Positions 1 to 64,000 of a stretch of DNA of 64,000 nucleotides are shown one piece after another (position 1 is the stretch's first letter; each line of letters starts with the position of its first letter). The translations under genes and the position numbers were made by a program. The notes beneath the pieces are model-generated. The model searched no databases. It was not told where the DNA came from and saw only the letters and a list, made by a program, of their open reading frames with translations. Origin of the DNA: Mycolicibacterium sarraceniae (GTDB lineage: Bacteria; Actinomycetota; Actinomycetes; Mycobacteriales; Mycobacteriaceae); assembly GCF_010731875.1 (NCBI RefSeq), contig NZ_AP022595.1, positions 4,278,001 through 4,342,000 of the forward strand. Direction: 5' to 3'.

Positions 1-2961
<2,961 letters not shown>

Positions 2962-2971
2962 GTGCGCGTTC

Positions 2972-3170
2972 GTCTCCTGTGCCAGCTGCCTGGGCACGGG
3001 GACGACGACGCGCTGGTGCGCGAGCGCCGCGGTACCACCCCGCTTACGCGCGTCATCCGCGCGTCGCTCTTGTATCGGCTATGACGGGCCTGCCCGTTCG
3101 GTTCTACTCGGCCCGCGAAGTGGGCTGTTCTTCCGAAGGCTCCCCGGTGATAGCCGGATCGACGCCGTTG
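2972..3170 (-). promoter_or_regulatory. ileS T-box riboswitch leader
   Basis: The RNA upstream of ileS carries the T-box signature GGGGTGGTACCGCGG at 3027-3041 (minus strand). An isoleucine specifier triplet AUC sits at 3149-3151 inside GGCTATCACCGGGGAGCC, the usual context in actinobacterial ileS leaders. The ileS Shine-Dalgarno AGGAGA follows about 50 bases after the T-box core and there is no U-tract, which fits the translational (class II) type described for mycobacterial ileS. The T-box would bind uncharged tRNA-Ile and free the ribosome site. End points are approximate. Confidence 0.9.
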
Positions 3171-3175
3171 GGAGA

Positions 3176-3181
3176 ATTCTA
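3176..3181 (-). promoter_or_regulatory. -10 box for the ileS leader
   Basis: TAGAAT on the minus strand fits TANNNT. It lies just downstream of the preceding gene's stop and would start RNA at about 3169, immediately before the first T-box stem. No clear -35 box is seen. Confidence 0.55.
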
Positions 3182-3190
3182 GCCGCCGGC

Positions 3191-3775
3191 TCAGGCCGGG
3201 ATGGCCTCGGAGGTCAGACCGATCAGACCGAGCCGGAACTGGATCGTCAGTTCTTCGATGGTGCAGTGGTCGAGCCGCCAGCCGTCGAACCACCAGTCCA
3301 TCTGCAATTCCCCGTCGCCGCGGTAGGCGAGCACCCCCAGGGCCGGACCGTCGGTGAGCTGAAGCGGTCCGAGTGCCGGATCCGGCGGCAGCCCGAGAAA
3401 CGAGAACACGACGTCGGCCGGCGCATTGCTGAGCTGCCTGGCTGGCGTCAACGCCTCGCGGACATCAGCCAACAGCGCGTTGGCATCCATGTGTCGTTCT
3501 TCAGCACAGCACAGCCGGACCGGGCGGACCGTGGTCAAACCACTGATCGTCGCGAAACCGACGCCGATGGTCCGGGCGATCGCCCGGCCCAGAGCGGCCA
3601 GAAGAACTTCCTCGACACCGAGACCGGCGAACTCAACAGCACCGTCGAGTTCATCGGTCAGTTCGTGGGACAGCGGAGCCGAGAGTCGGACCAAATCCTC
3701 TGGTCGAGGCCGGCCGAGAGTCCGATCGTCAACTACCCGCACATTGCTAGACGGGTAGGTCACAGGAGCAACCAT
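3191..3775 (-). CDS. stand-alone C-terminal half of a condensation-type domain
   Basis: 194 residues. It resembles the second half of NRPS/PapA condensation domains: a helix-rich stretch (LGVEEVLLAALGRAIARTIG), then VVFSFLG and a C-terminal block with LQMDWWFDGWRLDHCTIEEL, as in the closing strands of that fold. The N-terminal half with the catalytic HxxxD motif is absent, so it is unlikely to be a working acyltransferase alone. The start at 3775 is chosen because a TANNNT box (TACCGT, 3783-3788) lies 7 bases before this ATG, a leaderless arrangement; a longer start at 3817 is also open. It sits between ileS and a polyketide/acyltransferase locus on the same strand as both. It may be a fragment, or an accessory protein to those enzymes. 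The function is not established. Confidence 0.6.
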   Translation of the reverse strand: MVAPVTYPSSNVRVVDDRTLGRPRPEDLVRLSAPLSHELTDELDGAVEFAGLGVEEVLLAALGRAIARTIGVGFATISGLTTVRPVRLCCAEERHMDANALLADVREALTPARQLSNAPADVVFSFLGLPPDPALGPLQLTDGPALGVLAYRGDGELQMDWWFDGWRLDHCTIEELTIQFRLGLIGLTSEAIPA

Positions 3776-3900
3776 GGCCGTTACGGTAGCGGTTGTGTCC
3801 CAAAAATGGGAGACCAATCCCGAAATTGTGACGACGCTGTCAATTGACCTATGAATTCCCTGAATTGCGTTCCGAGTACCTATTACCGGGAGTTCCGGGT

Positions 3901-3906
3901 TATTCT
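3901..3906 (+). promoter_or_regulatory. -10 box for leaderless HTH gene
   Basis: TATTCT fits TANNNT and ends six bases before the GTG at 3913, so transcription would begin at the start codon. It supports 3913 as the true start of the downstream gene. Confidence 0.5.
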
Positions 3907-3912
3907 TTGCCG

Positions 3913-4198
3913 GTGCCCAGGACGGATAAAAACGGAGGTCAGCTCAAGACCTCGCTCGGCCACCTCCTGGACGGGGACATCGAAGCCAAGGGCGTCCACG
4001 ACGCCTGAAGGTACCTCAAGCAGCACGTATTACCGGCGGGTCAAGGAACGCGTCCACCCCAATGCCGAGGAGCTGCGCCTGGTGGCCACGCGATCCGGGC
4101 TCAGTTATCCGGACTTGCAGGTCCACTTCCGATTGATGAGTCGCGAAGAACTCCGGCAATACATCGATTCGGCCGACATTTACGCTGACGACAATTGA
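3913..4198 (+). pseudogene. small HTH regulator, disrupted by a single-base frameshift
   Basis: From the GTG at 3913 one frame encodes about 31 residues (RTDKNGGQLKTSLGHLLDG and on) and stops at a TGA near 4006. The next frame continues without a break with TSSSTYYRRVKERVHPNAEE and a tail to the TAA at 4198. Joined, the two parts would give a protein of about 94 residues; removing one base near 4004-4010 restores a single frame. The SSSTYYRR stretch looks like the recognition helix of a Cro/XRE-type helix-turn-helix. The disruption may be a real mutation or a sequence error. Family and target are unknown. Confidence 0.55.
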
Positions 4199-4510
4199 TA
4201 CCGTCGCCACGACTCGAATTCCTGGAAACCTCTCAGAATTGAAACCTCGACTCAACGATCCGCCACTGTAGTATTTGCTGACGTTATTCGGGCGTTAGGC
4301 GATGACTGCATGGGTCTTGGTGCGCATATCACTGAACATCGCCCTGCAGGGCCGGCGTGGTGCTGGTATTGCGCCAACGCTTCAGGAGCTCGAAGGCGGC
4401 AAGCTGGTCTGGTTCTTCGCCTGCGCGTGCGTGGCGCATCAAGACCAAGTTCACCCGAGCGTCGAGCTGACCGCGGACACCCTCGGGCGGGTCCCCGATA
4501 ATGGGCATCG
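4199..4510. other. intergenic region before the glycosyltransferase
   Basis: Holds the upstream region of the plus-strand glycosyltransferase gene. A TANNNT box (TAGTAT, 4269-4274) is a possible -10 element. A TTGAAA sits at 4239-4244 but the 24-base gap is too long for a standard pair. No Shine-Dalgarno is evident before the ATG at 4511. A doubtful minus-strand ORF (4329-4508) covers much of it. Confidence 0.4.
4329..4508 (-). CDS. possible 59-residue protein, unrecognised
   Basis: Starts with ATG two bases away from the divergent glycosyltransferase start. The C-terminal part, with VNLVLMRHARAGEEPDQLAA followed by FELLKRWRN, has codon positions rich in G/C and an amino-acid make-up that looks less like a shadow frame than its rivals here. 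No ribosome site or -10 box was found and no family is recognised. It could also be a remnant of a longer gene or a chance frame. Confidence 0.25.
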   Translation of the reverse strand: MPIIGDPPEGVRGQLDARVNLVLMRHARAGEEPDQLAAFELLKRWRNTSTTPALQGDVQ

Positions 4511-5791
4511 ATGAAATTCGCGGTGAGCATCCACGGGACACGCGGTGACGTCGAACCCTGTGCGGCAGTAGCACTTGAGCTGCAGCGTCGCGGGCACGAC
4601 GTGCGGATGGCCGTACCACCCAACCTCGTCGGTTTCGCCGAGTCCGCGGGCGTTGCGGCCCTCGTCGGCTACGGTCCCGACTCCCAGAAACAACTGCAGG
4701 GCGACGTCTTCGAGCGCCCCGATGCGCTCACGGCGGCCGCTCCGGCGGACTGGGTCCGGCTAGGCAACCCGCTGACTGCCGTGCGCAAAGCCAGGGCGGC
4801 GGCGACTCGCGGCTGGTCCGAGATGAGCGACACGCTGCTGTCGCTGGCCGACGGCGCCGACCTGATGGTGACGGGCACGGCGTATCAGGAGATCGCGGCC
4901 AACGTGGCCGAGTTTCGCGGCATCCCGCTGGCCGAGGTGCACTACTTCCCGGTGCGGGCCAACACCCAGGTACTGCCGGTCAAGCTGCCGCTATCCGTGG
5001 CCAGCGCGGCATATTCGATGGGTGAATGGCTGCACTGGCGGCTGCTGAAACCGGCGGAATCCGCCCAGCGCCGCGACCTGGGCCTGCCCGTGGCGACCAC
5101 CCGGCCGGTGGCGCGCATCGTGGCCGCGGGCGCACTCGAGATCCAGGCCTACGACAAGGTGTTCTTCCCCGGGCTGGCCCGGGAATGGGGTGAGCGACGC
5201 CCGCTGATCGGATCACTGACACTGCAGCTTCCCACCGAGGTCGACACCGAAGTGACATCGTGGATCGCCAACGGAACGCCACCCATCTACTTCGGCTTCG
5301 GCAGTATGCCGATCGACTCCCCCGCCGAGACGGTTCGGCTGGTCAGCGACGTCTGCGCGGAGCTCGGCGAGCGCGCCTTGATCTGCGCGGGCTTCTCGGA
5401 TTTCGACGACACTGCCACCGCCGAGCACGTCAAGGTCGTGGGCTCGGTCAACCACGCCGCCGTGTTCCCGTCCTGCCGAGCCGTGGTGCACCACGGCGGC
5501 GCGGGCACCACCGCGGCCGGGATCCGGGCCGGAGTGCCCACTCTGGTGCTATGGGTCGCTGCGGAGCAACCATTGTGGGGCAAACAGATAGAACGGCTCG
5601 GTATCGGCACATCCCGACGTTTCTCAGCTTCTACACGGTATTCGCTGCTGGCCGATCTACGCGCCGTGCTGTCTCGGCAAATAGTCGAACAGTCCCGTTT
5701 GCTCGCCACCCGGATGAGCCCGGCGTCAAGCAGCGTGACCGCCGCGGCCGACCTTCTCGAAGCGGCCGGCCGCAACCGCCGCCCCGGCTGA
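4511..5791 (+). CDS. GT1-family glycosyltransferase
   Basis: 426 residues, the usual size for GT-B glycosyltransferases of the Gtf/Rtf type used in mycobacterial glycopeptidolipid and lipooligosaccharide assembly. The N-terminal domain opens with MKFAVSIHGTRGDVEP, where HGTRGD is the acceptor-side signature. The sugar-nucleotide domain carries VHHGGAGTTAAGIRAGVP near residue 326 and a WGKQIERLG segment near the end. It would add a sugar to a lipid acceptor at the inner face of the membrane; neither donor nor acceptor can be read from sequence. It is followed directly by a GAP-type membrane protein on the same strand, with convergent acyltransferase and polyketide synthase genes beyond, so trehalose-based or other envelope glycolipids are the likely context. 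No Shine-Dalgarno is visible. Confidence 0.88.
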   Translation: MKFAVSIHGTRGDVEPCAAVALELQRRGHDVRMAVPPNLVGFAESAGVAALVGYGPDSQKQLQGDVFERPDALTAAAPADWVRLGNPLTAVRKARAAATRGWSEMSDTLLSLADGADLMVTGTAYQEIAANVAEFRGIPLAEVHYFPVRANTQVLPVKLPLSVASAAYSMGEWLHWRLLKPAESAQRRDLGLPVATTRPVARIVAAGALEIQAYDKVFFPGLAREWGERRPLIGSLTLQLPTEVDTEVTSWIANGTPPIYFGFGSMPIDSPAETVRLVSDVCAELGERALICAGFSDFDDTATAEHVKVVGSVNHAAVFPSCRAVVHHGGAGTTAAGIRAGVPTLVLWVAAEQPLWGKQIERLGIGTSRRFSASTRYSLLADLRAVLSRQIVEQSRLLATRMSPASSSVTAAADLLEAAGRNRRPG

Positions 5792-5832
5792 TGTCAACGC
5801 TGCTCAGGCCCGGCAAGGTAGAGTTTCGCGCT

Positions 5833-6558
5833 GTGTGGACAACCGTGGTGCTACTGGGCCTCGCGGTGAGCATCGAGCCCGCACGTATCGGGTTGATCGC
5901 CCTACTGCTGACCCGTCCCCGGCCGGCGCGGCATCTGTTCGTCTTCCTCTGCACCGGCCTGACGGTGAGCCTCAGCGTGGGCTTCGCGGTGCTGTTCATC
6001 TTCCACCACAGCTTCCTGAGCAAGGCCAACTTCAACCCGGCGCTCATCCAGATCGGCATCGGTGCCGTCGCCGTATTGCTGGGCGGCCTGTTGGCGTCCA
6101 ACATTCCGTTGAAGCAGTTCGCGCGCAAGGAGATGGTCGAGGTGCCGGCCGGTGCCGCCGATACCCCCGTCGTAGTGCAGGATGCCGCGCCGCCGAGCCG
6201 GTTCAGCCGGCTGTCGACCAAGGTGCGCGGCTTCGCCAAGGGCGAGTCGTCGTGGTTCTCGGGTTCGATCGGCGCGGCGCTGGCGATGCCGAGCGTCGAC
6301 TACATGGCGCTGCTGGCGCTGATCATCGCCTCTAAGGCCCCGCCCATCGAGCAGGCGTCGGCGTTGGTCACCTTCCTGCTGCTGGCCAGCTGGGCTGCGG
6401 TGATCCCGCTACTGAGTTTCATGGTGGTACCCGGCAAGACCCGGATCTGGGTACAGCGCTTCAACGAATGGATCCGCACCCGCACCCGCAAGCACGCCGG
6501 TGCGTTTGTCGCGGTGGTCGGGATCATCCTGATCGGGGTTGGCCTGCACAGCCTGTGA
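5833..6558 (+). CDS. GAP/Sap-family membrane protein for glycolipid export
   Basis: About 241 residues with six or so hydrophobic segments. It belongs to the family of Gap (glycopeptidolipid addressing protein) and Sap (sulfolipid addressing protein), small membrane proteins needed to bring envelope glycolipids to the surface. The family typically begins Met-Trp, which matches the GTG at 5833 (VWTTVVLLGLAVSIEPARIG). An ATG at 5791 that overlaps the glycosyltransferase stop (TGATG) is the alternative start and would add 14 residues. A charged cytoplasmic loop (ARKEMVEVPAG and on) separates two hydrophobic halves. It is probably co-transcribed with the glycosyltransferase. It ends 6 bases from the convergent gene at 6565. 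No MmpL transporter lies in this locus, although these proteins usually work with one. Confidence 0.85.
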   Translation: MWTTVVLLGLAVSIEPARIGLIALLLTRPRPARHLFVFLCTGLTVSLSVGFAVLFIFHHSFLSKANFNPALIQIGIGAVAVLLGGLLASNIPLKQFARKEMVEVPAGAADTPVVVQDAAPPSRFSRLSTKVRGFAKGESSWFSGSIGAALAMPSVDYMALLALIIASKAPPIEQASALVTFLLLASWAAVIPLLSFMVVPGKTRIWVQRFNEWIRTRTRKHAGAFVAVVGIILIGVGLHSL

Positions 6559-6564
6559 CCCGAG

Positions 6565-7914
6565 TCAGACGATGACGCCGGTGAGCCCGAACTCGGTGAG
6601 CGTCGTCTCGGCCAGCTCGCGCAGCTGCTGCTTGGTGTTCTCCGCGCCGATCTCGTAGGCCTCGATCGAGATCGAGACCTTCCCGTTTACCCGCGCGGAC
6701 ACCACGACGAGCTGACCGCGCGACCGCTCGATCTCCCGCATCGTCACGTTCTGGTCCAACGCACGCAGAATCACCAACTCGGCAGTGGTGCCGTCGACCT
6801 GGGCGATCTGCGGCGGCAGATCACCGAGGTTCGAGCAGGACACCGGCAGATCCTCGGAGTAGGAGAACAGCAGCTCGGCCACCGCTTTGACCGCGGCCTT
6901 GGGTAACCACGGCATCAGCGGTAGCAGTTCCATGGTGGGGTCGGTCTGTTCCTTGGCCATCTGCCGCGCCTCGCGGACGACGGTGCGGGCCTCGGTCAGA
7001 TCGACGGTCACCTTCTCCGGGTCGACGGTGGCATTGGCGAAGGCCATGGCAAGGGCACGGTCGTCTTCCAGGCTCTCCCGGAGGTTGATCGCGATCACCA
7101 GCGTCACCGCTCCGTCGGAGCGACGGCACCGGCCCATGTGCTTGGCCACCTGCGCGGTGAACCCCACCAGCAGGGAATAACCGTTCCCGCCAAGGCTTTC
7201 CGCGCGCGCATCCCACTCCGCGATATCGACGATGACCGCCGCCGAAGGTACCGAGACGAACTCCTCGATCGGCTGGCCGGCGCGCGTCTTTCTGGATTGG
7301 GCGAGCTCTCGCCGCTTCCCCCACACCAGTTTTGCGCCGTTGACCAGCGCCTTGCGCGTCACCGGCAGGTCACGCACGACCTGGCGCGCGTCGGCGGCCA
7401 ACGCCTGGCGACGGGTCCGCGAGCCCGGCCGGTCATATCCCGCGTCACGGACGGTATCGGTGACCGCTTCGAAGACCGCTAGCCCGGCCCCGATCCCGTC
7501 CCCGATGACATGCGAGCCCACCATGCTGATCGCGGTGGAACCGTCGGTGAGCGGTTGCACGACGAGATACCACGTCGGGCCGTGCTCGGGGTCGATCGGC
7601 AGACTGGCGAGCTCGTCTGCCCAATCCATGAGCTCGGCGCGCGGACGGGCCGTCTCGTTGATCTGGATCTCCGACGGAGCATGACCGGGCTTGACCCAGC
7701 GCGGCCGGCCGAACGGCAGCGGTGAACGCTCGATGTGCCGTCCGCCGTGCGATTGGGCGAAGTTGCGGTGAAAACGGCGAAGTCCCTCAAAATCGACGGG
7801 ATGCTCGTAGACCCAGACGCATTGCATGAGCTGGCCACGCCCGGTGGCCCGCATCATCTCGAACGCCGTCTGGTCGAAGAACTCAAGCCGGTGTTCCTGC
7901 GATTCAGTGGTCAC
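6565..7914 (-). CDS. condensation-fold acyltransferase, PapA-like paralogue 1
   Basis: 449 residues. The HxxxDG acyltransfer motif reads HVIGDG with His135 and Asp139. The N-terminal block VWVYEHPVD...IERSPLPFGRPRW is shared with the neighbour at 7926, so the two are tandem paralogues. The family is the condensation/WS-DGAT superfamily; similar proteins are found at lipooligosaccharide loci of M. smegmatis type, where they are thought to move acyl chains to trehalose or other acceptors. GTG start, 11 bases after the upstream stop, in a four-gene minus-strand run pks-papA-this pair. Substrate cannot be assigned from sequence. It ends 6 bases from the plus-strand GAP gene. Confidence 0.8.
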   Translation of the reverse strand: MTTESQEHRLEFFDQTAFEMMRATGRGQLMQCVWVYEHPVDFEGLRRFHRNFAQSHGGRHIERSPLPFGRPRWVKPGHAPSEIQINETARPRAELMDWADELASLPIDPEHGPTWYLVVQPLTDGSTAISMVGSHVIGDGIGAGLAVFEAVTDTVRDAGYDRPGSRTRRQALAADARQVVRDLPVTRKALVNGAKLVWGKRRELAQSRKTRAGQPIEEFVSVPSAAVIVDIAEWDARAESLGGNGYSLLVGFTAQVAKHMGRCRRSDGAVTLVIAINLRESLEDDRALAMAFANATVDPEKVTVDLTEARTVVREARQMAKEQTDPTMELLPLMPWLPKAAVKAVAELLFSYSEDLPVSCSNLGDLPPQIAQVDGTTAELVILRALDQNVTMREIERSRGQLVVVSARVNGKVSISIEAYEIGAENTKQQLRELAETTLTEFGLTGVIV

Positions 7915-7925
7915 TGCTCAAACCC

Positions 7926-9296
7926 TCACTCGATGACGTTGGACAGCTGGAACTCTGCCAGAGTCTGGGCGATCACCTCGCGTAGCCGCGCGCGCGAGTT
8001 GTCCGCGCCCGGTAGATAACTCATGACCGGCAGGATGACTTTACCGCCCAGGCGCATCGAGGCCACCGTCATCAGCCCGTGCCGTCGCTCCAGGACACCG
8101 CGGGTCAGATTGCGGTCGATACCGCGGAAGTAGAACCGTTCGGCCACGGTGCCGTCGACGCTGAGCAAAATGTCGGGCACGTCCCCCAGATTCGAGCAAT
8201 TCACCGGTACGTCGTCGGTGAAGCTGAAGGCCATATCGGCCATCCGGGCCATCGCGCGTTTGGGCAGGAACGGGATGAGCGGTAGCAGCTCGACCATCTC
8301 GTCGGGCTTCTCCCGCGCGGTCGCCAGACCCTGCTTGATCGCCGTACGCGCTCCGGAAAGATCCTTCGCCACCGGACCGGGGTCGAACGTCACTTTGGCG
8401 ATCGTCACGACATTGCCGCCGGTGTCGTCGGCGTCAGCACGCTCGCTGACCGGAATCATCAGCGTCACGGCGCCGTCGGTCGCACGCGTGCGGCCCAGAA
8501 TTTCGGCCAGCTTGCCGGCGAATCCGGCGACCAGCGAAAAATGATTACCACCGAGCCTCTCCGCCCGGCTATCCCAGTCGCCGATGTCGATGAGCGCCGT
8601 GCTGAACGCCGTCTTGACGACGTCATCGCTGCCACCGACGGACGTCGGCACCGGCACGCTGGGGCGGGTCAGCTCGGCTTTGCGACGGGTGGCCACGTTG
8701 GCCGCTTTGCGCAGCGTTCGGCCGATCTCGGGCAGATCCTTACCCAGTTGTCGGACGTCTTCACGAAGGGCACGCATGCGGGTGCGGGAATTGCGGGGCG
8801 GATAACCCAGGTCTTTGCGGATGCCCAGAACGGCATCAGCGACCGTGACGACCGCACCGCCACCGTCGATCACGGTGTGCGAATCGACCAGGCTCACGGC
8901 GCTGGTTCCGTCGGTGAACGACTGGACACCCAGCCGCCAGGACGGACCGAATTCCGGATCGAGAGGCAGCTCCACCTGCTCGTGCGCCCAGTCGTACAGC
9001 TCCTCACGGGGGCGCGGATGCTCGGCAATGTCCAGCTCAGCCTGCGGTCCGGGAACCGAGACCCACCGGTGGCGGCCGAACGGCAGCGGCGAGCGCTCGA
9101 TCAGCCGGCCGATGAGCCCCTGGCCGTAGTTCTGATGGAAACGCCGAACACCGTCGAGGTCGATCGGATGCTCGTAGATCCATAGGACCTGCATGACGGC
9201 CTCTTGACCGGCCCCGCGCAGCGCCAACAGCAGCGCCTGGTCGGCGTAGGGCACCACATTGTCGGGTGCGGGCCGGCGGTCGTCGCCCACCGGCAT
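7926..9296 (-). CDS. condensation-fold acyltransferase, PapA-like paralogue 2
   Basis: 456 residues. The motif HTVIDG supplies His140 and Asp144. IYEHPID and IERSPLPFGRHRW align with the first paralogue, and both end in a similar NSRARLREVIAQTLAEF-type helix. The ATG at 9296 overlaps the stop of papA (TGATG), so translation is coupled. With the Pks and PapA upstream, it probably handles methyl-branched acyl chains made by the synthase, or later acylation steps of the same lipid. The open frame runs on upstream inside papA, but that part is a shadow. Confidence 0.8.
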   Translation of the reverse strand: MPVGDDRRPAPDNVVPYADQALLLALRGAGQEAVMQVLWIYEHPIDLDGVRRFHQNYGQGLIGRLIERSPLPFGRHRWVSVPGPQAELDIAEHPRPREELYDWAHEQVELPLDPEFGPSWRLGVQSFTDGTSAVSLVDSHTVIDGGGAVVTVADAVLGIRKDLGYPPRNSRTRMRALREDVRQLGKDLPEIGRTLRKAANVATRRKAELTRPSVPVPTSVGGSDDVVKTAFSTALIDIGDWDSRAERLGGNHFSLVAGFAGKLAEILGRTRATDGAVTLMIPVSERADADDTGGNVVTIAKVTFDPGPVAKDLSGARTAIKQGLATAREKPDEMVELLPLIPFLPKRAMARMADMAFSFTDDVPVNCSNLGDVPDILLSVDGTVAERFYFRGIDRNLTRGVLERRHGLMTVASMRLGGKVILPVMSYLPGADNSRARLREVIAQTLAEFQLSNVIE

Positions 9297-10738
9297 CAGA
9301 CCGTTGCGACGGGCAAGCGAGACGACGACACGAGTTCGGAGCGGCCGTCGGCCACCCGAAGATAAATGCACTTCATGAGTTCGACGAACTCGGCAACAGA
9401 CTCGCGAGCGATCGGGTTGTCCGGGTAGGCGACGGTGATGATCGTGCCTTCGGTGCGCCGGTTCACCCACATGCCGACCTGATTCGCCGCGCCCAGATCG
9501 GTGTAGATGTGCCCGCTCTGCGCATACCACTGAGACATGATGACCGGGTTCAGCGGCGGCAGGCCCACGTCGAGGTAGGACAGCATCGGCACACCCGGTC
9601 CGGCCGGGTGGATACGTGGGGTGGACTCCGACTCGGCAAGCTCGTACACCCGCTCGATGGGCACGTTTGCCAGCGGCATCCCCGAGTCGAACGACTCCTG
9701 GGCGGCGCGGGCCACCTCGGCGAAATTGCGCGCGGCGACGGGTACCGACAGCGGAACGACGCCGGTGAACCAACCGGTGGTCATGAACTCCGCCGGAGTG
9801 CTGCGGGTGGTGGTCGGCGTGATGACGTGGTAGTCGTCGGCACCGGTCAGCTGGCGGTGGGCGATGGCAGCGGCAGCGAAGACGCCACCGATGAAGCGGA
9901 CACCCGCCGCGGTGCAGGCCGACTCGAAGCGGTCCGACTCGTGATCGTCCATCAGCTGAACGGTCAGCAGGTCACCGCTGCAGTGCACGGACGGATCACC
10001 CAGCGGCAACGGGAACGTCGGCAGGGTTCCGCCATTGCTGTCCAGGAAGTCCAGCCAGCCGCGAACGTCCGGCGAATCCATGGTCAGCTGCTCGGTGTAG
10101 CTGCGCTGGCGCACGCAGTAGTCGGCGTAGCTGCCCGCATCCGGCAGACGCAGCGGTGCGCCACCGCCGGCCAGGGCCTCGTAGTTCATGTGCATCTCGA
10201 CGAACAGCGCCATCATCAGCATCGCGTCGGCGTGCAGGTGGTCGACGCTGACGTAGAACGTGAAGTGATCGGCGCGCTGGATGACACCGAAGCGGAAGCA
10301 GTCCCACTCCAGCGGGCTCGGGGTGTCGAGGACGTGCTTCTTCCACTGCGCCGAGTTCATCTCGCCGTGCTTGCTGGCCACGAACTGGATGTCGTTCGGG
10401 TTCCCGAGGGTGTGGCGGACGATCTGGTCGGCGTCGTCAAACTCGAACCAGCTGTGATAGGTGTCGTGCCGGCGCAGGTAGGCATTGATGACGAAGGTCA
10501 TCGCCCGGACGTCACACTTGCCGGGCATGTTCCATGCCGGGATCAGCAGCCGCGCCATCTCCAGCCCATTGGCCGTGTGATTGCGGTAGCTGCGGATGTG
10601 CTGGCCCTGCTGGTAGCTCGCAGGCACGTCGCTCACGGGCGCGTCCTGGACCTTCTTCAGGCATGCCGGCGACGGGCTCCACGACACGACCGTGCCCGGC
10701 GCGTCAACCCAGTCATGGATTGCGGTAAGTGCGACCAC
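9296..10738 (-). CDS. PapA-type polyketide-associated acyltransferase
   Basis: 480 residues, the length of PapA1/A2/A3/A4 proteins, which transfer Pks-made acyl chains onto trehalose. The catalytic motif is HLHADA (His167, Asp171), with Ala in place of the usual Gly after Asp. A typical PapA middle segment (TTGWFTGVVPLSVPVAARNF) follows. GTG start with a good ribosome site AGGGGA eight bases upstream. It lies 29 bases after the polyketide synthase, as papA4 or papA3 does after its synthase. By position next to a Pks5-type synthase it is the likely direct off-loading enzyme. PapA3 versus PapA4 cannot be decided by eye. Confidence 0.88.
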   Translation of the reverse strand: MVALTAIHDWVDAPGTVVSWSPSPACLKKVQDAPVSDVPASYQQGQHIRSYRNHTANGLEMARLLIPAWNMPGKCDVRAMTFVINAYLRRHDTYHSWFEFDDADQIVRHTLGNPNDIQFVASKHGEMNSAQWKKHVLDTPSPLEWDCFRFGVIQRADHFTFYVSVDHLHADAMLMMALFVEMHMNYEALAGGGAPLRLPDAGSYADYCVRQRSYTEQLTMDSPDVRGWLDFLDSNGGTLPTFPLPLGDPSVHCSGDLLTVQLMDDHESDRFESACTAAGVRFIGGVFAAAAIAHRQLTGADDYHVITPTTTRSTPAEFMTTGWFTGVVPLSVPVAARNFAEVARAAQESFDSGMPLANVPIERVYELAESESTPRIHPAGPGVPMLSYLDVGLPPLNPVIMSQWYAQSGHIYTDLGAANQVGMWVNRRTEGTIITVAYPDNPIARESVAEFVELMKCIYLRVADGRSELVSSSRLPVATV

Positions 10739-10767
10739 TGTCAGATTCCCCTATCGACCCTTGTTTG

Positions 10768-13700
10768 TCAGCGTGCAGACGTGATGACGCCGGCAAGCGT
10801 TTCGCACAGGCTTTCGGCCAGCGACCGGACAGTAGTTATATCCATCGATCGAACGCGTATTCCCGTTTCAGTTTCGATACGGGTTCGTAGTTCGAGGTTC
10901 CCCAAGGAGTCCAAACCGTACTCCGAAATCGGCCGGTCTGGGTCGATAGATCTCCTCAGTATCAGGCTGAGCTGCTCGGATACCAGCCGGCGCACCCGCG
11001 TCGTCCATTCGTCGCGCGGCAGGTCATGCAGTTCTGCCCGGAAGCTGCTGGTGTCTGCCGGCCGGTCTCCGCTGGCCTGGAAAGCCTCGGCGAACGGGCT
11101 GCGCGCGGCGAGATCGGTCAGCCACGGCGTACCGATGATCGGTGCGTAGCCGCTGTAGGCGCGGTCGTGGCGCAGCAGCGCCTCGAACGCATGCGCGCCC
11201 TCGTCCGGGCTGATCATCGCGGTGTCGCCGGCAGCGGCCAGGTGCTTGCCGGCGCCGATCTCGTCCCATGCCGCCCAGGCGATCGCGGTGGCGGGCAGAC
11301 CCTGCGAGCGGCGCCAGTGGGTGAACCCGTCGAGCCAGCTGTTGGCCGCGGCGTAGGCACCCTGCCCGGGCGAGCCCATCAGGGCGGCCGCCGAGGAGAA
11401 CGAGCAGAACCAGTCCAGCGGCTGCGCGGTGGTGGCCCGGTGTAGGTGCCAGGCGCCGTAGACCTTTGGAGCCCAGTCCCGGTCGATCAGCTCATCACTG
11501 ATATTGGTCAGGATCGCGTCCTCGACGACGGCGGCGGCGTGCAGGACACCGCGCACAGCCCGGCCGGTCTCGGTGGCCACCGCCACCAGGCGGTCGACAG
11601 TCTCCGACAGTGCGATATCGCCGCTGACGACCTCGACCTCGGTACCGGCGGCCCGCATGCGGGCGATCTCGGCCAGTGCTTCGGCCTTCGGCTCAGAGCG
11701 CGAGTTCAGCACGATCCGGCCGCAGCCGGCCGCAGCCATCTTCGCGGCGAGGAACAAGCCAAGGCCGCCGAGACCACCGGTGATGATGTAGGAGCCGTCC
11801 GTGCGGAAGACCGTGGCCTGCTGCGGCGGCACCATGACATTGCTGTGGCCCACCTTCGGCACCGAGAGCAGCAGCTTGCCGGTGTGCTCGGCCGCACCCA
11901 TCACGCGGATGGCGGTCGCGGCGTCGGCCAGCGGGTAGTGCGTGGTCTCCGGCTGCGGCAGGACGCCCTCGGCGGTCAGCCGATAGACGGTGCTCAGCAG
12001 GTCGCGGACCTGCTCGGGGTGCGTGGTGGCCATCAGCGCCAGGTCGACACCGTAGAAGGACAGGTTGCGCCGGAACGGGAACAGCCCGAGCCGGGTGTCG
12101 CCGTAGATGTCCTTCTTACCGATCTCGACGAACCGGCCGCCGAAGGCGAGCAGGTCGACGCCGGCCCGCTGGGAGGCACCGGTCAGCGAGTTCAGCACGA
12201 TATCGACGCCGTAGCCGTCGGTGTCCTTGCGGATCTGCTCGGCGAAGGCGGCGCTGCGCGAGTCGTAGACACCGGTGATGCCCATATGGCGCAGGATGTC
12301 CCGGCGCTCCTCGGTGCCGGCGGTGGCGAAAATCTCCGCACCGGTGTGGCGAGCGATCGCGATCGCGGCCTGACCCACACCACCGGTCGCGGAATGGATC
12401 AGCACCTTGTCGCCGGCCTTGATCTTGGCCAGGTCGACCAGGCTGTACCAGGCGGTGGCCGACGCGGTTGACACCGCAGCGGCCTGATCGTCACGCAGGC
12501 CCGCCGGCAGCGTCACGGCGACGTCGGCGTCACAGGTCACGAACGTGCCCCAGCAGCCGTTGGGCGACATACCACCCACGTGGTCGCCGACCCGGTGCGA
12601 GCTGACCTGCGGACCGACCGCGGTGACCACGCCGGCGAAGTCGATGCCCAGCTGCGGGTTCAGACCTTCGAAGCTCGGGTAGCGACCGAACGCGAGCAGG
12701 ACGTCAGCGAAGTTCAGGCTGGACGCGGTGACCGCGACCTCGATTTGCCCCGGTCCCGGCGGGATGCGGTCGAAGGCAGTCAGCTCGAGGGTCTGCATAT
12801 CGCCCGGGGTACGGATCTGAAGGCGCATGCCGTCGCGGGAGTGATCCACGACGGTGGTGTAGCGCTCATCGGGCCGCAACGGGCTCGGGTGGAGGTGGGC
12901 GGTGTACCACTCGCCACCCCGGAACGCCGTTTCGTCTTCTTCCGAACCGCTCAGCAGAACGCGGGCCAGCAGCTTGGAATCAACATCGTCATCGACATCG
13001 ATCTGACTGGGGCGCAGCTGCGGATATTCGGCACCGACCACGCGCAACAGACCACGAAGGCCGGCCTGCTCGAGGTTCGGCCGGTCGTCAGCCAGCACCG
13101 TCTGGGCGTCGCGGGTGATGACGTAGAGCCGCGGCGGGTCACCGGCGGTGTCGGCCAGCTCACGGGCGATCCGCACCAGGTGGCGGACGTGCTCTGCCCC
13201 GCGGTGCGGCAGCTGCTCTTCGGGACAGCCGTTGCGCGCGCCGCTGACGACGATGACGTTGGCGAAGCCGCCTTCGGTCAAGTACGCGCGCAACCGCTGG
13301 GCGTTGCCCGCGTGGTCGGCCTGCTGCGGCCAGGACATCGTGGTGACGTCGGCGTCGCTGAGTTTCAGCGCGTCCGTAAGCGCTGAGGACAGCAGGTCGG
13401 CCACATCGGATGTGCTGACCACCAGCCACGTCGCGGATGTGGTGTGGGTGATCTCGGCGACCTGGTTCTGGCGCCACTCGATGCCGAGCAGGCGCTCGTT
13501 GAGCACCCGGTCGCCCTCGTGGTCCTTGGACATCCCGGTGCCCATTCGCAGACCCTGGACGGTGAACAACACCGTGCCGTAGTCATCGAGGAGATCGATA
13601 TCGGCCTCGACCGAAGAACCGTCCAGTGAAGTCAGCTTGGTCAGGCAGTAGCGGGCATTGCGGGTCGTTCCGTGCACCCGCAGGCGGTCCACACTCAGCG

Positions 13701-16700
13701 GCAACAGCAGCCCACCGGCGCCGGAGGCCTGTACGCCCGGATGGGCGGCCACCGACTGGAAGCAGGCGTCCAGCAGCGCCGGGTGGACACCATAGGAGGT
13801 TTGCTGGTTGCGGATCGAGCTGGGCAGGCCGATCTCGGCCAGCACGGTGTCGCCGGTCTCATCGGCGGCGTTGACCGCGACCAGCGCCGTGAACGCGGGG
13901 CCGAACTGCACGCCGCGCCCGTCGAACCACTGGCGCACGCCCTCGCCGTCAGCGCGGTTGGGGTGGGCGTCGCGCAGCGCGTCCATGTCGTAGGCGGTCG
14001 GCTGCCCAACAGTCTCGCTGGCAGACAGCGTTGCGCTGGCGCGGCGCTCCCGCTCACCGTCAGTGTCGGTCTCGACGACAAAGTCGAAGAGACCTGAGCC
14101 GTCCGCCGAAGCGACGGCGCTGACCGGAGTCACATCCTTGAGCAACAGCATCGCCTCGAACGTGACGTCGCGAACCTCGGCGTCGTCACCGAACACGGTG
14201 CGCGCGGCGGCCAGCGCCATTTCGCAGTAGGCCGCACCGGGCAGTGCCGCGACATTGTTGATCTGGTGATCGACCAGCCACGGGTGCGCGCCGGTACCGA
14301 CCTCGGCGGCCCAGGCGTGGCGCTCGGGCTCTTCCAGCAGCCGGACGTGCGAGCCCAGCAGCGGGTGGGCGGCGACCAGGTGCGCGCCTCGGACCTCGTG
14401 GCCGACACCGTCGGCGATCAGCACCAGGTTGCGGTGGGTCCACGTGGGCAGCGGGGCATCGACCAGGTGACCGACCGGGTAGAGAACCGAGAAGTCCACC
14501 TGCGCGCCTGCGGAATACAGATCGCCGAGGAAGTCGCCCATACCGTTGGGGACCTCTTGGCCGCGACGCATGCCGGCCAGGGCCGCGACGCTGATGTCGA
14601 GCGTGCCGGCGGTCTGGTCGATGGCACGGATCAGGAGCGGGTGCGGGGCCAGCTCGCCGAAGACGCGGAAGCCATCTTCCAGAGCGGTCTGAACCGCTGC
14701 CGAGAACCGGACCGTGTGGCGCAGGTTGTCCACCCAGTAGTCGGCATCGCAGTACGGCTGCTCGCGGGGGTCGAACGAGGTCGCTGAGTAGTAGGGCACC
14801 TCGGGTGCCATCGGCGTGATGTCGTCCAGCATCTCGGCGAGCTCGTCGAGGATCGGATCGACCTGCGGCGAGTGCGATGCCACGTCGACGTTGACCTCGC
14901 GGGCCATGATCTCGCGGGCTTCCCAACCGGCCACGATCTTGCGGACGGTATCGGTGGCGCCGCCGATGACGGTCGATTTGGGCGATGCGACGACGGCGAC
15001 GACCACGTCTTCGATGCCCTGCTGCTCGAGCTCCTCACGCACCTGCTGTGCGGGCATCTCGACGGAGGCCATCGCTCCCCCGCCGGCCAGTCGCAGGCAC
15101 AGCAGCGAGCGGCGGCAGATGACCTTGACGCCGTCTTCCAGGGACAGCGCCCCGGAGACGACGGCGGCGGCGACCTCACCGAGCGAGTGACCGATGACTG
15201 CACCGGGCTGCACCCCGTAGGAAGCCATGGTGGCCGCCATCGCGACCTGCACGGCGAAGATGGTGGGCTGAACCCGGTGGATGCCCTCGACGGTGTTGGG
15301 GGCGGTCATCGCCTCGGTAACCGAGAAATCCGACTCGGCGGCGATCAGTGGCTCGATCTCGGCGACCTTGGCCGCAAAGACCGGCTCGGTGGCCAGCAGG
15401 CCGGTGCCCATCGACGCCCACTGCGAACCCTGCCCGGAGAAGATCCAGACGGGGCCGCGGTCGTCGTGGCCAACGGCGGCCTGATACGGCTCGTCACCCT
15501 CGGCGACTGCGCGCAACTGCTTGATCAGCGAGCCGCGATCCTCGGCGATGACCGAGGTACGCACCGGACGATGGCCGCGCCGACGGCTCAGCGTGTAGCC
15601 CAGATCCGGCAGCGACAACTCATCACCGGCGTTCTCGACCCACTGAGCCAGCTTTGCGGCGGTGTTGCGGAGCTCATCGACCGAGGTGGAGCACACCGGG
15701 AACAGCAGCAGGTCGTGGGTGGCGCGGTCGGCATCGACGCGTACGGGGGCCTCGGGGGCCTGCTCCAGGATCGCGTGCACGTTGGTGCCGGACATGCCGT
15801 AGGACGAGACGCTGGCACGGCGCGGGCCGTCCTGCCTCGGCCACGGGATGTTCTCGGTCGGGACAAACATCCCGGTCTTGACCTTGGCGTTCTTCTCGGA
15901 CAGCTGGGTGAAGTGCAGGTTCTGGGGCACCACACCGTGGTAAACGGCGAGCACGGCCTTCATGAGTCCCAGCACGCCCGCGGCGGACTCGGCATGGCCG
16001 AAGTTGCTCTTCACCGAGGTGAGTGCGGTCGGGCCGGAGTGGCCGTAGACGGTCGAGATGCTGTTGAACTCGATCGTGTCGCCCACCGGGGTGCCGGTGC
16101 CGTGCGCCTCGACCATGCCGACGGTGGCGGGGTCGACGTCCGCGGCGGCCAGCGCAGCCTGGAACACCGACACCTGAGCGTCCCGCGACGGCGTCAGGAT
16201 GTTTTCGGTGCGGCCATCCTGGTTGGACGCGGTGGCTTTGATGACGGCCAGTACGCGGTCGCCGTCGCGCTGGGCGTCATCGAGGCGCTTGAGCACGACG
16301 ATGCCGCAGCCTTCGGCGCGGACGAAGCCGTCGGCGGCGACGTCGAATGAGTGGCAGCGTCCGGTTGGCGACAGCATGCCCTGGCCCGACGACGATGCGT
16401 AGAGACGCTTGTCCAGCATCAGCATCACGCCACCGGCGAGCGCCATATCGCTTTCACCATCGTGCAGGCTGCGGACAGCTTGGTGCACCGCGACCAAACT
16501 CGAGGAGCAGGCGGTGTCCATGGTCACCGCGGGGCCGTGGAGACCGAGCGCATGCGAGATGCGGCCCGACGCCATACTGAAGGGCGCGCCGGTGAAGGCG
16601 TAGGCCTGATCGAAGGCACCCGCGTCGCTAGTGACCATCGCGTAGTCGTCGTGCGACATGCCGATGAAGACACCGGTCGATGTGCCCGACAAGGACGACG

Positions 16701-17043
16701 GGGTGAAACCGGCTTGTTCGGTGGCTTCCCAGCAGGTCTCCAGCAGCACTCGGTGCTGCGGGTCCATTGCGGTGGCCTCGCGCTCGTTGATGCCGAAGAA
16801 GTCAGGGTCGAAACCGGTCACGTCATCGATGAACGCGCCCCACTTGGACACCGAGCGGCCCGGCACACCGGGCTCAGGGTCGTAGAGGTCGTCGGCCTCC
16901 CAGCGATCGGCAGGAATCTCAGTGACCAGGTCGGCACCCTCGAGCAGCGCCTCCCAGAGCATGCGGGGCGAGTCGATACCACCGGGCAGTCTGCAGGCCA
17001 TGCCGACGACGGCGATGGGGGTGACAGATGTCTGACGCACCAC
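10768..17043 (-). CDS. pks5: Pks5/Mas-type iterative type I polyketide synthase
   Basis: 2091 residues with the full mycocerosic-acid-synthase order. KS spans about 8-430 (Cys179 in DTACSSS, His314, His350). AT spans about 530-840 (GHSLGE, Ser620). DH has His926 in [14 protein letters not shown] spans about 1390-1710, with the nucleotide site GGVGQAAIA near 1550. KR spans about 1745-1930 ([23 protein letters not shown]). A terminal ACP carries Ser2046 in GLDSLGNL. Such enzymes extend a fatty acid with methylmalonyl-CoA and fully reduce each unit, giving methyl-branched acids for acyltrehaloses and lipooligosaccharides. Pks5 is the M. tuberculosis family member that lies near ileS. GTG start; the next codon is also GTG. 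No fatty-acyl-AMP ligase lies in the locus, so the starter must be loaded from elsewhere. Confidence 0.93.
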
Positions 17044-18052
17044 TCACACCTCACTTCTTGAGACTGGGCAAGGCAACCAGTCCCCACCAAGCAGCGTTAG
17101 CTACCCAGTCGAAGTTGCCAATGTGCTCGGTAGCTTAGCCGTTTTTCGTTAAGACCGCGAGAATGAGTTCATGTTTTTGATTAGGGATTGAGCAATCTGA
17201 CCTTTGACCCTAACGCCGCGCCCGGTCGGGCGCGTATCCGATAGCTGTGGTTCCAGCCACACCGACCAACGTGATCGCCGTCACGTTCCTGAGATGTTCG
17301 ATCAAAATCGGCTCTAGCTGGATTTTTATTGTGACTCAGCACCCCCGTCGGCCACCCGGATCGCCTCCGCTGGCCCACCCCCGATGGGGAGGAAGAAGTT
17401 GCAGGGTGATTACTATCGCATTTCTGCCACACATTGGTATCGATCCGGATTTAGCAAATTAAGGTAATGATCCCGTCTAGGCACTCGAACCCGACAACCC
17501 AAATTACCCCGACTCGGCCATTGAATAGTGGCCAGTACTGTCCTCCCGGGCGCATCCAAGGGTCCGGATCGCGCTGCCATCCTGAGAGTTTCCGCAATCC
17601 CGCTTCAGGTGTCCGCAACCCACCAGCCTGTAGTTATCGTCGCGACACACAGGAGATGGCTATCGACCTGAGAGTAGGCTGAGATTTCAATATTGGTGTT
17701 CTGTTAAACGCGATCCCGGCCACATTCCCACCGGGGCGGAGACCTCTGTTACCAGTCTCCCGATATTTCTCACCTTGAGTCAGCAAACGCGACAGGATAA
17801 TCGACCGGCTATTCGTAGATAATCGGCGCACTTTCCGTCGGAGATGAACATCAGGACGGTTCGACCGACGGCCGACGGCAGTTATCACCCCTTTAACGGT
17901 GCCTTGTGAACTCGCTGTGAAAATTTGCTAGAGGTCACAGCGGGGCCATGTGGCGAGGTCACCGACAGCAACGACCGACCGCATGACCAGCCAACACGCC
18001 GAAGGTGGGATGCGGCCAGCAAGGAGCCGGCACGCGGCGGTCAAGGGCCGAA
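17044..18052. other. about 1 kb without a convincing gene upstream of pks5
   Basis: Noticeably richer in A/T than its surroundings. Short open frames exist on both strands but none has a ribosome site, a recognisable product or coherent codon use. A minus-strand TANNNT box (TAAGCT, 17132-17137) could drive pks5 with a leader of about 80 bases. A GTCACAGCG (17934-17942) and a GTCACCGAC (17958-17966) resemble MtrA half-sites but are 24 bases apart. The stretch may be the pks5 control region, the scar of lost genes, or both. Confidence 0.5.
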
Positions 18053-19348
18053 TTACCCTGCAACGACCCCGGCCGAAAGCGGCCCGAACGGGGCACCAGA
18101 TTCGGTGACGGGCGCGAACCCGTGCTTGCGAGCAGCGGCGGCACCCCGCCGGATTAATGCCGCAGTGGCGACGAAACCGGCCTGATCGGCGACGACAAAC
18201 GGGGTGAGCAAGCGGTTATGAACAAAGCTGAACGACAATCCCGATTCCGGGATCGCCCAGCCCAGCGAACCACCCAGACCCACATGACCGAAGCCGGGCA
18301 ATAGACCCGGCATCGGCAGCGAGTGGTATCCGAGGTGGAAGCCGAGCGGCATGATCAGGTTGCGGTCCGGGGTCAGATCTCGCCGGCCGGTAAGACCTGC
18401 GACCAGCTCGGACGACAGGTAGCGCTGACCGTCGATCTCGCCACCGTTGGCGATTGCGCCGTACATTCGGGCCAGGCTGCGCGCGGTGGCCACACCGTTG
18501 GCCGCCGGAAGCTCGCTGTCCAGCAGGGGCATGGCCCCCTGGACTGTCGAACGCATACCGGGGAAATACAGGGACCCGAAGATCGCCGACACTTCCCAGG
18601 CCGCGATCCGCGGGGCGACGGTGTTGAAGATCGGGTTCGGAATGTTCAGCTGGGGTCCGATAATGCTGGCGGCCCGCGTCGGCGCACCGGCGGGCGGCCG
18701 GCCCAAGTGAATCCCGTCGGTGTTGAGCGGGTCGGCCACCTCGATGCGAATCAGCTCACGCATGCCCATCCCGGTGACCGCGCGGGTCAGCCCGGACAGC
18801 AGCCAGCCGTAGGTCAGCGCGTGATACGCGGGCTTGCCGAAGTATCGGCCCACTGGCGCCGCCGCGATGCGTTCCTCCATAACGACGTGGTTGAGCAGGT
18901 CGCGCCTGCGCACGCCACGCAGATGCGCCAGACCCGCGCGGTGCTGCATCACGTCGCGGACAGTGATGTCCGCCTTACCGTTGGCACCGAACTCAGGCCA
19001 GTATTCGGCCATCGGCGCGTCGTAGTCGATCAGGCCGCGGTCGGCGAGCCGGTGGATGACCGTCGAGGCCACACCCTTGGTCGCCGAGAACACCATGGCC
19101 CCGGTGTCAGCGGTCCAGCGCTGCCGTCCGCGTCGATCCGCCCAGCCGGTCCACACATCGACCACGGGCCGGCCATCGAGATAGACGGCCAGCGCACCGC
19201 CGCCGAAGCGCGGATGCGGGAACATCGCCGCGAAACTGCGCAGCGCAGAAGCGAAGTTCGGGTCGGCGGCTCCCTGCAGCCCATGGGGCAGGGTGTCGCG
19301 TCCGTGCATCGCCTGAGTCACAGATGGGAATTTAACCGGCCTGGGCAC
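18053..19348 (-). CDS. lipL: serine esterase of the beta-lactamase fold (LipL-like)
   Basis: 431 residues. It has the SxxK motif of class C beta-lactamase/EstB-type hydrolases in MVFSATKGV and long runs typical of Rv1497 LipL (FGGGALAVYLDGRPVVDVW; ANGVATARSLARMYGAIANG). Members hydrolyse short-chain esters and are often envelope-associated. It is the last gene of the mutA-mutB-meaB-lipL run, as in M. tuberculosis, 46 bases after meaB. The start is uncertain: GTG at 19348 is given, but ATG at 19309 is also reasonable. Physiological substrate unknown. Confidence 0.85.
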   Translation of the reverse strand: MPRPVKFPSVTQAMHGRDTLPHGLQGAADPNFASALRSFAAMFPHPRFGGGALAVYLDGRPVVDVWTGWADRRGRQRWTADTGAMVFSATKGVASTVIHRLADRGLIDYDAPMAEYWPEFGANGKADITVRDVMQHRAGLAHLRGVRRRDLLNHVVMEERIAAAPVGRYFGKPAYHALTYGWLLSGLTRAVTGMGMRELIRIEVADPLNTDGIHLGRPPAGAPTRAASIIGPQLNIPNPIFNTVAPRIAAWEVSAIFGSLYFPGMRSTVQGAMPLLDSELPAANGVATARSLARMYGAIANGGEIDGQRYLSSELVAGLTGRRDLTPDRNLIMPLGFHLGYHSLPMPGLLPGFGHVGLGGSLGWAIPESGLSFSFVHNRLLTPFVVADQAGFVATAALIRRGAAAARKHGFAPVTESGAPFGPLSAGVVAG

Positions 19349-19394
19349 ATCTGCAGCTCATTGTTGCCAAACCGTTAACTTGACACGCGGGCCG

Positions 19395-20377
19395 TCAGGT
19401 TGACTGTTCGGCAGCAGCAAGGATTCGCTGGGCCGCCAGCGCGGGCGTCAGCTCGCCCTCACGAACCTGGCGCTCGATCTCGGCTCGCTCGGCGCGTACC
19501 GCCGGGTGGCTGAGCACCCGGTCGAGCACGGCGTCACGCACCATCGACCAGGTCCAGTCGACCTGTTGCGCACGACGGCGGGCATCGAACTCCCCGGCCC
19601 CTGTCAGCGCGTCACGGTGGGCAAGGACTGTGTCCCACAGCTCCTGTAAACCGTGGCCCTCCAGCGCACTCATCGTCAATACTGGTGGGCGCCAGTGTGT
19701 TTCGCGCGGATAGATCAGCCTGATTGCTGCCGATAGCTCGCGTGCGCATGCCTTTGCCTCGATGGCGTGCGCACCGTCGGCCTTGTTGACCACCACGATG
19801 TCGGCGAGCTCGAGGACCCCTTTTTTGATGCCCTGCAGCTGGTCGCCGGTGCGGGCCAGGGTGAGGAAAACGAAGGTGTCCACCATGTTCGACACGGTTA
19901 CTTCGGACTGACCGACGCCGACCGTTTCCACCAGGATCACGTCGAATCCGGCGGCTTCCACGAGCACAATCGTCTCCCGGGTCGCCTTTGCCACGCCGCC
20001 AAGGGTTCCCGACGTGGGCGACGGACGGATGTAGGCGTCCGGGTGTACGGCAAGCTTCGCCATCCGGGTTTTGTCACCCAGAATCGAACCGCCGGTGCGA
20101 GTCGAAGACGGGTCCACGGCAAGGACCGCGACCCGATGGCCCCGCGCGATGAGGTACATGCCCAGCGCCTCGATCGTGGTCGACTTCCCCACCCCGGGCA
20201 CCCCGGTGATACCAATGTGGACGGCCTTGCCGGCATCCGGCATCAACTCCAGCAGTAATCGCTGCGCCTGATCACGGTGATCGGCCCGGGTCGACTCGAC
20301 CAGGGTGATGGCTCGCGACAAGGCTGCACGATCACCGCTGCGGATTGCCTCCGCGAAGACGTCGACGTCGGCGGACA

Positions 20378-20378
<1 letters not shown>
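19395..20378 (-). CDS. meaB: MeaB/ArgK-type GTPase, chaperone of methylmalonyl-CoA mutase
   Basis: 327 residues. The P-loop GVPGVGKST ends near residue 67, followed by AVDPSST and the switch region VETVGVGQSE. NKAD supplies guanine specificity. MeaB guards methylmalonyl-CoA mutase and gates entry of adenosylcobalamin. The start ATG at 20378 overlaps the mutB stop (TGATG), consistent with assembly of a complex from one transcript. Older annotation as an arginine/ornithine transport ATPase is not supported. Confidence 0.95.
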
Positions 20379-22633
<2,255 letters not shown>

Positions 22634-22634
22634 A

Positions 22635-24461
22635 TCAGGCCCCCAATCGGGTGAGCAGGGACGAAAGCACTTCGACTGCATCGATTTTCGCGGTCAGATA
22701 GTGGTCTGGTTTATCCGCGGAATCCGCGACCGCCTTCTCCGGGCCGGCCAGGTAGATCTGGGTTGCGCCCGCGGCCCGCGCAGCGGCCACCACGTCGGAG
22801 GCATCGGTGCCGTAGCGGGCGTCGGTGCCGCAGAGCACCGCGACCGTCGTGCCGGCATCAGCGATCGCCGCAGCCGTGGAGGCCGCGTCGACAGTGCCCG
22901 GGTTGACCGCTTCGATTCCGCCGGAGGCCAGCAGGTTGGCCGCGAACGTCGCACGGATGTTGTTCTCTGCCAGCGGCCCAACCGGCAGCAGCAGGACGAG
23001 CGGGCGCGCACCGGTGCGCTCCAGGAATGCGTCGGAGCGGTCACGCAGCGCCTCGAAACCGGCCGCGTAGCGCCGCACGGTCTCCGACGAACTGTAATGC
23101 GGCAGCGGCGCTTCGGACAGATTCGGGAATTCATTGATCCCCGTCACCGGTGTCCGCCGATGGGCGATATCGTCGGCCCGGCGCGCCCGGATTTCCTCGA
23201 TCCGCTCGGCGATATGATCACCCGCGGCGACGAACCCGCCCCGGGACTCGACATCCTGAAAGTGCGACCATGCTTGCGCCGCAAGGCTCTTGGTGAGGTC
23301 CTCCACGTACCAGGAGCCGCCGGCCGGGTCGAGCACCCGCCCGATATGCGACTCCTCGAGCAACAGCAACTGCGTGTTGCGCGCGATACGGCGGGCGAAG
23401 CCCGCGCTCATCCCCGGGAACCCGCTCGGGATCGCCACGTCGAACGGCAGCACCGCGACGGTATCGGCTCCCCCGACGCCGGCGCCGAATGCGGCCAGCG
23501 TGGTGCGCAGCATGTTCACCCAGGGATCGCGCTGGGTCATCATCGGCAGCGAGGTGACGGCGTGCAGCGTCGCCGCGCCGCTCTCGGGCTCGCCGAGCAC
23601 ATCGGCGACTCGGGCCCAGAGTTGGCGGGCGACCCGGAATTTGGCGATCGTCACGAACTGGTCGTCGTCGGCCACCAGCCGGAAGCTGATCTGGCGCAGC
23701 GCGTCGGCGACGCCGATCCCAGCATCGACAAGAGCCCGCACATAGTCGACGGCGGCCGCCAGTGCGCCGGCGAGCTCCCAGGCGGCGTTGGCGCCGCGGT
23801 TGTGGAATGCCGGGCCGTCGACGGTGATGGCGCGCACCCCGGCGCTGCCGGCCAGATTCCTGGCCACTCCGGCGACGTCCTCGATGCTCGGCGCGGGCAA
23901 TCCGCTCAGCGGCGCGGTGAGCGGGTCCGCGCCCAGGTCGATCGACATGGCGGCGCGCTGGGCGTCGTCGGCGCCGGCAACCAACGCCAACACCGCCTCG
24001 GCGGCGTCGCCGAAGTGTGCCCCGGCGTCCAAGATCACCGGCGCGAGTTCGAGGTAGACACCTTCCAGCAGCCGGTCCAGGTCGGCGGGGGCCACCCCGT
24101 CCTGGCCGACCTGCAGTACCAGTGCGCTGACCCCGTCTCCGAGCGCGCTTAGCACGGCGGAGTTCCCGTCGGCGAGCGCACCGGACGCCCCGAACACCTC
24201 GGCGACCTTCCAGCCGGCGATAACGTCGCGATGGGCGTCGCCACCGCGGACAAATGGCCAGGCACCGGGCAGTGGCGGCTCGGGCAGCGCGTCGAGCGTG
24301 GTGTATAACGGGCGGATCGAAAAGCCCTCGTAGGTGGGCGAATCCAGCAGCGTCTCGGGTTCAGCGGGCAGATCCGCCGGATCCTTGCGGCTACTCTTGG
24401 CTAGCACGCCTGCCACTGCGGTGCGCCAGCGGGCGCGCCCCTCATCCACCTCTACCGACAC
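22635..24461 (-). CDS. mutA: methylmalonyl-CoA mutase small subunit
   Basis: 608 residues. It shares the barrel fold with MutB ([35 protein letters not shown]) but has no DxHxxG cobalamin motif in its C-terminal domain, as expected of the non-catalytic partner. The GTG at 24461 is chosen because AGGAG lies exactly six bases upstream; the resulting N-terminus [20 protein letters not shown] also matches the family. A TTG at 24485 is open but less likely. First gene of the mutAB-meaB-lipL operon. Confidence 0.95.
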
Positions 24462-24515
24462 CGGCAACTCCTGTTGTCGCAGCAAGTGGGCGTCCCTGCC
24501 GGGAACGCCATCAGA

Positions 24516-24534
24516 CCATCAGGCTAAATGATGG
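24516..24534. promoter_or_regulatory. inverted repeat over the mutA -10 box
   Basis: CCATCA and TGATGG form perfect 6-base arms with a 7-base spacer. Within and next to the spacer the minus strand reads TAGCCT (24521-24526), a TANNNT -10 box pointing at mutA. A repressor bound here would block mutA directly. The element lies between the divergent genes mutA and the TVP38-family gene. No known operator is matched. Confidence 0.45.
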
Positions 24535-24581
24535 CCTCAGGAGTCACGTCGCCGACTAGGCGGCCCGTAATCTTGGTAAAC

Positions 24582-25286
24582 GTGACGTCGAACACCCGCA
24601 GCACGCTGCGCAGCGTGAGTGCAGCAGTGGTCGCCACGGCGCGCCAGGTGTCCCGGAGACGGATTGTCGTCACCGCGATCGCCGCTGTGATTCTCGTCGC
24701 AGTCGCGCTGCTGATACCGCTGCCCACGGCGTTGCAGTTGCGGGATTGGGCGACCTCACTCGGGACGTGGTTCCCGCTGGCCTTCCTGGCCGCGCACATC
24801 GTCGTCACCGTGTTCCCGTTCCCCCGCACCGCGTTCACGCTGGCGGCCGGCCTGTTGTTCGGCCCGGCTCTCGGTGTGGGGATCGCCGTCGCCGCCAGCA
24901 CGGTCAGCGCTCTCATCGCGCTGCTGCTGGTGCGCGCGTTGGGTTGGCAGCTGAGCAAGCTGATCAGCCATCCTGCTCTTGCGTCGGTGGACGCCCGCCT
25001 GAATGCTCGCGGCTGGCCAGCGGTCTTCTCGCTGCGGATGATCCCGGCGGTCCCGTTCTCGGTGCTCAACTACGCCGTCGGCGCGTCGGCGGTGCGGGTG
25101 CTCCCCTACTTCTGGGCCACGCTGGCCGGGCTGATTCCCGGTACCGCCGCGGTGGTGTTCCTCGGCGACGCACTCACGGGCAATATCAGCCCGCTACTGG
25201 TGCTGGTGTCGGTGTGCACCGCGGCCGTCGGCGTCGGTGGGTTGGCTTACGAGGTTCGGCGTCACCGCAGGGCTGACGTCGAATAG
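24582..25286 (+). CDS. TVP38/TMEM64 (DedA-related) membrane protein
   Basis: 234 residues, with about six hydrophobic stretches. The SNARE-associated/VTT-domain core shows FPFPRTAFTLAAGLLFGPALG, the hallmark F/GPxxG loop, and RMIPAVPFSVLNYAVGAS. Family members are linked to lipid scrambling and membrane integrity; the substrate is unknown. It is the counterpart of Rv1491c, also divergent from mutA. The GTG at 24582 is preferred because TAATCT (24568-24573) lies eight bases upstream, close to a leaderless start; the frame is open back to ATG 24528. Its end overlaps the convergent gene at 25262 by 25 bases. Confidence 0.85.
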   Translation: MTSNTRSTLRSVSAAVVATARQVSRRRIVVTAIAAVILVAVALLIPLPTALQLRDWATSLGTWFPLAFLAAHIVVTVFPFPRTAFTLAAGLLFGPALGVGIAVAASTVSALIALLLVRALGWQLSKLISHPALASVDARLNARGWPAVFSLRMIPAVPFSVLNYAVGASAVRVLPYFWATLAGLIPGTAAVVFLGDALTGNISPLLVLVSVCTAAVGVGGLAYEVRRHRRADVE

Positions 25287-25705
25287 CTGCCGCGCAGTAG
25301 TTGTTCGATCCGATCCAACAATTGATTCGGGTCAGACTCGGCGCCCTTATTCCACGTCACGAGAGCGCGATACAGGTTGATCGGCTCGACCGTCAGTTGC
25401 AGGCCGAGCATCACGGTCTGGGGCGCGTCGTCCGTAGATTCCGCAGGGCGGTAAGCAATCTCAATCTGCAGAGCCTTTGCTCCACTGACTGAGTTCGCCA
25501 CCCATTTGGGGGTGATCGCCTCGATGCGTTCCCTGGGAAGCTCGCCGGGCCGGATTCGGGGATCGGCGACCCGGATGGTCAAGGTCGACGGCGTCAACGC
25601 CACTGGCAACTCGCCCGCCAGGCAGCCGTGGCCGCACCAGCACTGATATCCGCCGGACGCGACGCACCTCCGCATACCAGCAAACGAGGCCAAGGGACCA
25701 CTCAC
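25262..25705 (-). CDS. conserved mycobacterial protein of unknown function (Rv1489 region)
   Basis: 147 residues. The N-terminal part has a cysteine cluster (Cys at residues 14, 22, 24 and 28 in CVASGGYQCWCGHGC); the rest looks like a beta-rich domain (TIRVADPRIRPGELP, LQIEIAYRP, TVMLGLQLTVEP) with a C-terminal helix. No transmembrane segment is seen. It starts at GTG two bases after the stop of the disrupted small gene upstream (TGAAGGTG), which suggests coupled translation, and follows the SPFH and NfeD genes, so it may be part of that membrane-domain operon. I do not recognise a characterised family. Confidence 0.6.
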   Translation of the reverse strand: MSGPLASFAGMRRCVASGGYQCWCGHGCLAGELPVALTPSTLTIRVADPRIRPGELPRERIEAITPKWVANSVSGAKALQIEIAYRPAESTDDAPQTVMLGLQLTVEPINLYRALVTWNKGAESDPNQLLDRIEQLLRGSYSTSALR

Positions 25706-25707
25706 CT

Positions 25708-25877
25708 TCAGGTGGCTCGGCCGAAGTCGCGCACCCGGACATGCGAGCCAACGGCCAGGGCGAAGTAGATCGCAGCGTGACGGCGGTGAATCGGGCCAGC
25801 GCCGGGATCGCGCACAGTGCGGCGTCGGCGGCCTGTCCCGCGGCCATCAGGGTGTAGATCCGCGGTGACGCCTGCAC
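25708..25877 (-). pseudogene. small hydrophobic protein, disrupted by a single-base frameshift
   Basis: From GTG 25877 one frame reads QASPRIYTLMAAGQAADAAL and on through FTAVT with strong third-position G/C. Coding character then jumps to a second frame reading AAIYFALAVGSHVRVRDFGR and ending at the TGA at 25708-25710. Adding one base near 25770-25780 would give a single product of 56 residues with one or two hydrophobic helices. It lies between the SPFH gene and the gene at 25262. No slippery heptamer for programmed slippage is seen, so a mutation or a sequence error is more likely. Family unknown. Confidence 0.45.
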
Positions 25878-25881
25878 CGGA

Positions 25882-27117
25882 CTACTGCTCGTTGCCGTGC
25901 CGCGGGGCGTACTGCGGGTCAGCCGGTGGGGCCTGCTGCTCGGACAGCGGCGGGTAGGACACCGGCGGGGCGATCGGCGGGGGCGGTGGTACCGGAGCCG
26001 CACCGACCGCGGGCACCGAGGTGCGGGCCTCGGCCTCGGCTTTGGCCACCGCCTGCGCGATCGCGGGGTCGGTCTTGGTGTCGAACCAGTCGGCGACCTC
26101 ATCGGCGTCGTCGTCGGCCTTGGGGACGTTCTCCTCCACCGGTGACGGCGTGTACCGGAAGACGCCGTCCTCACCGGGCGCGCCCAGCATCTTGGTGAAT
26201 CCCTGCAGCGCCGAACCGAAGTCACTGGGCACCAGCCACACCTTGTTGGCTTCACCCTTGGCCATCTGCGGCAGCGTCTGCAGGTACTGGTAAGCCAGCA
26301 TCTCCGGGGTGGGCCGGCCCGCTTTGATCGCAGCGAACGTCTTCTCGATGGCCTTGGCCTGGCCCTGTGCCTGCAGGTAGGACGCGGCCCGCTCACCTTG
26401 GGCCCGCAGGATCCGGGACTGCCGGTCGGCCTCGGCGGCCAGGATCGCGGCCTGCTTGGCGCCCTCGGCGGCCAGGATCTGTGCCTGCTTCTGGCCCTCG
26501 GCCTGTTTGATCGACGCCTCTCGGCTGCCTTCGGCGGTGAGGATCATCGCGCGCTTCTCTCGGTCGGCGCGCATCTGCTTTTCCATCGAGTCCTGGATGG
26601 ACGGCGGCGGGTCGATACTGCGTAACTCGACGCGGGCCACCCGCAGGCCCCAGCGGCCGGTGGCCTCGTCCAGCACGCCGCGGAGTTGGCCGTTGATCTG
26701 ATCGCGGCTAGTCAACGTCTGCTCGAGGGTCATACCGCCGACGACATTGCGCAGCGTCGTGGTGGTCAGCTGTTCCACACCGACGATGTAGTTGCTGATC
26801 TGGTAGACCGCCGCCTGCGGGTTGGTGACCTGGAAATACACCACGGTGTCGATGTTGACGGTCAGGTTGTCCTCGGTGATGACCGGTTGTGGCGGGAACG
26901 ACACCACCCGCTCCCGCAGGTCGACCCGGGCCCGGACCTTGTCCACGAACGGAATCAGCAAAGTGAGCTGCCCCGACACCGTCTTGCTGTAGCGCCCGAG
27001 CCGTTCGATGACGGCCGCCTCGGCCTGCGGGATCAGGGCGATGGACTTGGCGACCACGATGATCGCGAAGATCACCAACACCGCAAGCAGGACCAAAGCC
27101 GCTATGCCACCGTCCAT
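25882..27117 (-). CDS. SPFH/stomatin-family membrane scaffold
   Basis: 411 residues. One N-terminal membrane helix (ALVLLAVLVIFAIIVVAKSI) is followed by an SPFH/band-7 domain (VIERLGRYSKTVSGQLTLLI). Next comes a long Ala/Glu/Gln-rich coiled coil (about 190-280, with AEGQKQAQILAAEGAKQAAI) and an unusual Pro-rich tail from about 365 to the end. Homologue of Rv1488. Such proteins form ring-like scaffolds in the membrane and pair with NfeD, which lies 12 bases upstream here. The role in mycobacteria is unproven. Start ATG with GGAGAA nearby. Confidence 0.9.
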   Translation of the reverse strand: MDGGIAALVLLAVLVIFAIIVVAKSIALIPQAEAAVIERLGRYSKTVSGQLTLLIPFVDKVRARVDLRERVVSFPPQPVITEDNLTVNIDTVVYFQVTNPQAAVYQISNYIVGVEQLTTTTLRNVVGGMTLEQTLTSRDQINGQLRGVLDEATGRWGLRVARVELRSIDPPPSIQDSMEKQMRADREKRAMILTAEGSREASIKQAEGQKQAQILAAEGAKQAAILAAEADRQSRILRAQGERAASYLQAQGQAKAIEKTFAAIKAGRPTPEMLAYQYLQTLPQMAKGEANKVWLVPSDFGSALQGFTKMLGAPGEDGVFRYTPSPVEENVPKADDDADEVADWFDTKTDPAIAQAVAKAEAEARTSVPAVGAAPVPPPPPIAPPVSYPPLSEQQAPPADPQYAPRHGNEQ

Positions 27118-27129
27118 GAAGGGTTCTCC

Positions 27130-27564
27130 TCACCCGTTCTTCCAGACGACCGCCGTGGCACCGTCGATGTGCATGACGGTGACGTGGTCGCCCGGCTCGT
27201 AGACATCGTTGTCGTCGAAGGGGCGTGCCGTCCACACCTCGCCGTCGAGCTTCACCTGGCCTTCATGCTGCGCCACCCGATCCAGCACGAGTGCGCTCTT
27301 GCCCTCCAGCGCCTTGACGGGTTCCAGCATCCCCTCGCCCTTGGTGAATCTGCGCCGCAGCGCGGGGCGCACGGTCAGCAGGAGCAGCACCGAAACCACC
27401 AAGAACACCGCGCCGTCTGCCCAGATGGGCAGGTTCAGCAGCCAGTTCGACCCGGCCGCGGCGAGTGCGCCGCCGGACAGCATTAGCAGGAACATATCGC
27501 CCGTGAGCGCCTCGGCACCGGCAAGACCCAGGGCGAACACGAGCCAGATCAGCGCCGCGGGCAT
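27130..27564 (-). CDS. NfeD-like membrane protein
   Basis: 144 residues. Two or three N-terminal membrane helices (MPAALIWLVFALGLAGAEAL; AVFLVVSVLLLLTV) are followed by a C-terminal OB-fold domain (VKLDGEVWTARPFDDNDVYE). This is the short NfeD form without a ClpP-like protease domain. NfeD proteins associate with SPFH scaffolds, and the SPFH gene follows by 12 bases, as in M. tuberculosis Rv1487-Rv1488. Confidence 0.9.
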   Translation of the reverse strand: MPAALIWLVFALGLAGAEALTGDMFLLMLSGGALAAAGSNWLLNLPIWADGAVFLVVSVLLLLTVRPALRRRFTKGEGMLEPVKALEGKSALVLDRVAQHEGQVKLDGEVWTARPFDDNDVYEPGDHVTVMHIDGATAVVWKNG

Positions 27565-27642
27565 GACGCCAGGATATCCCGGTAAACCGTGCAGCGGTTG
27601 AAGAAGGCCGCTTCAACGTGGAACCACTACACTGCGAGCATC

Positions 27643-28503
27643 ATGTGGTGCCCGAGTGTTTCGCTGTCCCTGTGGGCCAACGCCTGGCTGGCCGGCCAAG
27701 CCGCGCCCGACGATGTTCTTGACGCGTTATCGGCTTGGGCGCCAACACATTCGGTGACCGCCTACGACTCGGTCGCAGCCGGTCACACCGGCCTGCCGTG
27801 GCCGGATGTCGACGACGCCGGTGCGGTGTCGCTGCTGCAGACGCTGCGGACCGTCGCCGGTCGCTCAATCGATGCCCAGCCGCCGGCGATCAGCGTCGCG
27901 CTGCCGGTTCCCGGCGACGTCCGCGGCCTGGCACCCGGCACCCAATTCCAGCGGGACGCACTGGCCTCCGGGGAGGCGATCATCGTCACCAGCCCGGCCG
28001 GCGACACGATCGGTGTGGTCCCCGAGTTCGAGTACGACGACGTCGACGACGAGCTGCCCGACTGCGACCGGGTGCCCGAACTGTGCGCGCTGTCGTGGAC
28101 CGTGTACTCGCTGCCTGCGGCTCCGTTGGTCGACTACCGCGATCTCGGCGAGGCCGAGTACGAGCTGCGTTCAGCGGTGCGGTCAGCCGCCGACACGCTC
28201 GGCGCCCTGCAGCTCGGCGCTGCCGGCGGCATCGACGACCCGCGCGGGCTCGTCGAGCAGGTGCTCGAAACCGGCAGGCACCACCGCGCCCCCGAACACG
28301 CTCCGACGCGGGCGCTGCGGGTGTTGGAGAACGCCGCGCACGTCGACGCGATCATCACGGTCAGCTCGGGATTGATGCCGATCGGCACCCAAAGCGCATC
28401 GGAGGCTCAGATCGCCAACGCCGCACTGCGGCCCCTGGCCTCGATCGTGCGCTCGGCGCGGATCGCCGCGGTCACTGCGATCCTGCACTCGGCCTGGCAC
28501 TAG
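27643..28503 (+). CDS. conserved mycobacterial protein of unknown function (Rv1486c-like)
   Basis: 286 residues, acidic, without signal peptide or membrane helix. Features include an N-terminal WANAWLAGQ segment, a [18 protein letters not shown] block and a C-terminal helical half. Position and length match Rv1486c, opposite hemH. The ATG at 27643 is nine bases after TACACT (27628-27633), a TANNNT box, which implies a leader of only two or three bases. The last 32 bases overlap the convergent hemH 3' end. No enzymatic motif is recognised. Confidence 0.75.
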
Positions 28504-29530
28504 CCGCGCACGCGGGTGTGCACAACCGCCCGTCGACGCTGGCCCCGTACCCCGCAACCGGCTCGGCGCCCATCACTCGCACCGGTTCGCGGCCGTCACG
28601 TACTTCGTCGACGAGGTCAAGGATCAGCCGCGCGAAGCGGCGCTGCGCGTTGGGTGTCGACGCCCGCGCCAACGCGACGCCGAGATCATCTGCCTGCTGG
28701 CGCAATTCGCTGTCCAGGTCCCACACCACCTCGATGTGGTCGGAGACGAACCCCACCGGGCAGACCAGCACAGCCTTGGTGCCCGATCCGGCCAGCGCCG
28801 AGAGATGTTCGCCGACATCGGGTTCCAGCCACGGCACCTGCGGCGGCCCCGAACGGGATTGCCAGACCACGTCGTAGTCCGGGTAGCCGGCGGCCGCGGC
28901 CACCAGCGCCGCGGCGTACCGGACCTGGCGGGCATACAGATCCGGCCCGCACCGGTCGGCGGCGCGCAGCGGTATCGAGTGTGCGGTGAACACCAGCCGC
29001 GCATCGGCGCGCAGCGAATCCGGCAGCGTCGCGGCGGCGTCGGCGATCGCGTCGGCGAACATCGCCACCAGCAGCGGATGGTCGAAGTATTGGCGCAGCT
29101 TCACCAATTCCGGGGCGCCGTCGCCGACGGCGGCAAGGGCGCGGGCGATGTCCTCCTGGTACTGCGCGCAACCGGAATAGCCGCCCCAGGCCGAGGTGGC
29201 GAACACCGCGGCGCGGCGCACACCGTCGGAAGCCATTGCGGCAACGGTGTCTTCGATGAGCGGCCGCCAGTTACGGTTGCCGAAGTACACCGGCAGCTGC
29301 TCACCGCGCTCGGCGAGTTCGGCGCGGATCTCGTCGATCACGGCGCGGTTGATGCCGTTGATCGGCGATACCCCGCCGAAATGCAGATAGTGCTCGGCGA
29401 CCGAAGCCAGGCGCTCCGGCGGGATCCCCCGACCTCGAGTGACGTTCTCCAGGAACGGCATCACCTGCTCAGGCCCCTCCGGTCCGCCGAACGACAGGAC
29501 CAGGAGTGCGTCAAACGCCGGAACGGACAT
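28472..29530 (-). CDS. hemH: ferrochelatase (actinobacterial, coproporphyrin type)
   Basis: 352 residues. It inserts iron into the porphyrin, which in Actinobacteria is coproporphyrin III on the coproporphyrin-dependent heme route. Conserved parts: [20 protein letters not shown] at the N-terminus, the catalytic region [10 protein letters not shown], and [18 protein letters not shown]. The C-terminus carries LCTPACAA, part of the cysteine set that holds a [2Fe-2S] cluster in mycobacterial ferrochelatase; a further Cys is in SGCAQYQED. Starts three bases after the inhA stop, so it is the third gene of fabG1-inhA-hemH. Confidence 0.95.
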
Positions 29531-29533
29531 CGG

Positions 29534-30343
29534 TTAGAGCAGCTGGGTGCTGGCGCCGCCGTCGGCGAAGATAATCGTGCCGGTGGTGGCCGGCAGCCAG
29601 TCCGACAGTAGCGCGCACACCGTCTTGGCGACCGGTGTCGGGTCCTTCATGTTCCAGCCCAGCGGGGCACGCTGATCCCAGCCCTCTTCGAGCAGCTTCA
29701 TCTGGGCGCCGGCTTCGTCACCGAGCGCGCCACCGACGATGGCACTCATTGCCAGGGTCCGGATCGGGCCTGCGGCAACCAGATTCGAGCGAACCCCGAC
29801 CTTGCCGGCTTCACGAGCAACGAACCGGTTGACCGATTCCAGTGCGCTCTTGGCGACCGTCATCCAGTTGTAGGCCGGCATCGCCCGGGTCGGGTCGAAA
29901 TCCATGCCGACGATGCCGCCACCGGGGTTCATCACCGGCAGCATGGCCTTGGCCAGCGAGGCGTAGGAGTACGCCGAGATGTGAATGCCCTTGGCGACAT
30001 CCTCGTAGGGCGCGTCGAAGAACGGGTTGATGCCCATGCCGGTCTGCGGCATGAAACCGATGGAGTGCACCACCCCGTCGATCCCGTTGCCCTCTCCGAT
30101 CTCGGCGGTGATCCGGTCAGCCAGCGTCGAGAGGTGCTCCTCGTTCTGCACGTCGAGTTCGAGCAACGGCGCCGGATGGGGCAGCCGGTCGGCGATCCGC
30201 TGGATCAGCTTCATTCGGTCGAACCCGGTGAGCACCAGTTTAGCGCCGGCCTCCTGGGCAACCTTGGCGATGTGGAACGCGATCGACGAGTCGGTGATGA
30301 TCCCCGTGACGAGGATGCGCTTGCCTTCAAGAAGCCCTGTCAT
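29534..30343 (-). CDS. inhA: NADH-dependent enoyl-ACP reductase InhA
   Basis: 269 residues, the same length as the M. tuberculosis enzyme. It catalyses the last reduction of FAS-II mycolic acid elongation and is the target of isoniazid-NAD. The active-site run [16 protein letters not shown] gives Tyr158 and Lys165; [11 protein letters not shown] contains the wild-type Ile21, and [12 protein letters not shown] contains wild-type Ser94. No known resistance substitution is seen at these sites. 13 bases after fabG1, with which it shares a promoter. Confidence 0.98.
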
Positions 30344-30356
30344 ATCAGTCCTTTAC

Positions 30357-32183
<1,827 letters not shown>

Positions 32184-32187
<4 letters not shown>

Positions 32188-33128
32188 TGACGGCCCGCCA
32201 TGGCGCCGCGGCGTCGCGACGCGACGAATCGCACGATATCGGCTATCCAGTCGCGGTCGGTCCGCAGCGTCATCAGCGGCGCACCGCAGCGGCGCAGGGT
32301 GCGCGCCACTTCCTCACGGTGCGCCGTGGCGGCACGGGCGAAATCGTCACGCAGCTGCTCGTCGATAGTGAACTCGCGGGTGGCGCCGGATTCGGCGTCC
32401 TGCAGGATCACATCGCCGACCGGTGGCAGTTCGACATCGCGCGGGTCGAGCACCTCGATGCCCAGAACTTCGTGGCGGGCGGCGATCGCGCGTAGCGGGC
32501 GCATCCAGGTGATCGGGCCAAGGAAGTCACTGATCACCACCGCCATCCCGCGGCGGCGCTCGGGCCGGCGCAGGGCGTCGATGGCGGCGGCCAGATCACC
32601 GCGCACTCCCGGTGGCGCCTTGGGCATGGTGGCGATGGTCCGCAACATGGTCTGCTCGTGCATGCGACCGGACAGCGCAGGGACGCGGGTGATGGTGTCG
32701 CCGTTGGCGATGATCGCGCCGAGGCGGTTACCGCCGCCGCTGTTGAGGTAGGTGATCGCCGCCGCGGCAGCCACCGCCAGATCCCGTTTCTCGCAGCCGG
32801 TGGTGCCGAAGTCGAGGCTGGCCGACATGTCGACCACCAGCCACGTTTCCAGCTCGCGGTCGGCGATCATCTGCCGGACGTGCGGAACCTGCGTGCGCGC
32901 GGTGACCGACCAGTCCATCCGGCGGACATCGTCGCCGGGTTGATAGATCCGCGAATCCCCGGGCTCAGAACCCGGCCCCGGAATCAGGCCCAGGTGGTCA
33001 CCGTGCAGTACCCCGTCGAGCTTGCGGGTGATCGTCAGCTCGAGTGTGCGCAGTGCCGCAGAGAGCTTGGCGTCACTGATCTCACCGCGCTGAAACGACG
33101 GCGGGTGCAAGGTTTGCGAGTCGCTCAC
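32184..33128 (-). CDS. DUF58 protein (Rv1480)
   Basis: 314 residues. It contains the DUF58 signature [20 protein letters not shown] followed by [12 protein letters not shown], a degenerate VWA-type metal site. No membrane helix. It sits between moxR1 (GTGA overlap at 33125-33128) and the VWA protein (ATGA overlap at 32184-32187). The three overlapping genes form a conserved MoxR-DUF58-VWA operon; DUF58 members probably link the AAA+ ATPase to its substrate. Function in mycobacteria unproven. Confidence 0.9.
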
Positions 33129-34243
33129 CGACCGTTGGCACCCGCGCCGGCGGGAACCACCGGCGGCACCGAATGTCCTTGCTGCGGAACGGCATTCACC
33201 TGCGGCAGAGCGACGGTCTGCAGGATCCGGTTGATGACGGTTTCGGCCTTGATGTCATCGGCGAGCGCGTCGTAGGTCAGCACCAGCCGGTGGCGCAGCA
33301 CATCCGGGATCACATCGATGACATCCTGCGGGATGACGTAGTCGCGGCCGCGCACCAGCGCCAGGGCACGGGCGGCGGCGATGATGCCGAGCGACGCACG
33401 CGGCGAGGCGCCGAAGGCGATCCAGGCCTTGACGTCATTGAGGCCGAACTGTTCGGGCCGGCGCGTCGCGGTGACTACCCGGACCACGTAATCCACCAAT
33501 GCGTGGTGGACGAAGTTGTTGGCGGCGACATTCTGCAGCCTCAGCAGGTCGCCCGTCTCGAGGATCTGCTTGGGCTCCGGCGGGGTCACACCCATCCGGT
33601 AAATGATCTCGCGCTCTTCTTCAGGCGACGGGTAGTCGACGTTGATCTTGAACAGGAAGCGGTCGCGCTGGGCTTCCGGCAGCGGGTAGACACCCTCGTT
33701 CTCGATCGGGTTCTGGGTCGCCATCACCAGGAACGGCTTGGGCAGCTCGTAGGTCTTGCCGCCGATGGAGATCTTGCGCTCGGCCATGACCTCCAGCAGT
33801 GCCGATTGCACCTTTGCCGGGGCGCGGTTGATCTCGTCGGCCAGCAGGAAGTTCACCACCACCGGGCCGAGTTCGATGTCGAACTCTTCGCGGCCCTGCC
33901 GGTAGATACGGGTACCGATGATGTCGGTGGGCACCAGGTCGGGGGTGAACTGGATGCGGGCGAAGGTGCCGCCGACCACCTTGGCGAAGGTCTCGACCGC
34001 CAGCGTCTTGGCGACGCCGGGGACACCCTCAAGCAGGACGTGTCCCTTGGCCAGCAGCCCGACCAGGATGCGCTCGACGAGCTGGTCCTGGCCGACGATG
34101 ATCCGCTTGACCTCGAAGATCGCCCGCTCCAGGGTGTTCACCTCGCCGGCCAGACCGTTACCGCCGGACGGCGGGGCGGCCGGAGCTCCGGCCGGTCCGG
34201 CAAACGCTCCGGGGCCTGCGGGCGACCCACCTGGTGACGTCAT
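33125..34243 (-). CDS. moxR1: MoxR-family AAA+ ATPase
   Basis: 372 residues. A Pro/Gly/Ala-rich N-terminal tail of about 30 residues leads into a MoxR AAA+ core: Walker A GVPGVAKT, then IGTRIYRQGREEFDIELGPV, Walker B FLLADEINRAPAKVQSALLE, and ATQNPIENEGVYPLPEAQRD. The ATG at 34243 has GGAGGAAG just upstream; an open frame further upstream is not coding. MoxR proteins act as chaperones for complex assembly and here drive the DUF58/VWA pair. About 107 bases separate it from ripB. Confidence 0.95.
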   Translation of the reverse strand: MTSPGGSPAGPGAFAGPAGAPAAPPSGGNGLAGEVNTLERAIFEVKRIIVGQDQLVERILVGLLAKGHVLLEGVPGVAKTLAVETFAKVVGGTFARIQFTPDLVPTDIIGTRIYRQGREEFDIELGPVVVNFLLADEINRAPAKVQSALLEVMAERKISIGGKTYELPKPFLVMATQNPIENEGVYPLPEAQRDRFLFKINVDYPSPEEEREIIYRMGVTPPEPKQILETGDLLRLQNVAANNFVHHALVDYVVRVVTATRRPEQFGLNDVKAWIAFGASPRASLGIIAAARALALVRGRDYVIPQDVIDVIPDVLRHRLVLTYDALADDIKAETVINRILQTVALPQVNAVPQQGHSVPPVVPAGAGANGR

Positions 34244-34350
34244 CGACTTCCTCCACAGCTGTTGGTTTTGTCGGGCACCTCGGTACCCGCTCACAACTAT
34301 TCCAGGCGTTCTGGGATCCGTCGACGTACCCCGTTCGCTGGCGCGTCTGG

Positions 34351-35040
34351 TTAGGTCTCGATGATGCGCGTCAGGTAGGGCGTCATACCCGCGGTGCGGA
34401 CTGGGCTGACGGTCACGTGACCGGCCGCCGACGACGCCTCGAGCATCTGCCCGTTGCCCAGATAGATGGTGACGTGCTGGGTGCCGTTCGGCCCGTAGAA
34501 GATGAGATCGCCGCGTTTGGCCTGCGACGGCGGGATGTGACGGCCGGCGTTGTACTGGTCGCCGGAGTACTTGGGTAGCTGCACGCCAACGCCTGCGAAG
34601 GCATAGCGGACAAATCCCGAGCAGTCGTAGCCGACCTTGCCCGCGTCCTCTTCCACGCCGGCACTGGGTCCGTTGATCGCGCCGCCGCCCCACGAGTAGG
34701 GCACGCCCTGCTGCGAGGCACCACGGGCGATCACGTATTCGATGGCCTGCGGTCCCCTGACCCGGCTGCCGGGCAGCGCCGACGGAGAGCCGCCGATGCC
34801 GAGGCCGGCCAGGAACTTGCGGCCCAGGTCCATCGTCGCCTGCGCGGACTGCTGGGCAACCTGCAGTGAGGCGTTGGCCACCGCAAGCGGGTCACCGGGG
34901 GCGCCCGCGCTCAGCAGCTTGGGCAGCGTCGGATCCCACTCGCCCGGATCGGCGTTCGCCGGACCGGCAAGACCGAATGCCAGGGTGAGCGCCGTCAGGA
35001 CCGTTCCCACGAAGACCCGTCGAGAACTAGTGCGAAACAT
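34351..35040 (-). CDS. ripB: NlpC/P60 peptidoglycan endopeptidase RipB
   Basis: 229 residues. Sec signal peptide ending in ANA (residues 28-30), then a short linker and a C-terminal NlpC/P60 domain with catalytic Cys140 (GYDCSGF) and His189 (TQHVTIYLG). It cleaves the D-Glu to meso-DAP bond of stem peptides in the cell wall. It lacks the coiled-coil inhibitory domain of RipA, which lies 26 bases upstream and shares the WDPTLP...GDP linker pattern, so the two arose by duplication. Confidence 0.95.
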   Translation of the reverse strand: MFRTSSRRVFVGTVLTALTLAFGLAGPANADPGEWDPTLPKLLSAGAPGDPLAVANASLQVAQQSAQATMDLGRKFLAGLGIGGSPSALPGSRVRGPQAIEYVIARGASQQGVPYSWGGGAINGPSAGVEEDAGKVGYDCSGFVRYAFAGVGVQLPKYSGDQYNAGRHIPPSQAKRGDLIFYGPNGTQHVTIYLGNGQMLEASSAAGHVTVSPVRTAGMTPYLTRIIET

Positions 35041-35066
35041 AGAAAAAGCTCCTGTACAACTCCGCG

Positions 35067-36524
35067 TCAGTATTCGATGTAGCGGATGACGAACGGTGTC
35101 ATGCCGCTGGTACGCACCGGCGAGATCTTGACGTTGGAGCCGGTGTAGGGAGCCTCGAGCATCTGGCCCTGGCCCAGGTAGAGGGTCACGTGCTGGCTGC
35201 CACCGGGGCCGTAGAAGATCACGTCGCCACGGCGCATCTGGGACGACGGGATCTTGCGGCCCATGTTGTACTGCGAACCCGAGTAGTGCGGCAGCCTGAT
35301 GCCGACGCCGGCGAACGCGTAGAGGATGAGCCCCGAGCAGTCGAACCCGACTGTGCCGGCGCCGCTGTCGATACCGTTGCTGGGACCGGTGGCGGTCCCG
35401 CCACCCCAGGAGTACGGCACGCCCATCTGTGAGCTGGCACGTTTGATGACGTACTCGGAGGCCTGCGCGCCGTACACGTAGGGAATCGCGCCGTTGGTGA
35501 TTCCGGTGTCGTCGGGCTTCAGGATGCCCAGCTTCTGCAGGAAGCTCTTGCCCATCTGCTTGGTCGCGTTCAGCGACGAGCCCGAGATCTGCAGCACCGC
35601 GTTGATGATCTGGATCGGGTCACCGGAGACGAAGGCGCTGGGCACCATCGGCAGCGTCGTATCCCACTCCGACGCACTGCCGAACGGCGGAACCTTGCCC
35701 GCGTCGGGCGCCTTGGCCGAACCCGGCGCGGCCGGATCCCAGCGATCCCCCGGGGTCGCCGGGCCGGTCGCGACCGACTGCGGCACGGCGGCAGGCGAAT
35801 TCGCCGGCGCCGACCACTGACGGGCAGCCTCGAGCTTGTCCTGGGCCGCCTTACGTTCGGCGGCCAGCTGGTTGATCTGCGCCTGCTGATCACCGAACGT
35901 CTTCTGCGCCTGGGTCAATGCCGAGACCGCAGTCTGCTGACTGGCTTCGGCGTCGGCGACGGCCTGGTCGGCCCTCTGCTTGGCCAGCCGGGCCGCGGAC
36001 TCCTTGTTGAGCTGTTCGGTGCGAGCACGCTGCAGATCGGTCATCACCTGTTCGGAGCTCAGCGCCACCGCTTGGTTGGCCGATGCGGTGGAGATGATGT
36101 CCTCGGGAGTCGACGCCATCAACAGGGATGCGGACGGTCCGTTCATATAGGCCGCCACTGCGAACTCGTCGAATCGCTTCTGGGCGGCGGCAATGGCGCC
36201 GTTGGCGTCTTTGACCGCCGCCGCGCTGATATCGACCTGTTGCTGGGCTTCTGCCGCGGCATCCCGGGCGGTCTGGACGTCGACGATCGCCTTGTTGACG
36301 CTTTCCTGCTCGGCCTGCACCTTGGCCCCGATGTCCTGTAGCCGCTGGTTGGCGTCGGCGACGTCGGCGATCAGGCCGGCGATCGTGTTGGGGCCGGCGC
36401 CCGGCTCAGCGTGCGCCACTCCCGGCATCGTCAGTGTCATGGCAACACTGAGCGCCAGCGGTCCCATCGGCCTGGCGATGCGGATGGCCGGCCGGACAAA
36501 AGAGCCGCGATGTGAACGCCTCAT
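35067..36524 (-). CDS. ripA: NlpC/P60 endopeptidase RipA (septum splitting)
   Basis: 485 residues. Signal peptide ends at VAHA (residue 39). A long coiled coil (about 45-235, Ala/Gln-rich) leads to a Pro-rich linker and a C-terminal NlpC/P60 domain with Cys396 (FDCSGL) and His445 (SQHVTLYLG). RipA separates daughter cells by peptidoglycan hydrolysis, works with resuscitation-promoting factors, and is kept in check by its N-terminal region. Upstream lies a phased array of GTCACA-like half-sites that fits control by MtrA. Start ATG at 36524 with AGGAG about 11 bases before. Confidence 0.96.
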   Translation of the reverse strand: MRRSHRGSFVRPAIRIARPMGPLALSVAMTLTMPGVAHAEPGAGPNTIAGLIADVADANQRLQDIGAKVQAEQESVNKAIVDVQTARDAAAEAQQQVDISAAAVKDANGAIAAAQKRFDEFAVAAYMNGPSASLLMASTPEDIISTASANQAVALSSEQVMTDLQRARTEQLNKESAARLAKQRADQAVADAEASQQTAVSALTQAQKTFGDQQAQINQLAAERKAAQDKLEAARQWSAPANSPAAVPQSVATGPATPGDRWDPAAPGSAKAPDAGKVPPFGSASEWDTTLPMVPSAFVSGDPIQIINAVLQISGSSLNATKQMGKSFLQKLGILKPDDTGITNGAIPYVYGAQASEYVIKRASSQMGVPYSWGGGTATGPSNGIDSGAGTVGFDCSGLILYAFAGVGIRLPHYSGSQYNMGRKIPSSQMRRGDVIFYGPGGSQHVTLYLGQGQMLEAPYTGSNVKISPVRTSGMTPFVIRYIEY

Positions 36525-36714
36525 TCGACCCTGATCTCCTCTGCTCCACGTGCAGTCACGCCAGTAACAGATGTCACATCAGTCACATCAATAACAATGG
36601 CGACAACTGCACCGTACGTCACATTTGTCGCAGAGGAAACTTCCGGCAAGAATTACATCTTTGTCATTTACGGGATGTTGCCGAAAAGTAATCTTATTGA
36701 TTTGCCAGATAAGG
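36525..36714. other. A/T-rich ripA upstream region
   Basis: 190 bases between ripA and the upstream membrane-protein gene, clearly richer in A/T than both. It contains the phased repeat array at 36555-36635 and then a T-rich part to 36714 that carries the end of the upstream gene's transcript. No small gene is supported. Confidence 0.6.
36555..36635 (+). promoter_or_regulatory. 9-bp-phased array of GTCACA-like half-sites (MtrA-like)
   Basis: Read on the plus strand, units beginning at 36555, 36564, 36573, 36582, 36618 and 36627 all start GTCAC, GTAAC or GTCGC, on a strict 9-base register. The pair at 36573 and 36582 is identical (GTCACATCA twice). Units between 36591 and 36617 keep the register but are degenerate. 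MtrA of mycobacteria binds direct repeats of GTCACA-like 9-mers, and ripA is a reported MtrA target, so this is probably a multi-site MtrA operator. Confidence 0.65.
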
Positions 36715-37278
36715 CTATTTTGGCTGTTCAGACGGCATTTCGGTATTTTGCGAGCGGCGAGCCCGAAGCTGCAGAACTCGGGTCAAAACAGCCGCCGCAG
36801 CCACCCCGATCAGGAGTGCGAACGTTAATCCAACCCAGGGAAAGTCCGGCGTTTCCAACTGGTCGACAAAAGCCTGTGTGCCGACCACCGGATTCGGCGC
36901 CGTCTTGGCCACGTCCTGGCCCGCCTCGAGGGTGACGCGGTCATAGGTGGTGCTGTAGGTGCCGGCCCAACCTGGGCTGAGCACCAACACCGTCGAACCG
37001 GGGTTGGCGCTACCGATCTCGGTGGCGATATCGCGAAGGGGGGTGTCGATCGGCGGACTGCTCTGCATGACGACGACCTTGAGGTCGACGCCACGGGCTG
37101 CAGCCGCGGCCACCACCTTCTGCAGACCGGCCGCATCGGCGGCCGGCGCGGCGACACCATCGGAGGCCACATCGGCCTTGACCGCCGCCAGGCACTGCTC
37201 GACCGGCGTCGACGGCGCCAGGCCCACACTGCTACACACCTCCACCGGAATGAAGGTCGGCGCGGGCAGAATCGTCAC
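36715..37278 (-). CDS. membrane protein Rv1476-like
   Basis: 187 residues. An extracytoplasmic-looking domain (PAPTFIPVEVCSSVGL; STVLVLSPGWAGTYSTTYDR) is followed by one C-terminal helix (VGLTFALLIGVAAAAVLTRV) and a short basic tail. Length matches the 186-residue Rv1476, which also lies between ripA and acnA. The GTG at 37278 is chosen to match that length; GAGGTA lies 12 bases upstream. The open frame to 37374 gives an extra N-terminus without family support. Function unknown; it may act with the RipA/RipB hydrolases. Confidence 0.75.
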   Translation of the reverse strand: MTILPAPTFIPVEVCSSVGLAPSTPVEQCLAAVKADVASDGVAAPAADAAGLQKVVAAAAARGVDLKVVVMQSSPPIDTPLRDIATEIGSANPGSTVLVLSPGWAGTYSTTYDRVTLEAGQDVAKTAPNPVVGTQAFVDQLETPDFPWVGLTFALLIGVAAAAVLTRVLQLRARRSQNTEMPSEQPK

Positions 37279-37390
37279 GATCGGAAACGGTACCTCGCGC
37301 CCGAACTCCGGGGTGGCACCACGCGCCGAGGAAGACAAGACTGAGACCCAGGACCGTTGCCCGTGCGCGGACACCCAGCCGCCCGCTTAG

Positions 37391-40279
<2,889 letters not shown>

Positions 40280-40285
40280 CCGGAC

Positions 40286-40852
40286 GTGCCCCGGGTCAGC
40301 GAGGACCATCTGGCGGCCCGCCGTCGCCAGATCCTCGACGGCGCACGGCGCTGTTTTGCCGAGTACGGCTACGACAAGGCAACCGTGCGCCGCCTGGAGC
40401 AGACCATCGGTCTGTCCCGCGGCGCGATCTTCCACCACTTTCGCGATAAGGACACCCTGTTCTTCGCGCTCGCGCGCGAGGACGCCGAGCGGATGGCCGA
40501 GGTCACCTCGAGCCAGGGCCTGGTCCAGGTGATGCGGGACATGCTGGCCGCGCCTGATCAATTCGATTGGCTGGCAACACGTTTGGAGATCGCGCGCAAG
40601 CTGCGCAACGACCCGGTGTTCCAGCAGGGCTGGGCGGAACGCTCAGCTGAACTGTCGGCGGCGACCAGCGATCGGCTGCGCAGGCAGAAGCAGGCCGGCC
40701 GACTGCGCGACGACGTCGCCAGTGATGTGGTGCAGTGTTATCTCGACCTGGTGCTCGACGGTCTGGTGGCACGGCTGGCTGCGGGCGAAGATCCCCGGCG
40801 GCTCTCGGCGGTGCTGGACCTGGTGGAGGTTTCGGTGCGGGCCGACCGCTAG
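40286..40852 (+). CDS. acnR: TetR-family regulator of acnA (AcnR)
   Basis: 188 residues. The N-terminal TetR helix-turn-helix is ILDGARRCFAEYGYDKATVR then LSRGAIFHHFRDKDTLFF, followed by a helical ligand domain. AcnR in Corynebacterium represses the acn gene upstream of it; gene order here is the same. GTG start six bases after acnA, co-transcribed. Its stop codon overlaps the stop of the convergent SnoaL remnant. Confidence 0.88.
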   Translation: MPRVSEDHLAARRRQILDGARRCFAEYGYDKATVRRLEQTIGLSRGAIFHHFRDKDTLFFALAREDAERMAEVTSSQGLVQVMRDMLAAPDQFDWLATRLEIARKLRNDPVFQQGWAERSAELSAATSDRLRRQKQAGRLRDDVASDVVQCYLDLVLDGLVARLAAGEDPRRLSAVLDLVEVSVRADR

Positions 40853-41075
40853 CCGAGCTTCCCCGAGCTAATCTGCTCCGTCAGGGATGCGAAGTCGGCG
40901 AGGTCCCACACGTGAGTGAAGGTGTCCCCCTCGACCCGGTAGATGGTGAATGCCGAGATGGTGATGTTGCGCCCCGTCGCTTCGATTCCTTCGAAGGCGC
41001 CGCGACCAGTGGGGCGAACTGCACCATGAGTTAGTCGAGATAAAGGGACCAGAGCTGCTCGAAATCGCTTGCCAT
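40849..41075 (-). pseudogene. SnoaL-like cyclase/isomerase remnant with an internal deletion
   Basis: The N-terminus MASDFEQLWSLYLD, typical of SnoaL-fold proteins, starts at ATG 41075 and hits a stop after 14 codons. About 40 bases later another frame continues as GAFEGIEATGRNITISAFTI and YRVEGDTFTHVWDLADFASL to the TAG at 40849, the usual C-terminus of the SnoaL/ester-cyclase fold. A SnoaL protein has about 130 residues, so the middle half is lost. Not functional in this form. Confidence 0.7.
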
Positions 41076-41113
41076 GTCATCGATTATCGGCCATAGCCGC
41101 AAGGGTCCGAAAG

Positions 41114-41305
41114 TTAGCGTCTGGTCACGTGGTTGGGGCCACCGCGGCTACGCATCGTGGTCCCCGACTCGCGCAACAGCGCGTGGATGGACCCGTAGGA
41201 GCGGCCCGTCGTCGCCACCAGGGTGCGGATACTCGCGCCACCCTCGTAGGCGTTGCGCAGATTGTTCAGCAGTTGATCATGAGCTTCGGTTGGCTTGCTC
41301 ATCAT
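41114..41305 (-). CDS. small helix-turn-helix protein
   Basis: 63 residues. Helical N-terminus (AHDQLLNNLRNAYEGGASIR), then a helix-turn-helix ending TGRSYGSIHALLRESGTTMR and a basic tail. This type of small actinobacterial HTH protein is common but uncharacterised; a DNA-binding role is inferred. Two consecutive ATG codons (41305, 41302) follow GGGAGGG, a strong ribosome site. It lies 86 bases downstream of the ABC-F gene on the same strand and may be co-transcribed with it. The frame is open further upstream, without support. Confidence 0.7.
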   Translation of the reverse strand: MMSKPTEAHDQLLNNLRNAYEGGASIRTLVATTGRSYGSIHALLRESGTTMRSRGGPNHVTRR

Positions 41306-41391
41306 GACCCTCCCCGGTCGATCGCGCCGATAGCCCTCAGGGTAGGAGCGCAACCGCACGGTTTGGCCGGAATCACCGAAATGGTCAGTTG

Positions 41392-43026
41392 TCAGGCCAG
41401 TTCGATGAGATCCCGATACTCATCGGACCAGTAATCCTCGGTGCCGTCCGGAAGCAGGACGACCCGTTGGGGGTCGAGCGCTTCGGCGGCGCCGGGGTCG
41501 TGGGTCACCAGCACCACCGCGCCCTGATAGCTGCGCAGTGCATCGAGAACCTGTTCGCGCGAAGCGGGATCGAGGTTGTTGGTCGGCTCGTCGAGCAGCA
41601 GCACATTGGCCGTCGAGGCCACCAAACCCGCGAGCGCAAGCCGGGTCTTCTCACCACCGGACAGGGTGCCCGCCGGCTGATCGAGCTGCGGACCGGTGAA
41701 CATGAACGCACCGAGCAGGCTGCGCAGATCTTGTTCGCCGGTGTCGGGCGCGGCATGGCGGATGTTCTCCCACACCGAGGCGTTGCCGTCGATCGTGTCG
41801 TGTTCCTGCGCAAAGTATCCGAGCTTGAGCCCGTGCCCCGGTTCGATGGCGCCGGCGTCAGCTTTTTCCGCCCCGGCCAGGATCCGCAGCAGCGTGGTCT
41901 TGCCGGCGCCGTTGAGGCCCAGCACGACCACCCGGGATCCCTTGTCGATGGCCAGATCGACGCCGGTGAAGATCTCCAGCGAGCCGTAGGTCTTGGTCAG
42001 GCCCTTGGCCACCAACGGGGTACGACCGCAGACGGCCGGGGTCGGGAACCGAATCTTAGCCACCTTATCGGCGACACGCTCGTCATCGAGCTCGGCGATC
42101 ATCCGCTCCGCACGGCGCAACATGTTCTGTGCGGCAACGGCTTTAGTGGCTTTGGCGCCCATCTTGGCGGCCTGGGTGCGCAGCGCACTGGCCTTCTTCT
42201 CGGCGTTGGCGCGTTCCCGGCGGCGGCGCTGCTCGTCGGTGGAACGGGCGTCGAGGTACTTCTGCCAGCCCATGTTGTAGACATCGGCCTCGCCGCGCAC
42301 GGCGTCGAGGAACCACACCCGATTGACCACCTCTTCGAGCAGTTCGACGTTGTGGCTGATGATCACCAAACCGCCGGTGTGGGATTTGAGGAAGTCGCGC
42401 AGCCAGCCGATCGAGTCGGCGTCGAGGTGGTTGGTCGGCTCGTCGAGTAAGAGAGTGGTGTTGGAGGACCCGGTGCCGGAGCCTCCGCCCGCCGCGAACA
42501 GAATCCTGGACAGCTCCACACGCCTGCGCTGGCCGCCCGACAGTGTCCGCAGCGGCTGGGTGAGGACGCGTTCGGGGAGGCCGAGGCTCGCGCAGATACG
42601 GCCCGCTTCGCTCTCCGCGGCGTATCCGCCGAGGGCCGCGAAGCGCTCCTCGAGCTGGCCGTAGCGACGCACCGCTTTATCGCGCGCGGCGTCGTCGACC
42701 ACCTCGGCCATCAACGCCTGCTGCTTCTCCAGGTCGGATAGCAGGCTGTCCAGGCCGCGCGCGGAGAGCACCCGGTCCCGGGCCAGCACGTCGAGATCGC
42801 CTTCGCGGGGATCCTGCGGCAGGTAGCCGAGTTCGCCGGTGCGGACGACGGTGCCCGCGTAGGGCTCGCCCTCCCCCGCCAGGATTCGCATGGTCGTCGT
42901 CTTACCGGCGCCGTTGCGCCCGACCAGACCGATGCGGTCACCGGGTTGTATCCGCAGCGCGGGGCCCTCGGCGAGCAGGAGCGTGCGCGCGCCGGCGCGG
43001 ACCTCGAGGTCCGTTGCGGTAATCAC
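41392..43026 (-). CDS. ABC-F family ATPase (ribosome-associated, Rv1473-like)
   Basis: 544 residues with two ABC cassettes and no membrane domain. First cassette: Walker A GRNGAGKTT and signature LSGGQRRRVEL. Second: GLNGAGKTT and LSGGEKTRLAL. They are joined by a charged linker (about 225-300, ERANAEKKASALRTQAAKMG), the interdomain arm that reaches toward the peptidyl-transferase centre in ABC-F proteins. Members act in translation or protect ribosomes from antibiotics; old labels as a macrolide exporter are unlikely. The GTG at 43026 is chosen because AAAGGAG lies eight bases upstream and the protein then begins MITATDLEVRAG; GTG 43032 is too close to that site. Confidence 0.9.
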   Translation of the reverse strand: MITATDLEVRAGARTLLLAEGPALRIQPGDRIGLVGRNGAGKTTTMRILAGEGEPYAGTVVRTGELGYLPQDPREGDLDVLARDRVLSARGLDSLLSDLEKQQALMAEVVDDAARDKAVRRYGQLEERFAALGGYAAESEAGRICASLGLPERVLTQPLRTLSGGQRRRVELSRILFAAGGGSGTGSSNTTLLLDEPTNHLDADSIGWLRDFLKSHTGGLVIISHNVELLEEVVNRVWFLDAVRGEADVYNMGWQKYLDARSTDEQRRRRERANAEKKASALRTQAAKMGAKATKAVAAQNMLRRAERMIAELDDERVADKVAKIRFPTPAVCGRTPLVAKGLTKTYGSLEIFTGVDLAIDKGSRVVVLGLNGAGKTTLLRILAGAEKADAGAIEPGHGLKLGYFAQEHDTIDGNASVWENIRHAAPDTGEQDLRSLLGAFMFTGPQLDQPAGTLSGGEKTRLALAGLVASTANVLLLDEPTNNLDPASREQVLDALRSYQGAVVLVTHDPGAAEALDPQRVVLLPDGTEDYWSDEYRDLIELA

Positions 43027-43044
43027 GCGCACTTCTCCTTTGTG

Positions 43045-43869
43045 TTACGTCTTCTCGTCGGTGAACACAGGGGCGCGGTTCTCGGCGCGCGCAGCAACCG
43101 CCTCTTCGAAGTTGGCGGTGAGCAGGCGCACATAGAGTTGCCCGAGGCCTTCAGCCTGCATATGTCCCTCCAGGCTACCGGCGTCTAGTCCACTCCATAG
43201 CGTCCGCTTGGTCAACTCGGTGCCGGGGCGGGAGAACGCCGCGATCCGGGTGGCGATCTCGAAGCAGGCCGGCAACAACTCGTCTTCGGGCACCTGCCGG
43301 GATACCAAGCCGATCCGCTCGGCCTCCTGGGCGTCGACGTCCCGGCCGGTCAGCATGATCTCGAACGCCCGCGACGATCCGATCGCCCTCGGCAATAGGT
43401 AGCTCAAGCCCAGCTCACTGGCGGTCAGTCCGTTGTTGATCCCGGCGGCGCGGAAGTAGGCGCCGCTGGCCGCCACCCGGATGTCGGCGGCCAACGCCAG
43501 GCAGAGCCCGCCACCGATAGCGGCGCCGTTGACCGCCGCGATGATTGGCTGGTGCAATTTCCGCATGGCGAGGATCACATCGTCGAGCACAGCCATCGAC
43601 CGCAGCCCAAACGACGGCCGGGTCAGCCCCGCGACGTGCGGTATCGAACCGGCGGACTTGTGGTCGGCGCCCGAGGAGAAGCCACGCCCGGCACCGGTCA
43701 GCACAACCGCGCGCACGGTGTTGTCGTGACGGAGCTCGGTGAGAACTTCCAAGAGCGGCAGCATGACGTCGAACGCCATGGAGTTCATCCGCTCGGGCCG
43801 GTTCAGAGTCACCAGCGCAACGTTGGGCAGCGGGGTGTCGACGAGGACGAAACCAGAGTCACGAATCAC
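43045..43869 (-). CDS. echA12: enoyl-CoA hydratase/isomerase family protein
   Basis: 274 residues, crotonase fold. Oxyanion-hole segments are GAGRGFSSGADHKS and NGAAIGGGLCLALAADIRVA. By position between the ABC-F gene and a thioredoxin it is the counterpart of Rv1472 (EchA12). One of the usual acid residues is followed by LTASELGLSYLLPRAIG. The substrate is probably an acyl-CoA, but family membership alone does not give the reaction. GTG start. Confidence 0.85.
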   Translation of the reverse strand: MIRDSGFVLVDTPLPNVALVTLNRPERMNSMAFDVMLPLLEVLTELRHDNTVRAVVLTGAGRGFSSGADHKSAGSIPHVAGLTRPSFGLRSMAVLDDVILAMRKLHQPIIAAVNGAAIGGGLCLALAADIRVAASGAYFRAAGINNGLTASELGLSYLLPRAIGSSRAFEIMLTGRDVDAQEAERIGLVSRQVPEDELLPACFEIATRIAAFSRPGTELTKRTLWSGLDAGSLEGHMQAEGLGQLYVRLLTANFEEAVAARAENRAPVFTDEKT

Positions 43870-43895
43870 GGTTGCACGGTAACCCGTGCTCGGCC

Positions 43896-44255
43896 TTATG
43901 TGTCGTGAGACTGAGACGCGCCGGCCGCGTCGACATCGAACTCCTTGACCTGCGCGATGAGGTCCTCGAGCGCCGGGGGCGGGAGCGCACCGGCCTGGTT
44001 GAAGATCAGCTTGCCCTTCTTGAACGCCATCAGCGTGGGGATCGAGCGGATCTCGGCGGCGGCCGCCAGCTCCTGTTCGGCCTCGGTGTCGACCTTGGCG
44101 TAGACCACATCAGGGTGCTTCTCCGAGGACGCCGCGAAGGTCGGGGCGAAGGCCCGGCACGGTCCGCACCACGACGCCCAGAAGTCGACCAGCACGATGT
44201 CGTTTCCGGTGATGGTGTCGTTGAAGTTCTGCGCGGTGAGGTCTTGGGTAGCCAC
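43896..44255 (-). CDS. thioredoxin
   Basis: 119 residues with a canonical thioredoxin fold and the active site WASWCGPC (Cys30, Cys33). The cis-Pro loop is IRSIPTLMAFKKG. A cytosolic disulfide reductant. The start at GTG 44255 has TTGGGA close upstream; the frame remains open to 44384, but that part is not thioredoxin-like. It lies just downstream of the SUF operon on the same strand, as Rv1471 (trxB1) does in M. tuberculosis. Confidence 0.92.
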   Translation of the reverse strand: MATQDLTAQNFNDTITGNDIVLVDFWASWCGPCRAFAPTFAASSEKHPDVVYAKVDTEAEQELAAAAEIRSIPTLMAFKKGKLIFNQAGALPPPALEDLIAQVKEFDVDAAGASQSHDT

Positions 44256-44393
44256 GTCAGTCCCAACGTCCAGTTTTCGCTGTCTGTTCCCTGTCTGCGT
44301 CACTACAACCGGGGCAGCGTCAATACACAAGCCGAGCGCGCTGGCCGCACCGCCCCGACAGACGAAGGCGGGGATGGTGAGCATGGTGCGAGG

Positions 44394-44749
44394 CTAGACC
44401 GTGAAGCCCAGCGCCCGCAGTTGTTCGCGGCCGTCCTCGGTGATCTTGTCGGGGCCCCACGGCGGGTTCCACACCCAGTTGATCTTGATCTCGTTGACCA
44501 GCCCAGCGCCGACGAGCGCGGTGCGCGTCTGGTCCTCGATCACATCGGTCAGCGGGCAGGCGGCCGACGTCAGCGTCATGTCGACGAGGGCGACCTTCGA
44601 GCCCTCGGCACCTTCGACGTTCAGGCCGTAGACCAGCCCGAGGTCGACGACATTGATGCCGAGTTCAGGGTCCACCACGTCGCGCATGGCTTCCTCGATA
44701 TCGGCGAGGAATTCCTCCGACGGTTCCGCTGAGGCAGTTTCGCTATCGC

Positions 44750-44753
<4 letters not shown>
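44394..44753 (-). CDS. sufT: SufT-type (DUF59/MIP18) iron-sulfur assembly protein
   Basis: 119 residues. The MIP18 core VVDPELGINVVDLGLVYGL is followed by MTLTSAACPLTD, the conserved Cys region. Last gene of the SUF operon; its ATG overlaps the sufU stop (ATGA at 44750-44753) and AGGAGA lies upstream. SufT proteins help maturation of Fe-S proteins under iron limitation; the exact step is not settled. Counterpart of Rv1466. Confidence 0.9.
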
Positions 44754-47220
<2,467 letters not shown>

Positions 47221-47224
<4 letters not shown>

Positions 47225-48423
47225 GGCCGTGTGGCTTTCCCGTCTTGTGAAGTGAACTCAGCAGTAATGGCTAGTTCTCGTTCGATGGCTTCGGTGAGGC
47301 GCTCGCGGACGGCGGGGACGGCGATCTTGTTGATGATCTCGCCGAAGAACGCGCGCACCACCAGCCGGCGGGCCTGCTCCTCCGGGATACCGCGGGCCTG
47401 CAGGTAAAACAGCTGCTCGTCGTCGAAACGCCCGGTGGCACTGGCGTGTCCGGCGCCGACGATCTCACCGGTCTCGATCTCCAGGTTCGGCACGGAGTCG
47501 GCGCGCGCGCCGTCGGTCAGCACCAGGTTGCGGTTCACCTCGAAGGTGTCGGTGCCGGTGGCCTCGGCCCGGATCAGCACGTCACCGATCCACACGGTGT
47601 GCGCGTCGGGCTTCTTGGAATCCGGATCACCTTGCAGCGCACCCTTGTACAGCACATCGGACTTGCAGTTGGGCTGCGCGTGATCGACCAGCAGCCGCGA
47701 CTCGAAGTGCTGGCCGTCGTCGGCGAAGTAGGTGCCGAGCAACTGCGCGTCACCACCGGGGGCGGCGAACCGTACTATCGCCGAGGTGCGGACGACGTCG
47801 CCGCCGAGCGTCACCGCAACGTGACCGAGGACGGCGTCCTTACCGAGCTTGGCGTGATGCGAACTCACGTGCACCATGTCGTCGGCCCAGTCGGCGATCC
47901 AGATGACGCCGACACCGGCCGAATCACCGACGATGATCTCCACGTTGTCCGCGTAGGTTCCGCTGCCACGAAGGTCGACGACGACAATGGCCCGCGACAA
48001 TTCCTCGACCCGGATCTGCAGGTGCCCATAGGCGACCGCACCCTCACCAGGACCGGTGACGACGATCTCGATCGGTTCGGCTACCTCGGTGTCGCGACCC
48101 ACGGTCACGATCGTGGCTTGTGTGAACGACGAGAATGCCTGGGCGGCAACCCGATCAGCGGGCACCCCGCCCTGGCCGAGTCGTTCGTCGCCGCGGCCGG
48201 CTGTCTCCACCGTCACCCCGGGTTGCTCGGTGACATTGATCGTGGCGGCACCGGTAGCCGGCGCCGAGCCGTCGTGCAGGCCACGCAACCGCTTCAGCGG
48301 GGTGAACCGCCACAGCTCGTCGCGACCGCCGGGCACCTCGAAGGCATCGACATCGAACGAGCTGAATTGCTCGCCCTTGTTTTTGATGATCCCTTCGGCA
48401 GCCTCAGTCAAATTCTGAACCAC
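47221..48423 (-). CDS. sufD: SufD scaffold subunit
   Basis: 400 residues. The C-terminal half has the right-handed beta-helix pattern shared with SufB, including YKGALQGDPDSKKPDAHTVW and the closing YLQARGIPEEQARRLVVRAF, which matches the [12 protein letters not shown] region of SufB. Forms the heterodimer with SufB that builds Fe-S clusters. The GTG at 48423 overlaps the sufB stop (TAGTG). The frame is open further upstream but that is antisense-like sequence inside sufB. Confidence 0.95.
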
Positions 48424-49865
48424 TATCCGACAGCACCTTCCATCTGCAGCTCGATCAAGCGATTGAGCTCCAGCGCATATTCCATGGGTAGTTCCTTGGC
48501 GATCGGCTCGACGAAGCCGCGCACCACCATCGCCATCGCCTCGTCCTCGGTCATGCCGCGGCTCATCAGGTAGAAGAGCTGATCGGCGCTGACCTTGGAC
48601 ACGGTCGCCTCGTGCCCCATCGTGACGTCGTCCTCTCGGATGTCGACGTAGGGGTAGGTGTCGCTGCGGCTGATCGAATCGACCAGCAGCGCATCGCATT
48701 TCACAGAGGAGCGCGACCCATGTGCTCCTTTGTTGATCTGGACCAGGCCGCGATAGGACGCGCGACCGCCGCCGCGGGCCACCGACTTCGACACGATGTT
48801 GCTCGACGTGTTCGGTGCCAGGTGCAGCATCTTCGCACCGGTGTCCTGGTGCTGCCCTTCGCCGGCGAACGCCACCGAGAGCACCTCACCCTTGGCGTGC
48901 TCACCGGTCATCCATACCGCCGGGTACTTCATCGTCACCTTCGAGCCGATGTTGCCGTCGACCCACTCCATGGTGGCGCCGGCCTCGGCCCTGGCGCGCT
49001 TGGTCACCAGGTTGTACACGTTGTTCGACCAGTTCTGGATGGTCGTGTAGCGGCAACGGCCCCCGGGCTTGACGATGATCTCCACCACCGCGGAGTGCAA
49101 CGAGTCGCTCTTGTAGATGGGCGCGGTGCAACCCTCGACGTAGTGCACATAGGCGTCCTCGTCGACGATGATCAGCGTCCGCTCGAACTGACCCATGTTC
49201 TCGGTGTTGATCCGGAAGTAGGCCTGCAGCGGGATGTCGACGTGGACACCCTTGGGCACGTAGATGAACGAACCGCCCGACCACACCGCGGTGTTGAGCG
49301 CGGAGAACTTGTTGTCGCCGGCCGGGATCACCGTGCCGAAGTACTCCTTGAACAGCTCGGGGTGTTCCCGCAGACCCGAGTCGGTGTCCAGGAAGATAAC
49401 GCCCTGAGCTTCCAGGTCCTCGCGGATGGAGTGGTACACCACCTCGGACTCGTACTGCGCGGCCACACCCGAAACCAGGCGCTGCTTCTCCGCCTCCGGG
49501 ATGCCGAGCCGGTCATAGGTGTTCTTGATATCGGCGGGCAGGTCATCCCACGTCGCGGCCTGCTTCTCGCTGGAGCGCACGAAGTACTTGATGTTGTCGA
49601 AGAAGATGCCGTCGAGATTCGACCCCCAGTTCGGCATTGGCTTCTTCTCGAATGTGCGGAGCGCTTTGAGTCTCATGTCGAGCATCCACTGCGGTTCGCT
49701 CTTCTTGGCCGAGATGTCGCGCACCACCGCCTCCGACAGCCCGCGCTGGGCGCTAGCACCGGCGACATCGGAGTCCGACCAGCCGTAGCCGTACTTGCCC
49801 AGCGAGGCGATGGCCTCTTCCTGGGTCAGCGGCTCAACCGGCTTGGCTTCCGGTGTGAGTGTCAT
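48423..49865 (-). CDS. sufB: SufB scaffold subunit, without intein
   Basis: 480 residues, continuous from [14 protein letters not shown] to [11 protein letters not shown]. Core features: [43 protein letters not shown] and [18 protein letters not shown]. Full SufB length without an intein; in M. tuberculosis and several relatives sufB carries an in-frame intein and is over 800 codons. The conserved blocks where sufB inteins insert are uninterrupted here. The ATG at 49865 has GAGGAG eight bases upstream. First structural gene after sufR, 63 bases downstream. Confidence 0.97.
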
Positions 49866-49928
49866 GGCGACGCTCCTCAATCGATCGTGACGGCTTCGGT
49901 GCGGGCTGAGCGCCGAAGTGGTGCTCTT

Positions 49929-50621
49929 CTAGCGGTGCGCCGGTGTGAGCGGCACGTGGGTGGTACAGGCGCAGTCGCCGTTGGCGATTGTCGCCAGGCG
50001 CTGAACGTGAGTCCCGAGGACCTCCGACATCGCCTGCTGTTCGGCCTCGCAGAGCTCCGGAAACTCCTCGGCGACATGGGACACCGGGCAGTGGTGCTGG
50101 CAGATCTCGATACCTGCCAGCGGGCCGCGCACCCGCGTCGTCGTCGCCGCGTAGCCGGCCCTGGTAAACGCATCGGCTACCCGCTCGGCAGTAGATTCAA
50201 CATCATCGGGACCGGGCTTCACTCCCGCCAGGATCACGTCGATGCGGCGCCGGGCGAACGCCTCGACCGCCTGATCGCCGCCGATCTCCCGCAGCTGGCG
50301 AATCGCGGCCGAGGCCAGGTCGTCGTAAGTGTGCTCGAGTTTGGCCCGCCCGGCCGATGTGAGCCGGTAATGCTTGGCGGGGCGTCCGCGGCCGGCCTGC
50401 TGCCAGGCTGCCGCGGTGTTGGCCTCGGCGTCCCCAGCGTCGATCAGCGCATCGAGGTGCCGGCGCACTCCGGCGGCAGACAAGCCGAGCCGGCGACCGA
50501 TCTCGGCGGCGGTGATCGATCCCGACTCGACCAACAGCTGCACGATCGTGCGCCGGGTCTGTCCGTCATGCACCGCAGCGCCCAGCACGGGCACCACATC
50601 TACATCGGGCGGGATTTTCAC
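49929..50621 (-). CDS. sufR: SufR Fe-S-sensing repressor of the suf operon
   Basis: 230 residues. A winged helix-turn-helix (TIVQLLVESGSITAAEIGRR, then LGLSAAGVRRHLDALID) is followed by a regulatory domain with the cluster-binding cysteines in ICQHHCPVSH and ELCEAEQ. In M. tuberculosis SufR holds a [4Fe-4S] cluster and represses sufRBDSUT. GTG 50621 is preferred because it gives a compact N-terminus (MKIPPDVDVVPVLG) and lies on the operator-like repeat; ATG 50687 is an open alternative. First gene of the operon. Confidence 0.9.
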   Translation of the reverse strand: MKIPPDVDVVPVLGAAVHDGQTRRTIVQLLVESGSITAAEIGRRLGLSAAGVRRHLDALIDAGDAEANTAAAWQQAGRGRPAKHYRLTSAGRAKLEHTYDDLASAAIRQLREIGGDQAVEAFARRRIDVILAGVKPGPDDVESTAERVADAFTRAGYAATTTRVRGPLAGIEICQHHCPVSHVAEEFPELCEAEQQAMSEVLGTHVQRLATIANGDCACTTHVPLTPAHR

Positions 50622-50632
50622 AACACCAGTGT
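50618..50632 (-). promoter_or_regulatory. SufR operator candidate at the sufR start
   Basis: The minus strand reads ACACTGGTGTTGTGA, exactly ACACT-N5-TGTGA, the form I recall for the SufR site of M. tuberculosis. It covers the predicted GTG start of sufR and, just upstream, a weak -10-like TAACAC (50629-50634). Binding here would block transcription start of the whole suf operon. Confidence 0.6.
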
Positions 50633-50700
50633 TACGCAATTCGCCGACCAGGTCTAGCAAGGGCACCCTTAGCGACCCCGAGGTCATAAGCCCCGGCAGT

Positions 50701-50706
50701 TAGAGT
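50701..50706 (+). promoter_or_regulatory. -10 box for leaderless mptB
   Basis: TAGAGT fits TANNNT and ends six bases before the GTG at 50713, so the transcript would begin at that codon. It decides between the two adjacent GTG codons at 50710 and 50713. Confidence 0.55.
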
Positions 50707-50712
50707 GCTGTG

Positions 50713-52461
50713 GTGGCAGCCCGCCAACATTCACTGAGCTCGTCGATCGCCCGCTTGCACGGCGATGAACGCACGGTGGGTTCGCCCCTCAACGATGCTG
50801 AACTGCGCGCGATGCGCCGCACCCGGATGTTCGGCGCCACCGGCACAGTGCTGATGGCGATAGGCGCTCTCGGCGCGGGTGCCCGTCCGGTCATGCAGGA
50901 CCCCACTTTCGGGGTGCGGCTGCTCAACCTGCCGTCGCGCATCCAGACCGTTTCGTTGACGATGACCACCACCGGTGCGGTCATGATGGCGCTGGCCTGG
51001 CTGATGCTAGGCCGTTTCGCGCTCGGCAGCCGCCGGATGTCGCGTAGTCAGCTTGATCACACTCTGTTGCTGTGGGTCGTGCCGTTGCTGATCGCACCGC
51101 CGATGTACAGCCGCGACGTCTACTCCTACCTGGCGCAGAGCCAGATTTCCTACAACGGCCTTGATCCGTACACAGTCGGCCCCGCCCCCGGCCTTGGCCT
51201 GGATCACGTGTTCACAATGTCGGTGCCCACGCTGTGGCGCGAGACGCCGGCGCCGTACGGGCCGCTGTTCTTGTGGGTCGGTCGCGGGATCTCCGCGCTG
51301 ACCGGGGAGGACATCGTCGCCGCCGTCCTCATCCATCGCGTGGTCGTGCTGCTCGGGGTCGGCATGATCGTGTGGGCGGTGCCGCGGCTGGCGCGGCGCT
51401 GCGGGGTGGCCGAAGTCACCGCGCTGTGGCTGGGTGCGGCCAATCCGCTGCTGCTGATGCACCTGGTGGCCGGAATCCACAATGAGGCGCTGATGCTGGG
51501 CCTGATGCTTGTCGGCACGGAGTTCGCGCTGCGCGGTGTGGACGCCGCGGGGTCGCTGGTACCTCGGCCGCTGCACCGGCCACGCGGGCGAGACGAGTGG
51601 CAGGCGTGGACACCGCTGGCCATGCTGATCCTGGGCGCGGTGCTGATCGTGCTGTCCTCGCAGGTCAAATTGCCCGGACTGCTGGCGCTCGGCTTCGTCG
51701 GCATGGCGCTGGGACATCGCTGGGGTGCCAGTTTGAGGGCGTTCGTGCAGGCCACCACGCTGATGACGGGGCTGTCGCTGGTGGTGATGGCGGTGATCGG
51801 CTGGGCCAGCGGCCTGGGGTTCGGCTGGGTTTTCACGCTCGGCACGGCCAATGTGGTGCGCAGCTGGATGTCGCCGCCGACGCTGCTGGCGCTGGGCACC
51901 GGCCAGGTCGGAATCCTGCTGGGCCTGGGCGATCACACCACTGCCGTCCTGTCGTTGACCCGCGCCATGGGCGTACTGCTCATTACGATCACCGTCACCT
52001 GGCTGCTGCTGGCCGTGTTCCGGGGACGGCTACACCCGGTCGGCGGACTGGGGGTGGCGCTGGGCGCGACCGTACTGCTGTTCCCGGTTGTGCAGCCGTG
52101 GTACCTGCTGTGGGCGATCATTCCGCTGGCCGCCTGGGCCACCCGTCCGGGTTTCCGGATCGCGACCATCGCGATATCGCTCGTCGTCGGCATCTTCGGG
52201 CCCACCGCCAACGGCGACCGCTTCGCCCTGTTCCAGATCTTCCTCGCCGTCGTGGCAAGCCTGGTGATCGTGCTGCTGCTGATCGCGGTGACGTTCAACC
52301 ACTTGCCCTGGCGCAAAGTACCCGGCACCAACGAGGCTTTCAGCGGCCAGGAACCCGATCCGGCCCCACCGCCCGAGCCGCCCGATGCCACTCCTCCCCG
52401 GCCGCCCGGCGAGCCGCCGGTGCCGCGCTCGACGCCCGGCGCATACGCTGAGTCCCCGTGA
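50713..52461 (+). CDS. mptB: alpha-(1->6) mannosyltransferase MptB
   Basis: 582 residues with about 12 hydrophobic segments, GT-C fold. It uses polyprenyl-phosphomannose to start the lipomannan/lipoarabinomannan mannan core. The typical catalytic-loop region PPMYSRDVYSYLAQSQISYN contains the Asp that follows the first helices. The tail (about 545-582) is rich in Pro and Glu. Very close to Rv1459c in N-terminus (MAARQHSLSSSIARLHGDE) and order. Overlaps the ABC ATPase by GTGA (52458-52461). Divergent from sufR across an 80-base gap. Confidence 0.92.
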   Translation: MAARQHSLSSSIARLHGDERTVGSPLNDAELRAMRRTRMFGATGTVLMAIGALGAGARPVMQDPTFGVRLLNLPSRIQTVSLTMTTTGAVMMALAWLMLGRFALGSRRMSRSQLDHTLLLWVVPLLIAPPMYSRDVYSYLAQSQISYNGLDPYTVGPAPGLGLDHVFTMSVPTLWRETPAPYGPLFLWVGRGISALTGEDIVAAVLIHRVVVLLGVGMIVWAVPRLARRCGVAEVTALWLGAANPLLLMHLVAGIHNEALMLGLMLVGTEFALRGVDAAGSLVPRPLHRPRGRDEWQAWTPLAMLILGAVLIVLSSQVKLPGLLALGFVGMALGHRWGASLRAFVQATTLMTGLSLVVMAVIGWASGLGFGWVFTLGTANVVRSWMSPPTLLALGTGQVGILLGLGDHTTAVLSLTRAMGVLLITITVTWLLLAVFRGRLHPVGGLGVALGATVLLFPVVQPWYLLWAIIPLAAWATRPGFRIATIAISLVVGIFGPTANGDRFALFQIFLAVVASLVIVLLLIAVTFNHLPWRKVPGTNEAFSGQEPDPAPPPEPPDATPPRPPGEPPVPRSTPGAYAESP

Positions 52462-53390
52462 CGTCCGGCCACGAAATCCCTGTGCGACTGCGCGGGGTGT
52501 CCAAGCGTTATGGCACGACGACTGCGGTGTCGAGCCTCGACCTCGAGGTAGACCGCGCCGAAGTGCTGGCACTACTGGGTCCCAACGGGGCCGGCAAAAC
52601 GACCACCGTCGAGATGTGCGAAGGATTCGTCCGGCCGGACGAGGGCACGATCGAGGTACTCGGGCTGGATCCGGTGACCGATAACGCCCGGGTGCGGGCG
52701 CGGATCGGCGTCATGTTGCAGGGCGGTGGCGGCTACCCCGCCGCGCGAGCCGGCGAGATGCTGCAGCTGGTCGCCTCCTACGCCGCCGATCCCCTGGATC
52801 CGGCGTGGCTGCTGGACACCTTGGGGCTCACGGACGCCGCCCGCACCACCTATCGCCGGCTCTCCGGCGGCCAGCAGCAGCGGCTTGCGCTGGCCTGCGC
52901 GCTGGTCGGGCGCCCGGAATTGGTCTTCCTCGACGAGCCGACCGCAGGCATGGACGCGCACGCCCGGCTGGTGGTGTGGGACCTGATCGAGGCGCTGCGT
53001 CGCGACGGGGTGACGGTGGTGCTGACCACCCATCAACTCAAGGAAGCCGAGGAACTCGCCGACCGCATCGTGATCATCGACCACGGGTCGGCCGTCGCGG
53101 CCGGTACGCCCGCGGAGTTGATGCGGGGCGGCGCCGAAGGCCAGCTGCGATTCTCCGCGCCGCGCCAGCTAGACCTGTCACTGCTGATTACCGCATTACC
53201 GGAAGGTTATGTGGCGAAAGAACATTCGCCCGGCGAGTACCTGGTCGAAGGCACGATCGACCCGCAGGTGCTGGCGACGGTGACGGCGTGGTGTGCCCGA
53301 CTCAATGCGCTGGCCACCGATGTACGAGTGGAGCAGCGCAGCCTCGAAGACGTCTTCCTGGAATTGACCGGCAAGGAGCTGCGGCCATGA
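52458..53390 (+). CDS. ABC exporter ATP-binding protein (Rv1458c-like)
   Basis: 310 residues. Walker A LLGPNGAGKTT, signature RLSGGQQQRLAL, Walker B LVFLDEPTAGMD, and H-loop TTHQLKEAEELAD, followed by a C-terminal regulatory domain. Type of ATPase found with ABC-2 permeases that export drugs or lipids. The GTG start overlaps the mptB stop, and its stop overlaps a short coupled ORF ahead of the permease. The substrate is not known. Confidence 0.9.
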   Translation: MTSGHEIPVRLRGVSKRYGTTTAVSSLDLEVDRAEVLALLGPNGAGKTTTVEMCEGFVRPDEGTIEVLGLDPVTDNARVRARIGVMLQGGGGYPAARAGEMLQLVASYAADPLDPAWLLDTLGLTDAARTTYRRLSGGQQQRLALACALVGRPELVFLDEPTAGMDAHARLVVWDLIEALRRDGVTVVLTTHQLKEAEELADRIVIIDHGSAVAAGTPAELMRGGAEGQLRFSAPRQLDLSLLITALPEGYVAKEHSPGEYLVEGTIDPQVLATVTAWCARLNALATDVRVEQRSLEDVFLELTGKELRP

Positions 53391-53455
53391 GCGACCCTTG
53401 CGGAGCCAATCACGGACCGCCATGGCCCAACCCAGCCTGCGAGGGTGCGGCATGA
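53387..53455 (+). CDS. possible 22-residue coupled peptide between ATPase and permease
   Basis: An ATG at 53387 overlaps the ATPase stop as ATGA. After 22 codons its own TGA (53453-53455) overlaps the permease ATG at 53452 as ATGA again. The peptide begins MSDPCGANHGPPWPNPAC and is rich in Pro and Gly with two Cys. The double overlap is the pattern of translational coupling and would keep ribosomes moving from the ATPase to the permease. Whether the peptide itself has a role is unknown. Confidence 0.45.
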   Translation: MSDPCGANHGPPWPNPACEGAA

Positions 53456-54228
53456 CGACGGAGCTTTTCCCGCCCGGCACGTTCACCCCCGACCCCCGGC
53501 CCAGCACGGTGCAGCGAATGCTGGCCGCGCAGTACGGCCTCGAACTGAAACTGTTGTTGCGCAATGGCGAACAGCTACTGCTGACGATGTTCATCCCGAT
53601 CACCCTGCTGATCGGCCTCACCCTGCTGCCGCTGGGCTCGTTCGGTACGCAGCGTGTCGCGGTGTTCGTCCCGGCGATCATGGCGTTGGCGGTGATCTCC
53701 ACCGCGTTCACCGGCCAGGCCATCGCGGTGGCCTTCGACCGTCGCTATGGGGCGCTGAAACGTTTGGGCGCCACCGCACTTCCGGTGTGGGGCATCATCG
53801 CCGGGAAATCGCTGGCCGTGGTGACCGTGGTGTTCCTGCAGGCACTGCTGCTCGGCGGTATCGGACTGGCCCTTGGCTGGCGCCCGCACCCGGCTGGTCT
53901 GCTGTTGGGCGCGGTCGTCATCGCGCTCGGCACCGCGGGCTTCGCCGCCATGGGCCTATTGCTGGGCGGTACGCTGCGCGCCGAGATCGTGCTGGCCGTG
54001 GCCAACCTGCTGTGGTTCGTCTTCGCCGGGATGGGCGCGCTGACGCTGGAGTCCGGCGCGATCCCGCGCGGGGTGGCCTGGGTGGCCCGGCTGACCCCGT
54101 CCGGCGCCCTCACCGAGACGCTCACGCAGGCGATGTCACTGTCGATGGACTGGTTCGGCATCGCGGTGCTGGCGGTGTGGGGTGCGGTGGCGGCGCTGGG
54201 CGCGCTGCGGTGGTTCCGCTTCACCTAA
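53452..54228 (+). CDS. ABC-2 type permease (Rv1457c-like)
   Basis: 258 residues with six hydrophobic segments, typical ABC-2 exporter permease. Landmarks: LLTMFIPITLLIGLTLLPLG, FDRRYGALKRLGATALPVWG and LTPSGALTETLTQAM. Partner of the ATPase at 52458. ATG 53452 has GAGGGTG about six bases upstream; ATG 53422 in frame is the alternative. Neighbours make mannan and heme A, but the exported molecule cannot be deduced. Confidence 0.88.
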   Translation: MTTELFPPGTFTPDPRPSTVQRMLAAQYGLELKLLLRNGEQLLLTMFIPITLLIGLTLLPLGSFGTQRVAVFVPAIMALAVISTAFTGQAIAVAFDRRYGALKRLGATALPVWGIIAGKSLAVVTVVFLQALLLGGIGLALGWRPHPAGLLLGAVVIALGTAGFAAMGLLLGGTLRAEIVLAVANLLWFVFAGMGALTLESGAIPRGVAWVARLTPSGALTETLTQAMSLSMDWFGIAVLAVWGAVAALGALRWFRFT

Positions 54229-54252
54229 GCGGTCCCCTACGCTCAGGCCCCT

Positions 54253-54267
54253 ACTACGGCGCGTAGT
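54253..54267. promoter_or_regulatory. perfect palindrome over the ctaA promoter
   Basis: ACTACGGCGCGTAGT: six-base arms ACTACG/CGTAGT around a GCG centre. It covers the region where the -35 of the ctaA promoter would lie (the -10 is at 54279-54284), so it is placed as an operator. It lies 24 bases after the permease stop and has no U-tract, so it is less likely to be a terminator. Confidence 0.5.
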
Positions 54268-54278
54268 TAGTCGTCCTC

Positions 54279-54284
54279 TACGAT
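54279..54284 (+). promoter_or_regulatory. -10 box for leaderless ctaA
   Basis: TACGAT fits TANNNT and ends six bases before the ctaA GTG at 54291. It indicates that ctaA has its own promoter, apart from the exporter operon. Confidence 0.55.
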
Positions 54285-54290
54285 CGGCCC

Positions 54291-55247
54291 GTGCCCGTCA
54301 GACGGTTTTTCCTGCGGCTGGTGGACCGGCTTCCACTGCCGAGCCTGCGCACCCAGCGCATCATCGCCGCGGCGGTCATCCTCACTCAGGGCGGGATCGC
54401 CGTCACCGGCGCGATCGTGCGGGTGACCGCATCCGGGCTGGGCTGCCCGACCTGGCCGCAATGCTTCCCGGGCAGTTTCGTCCCGGTACCGCACGCCGAA
54501 GTGCCCGGCATCCATCAGGCCGTCGAATTCGGCAACCGGATGATCACCTTCCTGGTGGTCATCACCGCGATCCTGGCCGTCCTGGCCGTCACCCGCGCCC
54601 GCCGCCGTCGCGAGGTGCTGGTCTACGCCTGGCTGATGCCGGCCTCGACCGTGCTACAAGCCGTGCTCGGCGGTATCACCGTGCTGGCTGGCCTGGCCTG
54701 GTGGACCGTGGCGATCCACCTGCTGGTCTCGATGGCCATGGTGTGGCTGGCCACCCTGCTGTACGTGAAGATCGGCGAACCAGACGATGGCTTGCCCACC
54801 GTTCTGGTGCCCAAACCGCTCCGGCATCTGACCCTGCTCGGGGTGTTGACGCTGTCCGCGACGCTGGTCACCGGGACGCTGGTCACCGGCGCCGGTCCGC
54901 ACGCCGGGGACAAGAGCCCGCAGCGCGCTGTGCCGCGCCTCGAGGTGGAGATCCTCACGCTGGTGCACCTGCACTCGACGCTGCTGATCGGCTATCTGGC
55001 GTTGCTGGCCGGGCTTGCCGCGGGCCTGCAGGCGGTGTTCGCCCCGCGACTGATCATGCGGCGGCTGGCGGTGTTGGTCGCGGTCGTGCTGGCCCAAGGG
55101 TTAATCGGCGCGGTGCAGTTCTTCACCGGCGTACCCGCCGCATTGGTGGCGTTGCACGTCGCGGGTGCGGCCGCGGCCACCGCGGCCACCGCCGCGCTAT
55201 GGGCGTCGATGCGACAGCGGGCCGAGCCCACGACGCTCCAGAGCTGA
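54291..55247 (+). CDS. ctaA: heme A synthase
   Basis: 318 residues with eight membrane helices. It oxidises heme O to heme A for the aa3 cytochrome c oxidase. Conserved Cys-containing loop SGLGCPTWPQCFPGSFVP after the first helix, then heme-ligand His residues in GIHQAVEFGNRM and VHLHSTLLIG. Counterpart of Rv1456c. Near ctaB (heme O synthase) on the opposite strand. The 3' end overlaps the convergent ATP-grasp gene by 51 bases. Confidence 0.93.
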   Translation: MPVRRFFLRLVDRLPLPSLRTQRIIAAAVILTQGGIAVTGAIVRVTASGLGCPTWPQCFPGSFVPVPHAEVPGIHQAVEFGNRMITFLVVITAILAVLAVTRARRRREVLVYAWLMPASTVLQAVLGGITVLAGLAWWTVAIHLLVSMAMVWLATLLYVKIGEPDDGLPTVLVPKPLRHLTLLGVLTLSATLVTGTLVTGAGPHAGDKSPQRAVPRLEVEILTLVHLHSTLLIGYLALLAGLAAGLQAVFAPRLIMRRLAVLVAVVLAQGLIGAVQFFTGVPAALVALHVAGAAAATAATAALWASMRQRAEPTTLQS

Positions 55248-56147
55248 TTCCACCTCGACCGCGAACGTGCGCTGCTGCAGCTCGCGGGTGGCCGTGTCGA
55301 GCTGTCTCCAGCCCAGCCCCGGCTCGATGACCTCGAGCTCCAACAGCACGGGGTTATCGGGGCCGCCGATGAGATCCACCCGGGCATACAACAGGTCGGT
55401 GGTCTCGATGCCCAGGTGTCCACTCGCGGCCTCCAGCGCGGCGACGCCCACATCCCACATCGCGAAGTCGGGATCGGCCGATGTCAGCGTCTCCGCGACG
55501 TAGGTCCCCGATTCGTCGAGCAGGGCCACCTGGCCTTCGGGCGGAAGCATCGGGCCCTTGGTGAAGGCATGAGACTGCTTGCCGGCCAGGAACACCAGCG
55601 CGGTCTCCCCCGCTTCCACGCGGGCGTCGTAGGGCTGGACCAGTGCGGTGCGCCCGGACGCCTGCAGGGCCGCGACGTGGGCGCGGGCGGCGGTGTGGTC
55701 GACAAATCGTCCGGTGTCGATCGAACCGGCGCCGATCGCGGGTTTGACGACGATCTCGCCCCTGGGCAGCGTGACCTTCTGGCCAGGCTCGAAGAAGGAC
55801 GACGTCAGGGTGGGCACGCCGGCGTCGGCAAGGTCCCGCAGATAGTGCTTATCGCTATTCCAGGCCACCACGTCAGGGGCGTTCAGCAGGGCGCGCACCC
55901 GCGTGGTCCAGGCCAGGAACTCGTCGCGGCGTTCGACGTAATCCCATGCCGCGCGCAGGATCACGAGGTCGGCGCGCTCGGTCTGCGGATCGTCCCAGGA
56001 CAGCCACGTTGCGTGCAACCCGCGGCCACGCAGTGCCTGGATCAGGCCGTAGTCGTCGCCGTCACCCTCGACGAGTTGTGGGCATCCGGCCAGCACGATG
56101 CTCGGGTGGAAGACATCGGGACGTGCCAGCTTCGACGGTAGGGCCAC
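55197..56147 (-). CDS. ATP-grasp domain protein (Rv1455-like)
   Basis: 316 residues. ATP-grasp features: the lysine-bearing strand GEIVVKPAIGAGSIDTGRF, LVQPYDARVEAGETALVFL, and the metal-binding end VLLELEVIEPGLGWRQLD. Such proteins join a carboxylate to an amine or thiol; the substrates here are unknown. N-terminal part SIVLAGCPQLVEGDGDD. GTG 56147 is chosen because TATCAT (56155-56160) lies seven bases upstream (leaderless); GTG 56171 would run across the qor start. Divergent from qor. Confidence 0.82.
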   Translation of the reverse strand: MALPSKLARPDVFHPSIVLAGCPQLVEGDGDDYGLIQALRGRGLHATWLSWDDPQTERADLVILRAAWDYVERRDEFLAWTTRVRALLNAPDVVAWNSDKHYLRDLADAGVPTLTSSFFEPGQKVTLPRGEIVVKPAIGAGSIDTGRFVDHTAARAHVAALQASGRTALVQPYDARVEAGETALVFLAGKQSHAFTKGPMLPPEGQVALLDESGTYVAETLTSADPDFAMWDVGVAALEAASGHLGIETTDLLYARVDLIGGPDNPVLLELEVIEPGLGWRQLDTATRELQQRTFAVEVESALERRGLGPLSHRRP

Positions 56148-56154
56148 ACCGGGG

Positions 56155-56160
56155 ATGATA
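56155..56160 (-). promoter_or_regulatory. -10 box for the ATP-grasp gene
   Basis: TATCAT on the minus strand, seven bases before GTG 56147. It lies only six bases from the divergent qor ATG at 56166, so polymerases for the two genes may compete. Confidence 0.45.
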
Positions 56161-56165
56161 GTGAC

Positions 56166-57140
56166 ATGCACGCAATCGAAGTCGCCGCGACGGGCGGTCC
56201 CGAGGTCCTGAACTACGTCGAGAAGCCGAAACCCGAACCAGGCCCGACAGAGGTGCTCATCGAGGCGGATGCGATCGGCGTCAACTACATCGACACCTAT
56301 TTCCGTTCCGGGCAGTACCCGCGGGAGCTGCCGTTCGTGCTGGGTAGCGAGGTGTGCGGGACGGTGGCCGCGGTCGGCGACGACGTCGCCGCGATCACGC
56401 CCGGTGACCGGGTGGTGACTGCCGCCGCCATCGGCGCCTACGCGGACTTCTGCGTCGCGCCAGCCGATTTCGTCGCCTACGTGCCCGATAACGTCGCCTC
56501 GGATGCGGTCGCCTCCGCACTGCTCAAGGGGATGACGGCGCACTACCTGATCAAGTCGGTGTATCCGGTGCAGGCACGCGATTTCGTGCTCGTGCACGCG
56601 GGCGCTGGAGGCGTCGGACTGATCCTGACCCAGTGGGCGACCAGCCTGGGCGCGCGGGTGATCACCACGGCCTCCAGCCCGGGGAAAGCCGAATTGTCGC
56701 GCCAGGCCGGCGCGATCGAGGTGCTCGATTACCCCGAGGACACCGCCGATTTCGCCACCAAGATCCGCGAGCTCACCAACGACCACGGCGTCGCGGCCGC
56801 GTACGACGGCGTGGGCAAGACCACCTTCGACGCCAGCCTGGCCAGCCTGGCGATTCGGGGCACGCTGGCGCTGTTCGGCGCGTCCAGCGGACCGGTGCCG
56901 CCGGTCGACCCGCAGCGACTCAACGCCGCCGGATCGGTGTATCTGACCCGGCCGAACCTTGCTCACTTCACCCGCACCCAGGACGAATTCGCTTGGCGCG
57001 CGGGCGAATTGCTGGATGCGATCGCGGACGGCTCGATCACGATCACCGTAGGCGGCCACTACCCACTGGCCGAGGCTGCCCAGGCACACCGCGATCTGCA
57101 GGGCCGCAAGACGACGGGCTCAATCGTGTTGCTGCCCTGA
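56166..57140 (+). CDS. qor: quinone oxidoreductase, MDR family
   Basis: 324 residues, zinc-free medium-chain dehydrogenase. Conserved QOR features: GVNYIDTYFRSGQYP, GSEVCGTVAAVGDDV, the NADPH-binding HAGAGGVGLILTQWA, and a C-terminal TTGSIVL. It reduces quinones with NADPH. Counterpart of Rv1454c. No strong ribosome site; ATG 56166 sits very close to the divergent gene's promoter. Ends one base before a strong hairpin. Confidence 0.93.
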   Translation: MHAIEVAATGGPEVLNYVEKPKPEPGPTEVLIEADAIGVNYIDTYFRSGQYPRELPFVLGSEVCGTVAAVGDDVAAITPGDRVVTAAAIGAYADFCVAPADFVAYVPDNVASDAVASALLKGMTAHYLIKSVYPVQARDFVLVHAGAGGVGLILTQWATSLGARVITTASSPGKAELSRQAGAIEVLDYPEDTADFATKIRELTNDHGVAAAYDGVGKTTFDASLASLAIRGTLALFGASSGPVPPVDPQRLNAAGSVYLTRPNLAHFTRTQDEFAWRAGELLDAIADGSITITVGGHYPLAEAAQAHRDLQGRKTTGSIVLLP

Positions 57141-57171
57141 CTGGAGGCCTACCCCGGTCGGGGTTCTCCAG
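57141..57171. terminator. bidirectional hairpin between qor and ctaB
   Basis: CTGGAG pairs with CTCCAG as an outer stem and CCCCG with CGGGG as an inner stem, with small internal bulges. It begins right after the qor stop and lies seven bases from the convergent ctaB stop. There is no U-tract, as is common in mycobacterial terminators. Confidence 0.6.
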
Positions 57172-57178
57172 CCGGGGG

Positions 57179-58120
57179 TCAGCGGATGACGAGCTGGGCG
57201 ATAGTCGGCAGCGCCAGCACCGAATCGACCGCCAGCGCCACGAACAACACGGCGAGGTAGTTGTTCGACTGCAGGAATAGCTTCAGCGGCTTGACCGGGT
57301 TGCCGCGGCGCACGCCCGCGTGCAGGCGATGGGCCATCACCAGGAACCAAGCGCCAGCCAGCGCGGCCACCGAGGCATACACCCAGCCGGCCGCCGGGAT
57401 CAGCGCCAGCGTGGCGATCACCGTCAGCCAGGTGTAGATCAGGATCTGCTTGGTGACCTGCAGCTCGGTGGCGACCACCGGCAGCATCGGCACACCGGCA
57501 GCGGCGTAGTCATCCTTGTACTTCATCGCCAGCGCCCAGGTGTGCGGCGGTGTCCAGAAGAAGATGATCGCGAACATCACCAGCGCCTGCCAGCCGATCG
57601 TGTCGGTCACCGCCGACCAGCCAATCATCACCGGCATACAACCGGCCGCGCCGCCCCAGACCACGTTCTGCGAGGTGCGGCGCTTGAGTAGCAGGGTGTA
57701 GACCAGCACGTAGAAGGCGATCGTGGCCCCGGCCAGGTGCGCCGAGAGCATGTTCGTCGTCCACCACAGCCAGAAGAACGACGCCCCCGACAGCGCGAGC
57801 CCGAAGACCAGCGCGTGGCTGCGCGGCACCGTGGCCCGGGCCAGCGGCCGGCGCTCGGTGCGCTTCATCTTCTTGTCGATATCGGCATCGGCCACGCAGT
57901 TGAGCGTGTTGGCGCCGGCGGCCGCCAGCAGGCCGCCGAACAGGGTGTTGAGGATCAGCGGGAGATCGACCGTGCCGCGACCGGCCAGCAGCATCGCTGG
58001 AATGGTGGTGACCAGCAGCAACTCGATGACGCGCGGCTTGGTCAGAGCCAGATAGCCCAGCAACCGGTCGCGGAATCGGATCGGCGCCCCGTCAACGAGG
58101 TGCACTTCGCTAACTCTCAC
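57179..58120 (-). CDS. ctaB: protoheme IX farnesyltransferase (heme O synthase)
   Basis: 313 residues, UbiA superfamily with about nine membrane helices. The first Asp-rich motif is [20 protein letters not shown]; the second loop [17 protein letters not shown] holds further acidic residues. It adds farnesyl to heme B, giving the substrate of CtaA. GTG 58120 is chosen for AGGAG eight bases upstream; the frame is open to 58210. Counterpart of Rv1451. Confidence 0.95.
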
Positions 58121-58362
58121 GCAACCGACTCCTGACACACCTGTCGACGATCTACTACAGAGGATGGTAGACGCCGCTGTCGGAGTATCAGAACCGAAGG
58201 GTCGATTCACGACGATGACATCGCGATGACACAGTTCTGGGTGTAGCGCTTCACCGGCGGGTAACGCTGGTAGCAGCGCTATGCAGCAAGGGCCCGACCG
58301 GCATTAGGGTGAAGAGGACCACCCCAGTTGCCAGCCCATCTGACGATGCCAGGAGCGACTTA
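58121..58362. other. divergent control region between ctaB and tkt
   Basis: 242 bases. The right part holds the tkt promoter (TAGGGT at 58305-58310) and ribosome site; the left part must hold the ctaB promoter, for which no clear -10 box stands out. No small gene is supported. Confidence 0.5.
58305..58310 (+). promoter_or_regulatory. -10 box for the tkt-tal-zwf-opcA operon
   Basis: TAGGGT fits TANNNT and would start RNA near 58317, giving a leader of about 46 bases ending in the AGGAG site before GTG 58363. Confidence 0.4.
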
Positions 58363-60486
<2,124 letters not shown>

Positions 60487-60517
60487 TCGCACACGAGAAC
60501 AACGAGAGGCAACCGTC

Positions 60518-61636
60518 ATGGCGCAGAATCCCAACCTCGCGGCGCTGTCCGCCGCCGGCGTGTCCGTCTGGCTCGACGATCTATCCCGGACCCGGCTGAA
60601 GACCGGCAACCTGCAGGAGCTGATCGACACCCGCAGCATCGTCGGTGTCACCACCAACCCGTCGATCTTCCAGGCCGCGCTCTCGCACGGCGATGCCTAC
60701 GACGCACAGGTTTGCGAGCTCGCCGAGCGCGGTGCCGATGTCGACGCGACCATCCGCACCGTCACCACCGATGACGTCCGCGAGGCCTGCGACGTCCTGC
60801 ACCCGCAGTGGGAGGCATCGAACGGTATCGACGGCCGGGTGTCCATCGAGGTCGACCCGCGGCTGGCCCACGACACCGATAAGACCGTGCTGCAGGCCAT
60901 CGAGCTGTGGAAGATCGTCGACCGGCCCAACCTGCTGATCAAGATCCCCGCCACCAAGGCCGGCCTGCCCGCGATCACCGCGGTTCTGGCCGAGGGCATT
61001 TCGGTCAACGTGACGCTGATCTTCTCGGTGCAGCGCCACCGCGAGGTCATCGACGCCTACCTCGCCGGGCTAGAAGCCGCCAAGCAGGCCGGCCACGACC
61101 TGTCCAAGATTCATTCGGTCGCTTCGTTTTTCGTGTCGCGGGTGGACACCGAGATCGACAAGCGGCTGGAGGCGATCGGCTCCGACGAGGCGCTGGCGCT
61201 GCGCGGACAAGCCGGCGTGGCCAATGCCCGGCTGGCCTACGCCGCCTACCAAGAGGTATTCGTCGGCGGTGAGCGTTTCGAAGCGCTCGCCGAAGCCGGT
61301 GCCCTGGTGCAGCGGCCGCTGTGGGCGTCCACCGGTGTCAAGAACCCGGACTACTCCGACACCCTCTACGTCACCGAACTCGTCGCCCCCAACACGGTGA
61401 ACACCATGCCGGAGAAGACCATTGAGGCGGTCGCCGACCACGGTGTGGTCACCGGAGACACCATCACCGGCAGCGCGGCGGCGGCCCAGGAGGTGTTCGA
61501 CAAGCTCGAGGCCATCGGCATCGACCTCACCGACGTGTTCCTGGTCTTGGAGGACGAGGGCGTGGACAAGTTCGAGAAGTCCTGGCAGGAACTCCTCGAC
61601 GCAACCCAGGAACAGCTGGACGCCGCCGCCAAATGA
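60518..61636 (+). CDS. tal: transaldolase
   Basis: 372 residues. Moves a three-carbon unit between sugar phosphates. The Schiff-base lysine lies in [15 protein letters not shown]; family signature [14 protein letters not shown] near the N-terminus. ATG 60518 has GAGAGG about eight bases upstream, 31 bases after tkt. Its stop overlaps the zwf ATG (ATGA at 61633-61636). Confidence 0.97.
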
Positions 61637-63201
61637 GTGACGCAGCCACTCCGGCGGTGACCTGCGCGGGCGCACCCGCCGACTGGCAGAACCCATTGCG
61701 GGACAAGCGCGATAAGCGCATGCCCCGCATCGCGGGCCCGTGTGGGGTGGTGATCTTCGGCGTCACGGGTGATCTCGCCACCAAGAAGTTGATGCCGGCG
61801 ATTTATGACCTGGCCAACCGCGGTCTGCTGCCTCCCACGTTCGCGCTGATCGGCTTCGCTCGGCGCGACTGGAAGGACCAGGACTTCGGCGATATCGTGC
61901 TGACCGCTGTCAAGGCGCATGCCCGCACCCCGTTTCGCCAAGAGGTCTGGGACCGGCTGGCCGAGGGAATCCGGTTCGTCGAGGGCGCTTTTGATGACGA
62001 TGCCGCGTTCGGCCGGTTGGCCGACACGCTGAAGAAGCTCGACGCCGAGCGCGGCACGGGCGGCAATCACGCGTTCTACCTGTCGATCCCGCCGAAGGCG
62101 TTCCCGCAGGTGCTCGAACAGTTGTCGACATCGGGCCTGGCAACCAAGCCCGACGGCTGCTGGAGTCGGGTGGTGATCGAGAAGCCGTTCGGTCACAATC
62201 TCAAGAGCGCCGAAGAGCTAAACACCTTGGTCAACAGCGTCTTTCCCGAATCATCGGTGTTCCGCATCGATCACTACCTCGGCAAAGAGACGGTGCAGAA
62301 CATCCTGGCGCTGCGCTTCGCCAACCAATTGTTCGACCCGATCTGGAATGCGCATTACGTCGACCATGTCCAGATCACCATGGCCGAGGACATCGGACTC
62401 GGCGGCCGTGGCGGCTATTACGACGGTGTGGGTGCAGCCCGCGACGTGATCCAGAACCACCTGTTGCAGCTGCTGGCGCTCACGGCGATGGAAGAGCCGG
62501 TCAACTTCAGCCCCGACGAGCTGCAGGCCGAGAAGATCAAGGTGCTCTCGGCCACGCGGCTGGTGGCACCGTTGGATGACAACACATCGCGCGGCCAGTA
62601 CACCGCCGGCTGGCAGGGCAACGAGCAGGCTGTCGGGTTGCTCGAGGAAGAGGGTTTCTCGCAGACCTCCACCACCGAGACGTACGCGGCGATCACCCTC
62701 GATGTGGACACCCGCCGCTGGGCGGGTGTGCCGTTCTATCTGCGGACCGGAAAACGACTGGGCCGCAGGGTGACTGAGATCGCCCTGGTGTTCAAGCGAG
62801 CCCCGCACCTGCCGTTTGACGACACCATGACCGACGAGCTCGGCAAGAACGCACTGGTGATCCGGGTACAGCCCGACGAAGGCATCACGCTGCGGTTCGG
62901 TTCCAAGGTGCCCGGCCATGCCATGGAGGTCCGCGACGTCAACATGGACTTCTCCTACGGTTCGGCGTTCGCCGAGGATTCACCGGAGGCCTACGAGCGA
63001 CTGATCCTCGATGTTCTGCTGGGTGAGCCTTCGCTGTTCCCGGTCAACCAGGAAGTCGAATTGGCCTGGAAGATCCTGGACCCCGCGCTGGAGAACTGGG
63101 CATCGCATGGCAAGCCTGAGCCGTACGAGTCCGGCGGTTGGGGTCCGGAATCCGCGTTCGAGATGTTGCGCCGGTCTGGGCGCGAATGGAGGCGCCCGTG
63201 A
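61633..63201 (+). CDS. zwf: glucose-6-phosphate 1-dehydrogenase
   Basis: 522 residues. Oxidises glucose 6-phosphate to the lactone and makes NADPH. Cofactor fold [20 protein letters not shown]; the active-site signature is [14 protein letters not shown]. Counterpart of Rv1447c (zwf2). Start ATG overlaps tal; the first 36 residues form a polar tail before the Rossmann fold. Its stop overlaps the opcA start. Confidence 0.96.
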
Positions 63202-64000
63202 TTGTCGATATGCCGGACACCAGCACCGGCGCGGTCAACAAGAAGCTGGATTCGCTGCGCACCGAGGGCGGGGCGATCACGATGGCCCGGGTGCTGACCC
63301 TGGTCATCGCACCGGACACCAGCGCCATGCTAGAAGATTCGATCGAGGCGGCCAACAGCGCCAGCCACGAGCACCCCTGCCGGGTGATCGTGGTGGTGCC
63401 CGGGGATCCGGATGCGGCCGAACCCAAGCTGGACGGGCAGATCCGCGTCGGTCATGACGCCGGTTCGGGTGAGGTCGTCGTACTCACGTTGTCGGGACCG
63501 CTGGCCAACCAGGCCAGCAGCGTCGTGATGCCGTTCCTGCTGCCCGACACTCCGGTCGTGGCATGGTGGCCCGCGGTAGCCCCCGCTATTCCAGCTGAAG
63601 ACCCGTTGGGACAGTTAGCGATTCGCCGGATCACCGATGCCACCAATGGCGTGGACCCGCTGGATTCGATCAAGGGTCGCCTCGAGGGGTACACCGCCGG
63701 GGATACCGATCTCGCGTGGAGCCGAATCACATACTGGCGGGCTTTGCTCACCTCGACGTTGGACCAGGCGCCGTTCGAGCCCATCACGTCGGCGCTGGTC
63801 TCGGGGCTGAAAACCGAACCCTCCCTTGATGTCTTGGCCGGCTGGCTGGCCACCCGGATCGACGGTCCGGTACAGCGGGCATACGGCGATCTGAAGGTCG
63901 AGCTGGTTCGCCCGACCGAGACGATCACCTTGAGCCGTCCGCAGACCGGGGTGACCGCGACGCTGACGCGCACTGCCCGCCCCGACGCGAAGGTGCCGCT
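63198..64000 (+). CDS. opcA: OpcA, G6PDH assembly factor (3' end cut by window)
   Basis: 267 codons are visible of a protein usually about 300 residues long. OpcA is an allosteric/assembly partner of glucose-6-phosphate dehydrogenase in Actinobacteria and Cyanobacteria. Visible features: VMPFLLPDTPVVAWWPAVAP, and AWSRITYWRALLTSTLDQ. The GTG at 63198 overlaps the zwf stop as GTGA. The second Met (codon 5) is an alternative start. Confidence 0.95.
   Translation, partial: MIVDMPDTSTGAVNKKLDSLRTEGGAITMARVLTLVIAPDTSAMLEDSIEAANSASHEHPCRVIVVVPGDPDAAEPKLDGQIRVGHDAGSGEVVVLTLSGPLANQASSVVMPFLLPDTPVVAWWPAVAPAIPAEDPLGQLAIRRITDATNGVDPLDSIKGRLEGYTAGDTDLAWSRITYWRALLTSTLDQAPFEPITSALVSGLKTEPSLDVLAGWLATRIDGPVQRAYGDLKVELVRPTETITLSRPQTGVTATLTRTARPDAKVP

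Follow-up and report, generated by a model that had tools for sequence, protein, structure and literature searches.

An array of 9-bp direct repeats was found upstream of ripA (36555..36644, minus strand) in the 64-kb stretch of DNA analysed here, hereafter the window. It comprises ten steps, whose coding strand follows an NNNN-GTKAC-like pattern. We consider, with a confidence slightly better than even, that this array would be the operator of a small winged-helix protein that polymerizes head-to-tail in a BldC-like manner, for which the likeliest reader is the host's Rv0500A orthologue. The gene that follows the array (35067..36524, minus strand), coding for an NlpC/P60 peptidoglycan endopeptidase (PF00877), is ripA as judged from its NCBIfam NF033741 score, which exceeds the cut-off (769 versus 625 bits). 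A co-oriented ripB (34351..35040, minus strand; NF033742, 360 bits against a cut-off of 335) lies on its 3' side, and its 5' neighbour is a gene for an Rv1476-type membrane protein (36715..37374, minus strand; PF20381, 201 bits). The intergenic region between ripA and the latter gene is 190 nt long with a GC content of 46%, compared with 66% for the window. Septum cutting by RipA must be timed right, and the parts of the literature that were surveyed describe ripA transcription as a matter of MtrA.

Going downstream on the coding strand, the ten units read GGAA-GTTTC, CTCT-GCGAC, AAAT-GTGAC, GTAC-GGTGC, AGTT-GTCGC, CATT-GTTAT, TGAT-GTGAC, TGAT-GTGAC, ATCT-GTTAC, and TGGC-GTGAC. Nine of them match GTnAC at 3 or 4 of its 4 bases, and the tenth (36609) at 2 of 4. 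Six units are consecutively in phase (36555–36608), to which three more are added at 36618, 36627, and 36636. The nine 9-base steps of a first-pass annotation of this DNA were recovered, with units at 36555, 36564, 36573, 36582, 36591, 36600, 36618, and 36627 and the identical neighbours GTCACATCA at 36573 and 36582, and the register extends one unit beyond the span described there (36636–36644, GTTTC on the coding strand). When the 81 bases were compared with themselves, identity was 0.51, 0.49, 0.52, and 0.49 at lags 9, 18, 27, and 36, respectively, while the remaining lags between 3 and 39 gave 0.11–0.31, with lag 11 at background. The top five-unit GTCACA score was 26 out of 30; when the 190-nt intergenic region was copied 5000 times under a first-order Markov model, no copy reached this value (maximum 22), and the best score outside the array within the window was 19. 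Hexamers drawn from the region and scanned at periods of 6–15 scored highest over five units at period 9 (26), followed by 21 at period 15. A count of in-phase units across the window gave a single run of six 9-bp units with GTnAC matches of at least 3 of 4 bases, located at ripA; the run is visible on both strands because GTnAC is palindromic.

The array overlaps a conserved 14-mer core, GTGACGTACGGTGC (36609..36622, minus strand), which occurs without mismatch in 34 of the 47 ripA promoters left after dereplication. In one sample, 24 of the 29 same-genus genomes contained it. This core contains TACGGT (36611..36616, minus strand), a likely −10 element of the TANNNT type as judged from sequence and conservation, and on the basis of this candidate the ripA start site would be located near 36603–36605. 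The array had been described as interrupted by a "degenerate gap"; the segment in question (36600–36617) overlaps the most conserved block of the region. Since the gap overlaps the conserved core with its −10 candidate, the array probably straddles the ripA promoter and its 5' leader.

The promoters were collected from 52 ripA loci of named genomes and 30 of a same-genus set, including the window's own; the latter set consisted of 118 genomes, all of which gave a ripA match. Four loci were left out, two having no upstream DNA (L045, L048) and two being distant matches (L051, L052). The core was detected with up to 3 mismatches in 75 of the 77 upstream regions examined, and was absent upstream of L009, which is the second ripA-like copy of an assembled genome, and L132, which is cut by a contig end. 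Removal of L041, which had 3 mismatches and no other element, and dereplication at 85% identity left the 47 promoters, including that of the window. In register 0, these contained a mean of 4.77 in-phase units per promoter, compared with 0.11–1.19 for the other eight registers, and register 0 ranked first in 43 of 47 promoters when ties are included and ranked first alone in 34. The register is hence kept in relatives; its loss in close relatives had been named in the first-pass annotation as one observation that would refute its reading. The elements mostly align gap-free around the core, though among the 22 most divergent members of an earlier 39-promoter set the units downstream of the core averaged 1.82 one base later versus 0.50 in register. 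In some promoters, such as L136, L139, and L144, the palindrome and upstream units described below and above are decayed, and the 11-bp MtrA-like box and core are kept. The 14-mer core was also seen before frames of another genus (g9; L071–L079) that are RipA-like as judged by eye, several of which carry a TAATCAC...TTTGTAATTC block upstream, and L077 has five in-phase 9-bp steps.

Two readings that assign no DNA-binding protein to the array were considered. The two identical adjacent units might reflect a recent duplication, so the whole array could be a product of chance or a functionless relic of tandem duplication; this is extremely improbable, as the 47 dereplicated promoters keep the register while their spacers vary and the Markov copies fail to reach the score. 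The 9-nt period also equals three codons, so that the repeats could encode a small upstream frame of x-Val-Thr repeats overlapping the ripA start. By eye, one frame is open through the window array and terminates at the ripA ATG, and over 0..75 it stays open in 29 of the 47 promoters, compared with 0 and 1 for the other frames. Such openness is, however, expected because GTKACNNNW units seldom make stops. Furthermore, the frame is closed in the other 18 promoters and so is not conserved, its end is moved by a 2-base insertion in L002, and periodic units are present upstream of the likely start site as well, which leaves this coding explanation very improbable.

The protein assigned to the array by the first-pass annotation was MtrA, whose sites were described there as two direct 9-mers. 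A published MtrA target is ripA, and MtrA binds PripA in both EMSA and ChIP (PMC6265350). The sites are given there as 9-nt repeats placed 2 nt apart or as repeats separated by four, and other reports give 7-bp repeats with a 4-bp spacer (PMC11215152) and, for C. glutamicum, 8-bp repeats with a 3-bp linker whose length is important (PMC3353115). The published period is hence 11 bp (9 + 2, 7 + 4, or 8 + 3), the 9-mers on record being repeat units with 2 nt between them. The array spacings run from 9 to 81 in steps of 9, none of which is a multiple of 11, so that the array possesses the GTnAC-like half-sites of MtrA and not the 11-bp period. A further description is of 7-bp boxes located in the dnaA promoter, with the sequence CACGCCG or CACGAGG (PMC2945938), and the unit at 36555 includes CACGCCA, one base away from such a box.

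A direct repeat with the 11-bp period was located elsewhere in the same promoter. This MtrA-like box, GATTACttttcGGCAACA (36676..36693, minus strand), consists of two half-sites and shows 0 mismatches to a pattern drawn from relatives and loosened to admit the window copy; when up to 1 mismatch is allowed, the 64 kb contain 7 matches to this pattern, against 3.85 expected. Among the 47 ripA promoters, the TnAC pair at 11 bp was exact in 37 and present with up to 1 mismatch in 44, being positioned at −69 or −70 in 43 promoters and at −65 in one. The window copy belongs to the mismatched pairs, with GGCAAC as its second half. Within −120..−45, an exact TnAC pair was found at the 11-bp spacing in 38 of 47 promoters, and at the other spacings of 7–15 in at most 16 (spacing 15). 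The published MtrA box and the array share GTnAC half-sites in direct repeat, and ripA is reported as an MtrA target (PMC6265350); the published box differs in its 11-bp period and in having two half-sites. As both the published period and that of the promoter box are 11 bp, MtrA has a separate site that appears to be the better candidate, at a fixed position, and the array lacks the usual MtrA spacing.

A reading in which MtrA does occupy the array, with a 9-bp register atypical for it, was nevertheless considered. The half-site is that of MtrA, the genes preceded by arrays are envelope and division genes as in the MtrA regulon, binding to PripA is reported (PMC6265350), and the unit at 36555 differs by one base from a reported box (PMC2945938). 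In M. smegmatis, an insertion displacing the reported MtrA sites altered ripAB promoter activity and restored the septum number in a mutant background (PMC12338722). Against these stand the 11-bp period of three sources (PMC6265350, PMC11215152, PMC3353115), the importance of linker length in C. glutamicum, and the separate 11-bp box, and we regard MtrA as quite an unlikely reader of the array. The identity of RipA, the link between MtrA and ripA, and the phasing proposed in the first-pass annotation hold, while the attribution of a 9-bp period to MtrA conflicts with the published one. Cooperative multimer binding is still reasonable because the array is phased, real, and conserved. The array should not, however, serve as evidence for cooperative MtrA binding, by which a likely misreading is corrected.

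A third element, a palindrome identical to the published McdR motif AATnACAnnnnTGTnATT, lies between the array and the MtrA-like box (36651..36668). Even with 1 mismatch allowed, the motif has no other match in the 64 kb (0.01 expected), and the palindrome is present with up to 1 mismatch at −46 from the core in 38 of 47 ripA promoters. It is unlike the array in being inverted rather than direct. The exact motif was observed before ripA and at four array loci with sepX/glpR-type promoters (L164, L172, L176, and L184), where it lies 44 nt from the array start. Rv0996 is presumably SepX/GlpR. The motif of McdR (Rv1830) and its binding to the Rv0996 promoter in EMSA were reported in a paper whose main text mentions ripA twice, one mention being ripA as an MtrA target (PMC9040748). 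The exact match suggests that McdR may bind ripA directly at this candidate site.

The arrangement of the array resembles the operators of BldC, whose filaments occupy 9-bp head-to-tail repeats with one protomer each, where AT-rich bases are followed by C. BldC's own sites are loose, AATT(N3-4)(C/G), and are said not to be predictable by sequence. The array likewise consists of head-to-tail 9-bp direct repeats, and four AT-rich bases followed by C were found in the phase table upstream of the core for the 47 promoters; in the window units, these four bases hold 1 to 4 A/T, and the C is missing from one of ten. The Streptomyces operators of smeA-sffA and whiI share the 9-bp direct repeats with AT-rich bases and then C, and have an extended footprint over a promoter, comparable to the probable span of the array. 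The ripA array is longer than these, and its GTKAC core is much more regular.

The most BldC-like protein of the host is the Rv0500A orthologue, though at 26.4 bits against a cut-off of 77 for NF033787 it falls outside the BldC subfamily of NCBIfam. A stand-alone MerR-like winged helix was predicted for it by modelling, and the top matches of this predicted fold were BldC-DNA complexes, tied by VIA with Xis of phage Pukovnik. Foldseek gave no match of the predicted structure at E 0.001, and the PDB sequence matches to BldC were not significant on their own. When the BldC residues for DNA contact and oligomerization (E16, F21, V23, R30, W31, and K36) were read by eye in the alignment, E, V, and R were kept, while F, W, and K were changed to M, L, and E. 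The orthologue adjoins a ProC-like frame, a feature that it shares with Rv0500A of M. tuberculosis.

A different DNA-binding protein could read the 9-bp array, because the operator class is strong and its reader is the part that we infer; the genome has seven HTH_17 places, of which three exceed the cut-off. We think this unlikely, though worth keeping in mind, since the Rv0500A orthologue, the one protein of this set for which a PDB comparison was made, matches BldC, and Rv0500A is present in all 151 genomes of the family, 150 of which have a single copy and the remaining one two matches. As every family genome has an Rv0500A match, the family gives no contrast, and a class sample of 118 genomes, 111 of them outside the family, was examined. 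Of the 86 class genomes where Rv0500A matched strongly, 23 had arrays with differing spacers, compared with 0 of the 25 lacking such a match (Fisher 0.0017), an association weakened by shared ancestry and by the smaller genomes of the latter group. By sequence length, this corresponds to 28 arrays in 373 Mb versus 0 in 97 Mb. Where MtrA was over its cut-off, such arrays occurred in 22 of 82 genomes with Rv0500A and in 0 of 14 without, which speaks against MtrA as the array reader; for genomes lacking MtrA, the figures were 1 of 4 and 0 of 11. Six genomes with weak Rv0500A matches only (E 8e-10 to 1e-6) were put in the group without; the weak matches of G465 and G495 are perhaps cut or incomplete. 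Tandem-repeat-like matches with identical spacers were set apart post hoc and came from 7 genomes with Rv0500A and 5 without.

A 2022 paper on Rv0500A reportedly links it with division in its title. In the literature surveyed, no connection of ripA with Rv0500A, McdR binding, or a 9-bp array was seen; this is no proof of absence, and the 2022 paper may name ripA or a motif. The M. tuberculosis protein is described as a repressor, with binding to the promoter of rv2390c, in a paper where ripA has 0 occurrences (PMC6375644). The same source reports viable rv0500A::Tn mutants, so that control by Rv0500A would not be essential (PMC6375644).

With the Rv0500A orthologue as the reader, the protein would work like BldC of Streptomyces, with one protomer on every 9 bp along the ripA promoter. 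Spanning roughly −45 to +60 relative to the core, such a polymer would block or remodel the promoter. It would lie over the −10 region, the start site, and the beginning of the leader, for which the simplest effect would be repression or gating of ripAB. Phosphorylated MtrA (MtrA-P) would activate from a separate 11-bp box, some 55 to 70 bp to the upstream side of the core, and modulation by McdR would come from the palindrome between the array and this box. The spacing of the three elements is mostly rigid, and given their coexistence three division-linked regulators would meet on one rigidly spaced promoter. If this is true, a filament regulator tied to pH and chloride response would act on ripA, and the connection of the environment with cell separation would become open to direct tests.

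Arrays of this type also stand before sepX/glpR, ripD, pimE-type, and glf-type genes. The strict pattern GTKACNNNWGTKACNNNWGTKAC was detected at 177 places in 73 of 108 same-genus genomes (reversed control, 6 places). Across the family, 67 of 151 genomes had it, covering 21 of 31 genera (reversed control, 8). In the host's own genome it occurs twice, at ripA and in a divergent region before a mannosyltransferase gene. Among 46 distinct arrays, an extra unit was found at +27 in 33%, while the mean over all flanking offsets was 6%. The genes beside 30 genus array loci were inspected, one of which (L157) is a relative's ripA promoter. Eight proteins encoded at genus array loci and two encoded at arrays of the host's genome were scanned with NCBIfam, which named five of the ten: SepX/GlpR (L184), RipD (L180), UDP-galactopyranose mutase (L183), and mannosyltransferase (L160 and L099), the last of which we take to be PimE-type. 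L164, L172, L176, and L184 precede one protein type, as judged by eye from the alike protein starts and from the scan of L184. A broader proposal is that (GTKACNNNW)n constitutes a family-wide 9-bp code, in which Rv0500A polymers would couple genes for the envelope and for septum splitting (ripA, sepX/glpR, ripD, pimE, and glf), with the ripA promoter being a composite that integrates three division regulators through an MtrA box and a McdR palindrome joined to the array at fixed spacing; we hold this tentatively, at somewhat less than an even chance. If it is true, candidate members of the regulon could be listed for any mycobacterium by a plain search with the pattern.

Some further loci were noted. 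The own-genome array L099:3114 (G000:C1:2667113) has three units between a divergent secreted-protein frame and the mannosyltransferase gene, and its 23-mer, or near forms, was found again in many relatives. At L098:2954 (G000:C1:104453), three to four units are located approximately 95 nt upstream of a secreted-protein frame that has no NCBIfam match. Coding repeats of the GTTACCGCC type, which look to us like PE_PGRS genes, gave false matches to loose GTnAC array patterns, and were observed at about 159201, 162525, 562211, 1654227, and 4388106 of G000:C1.
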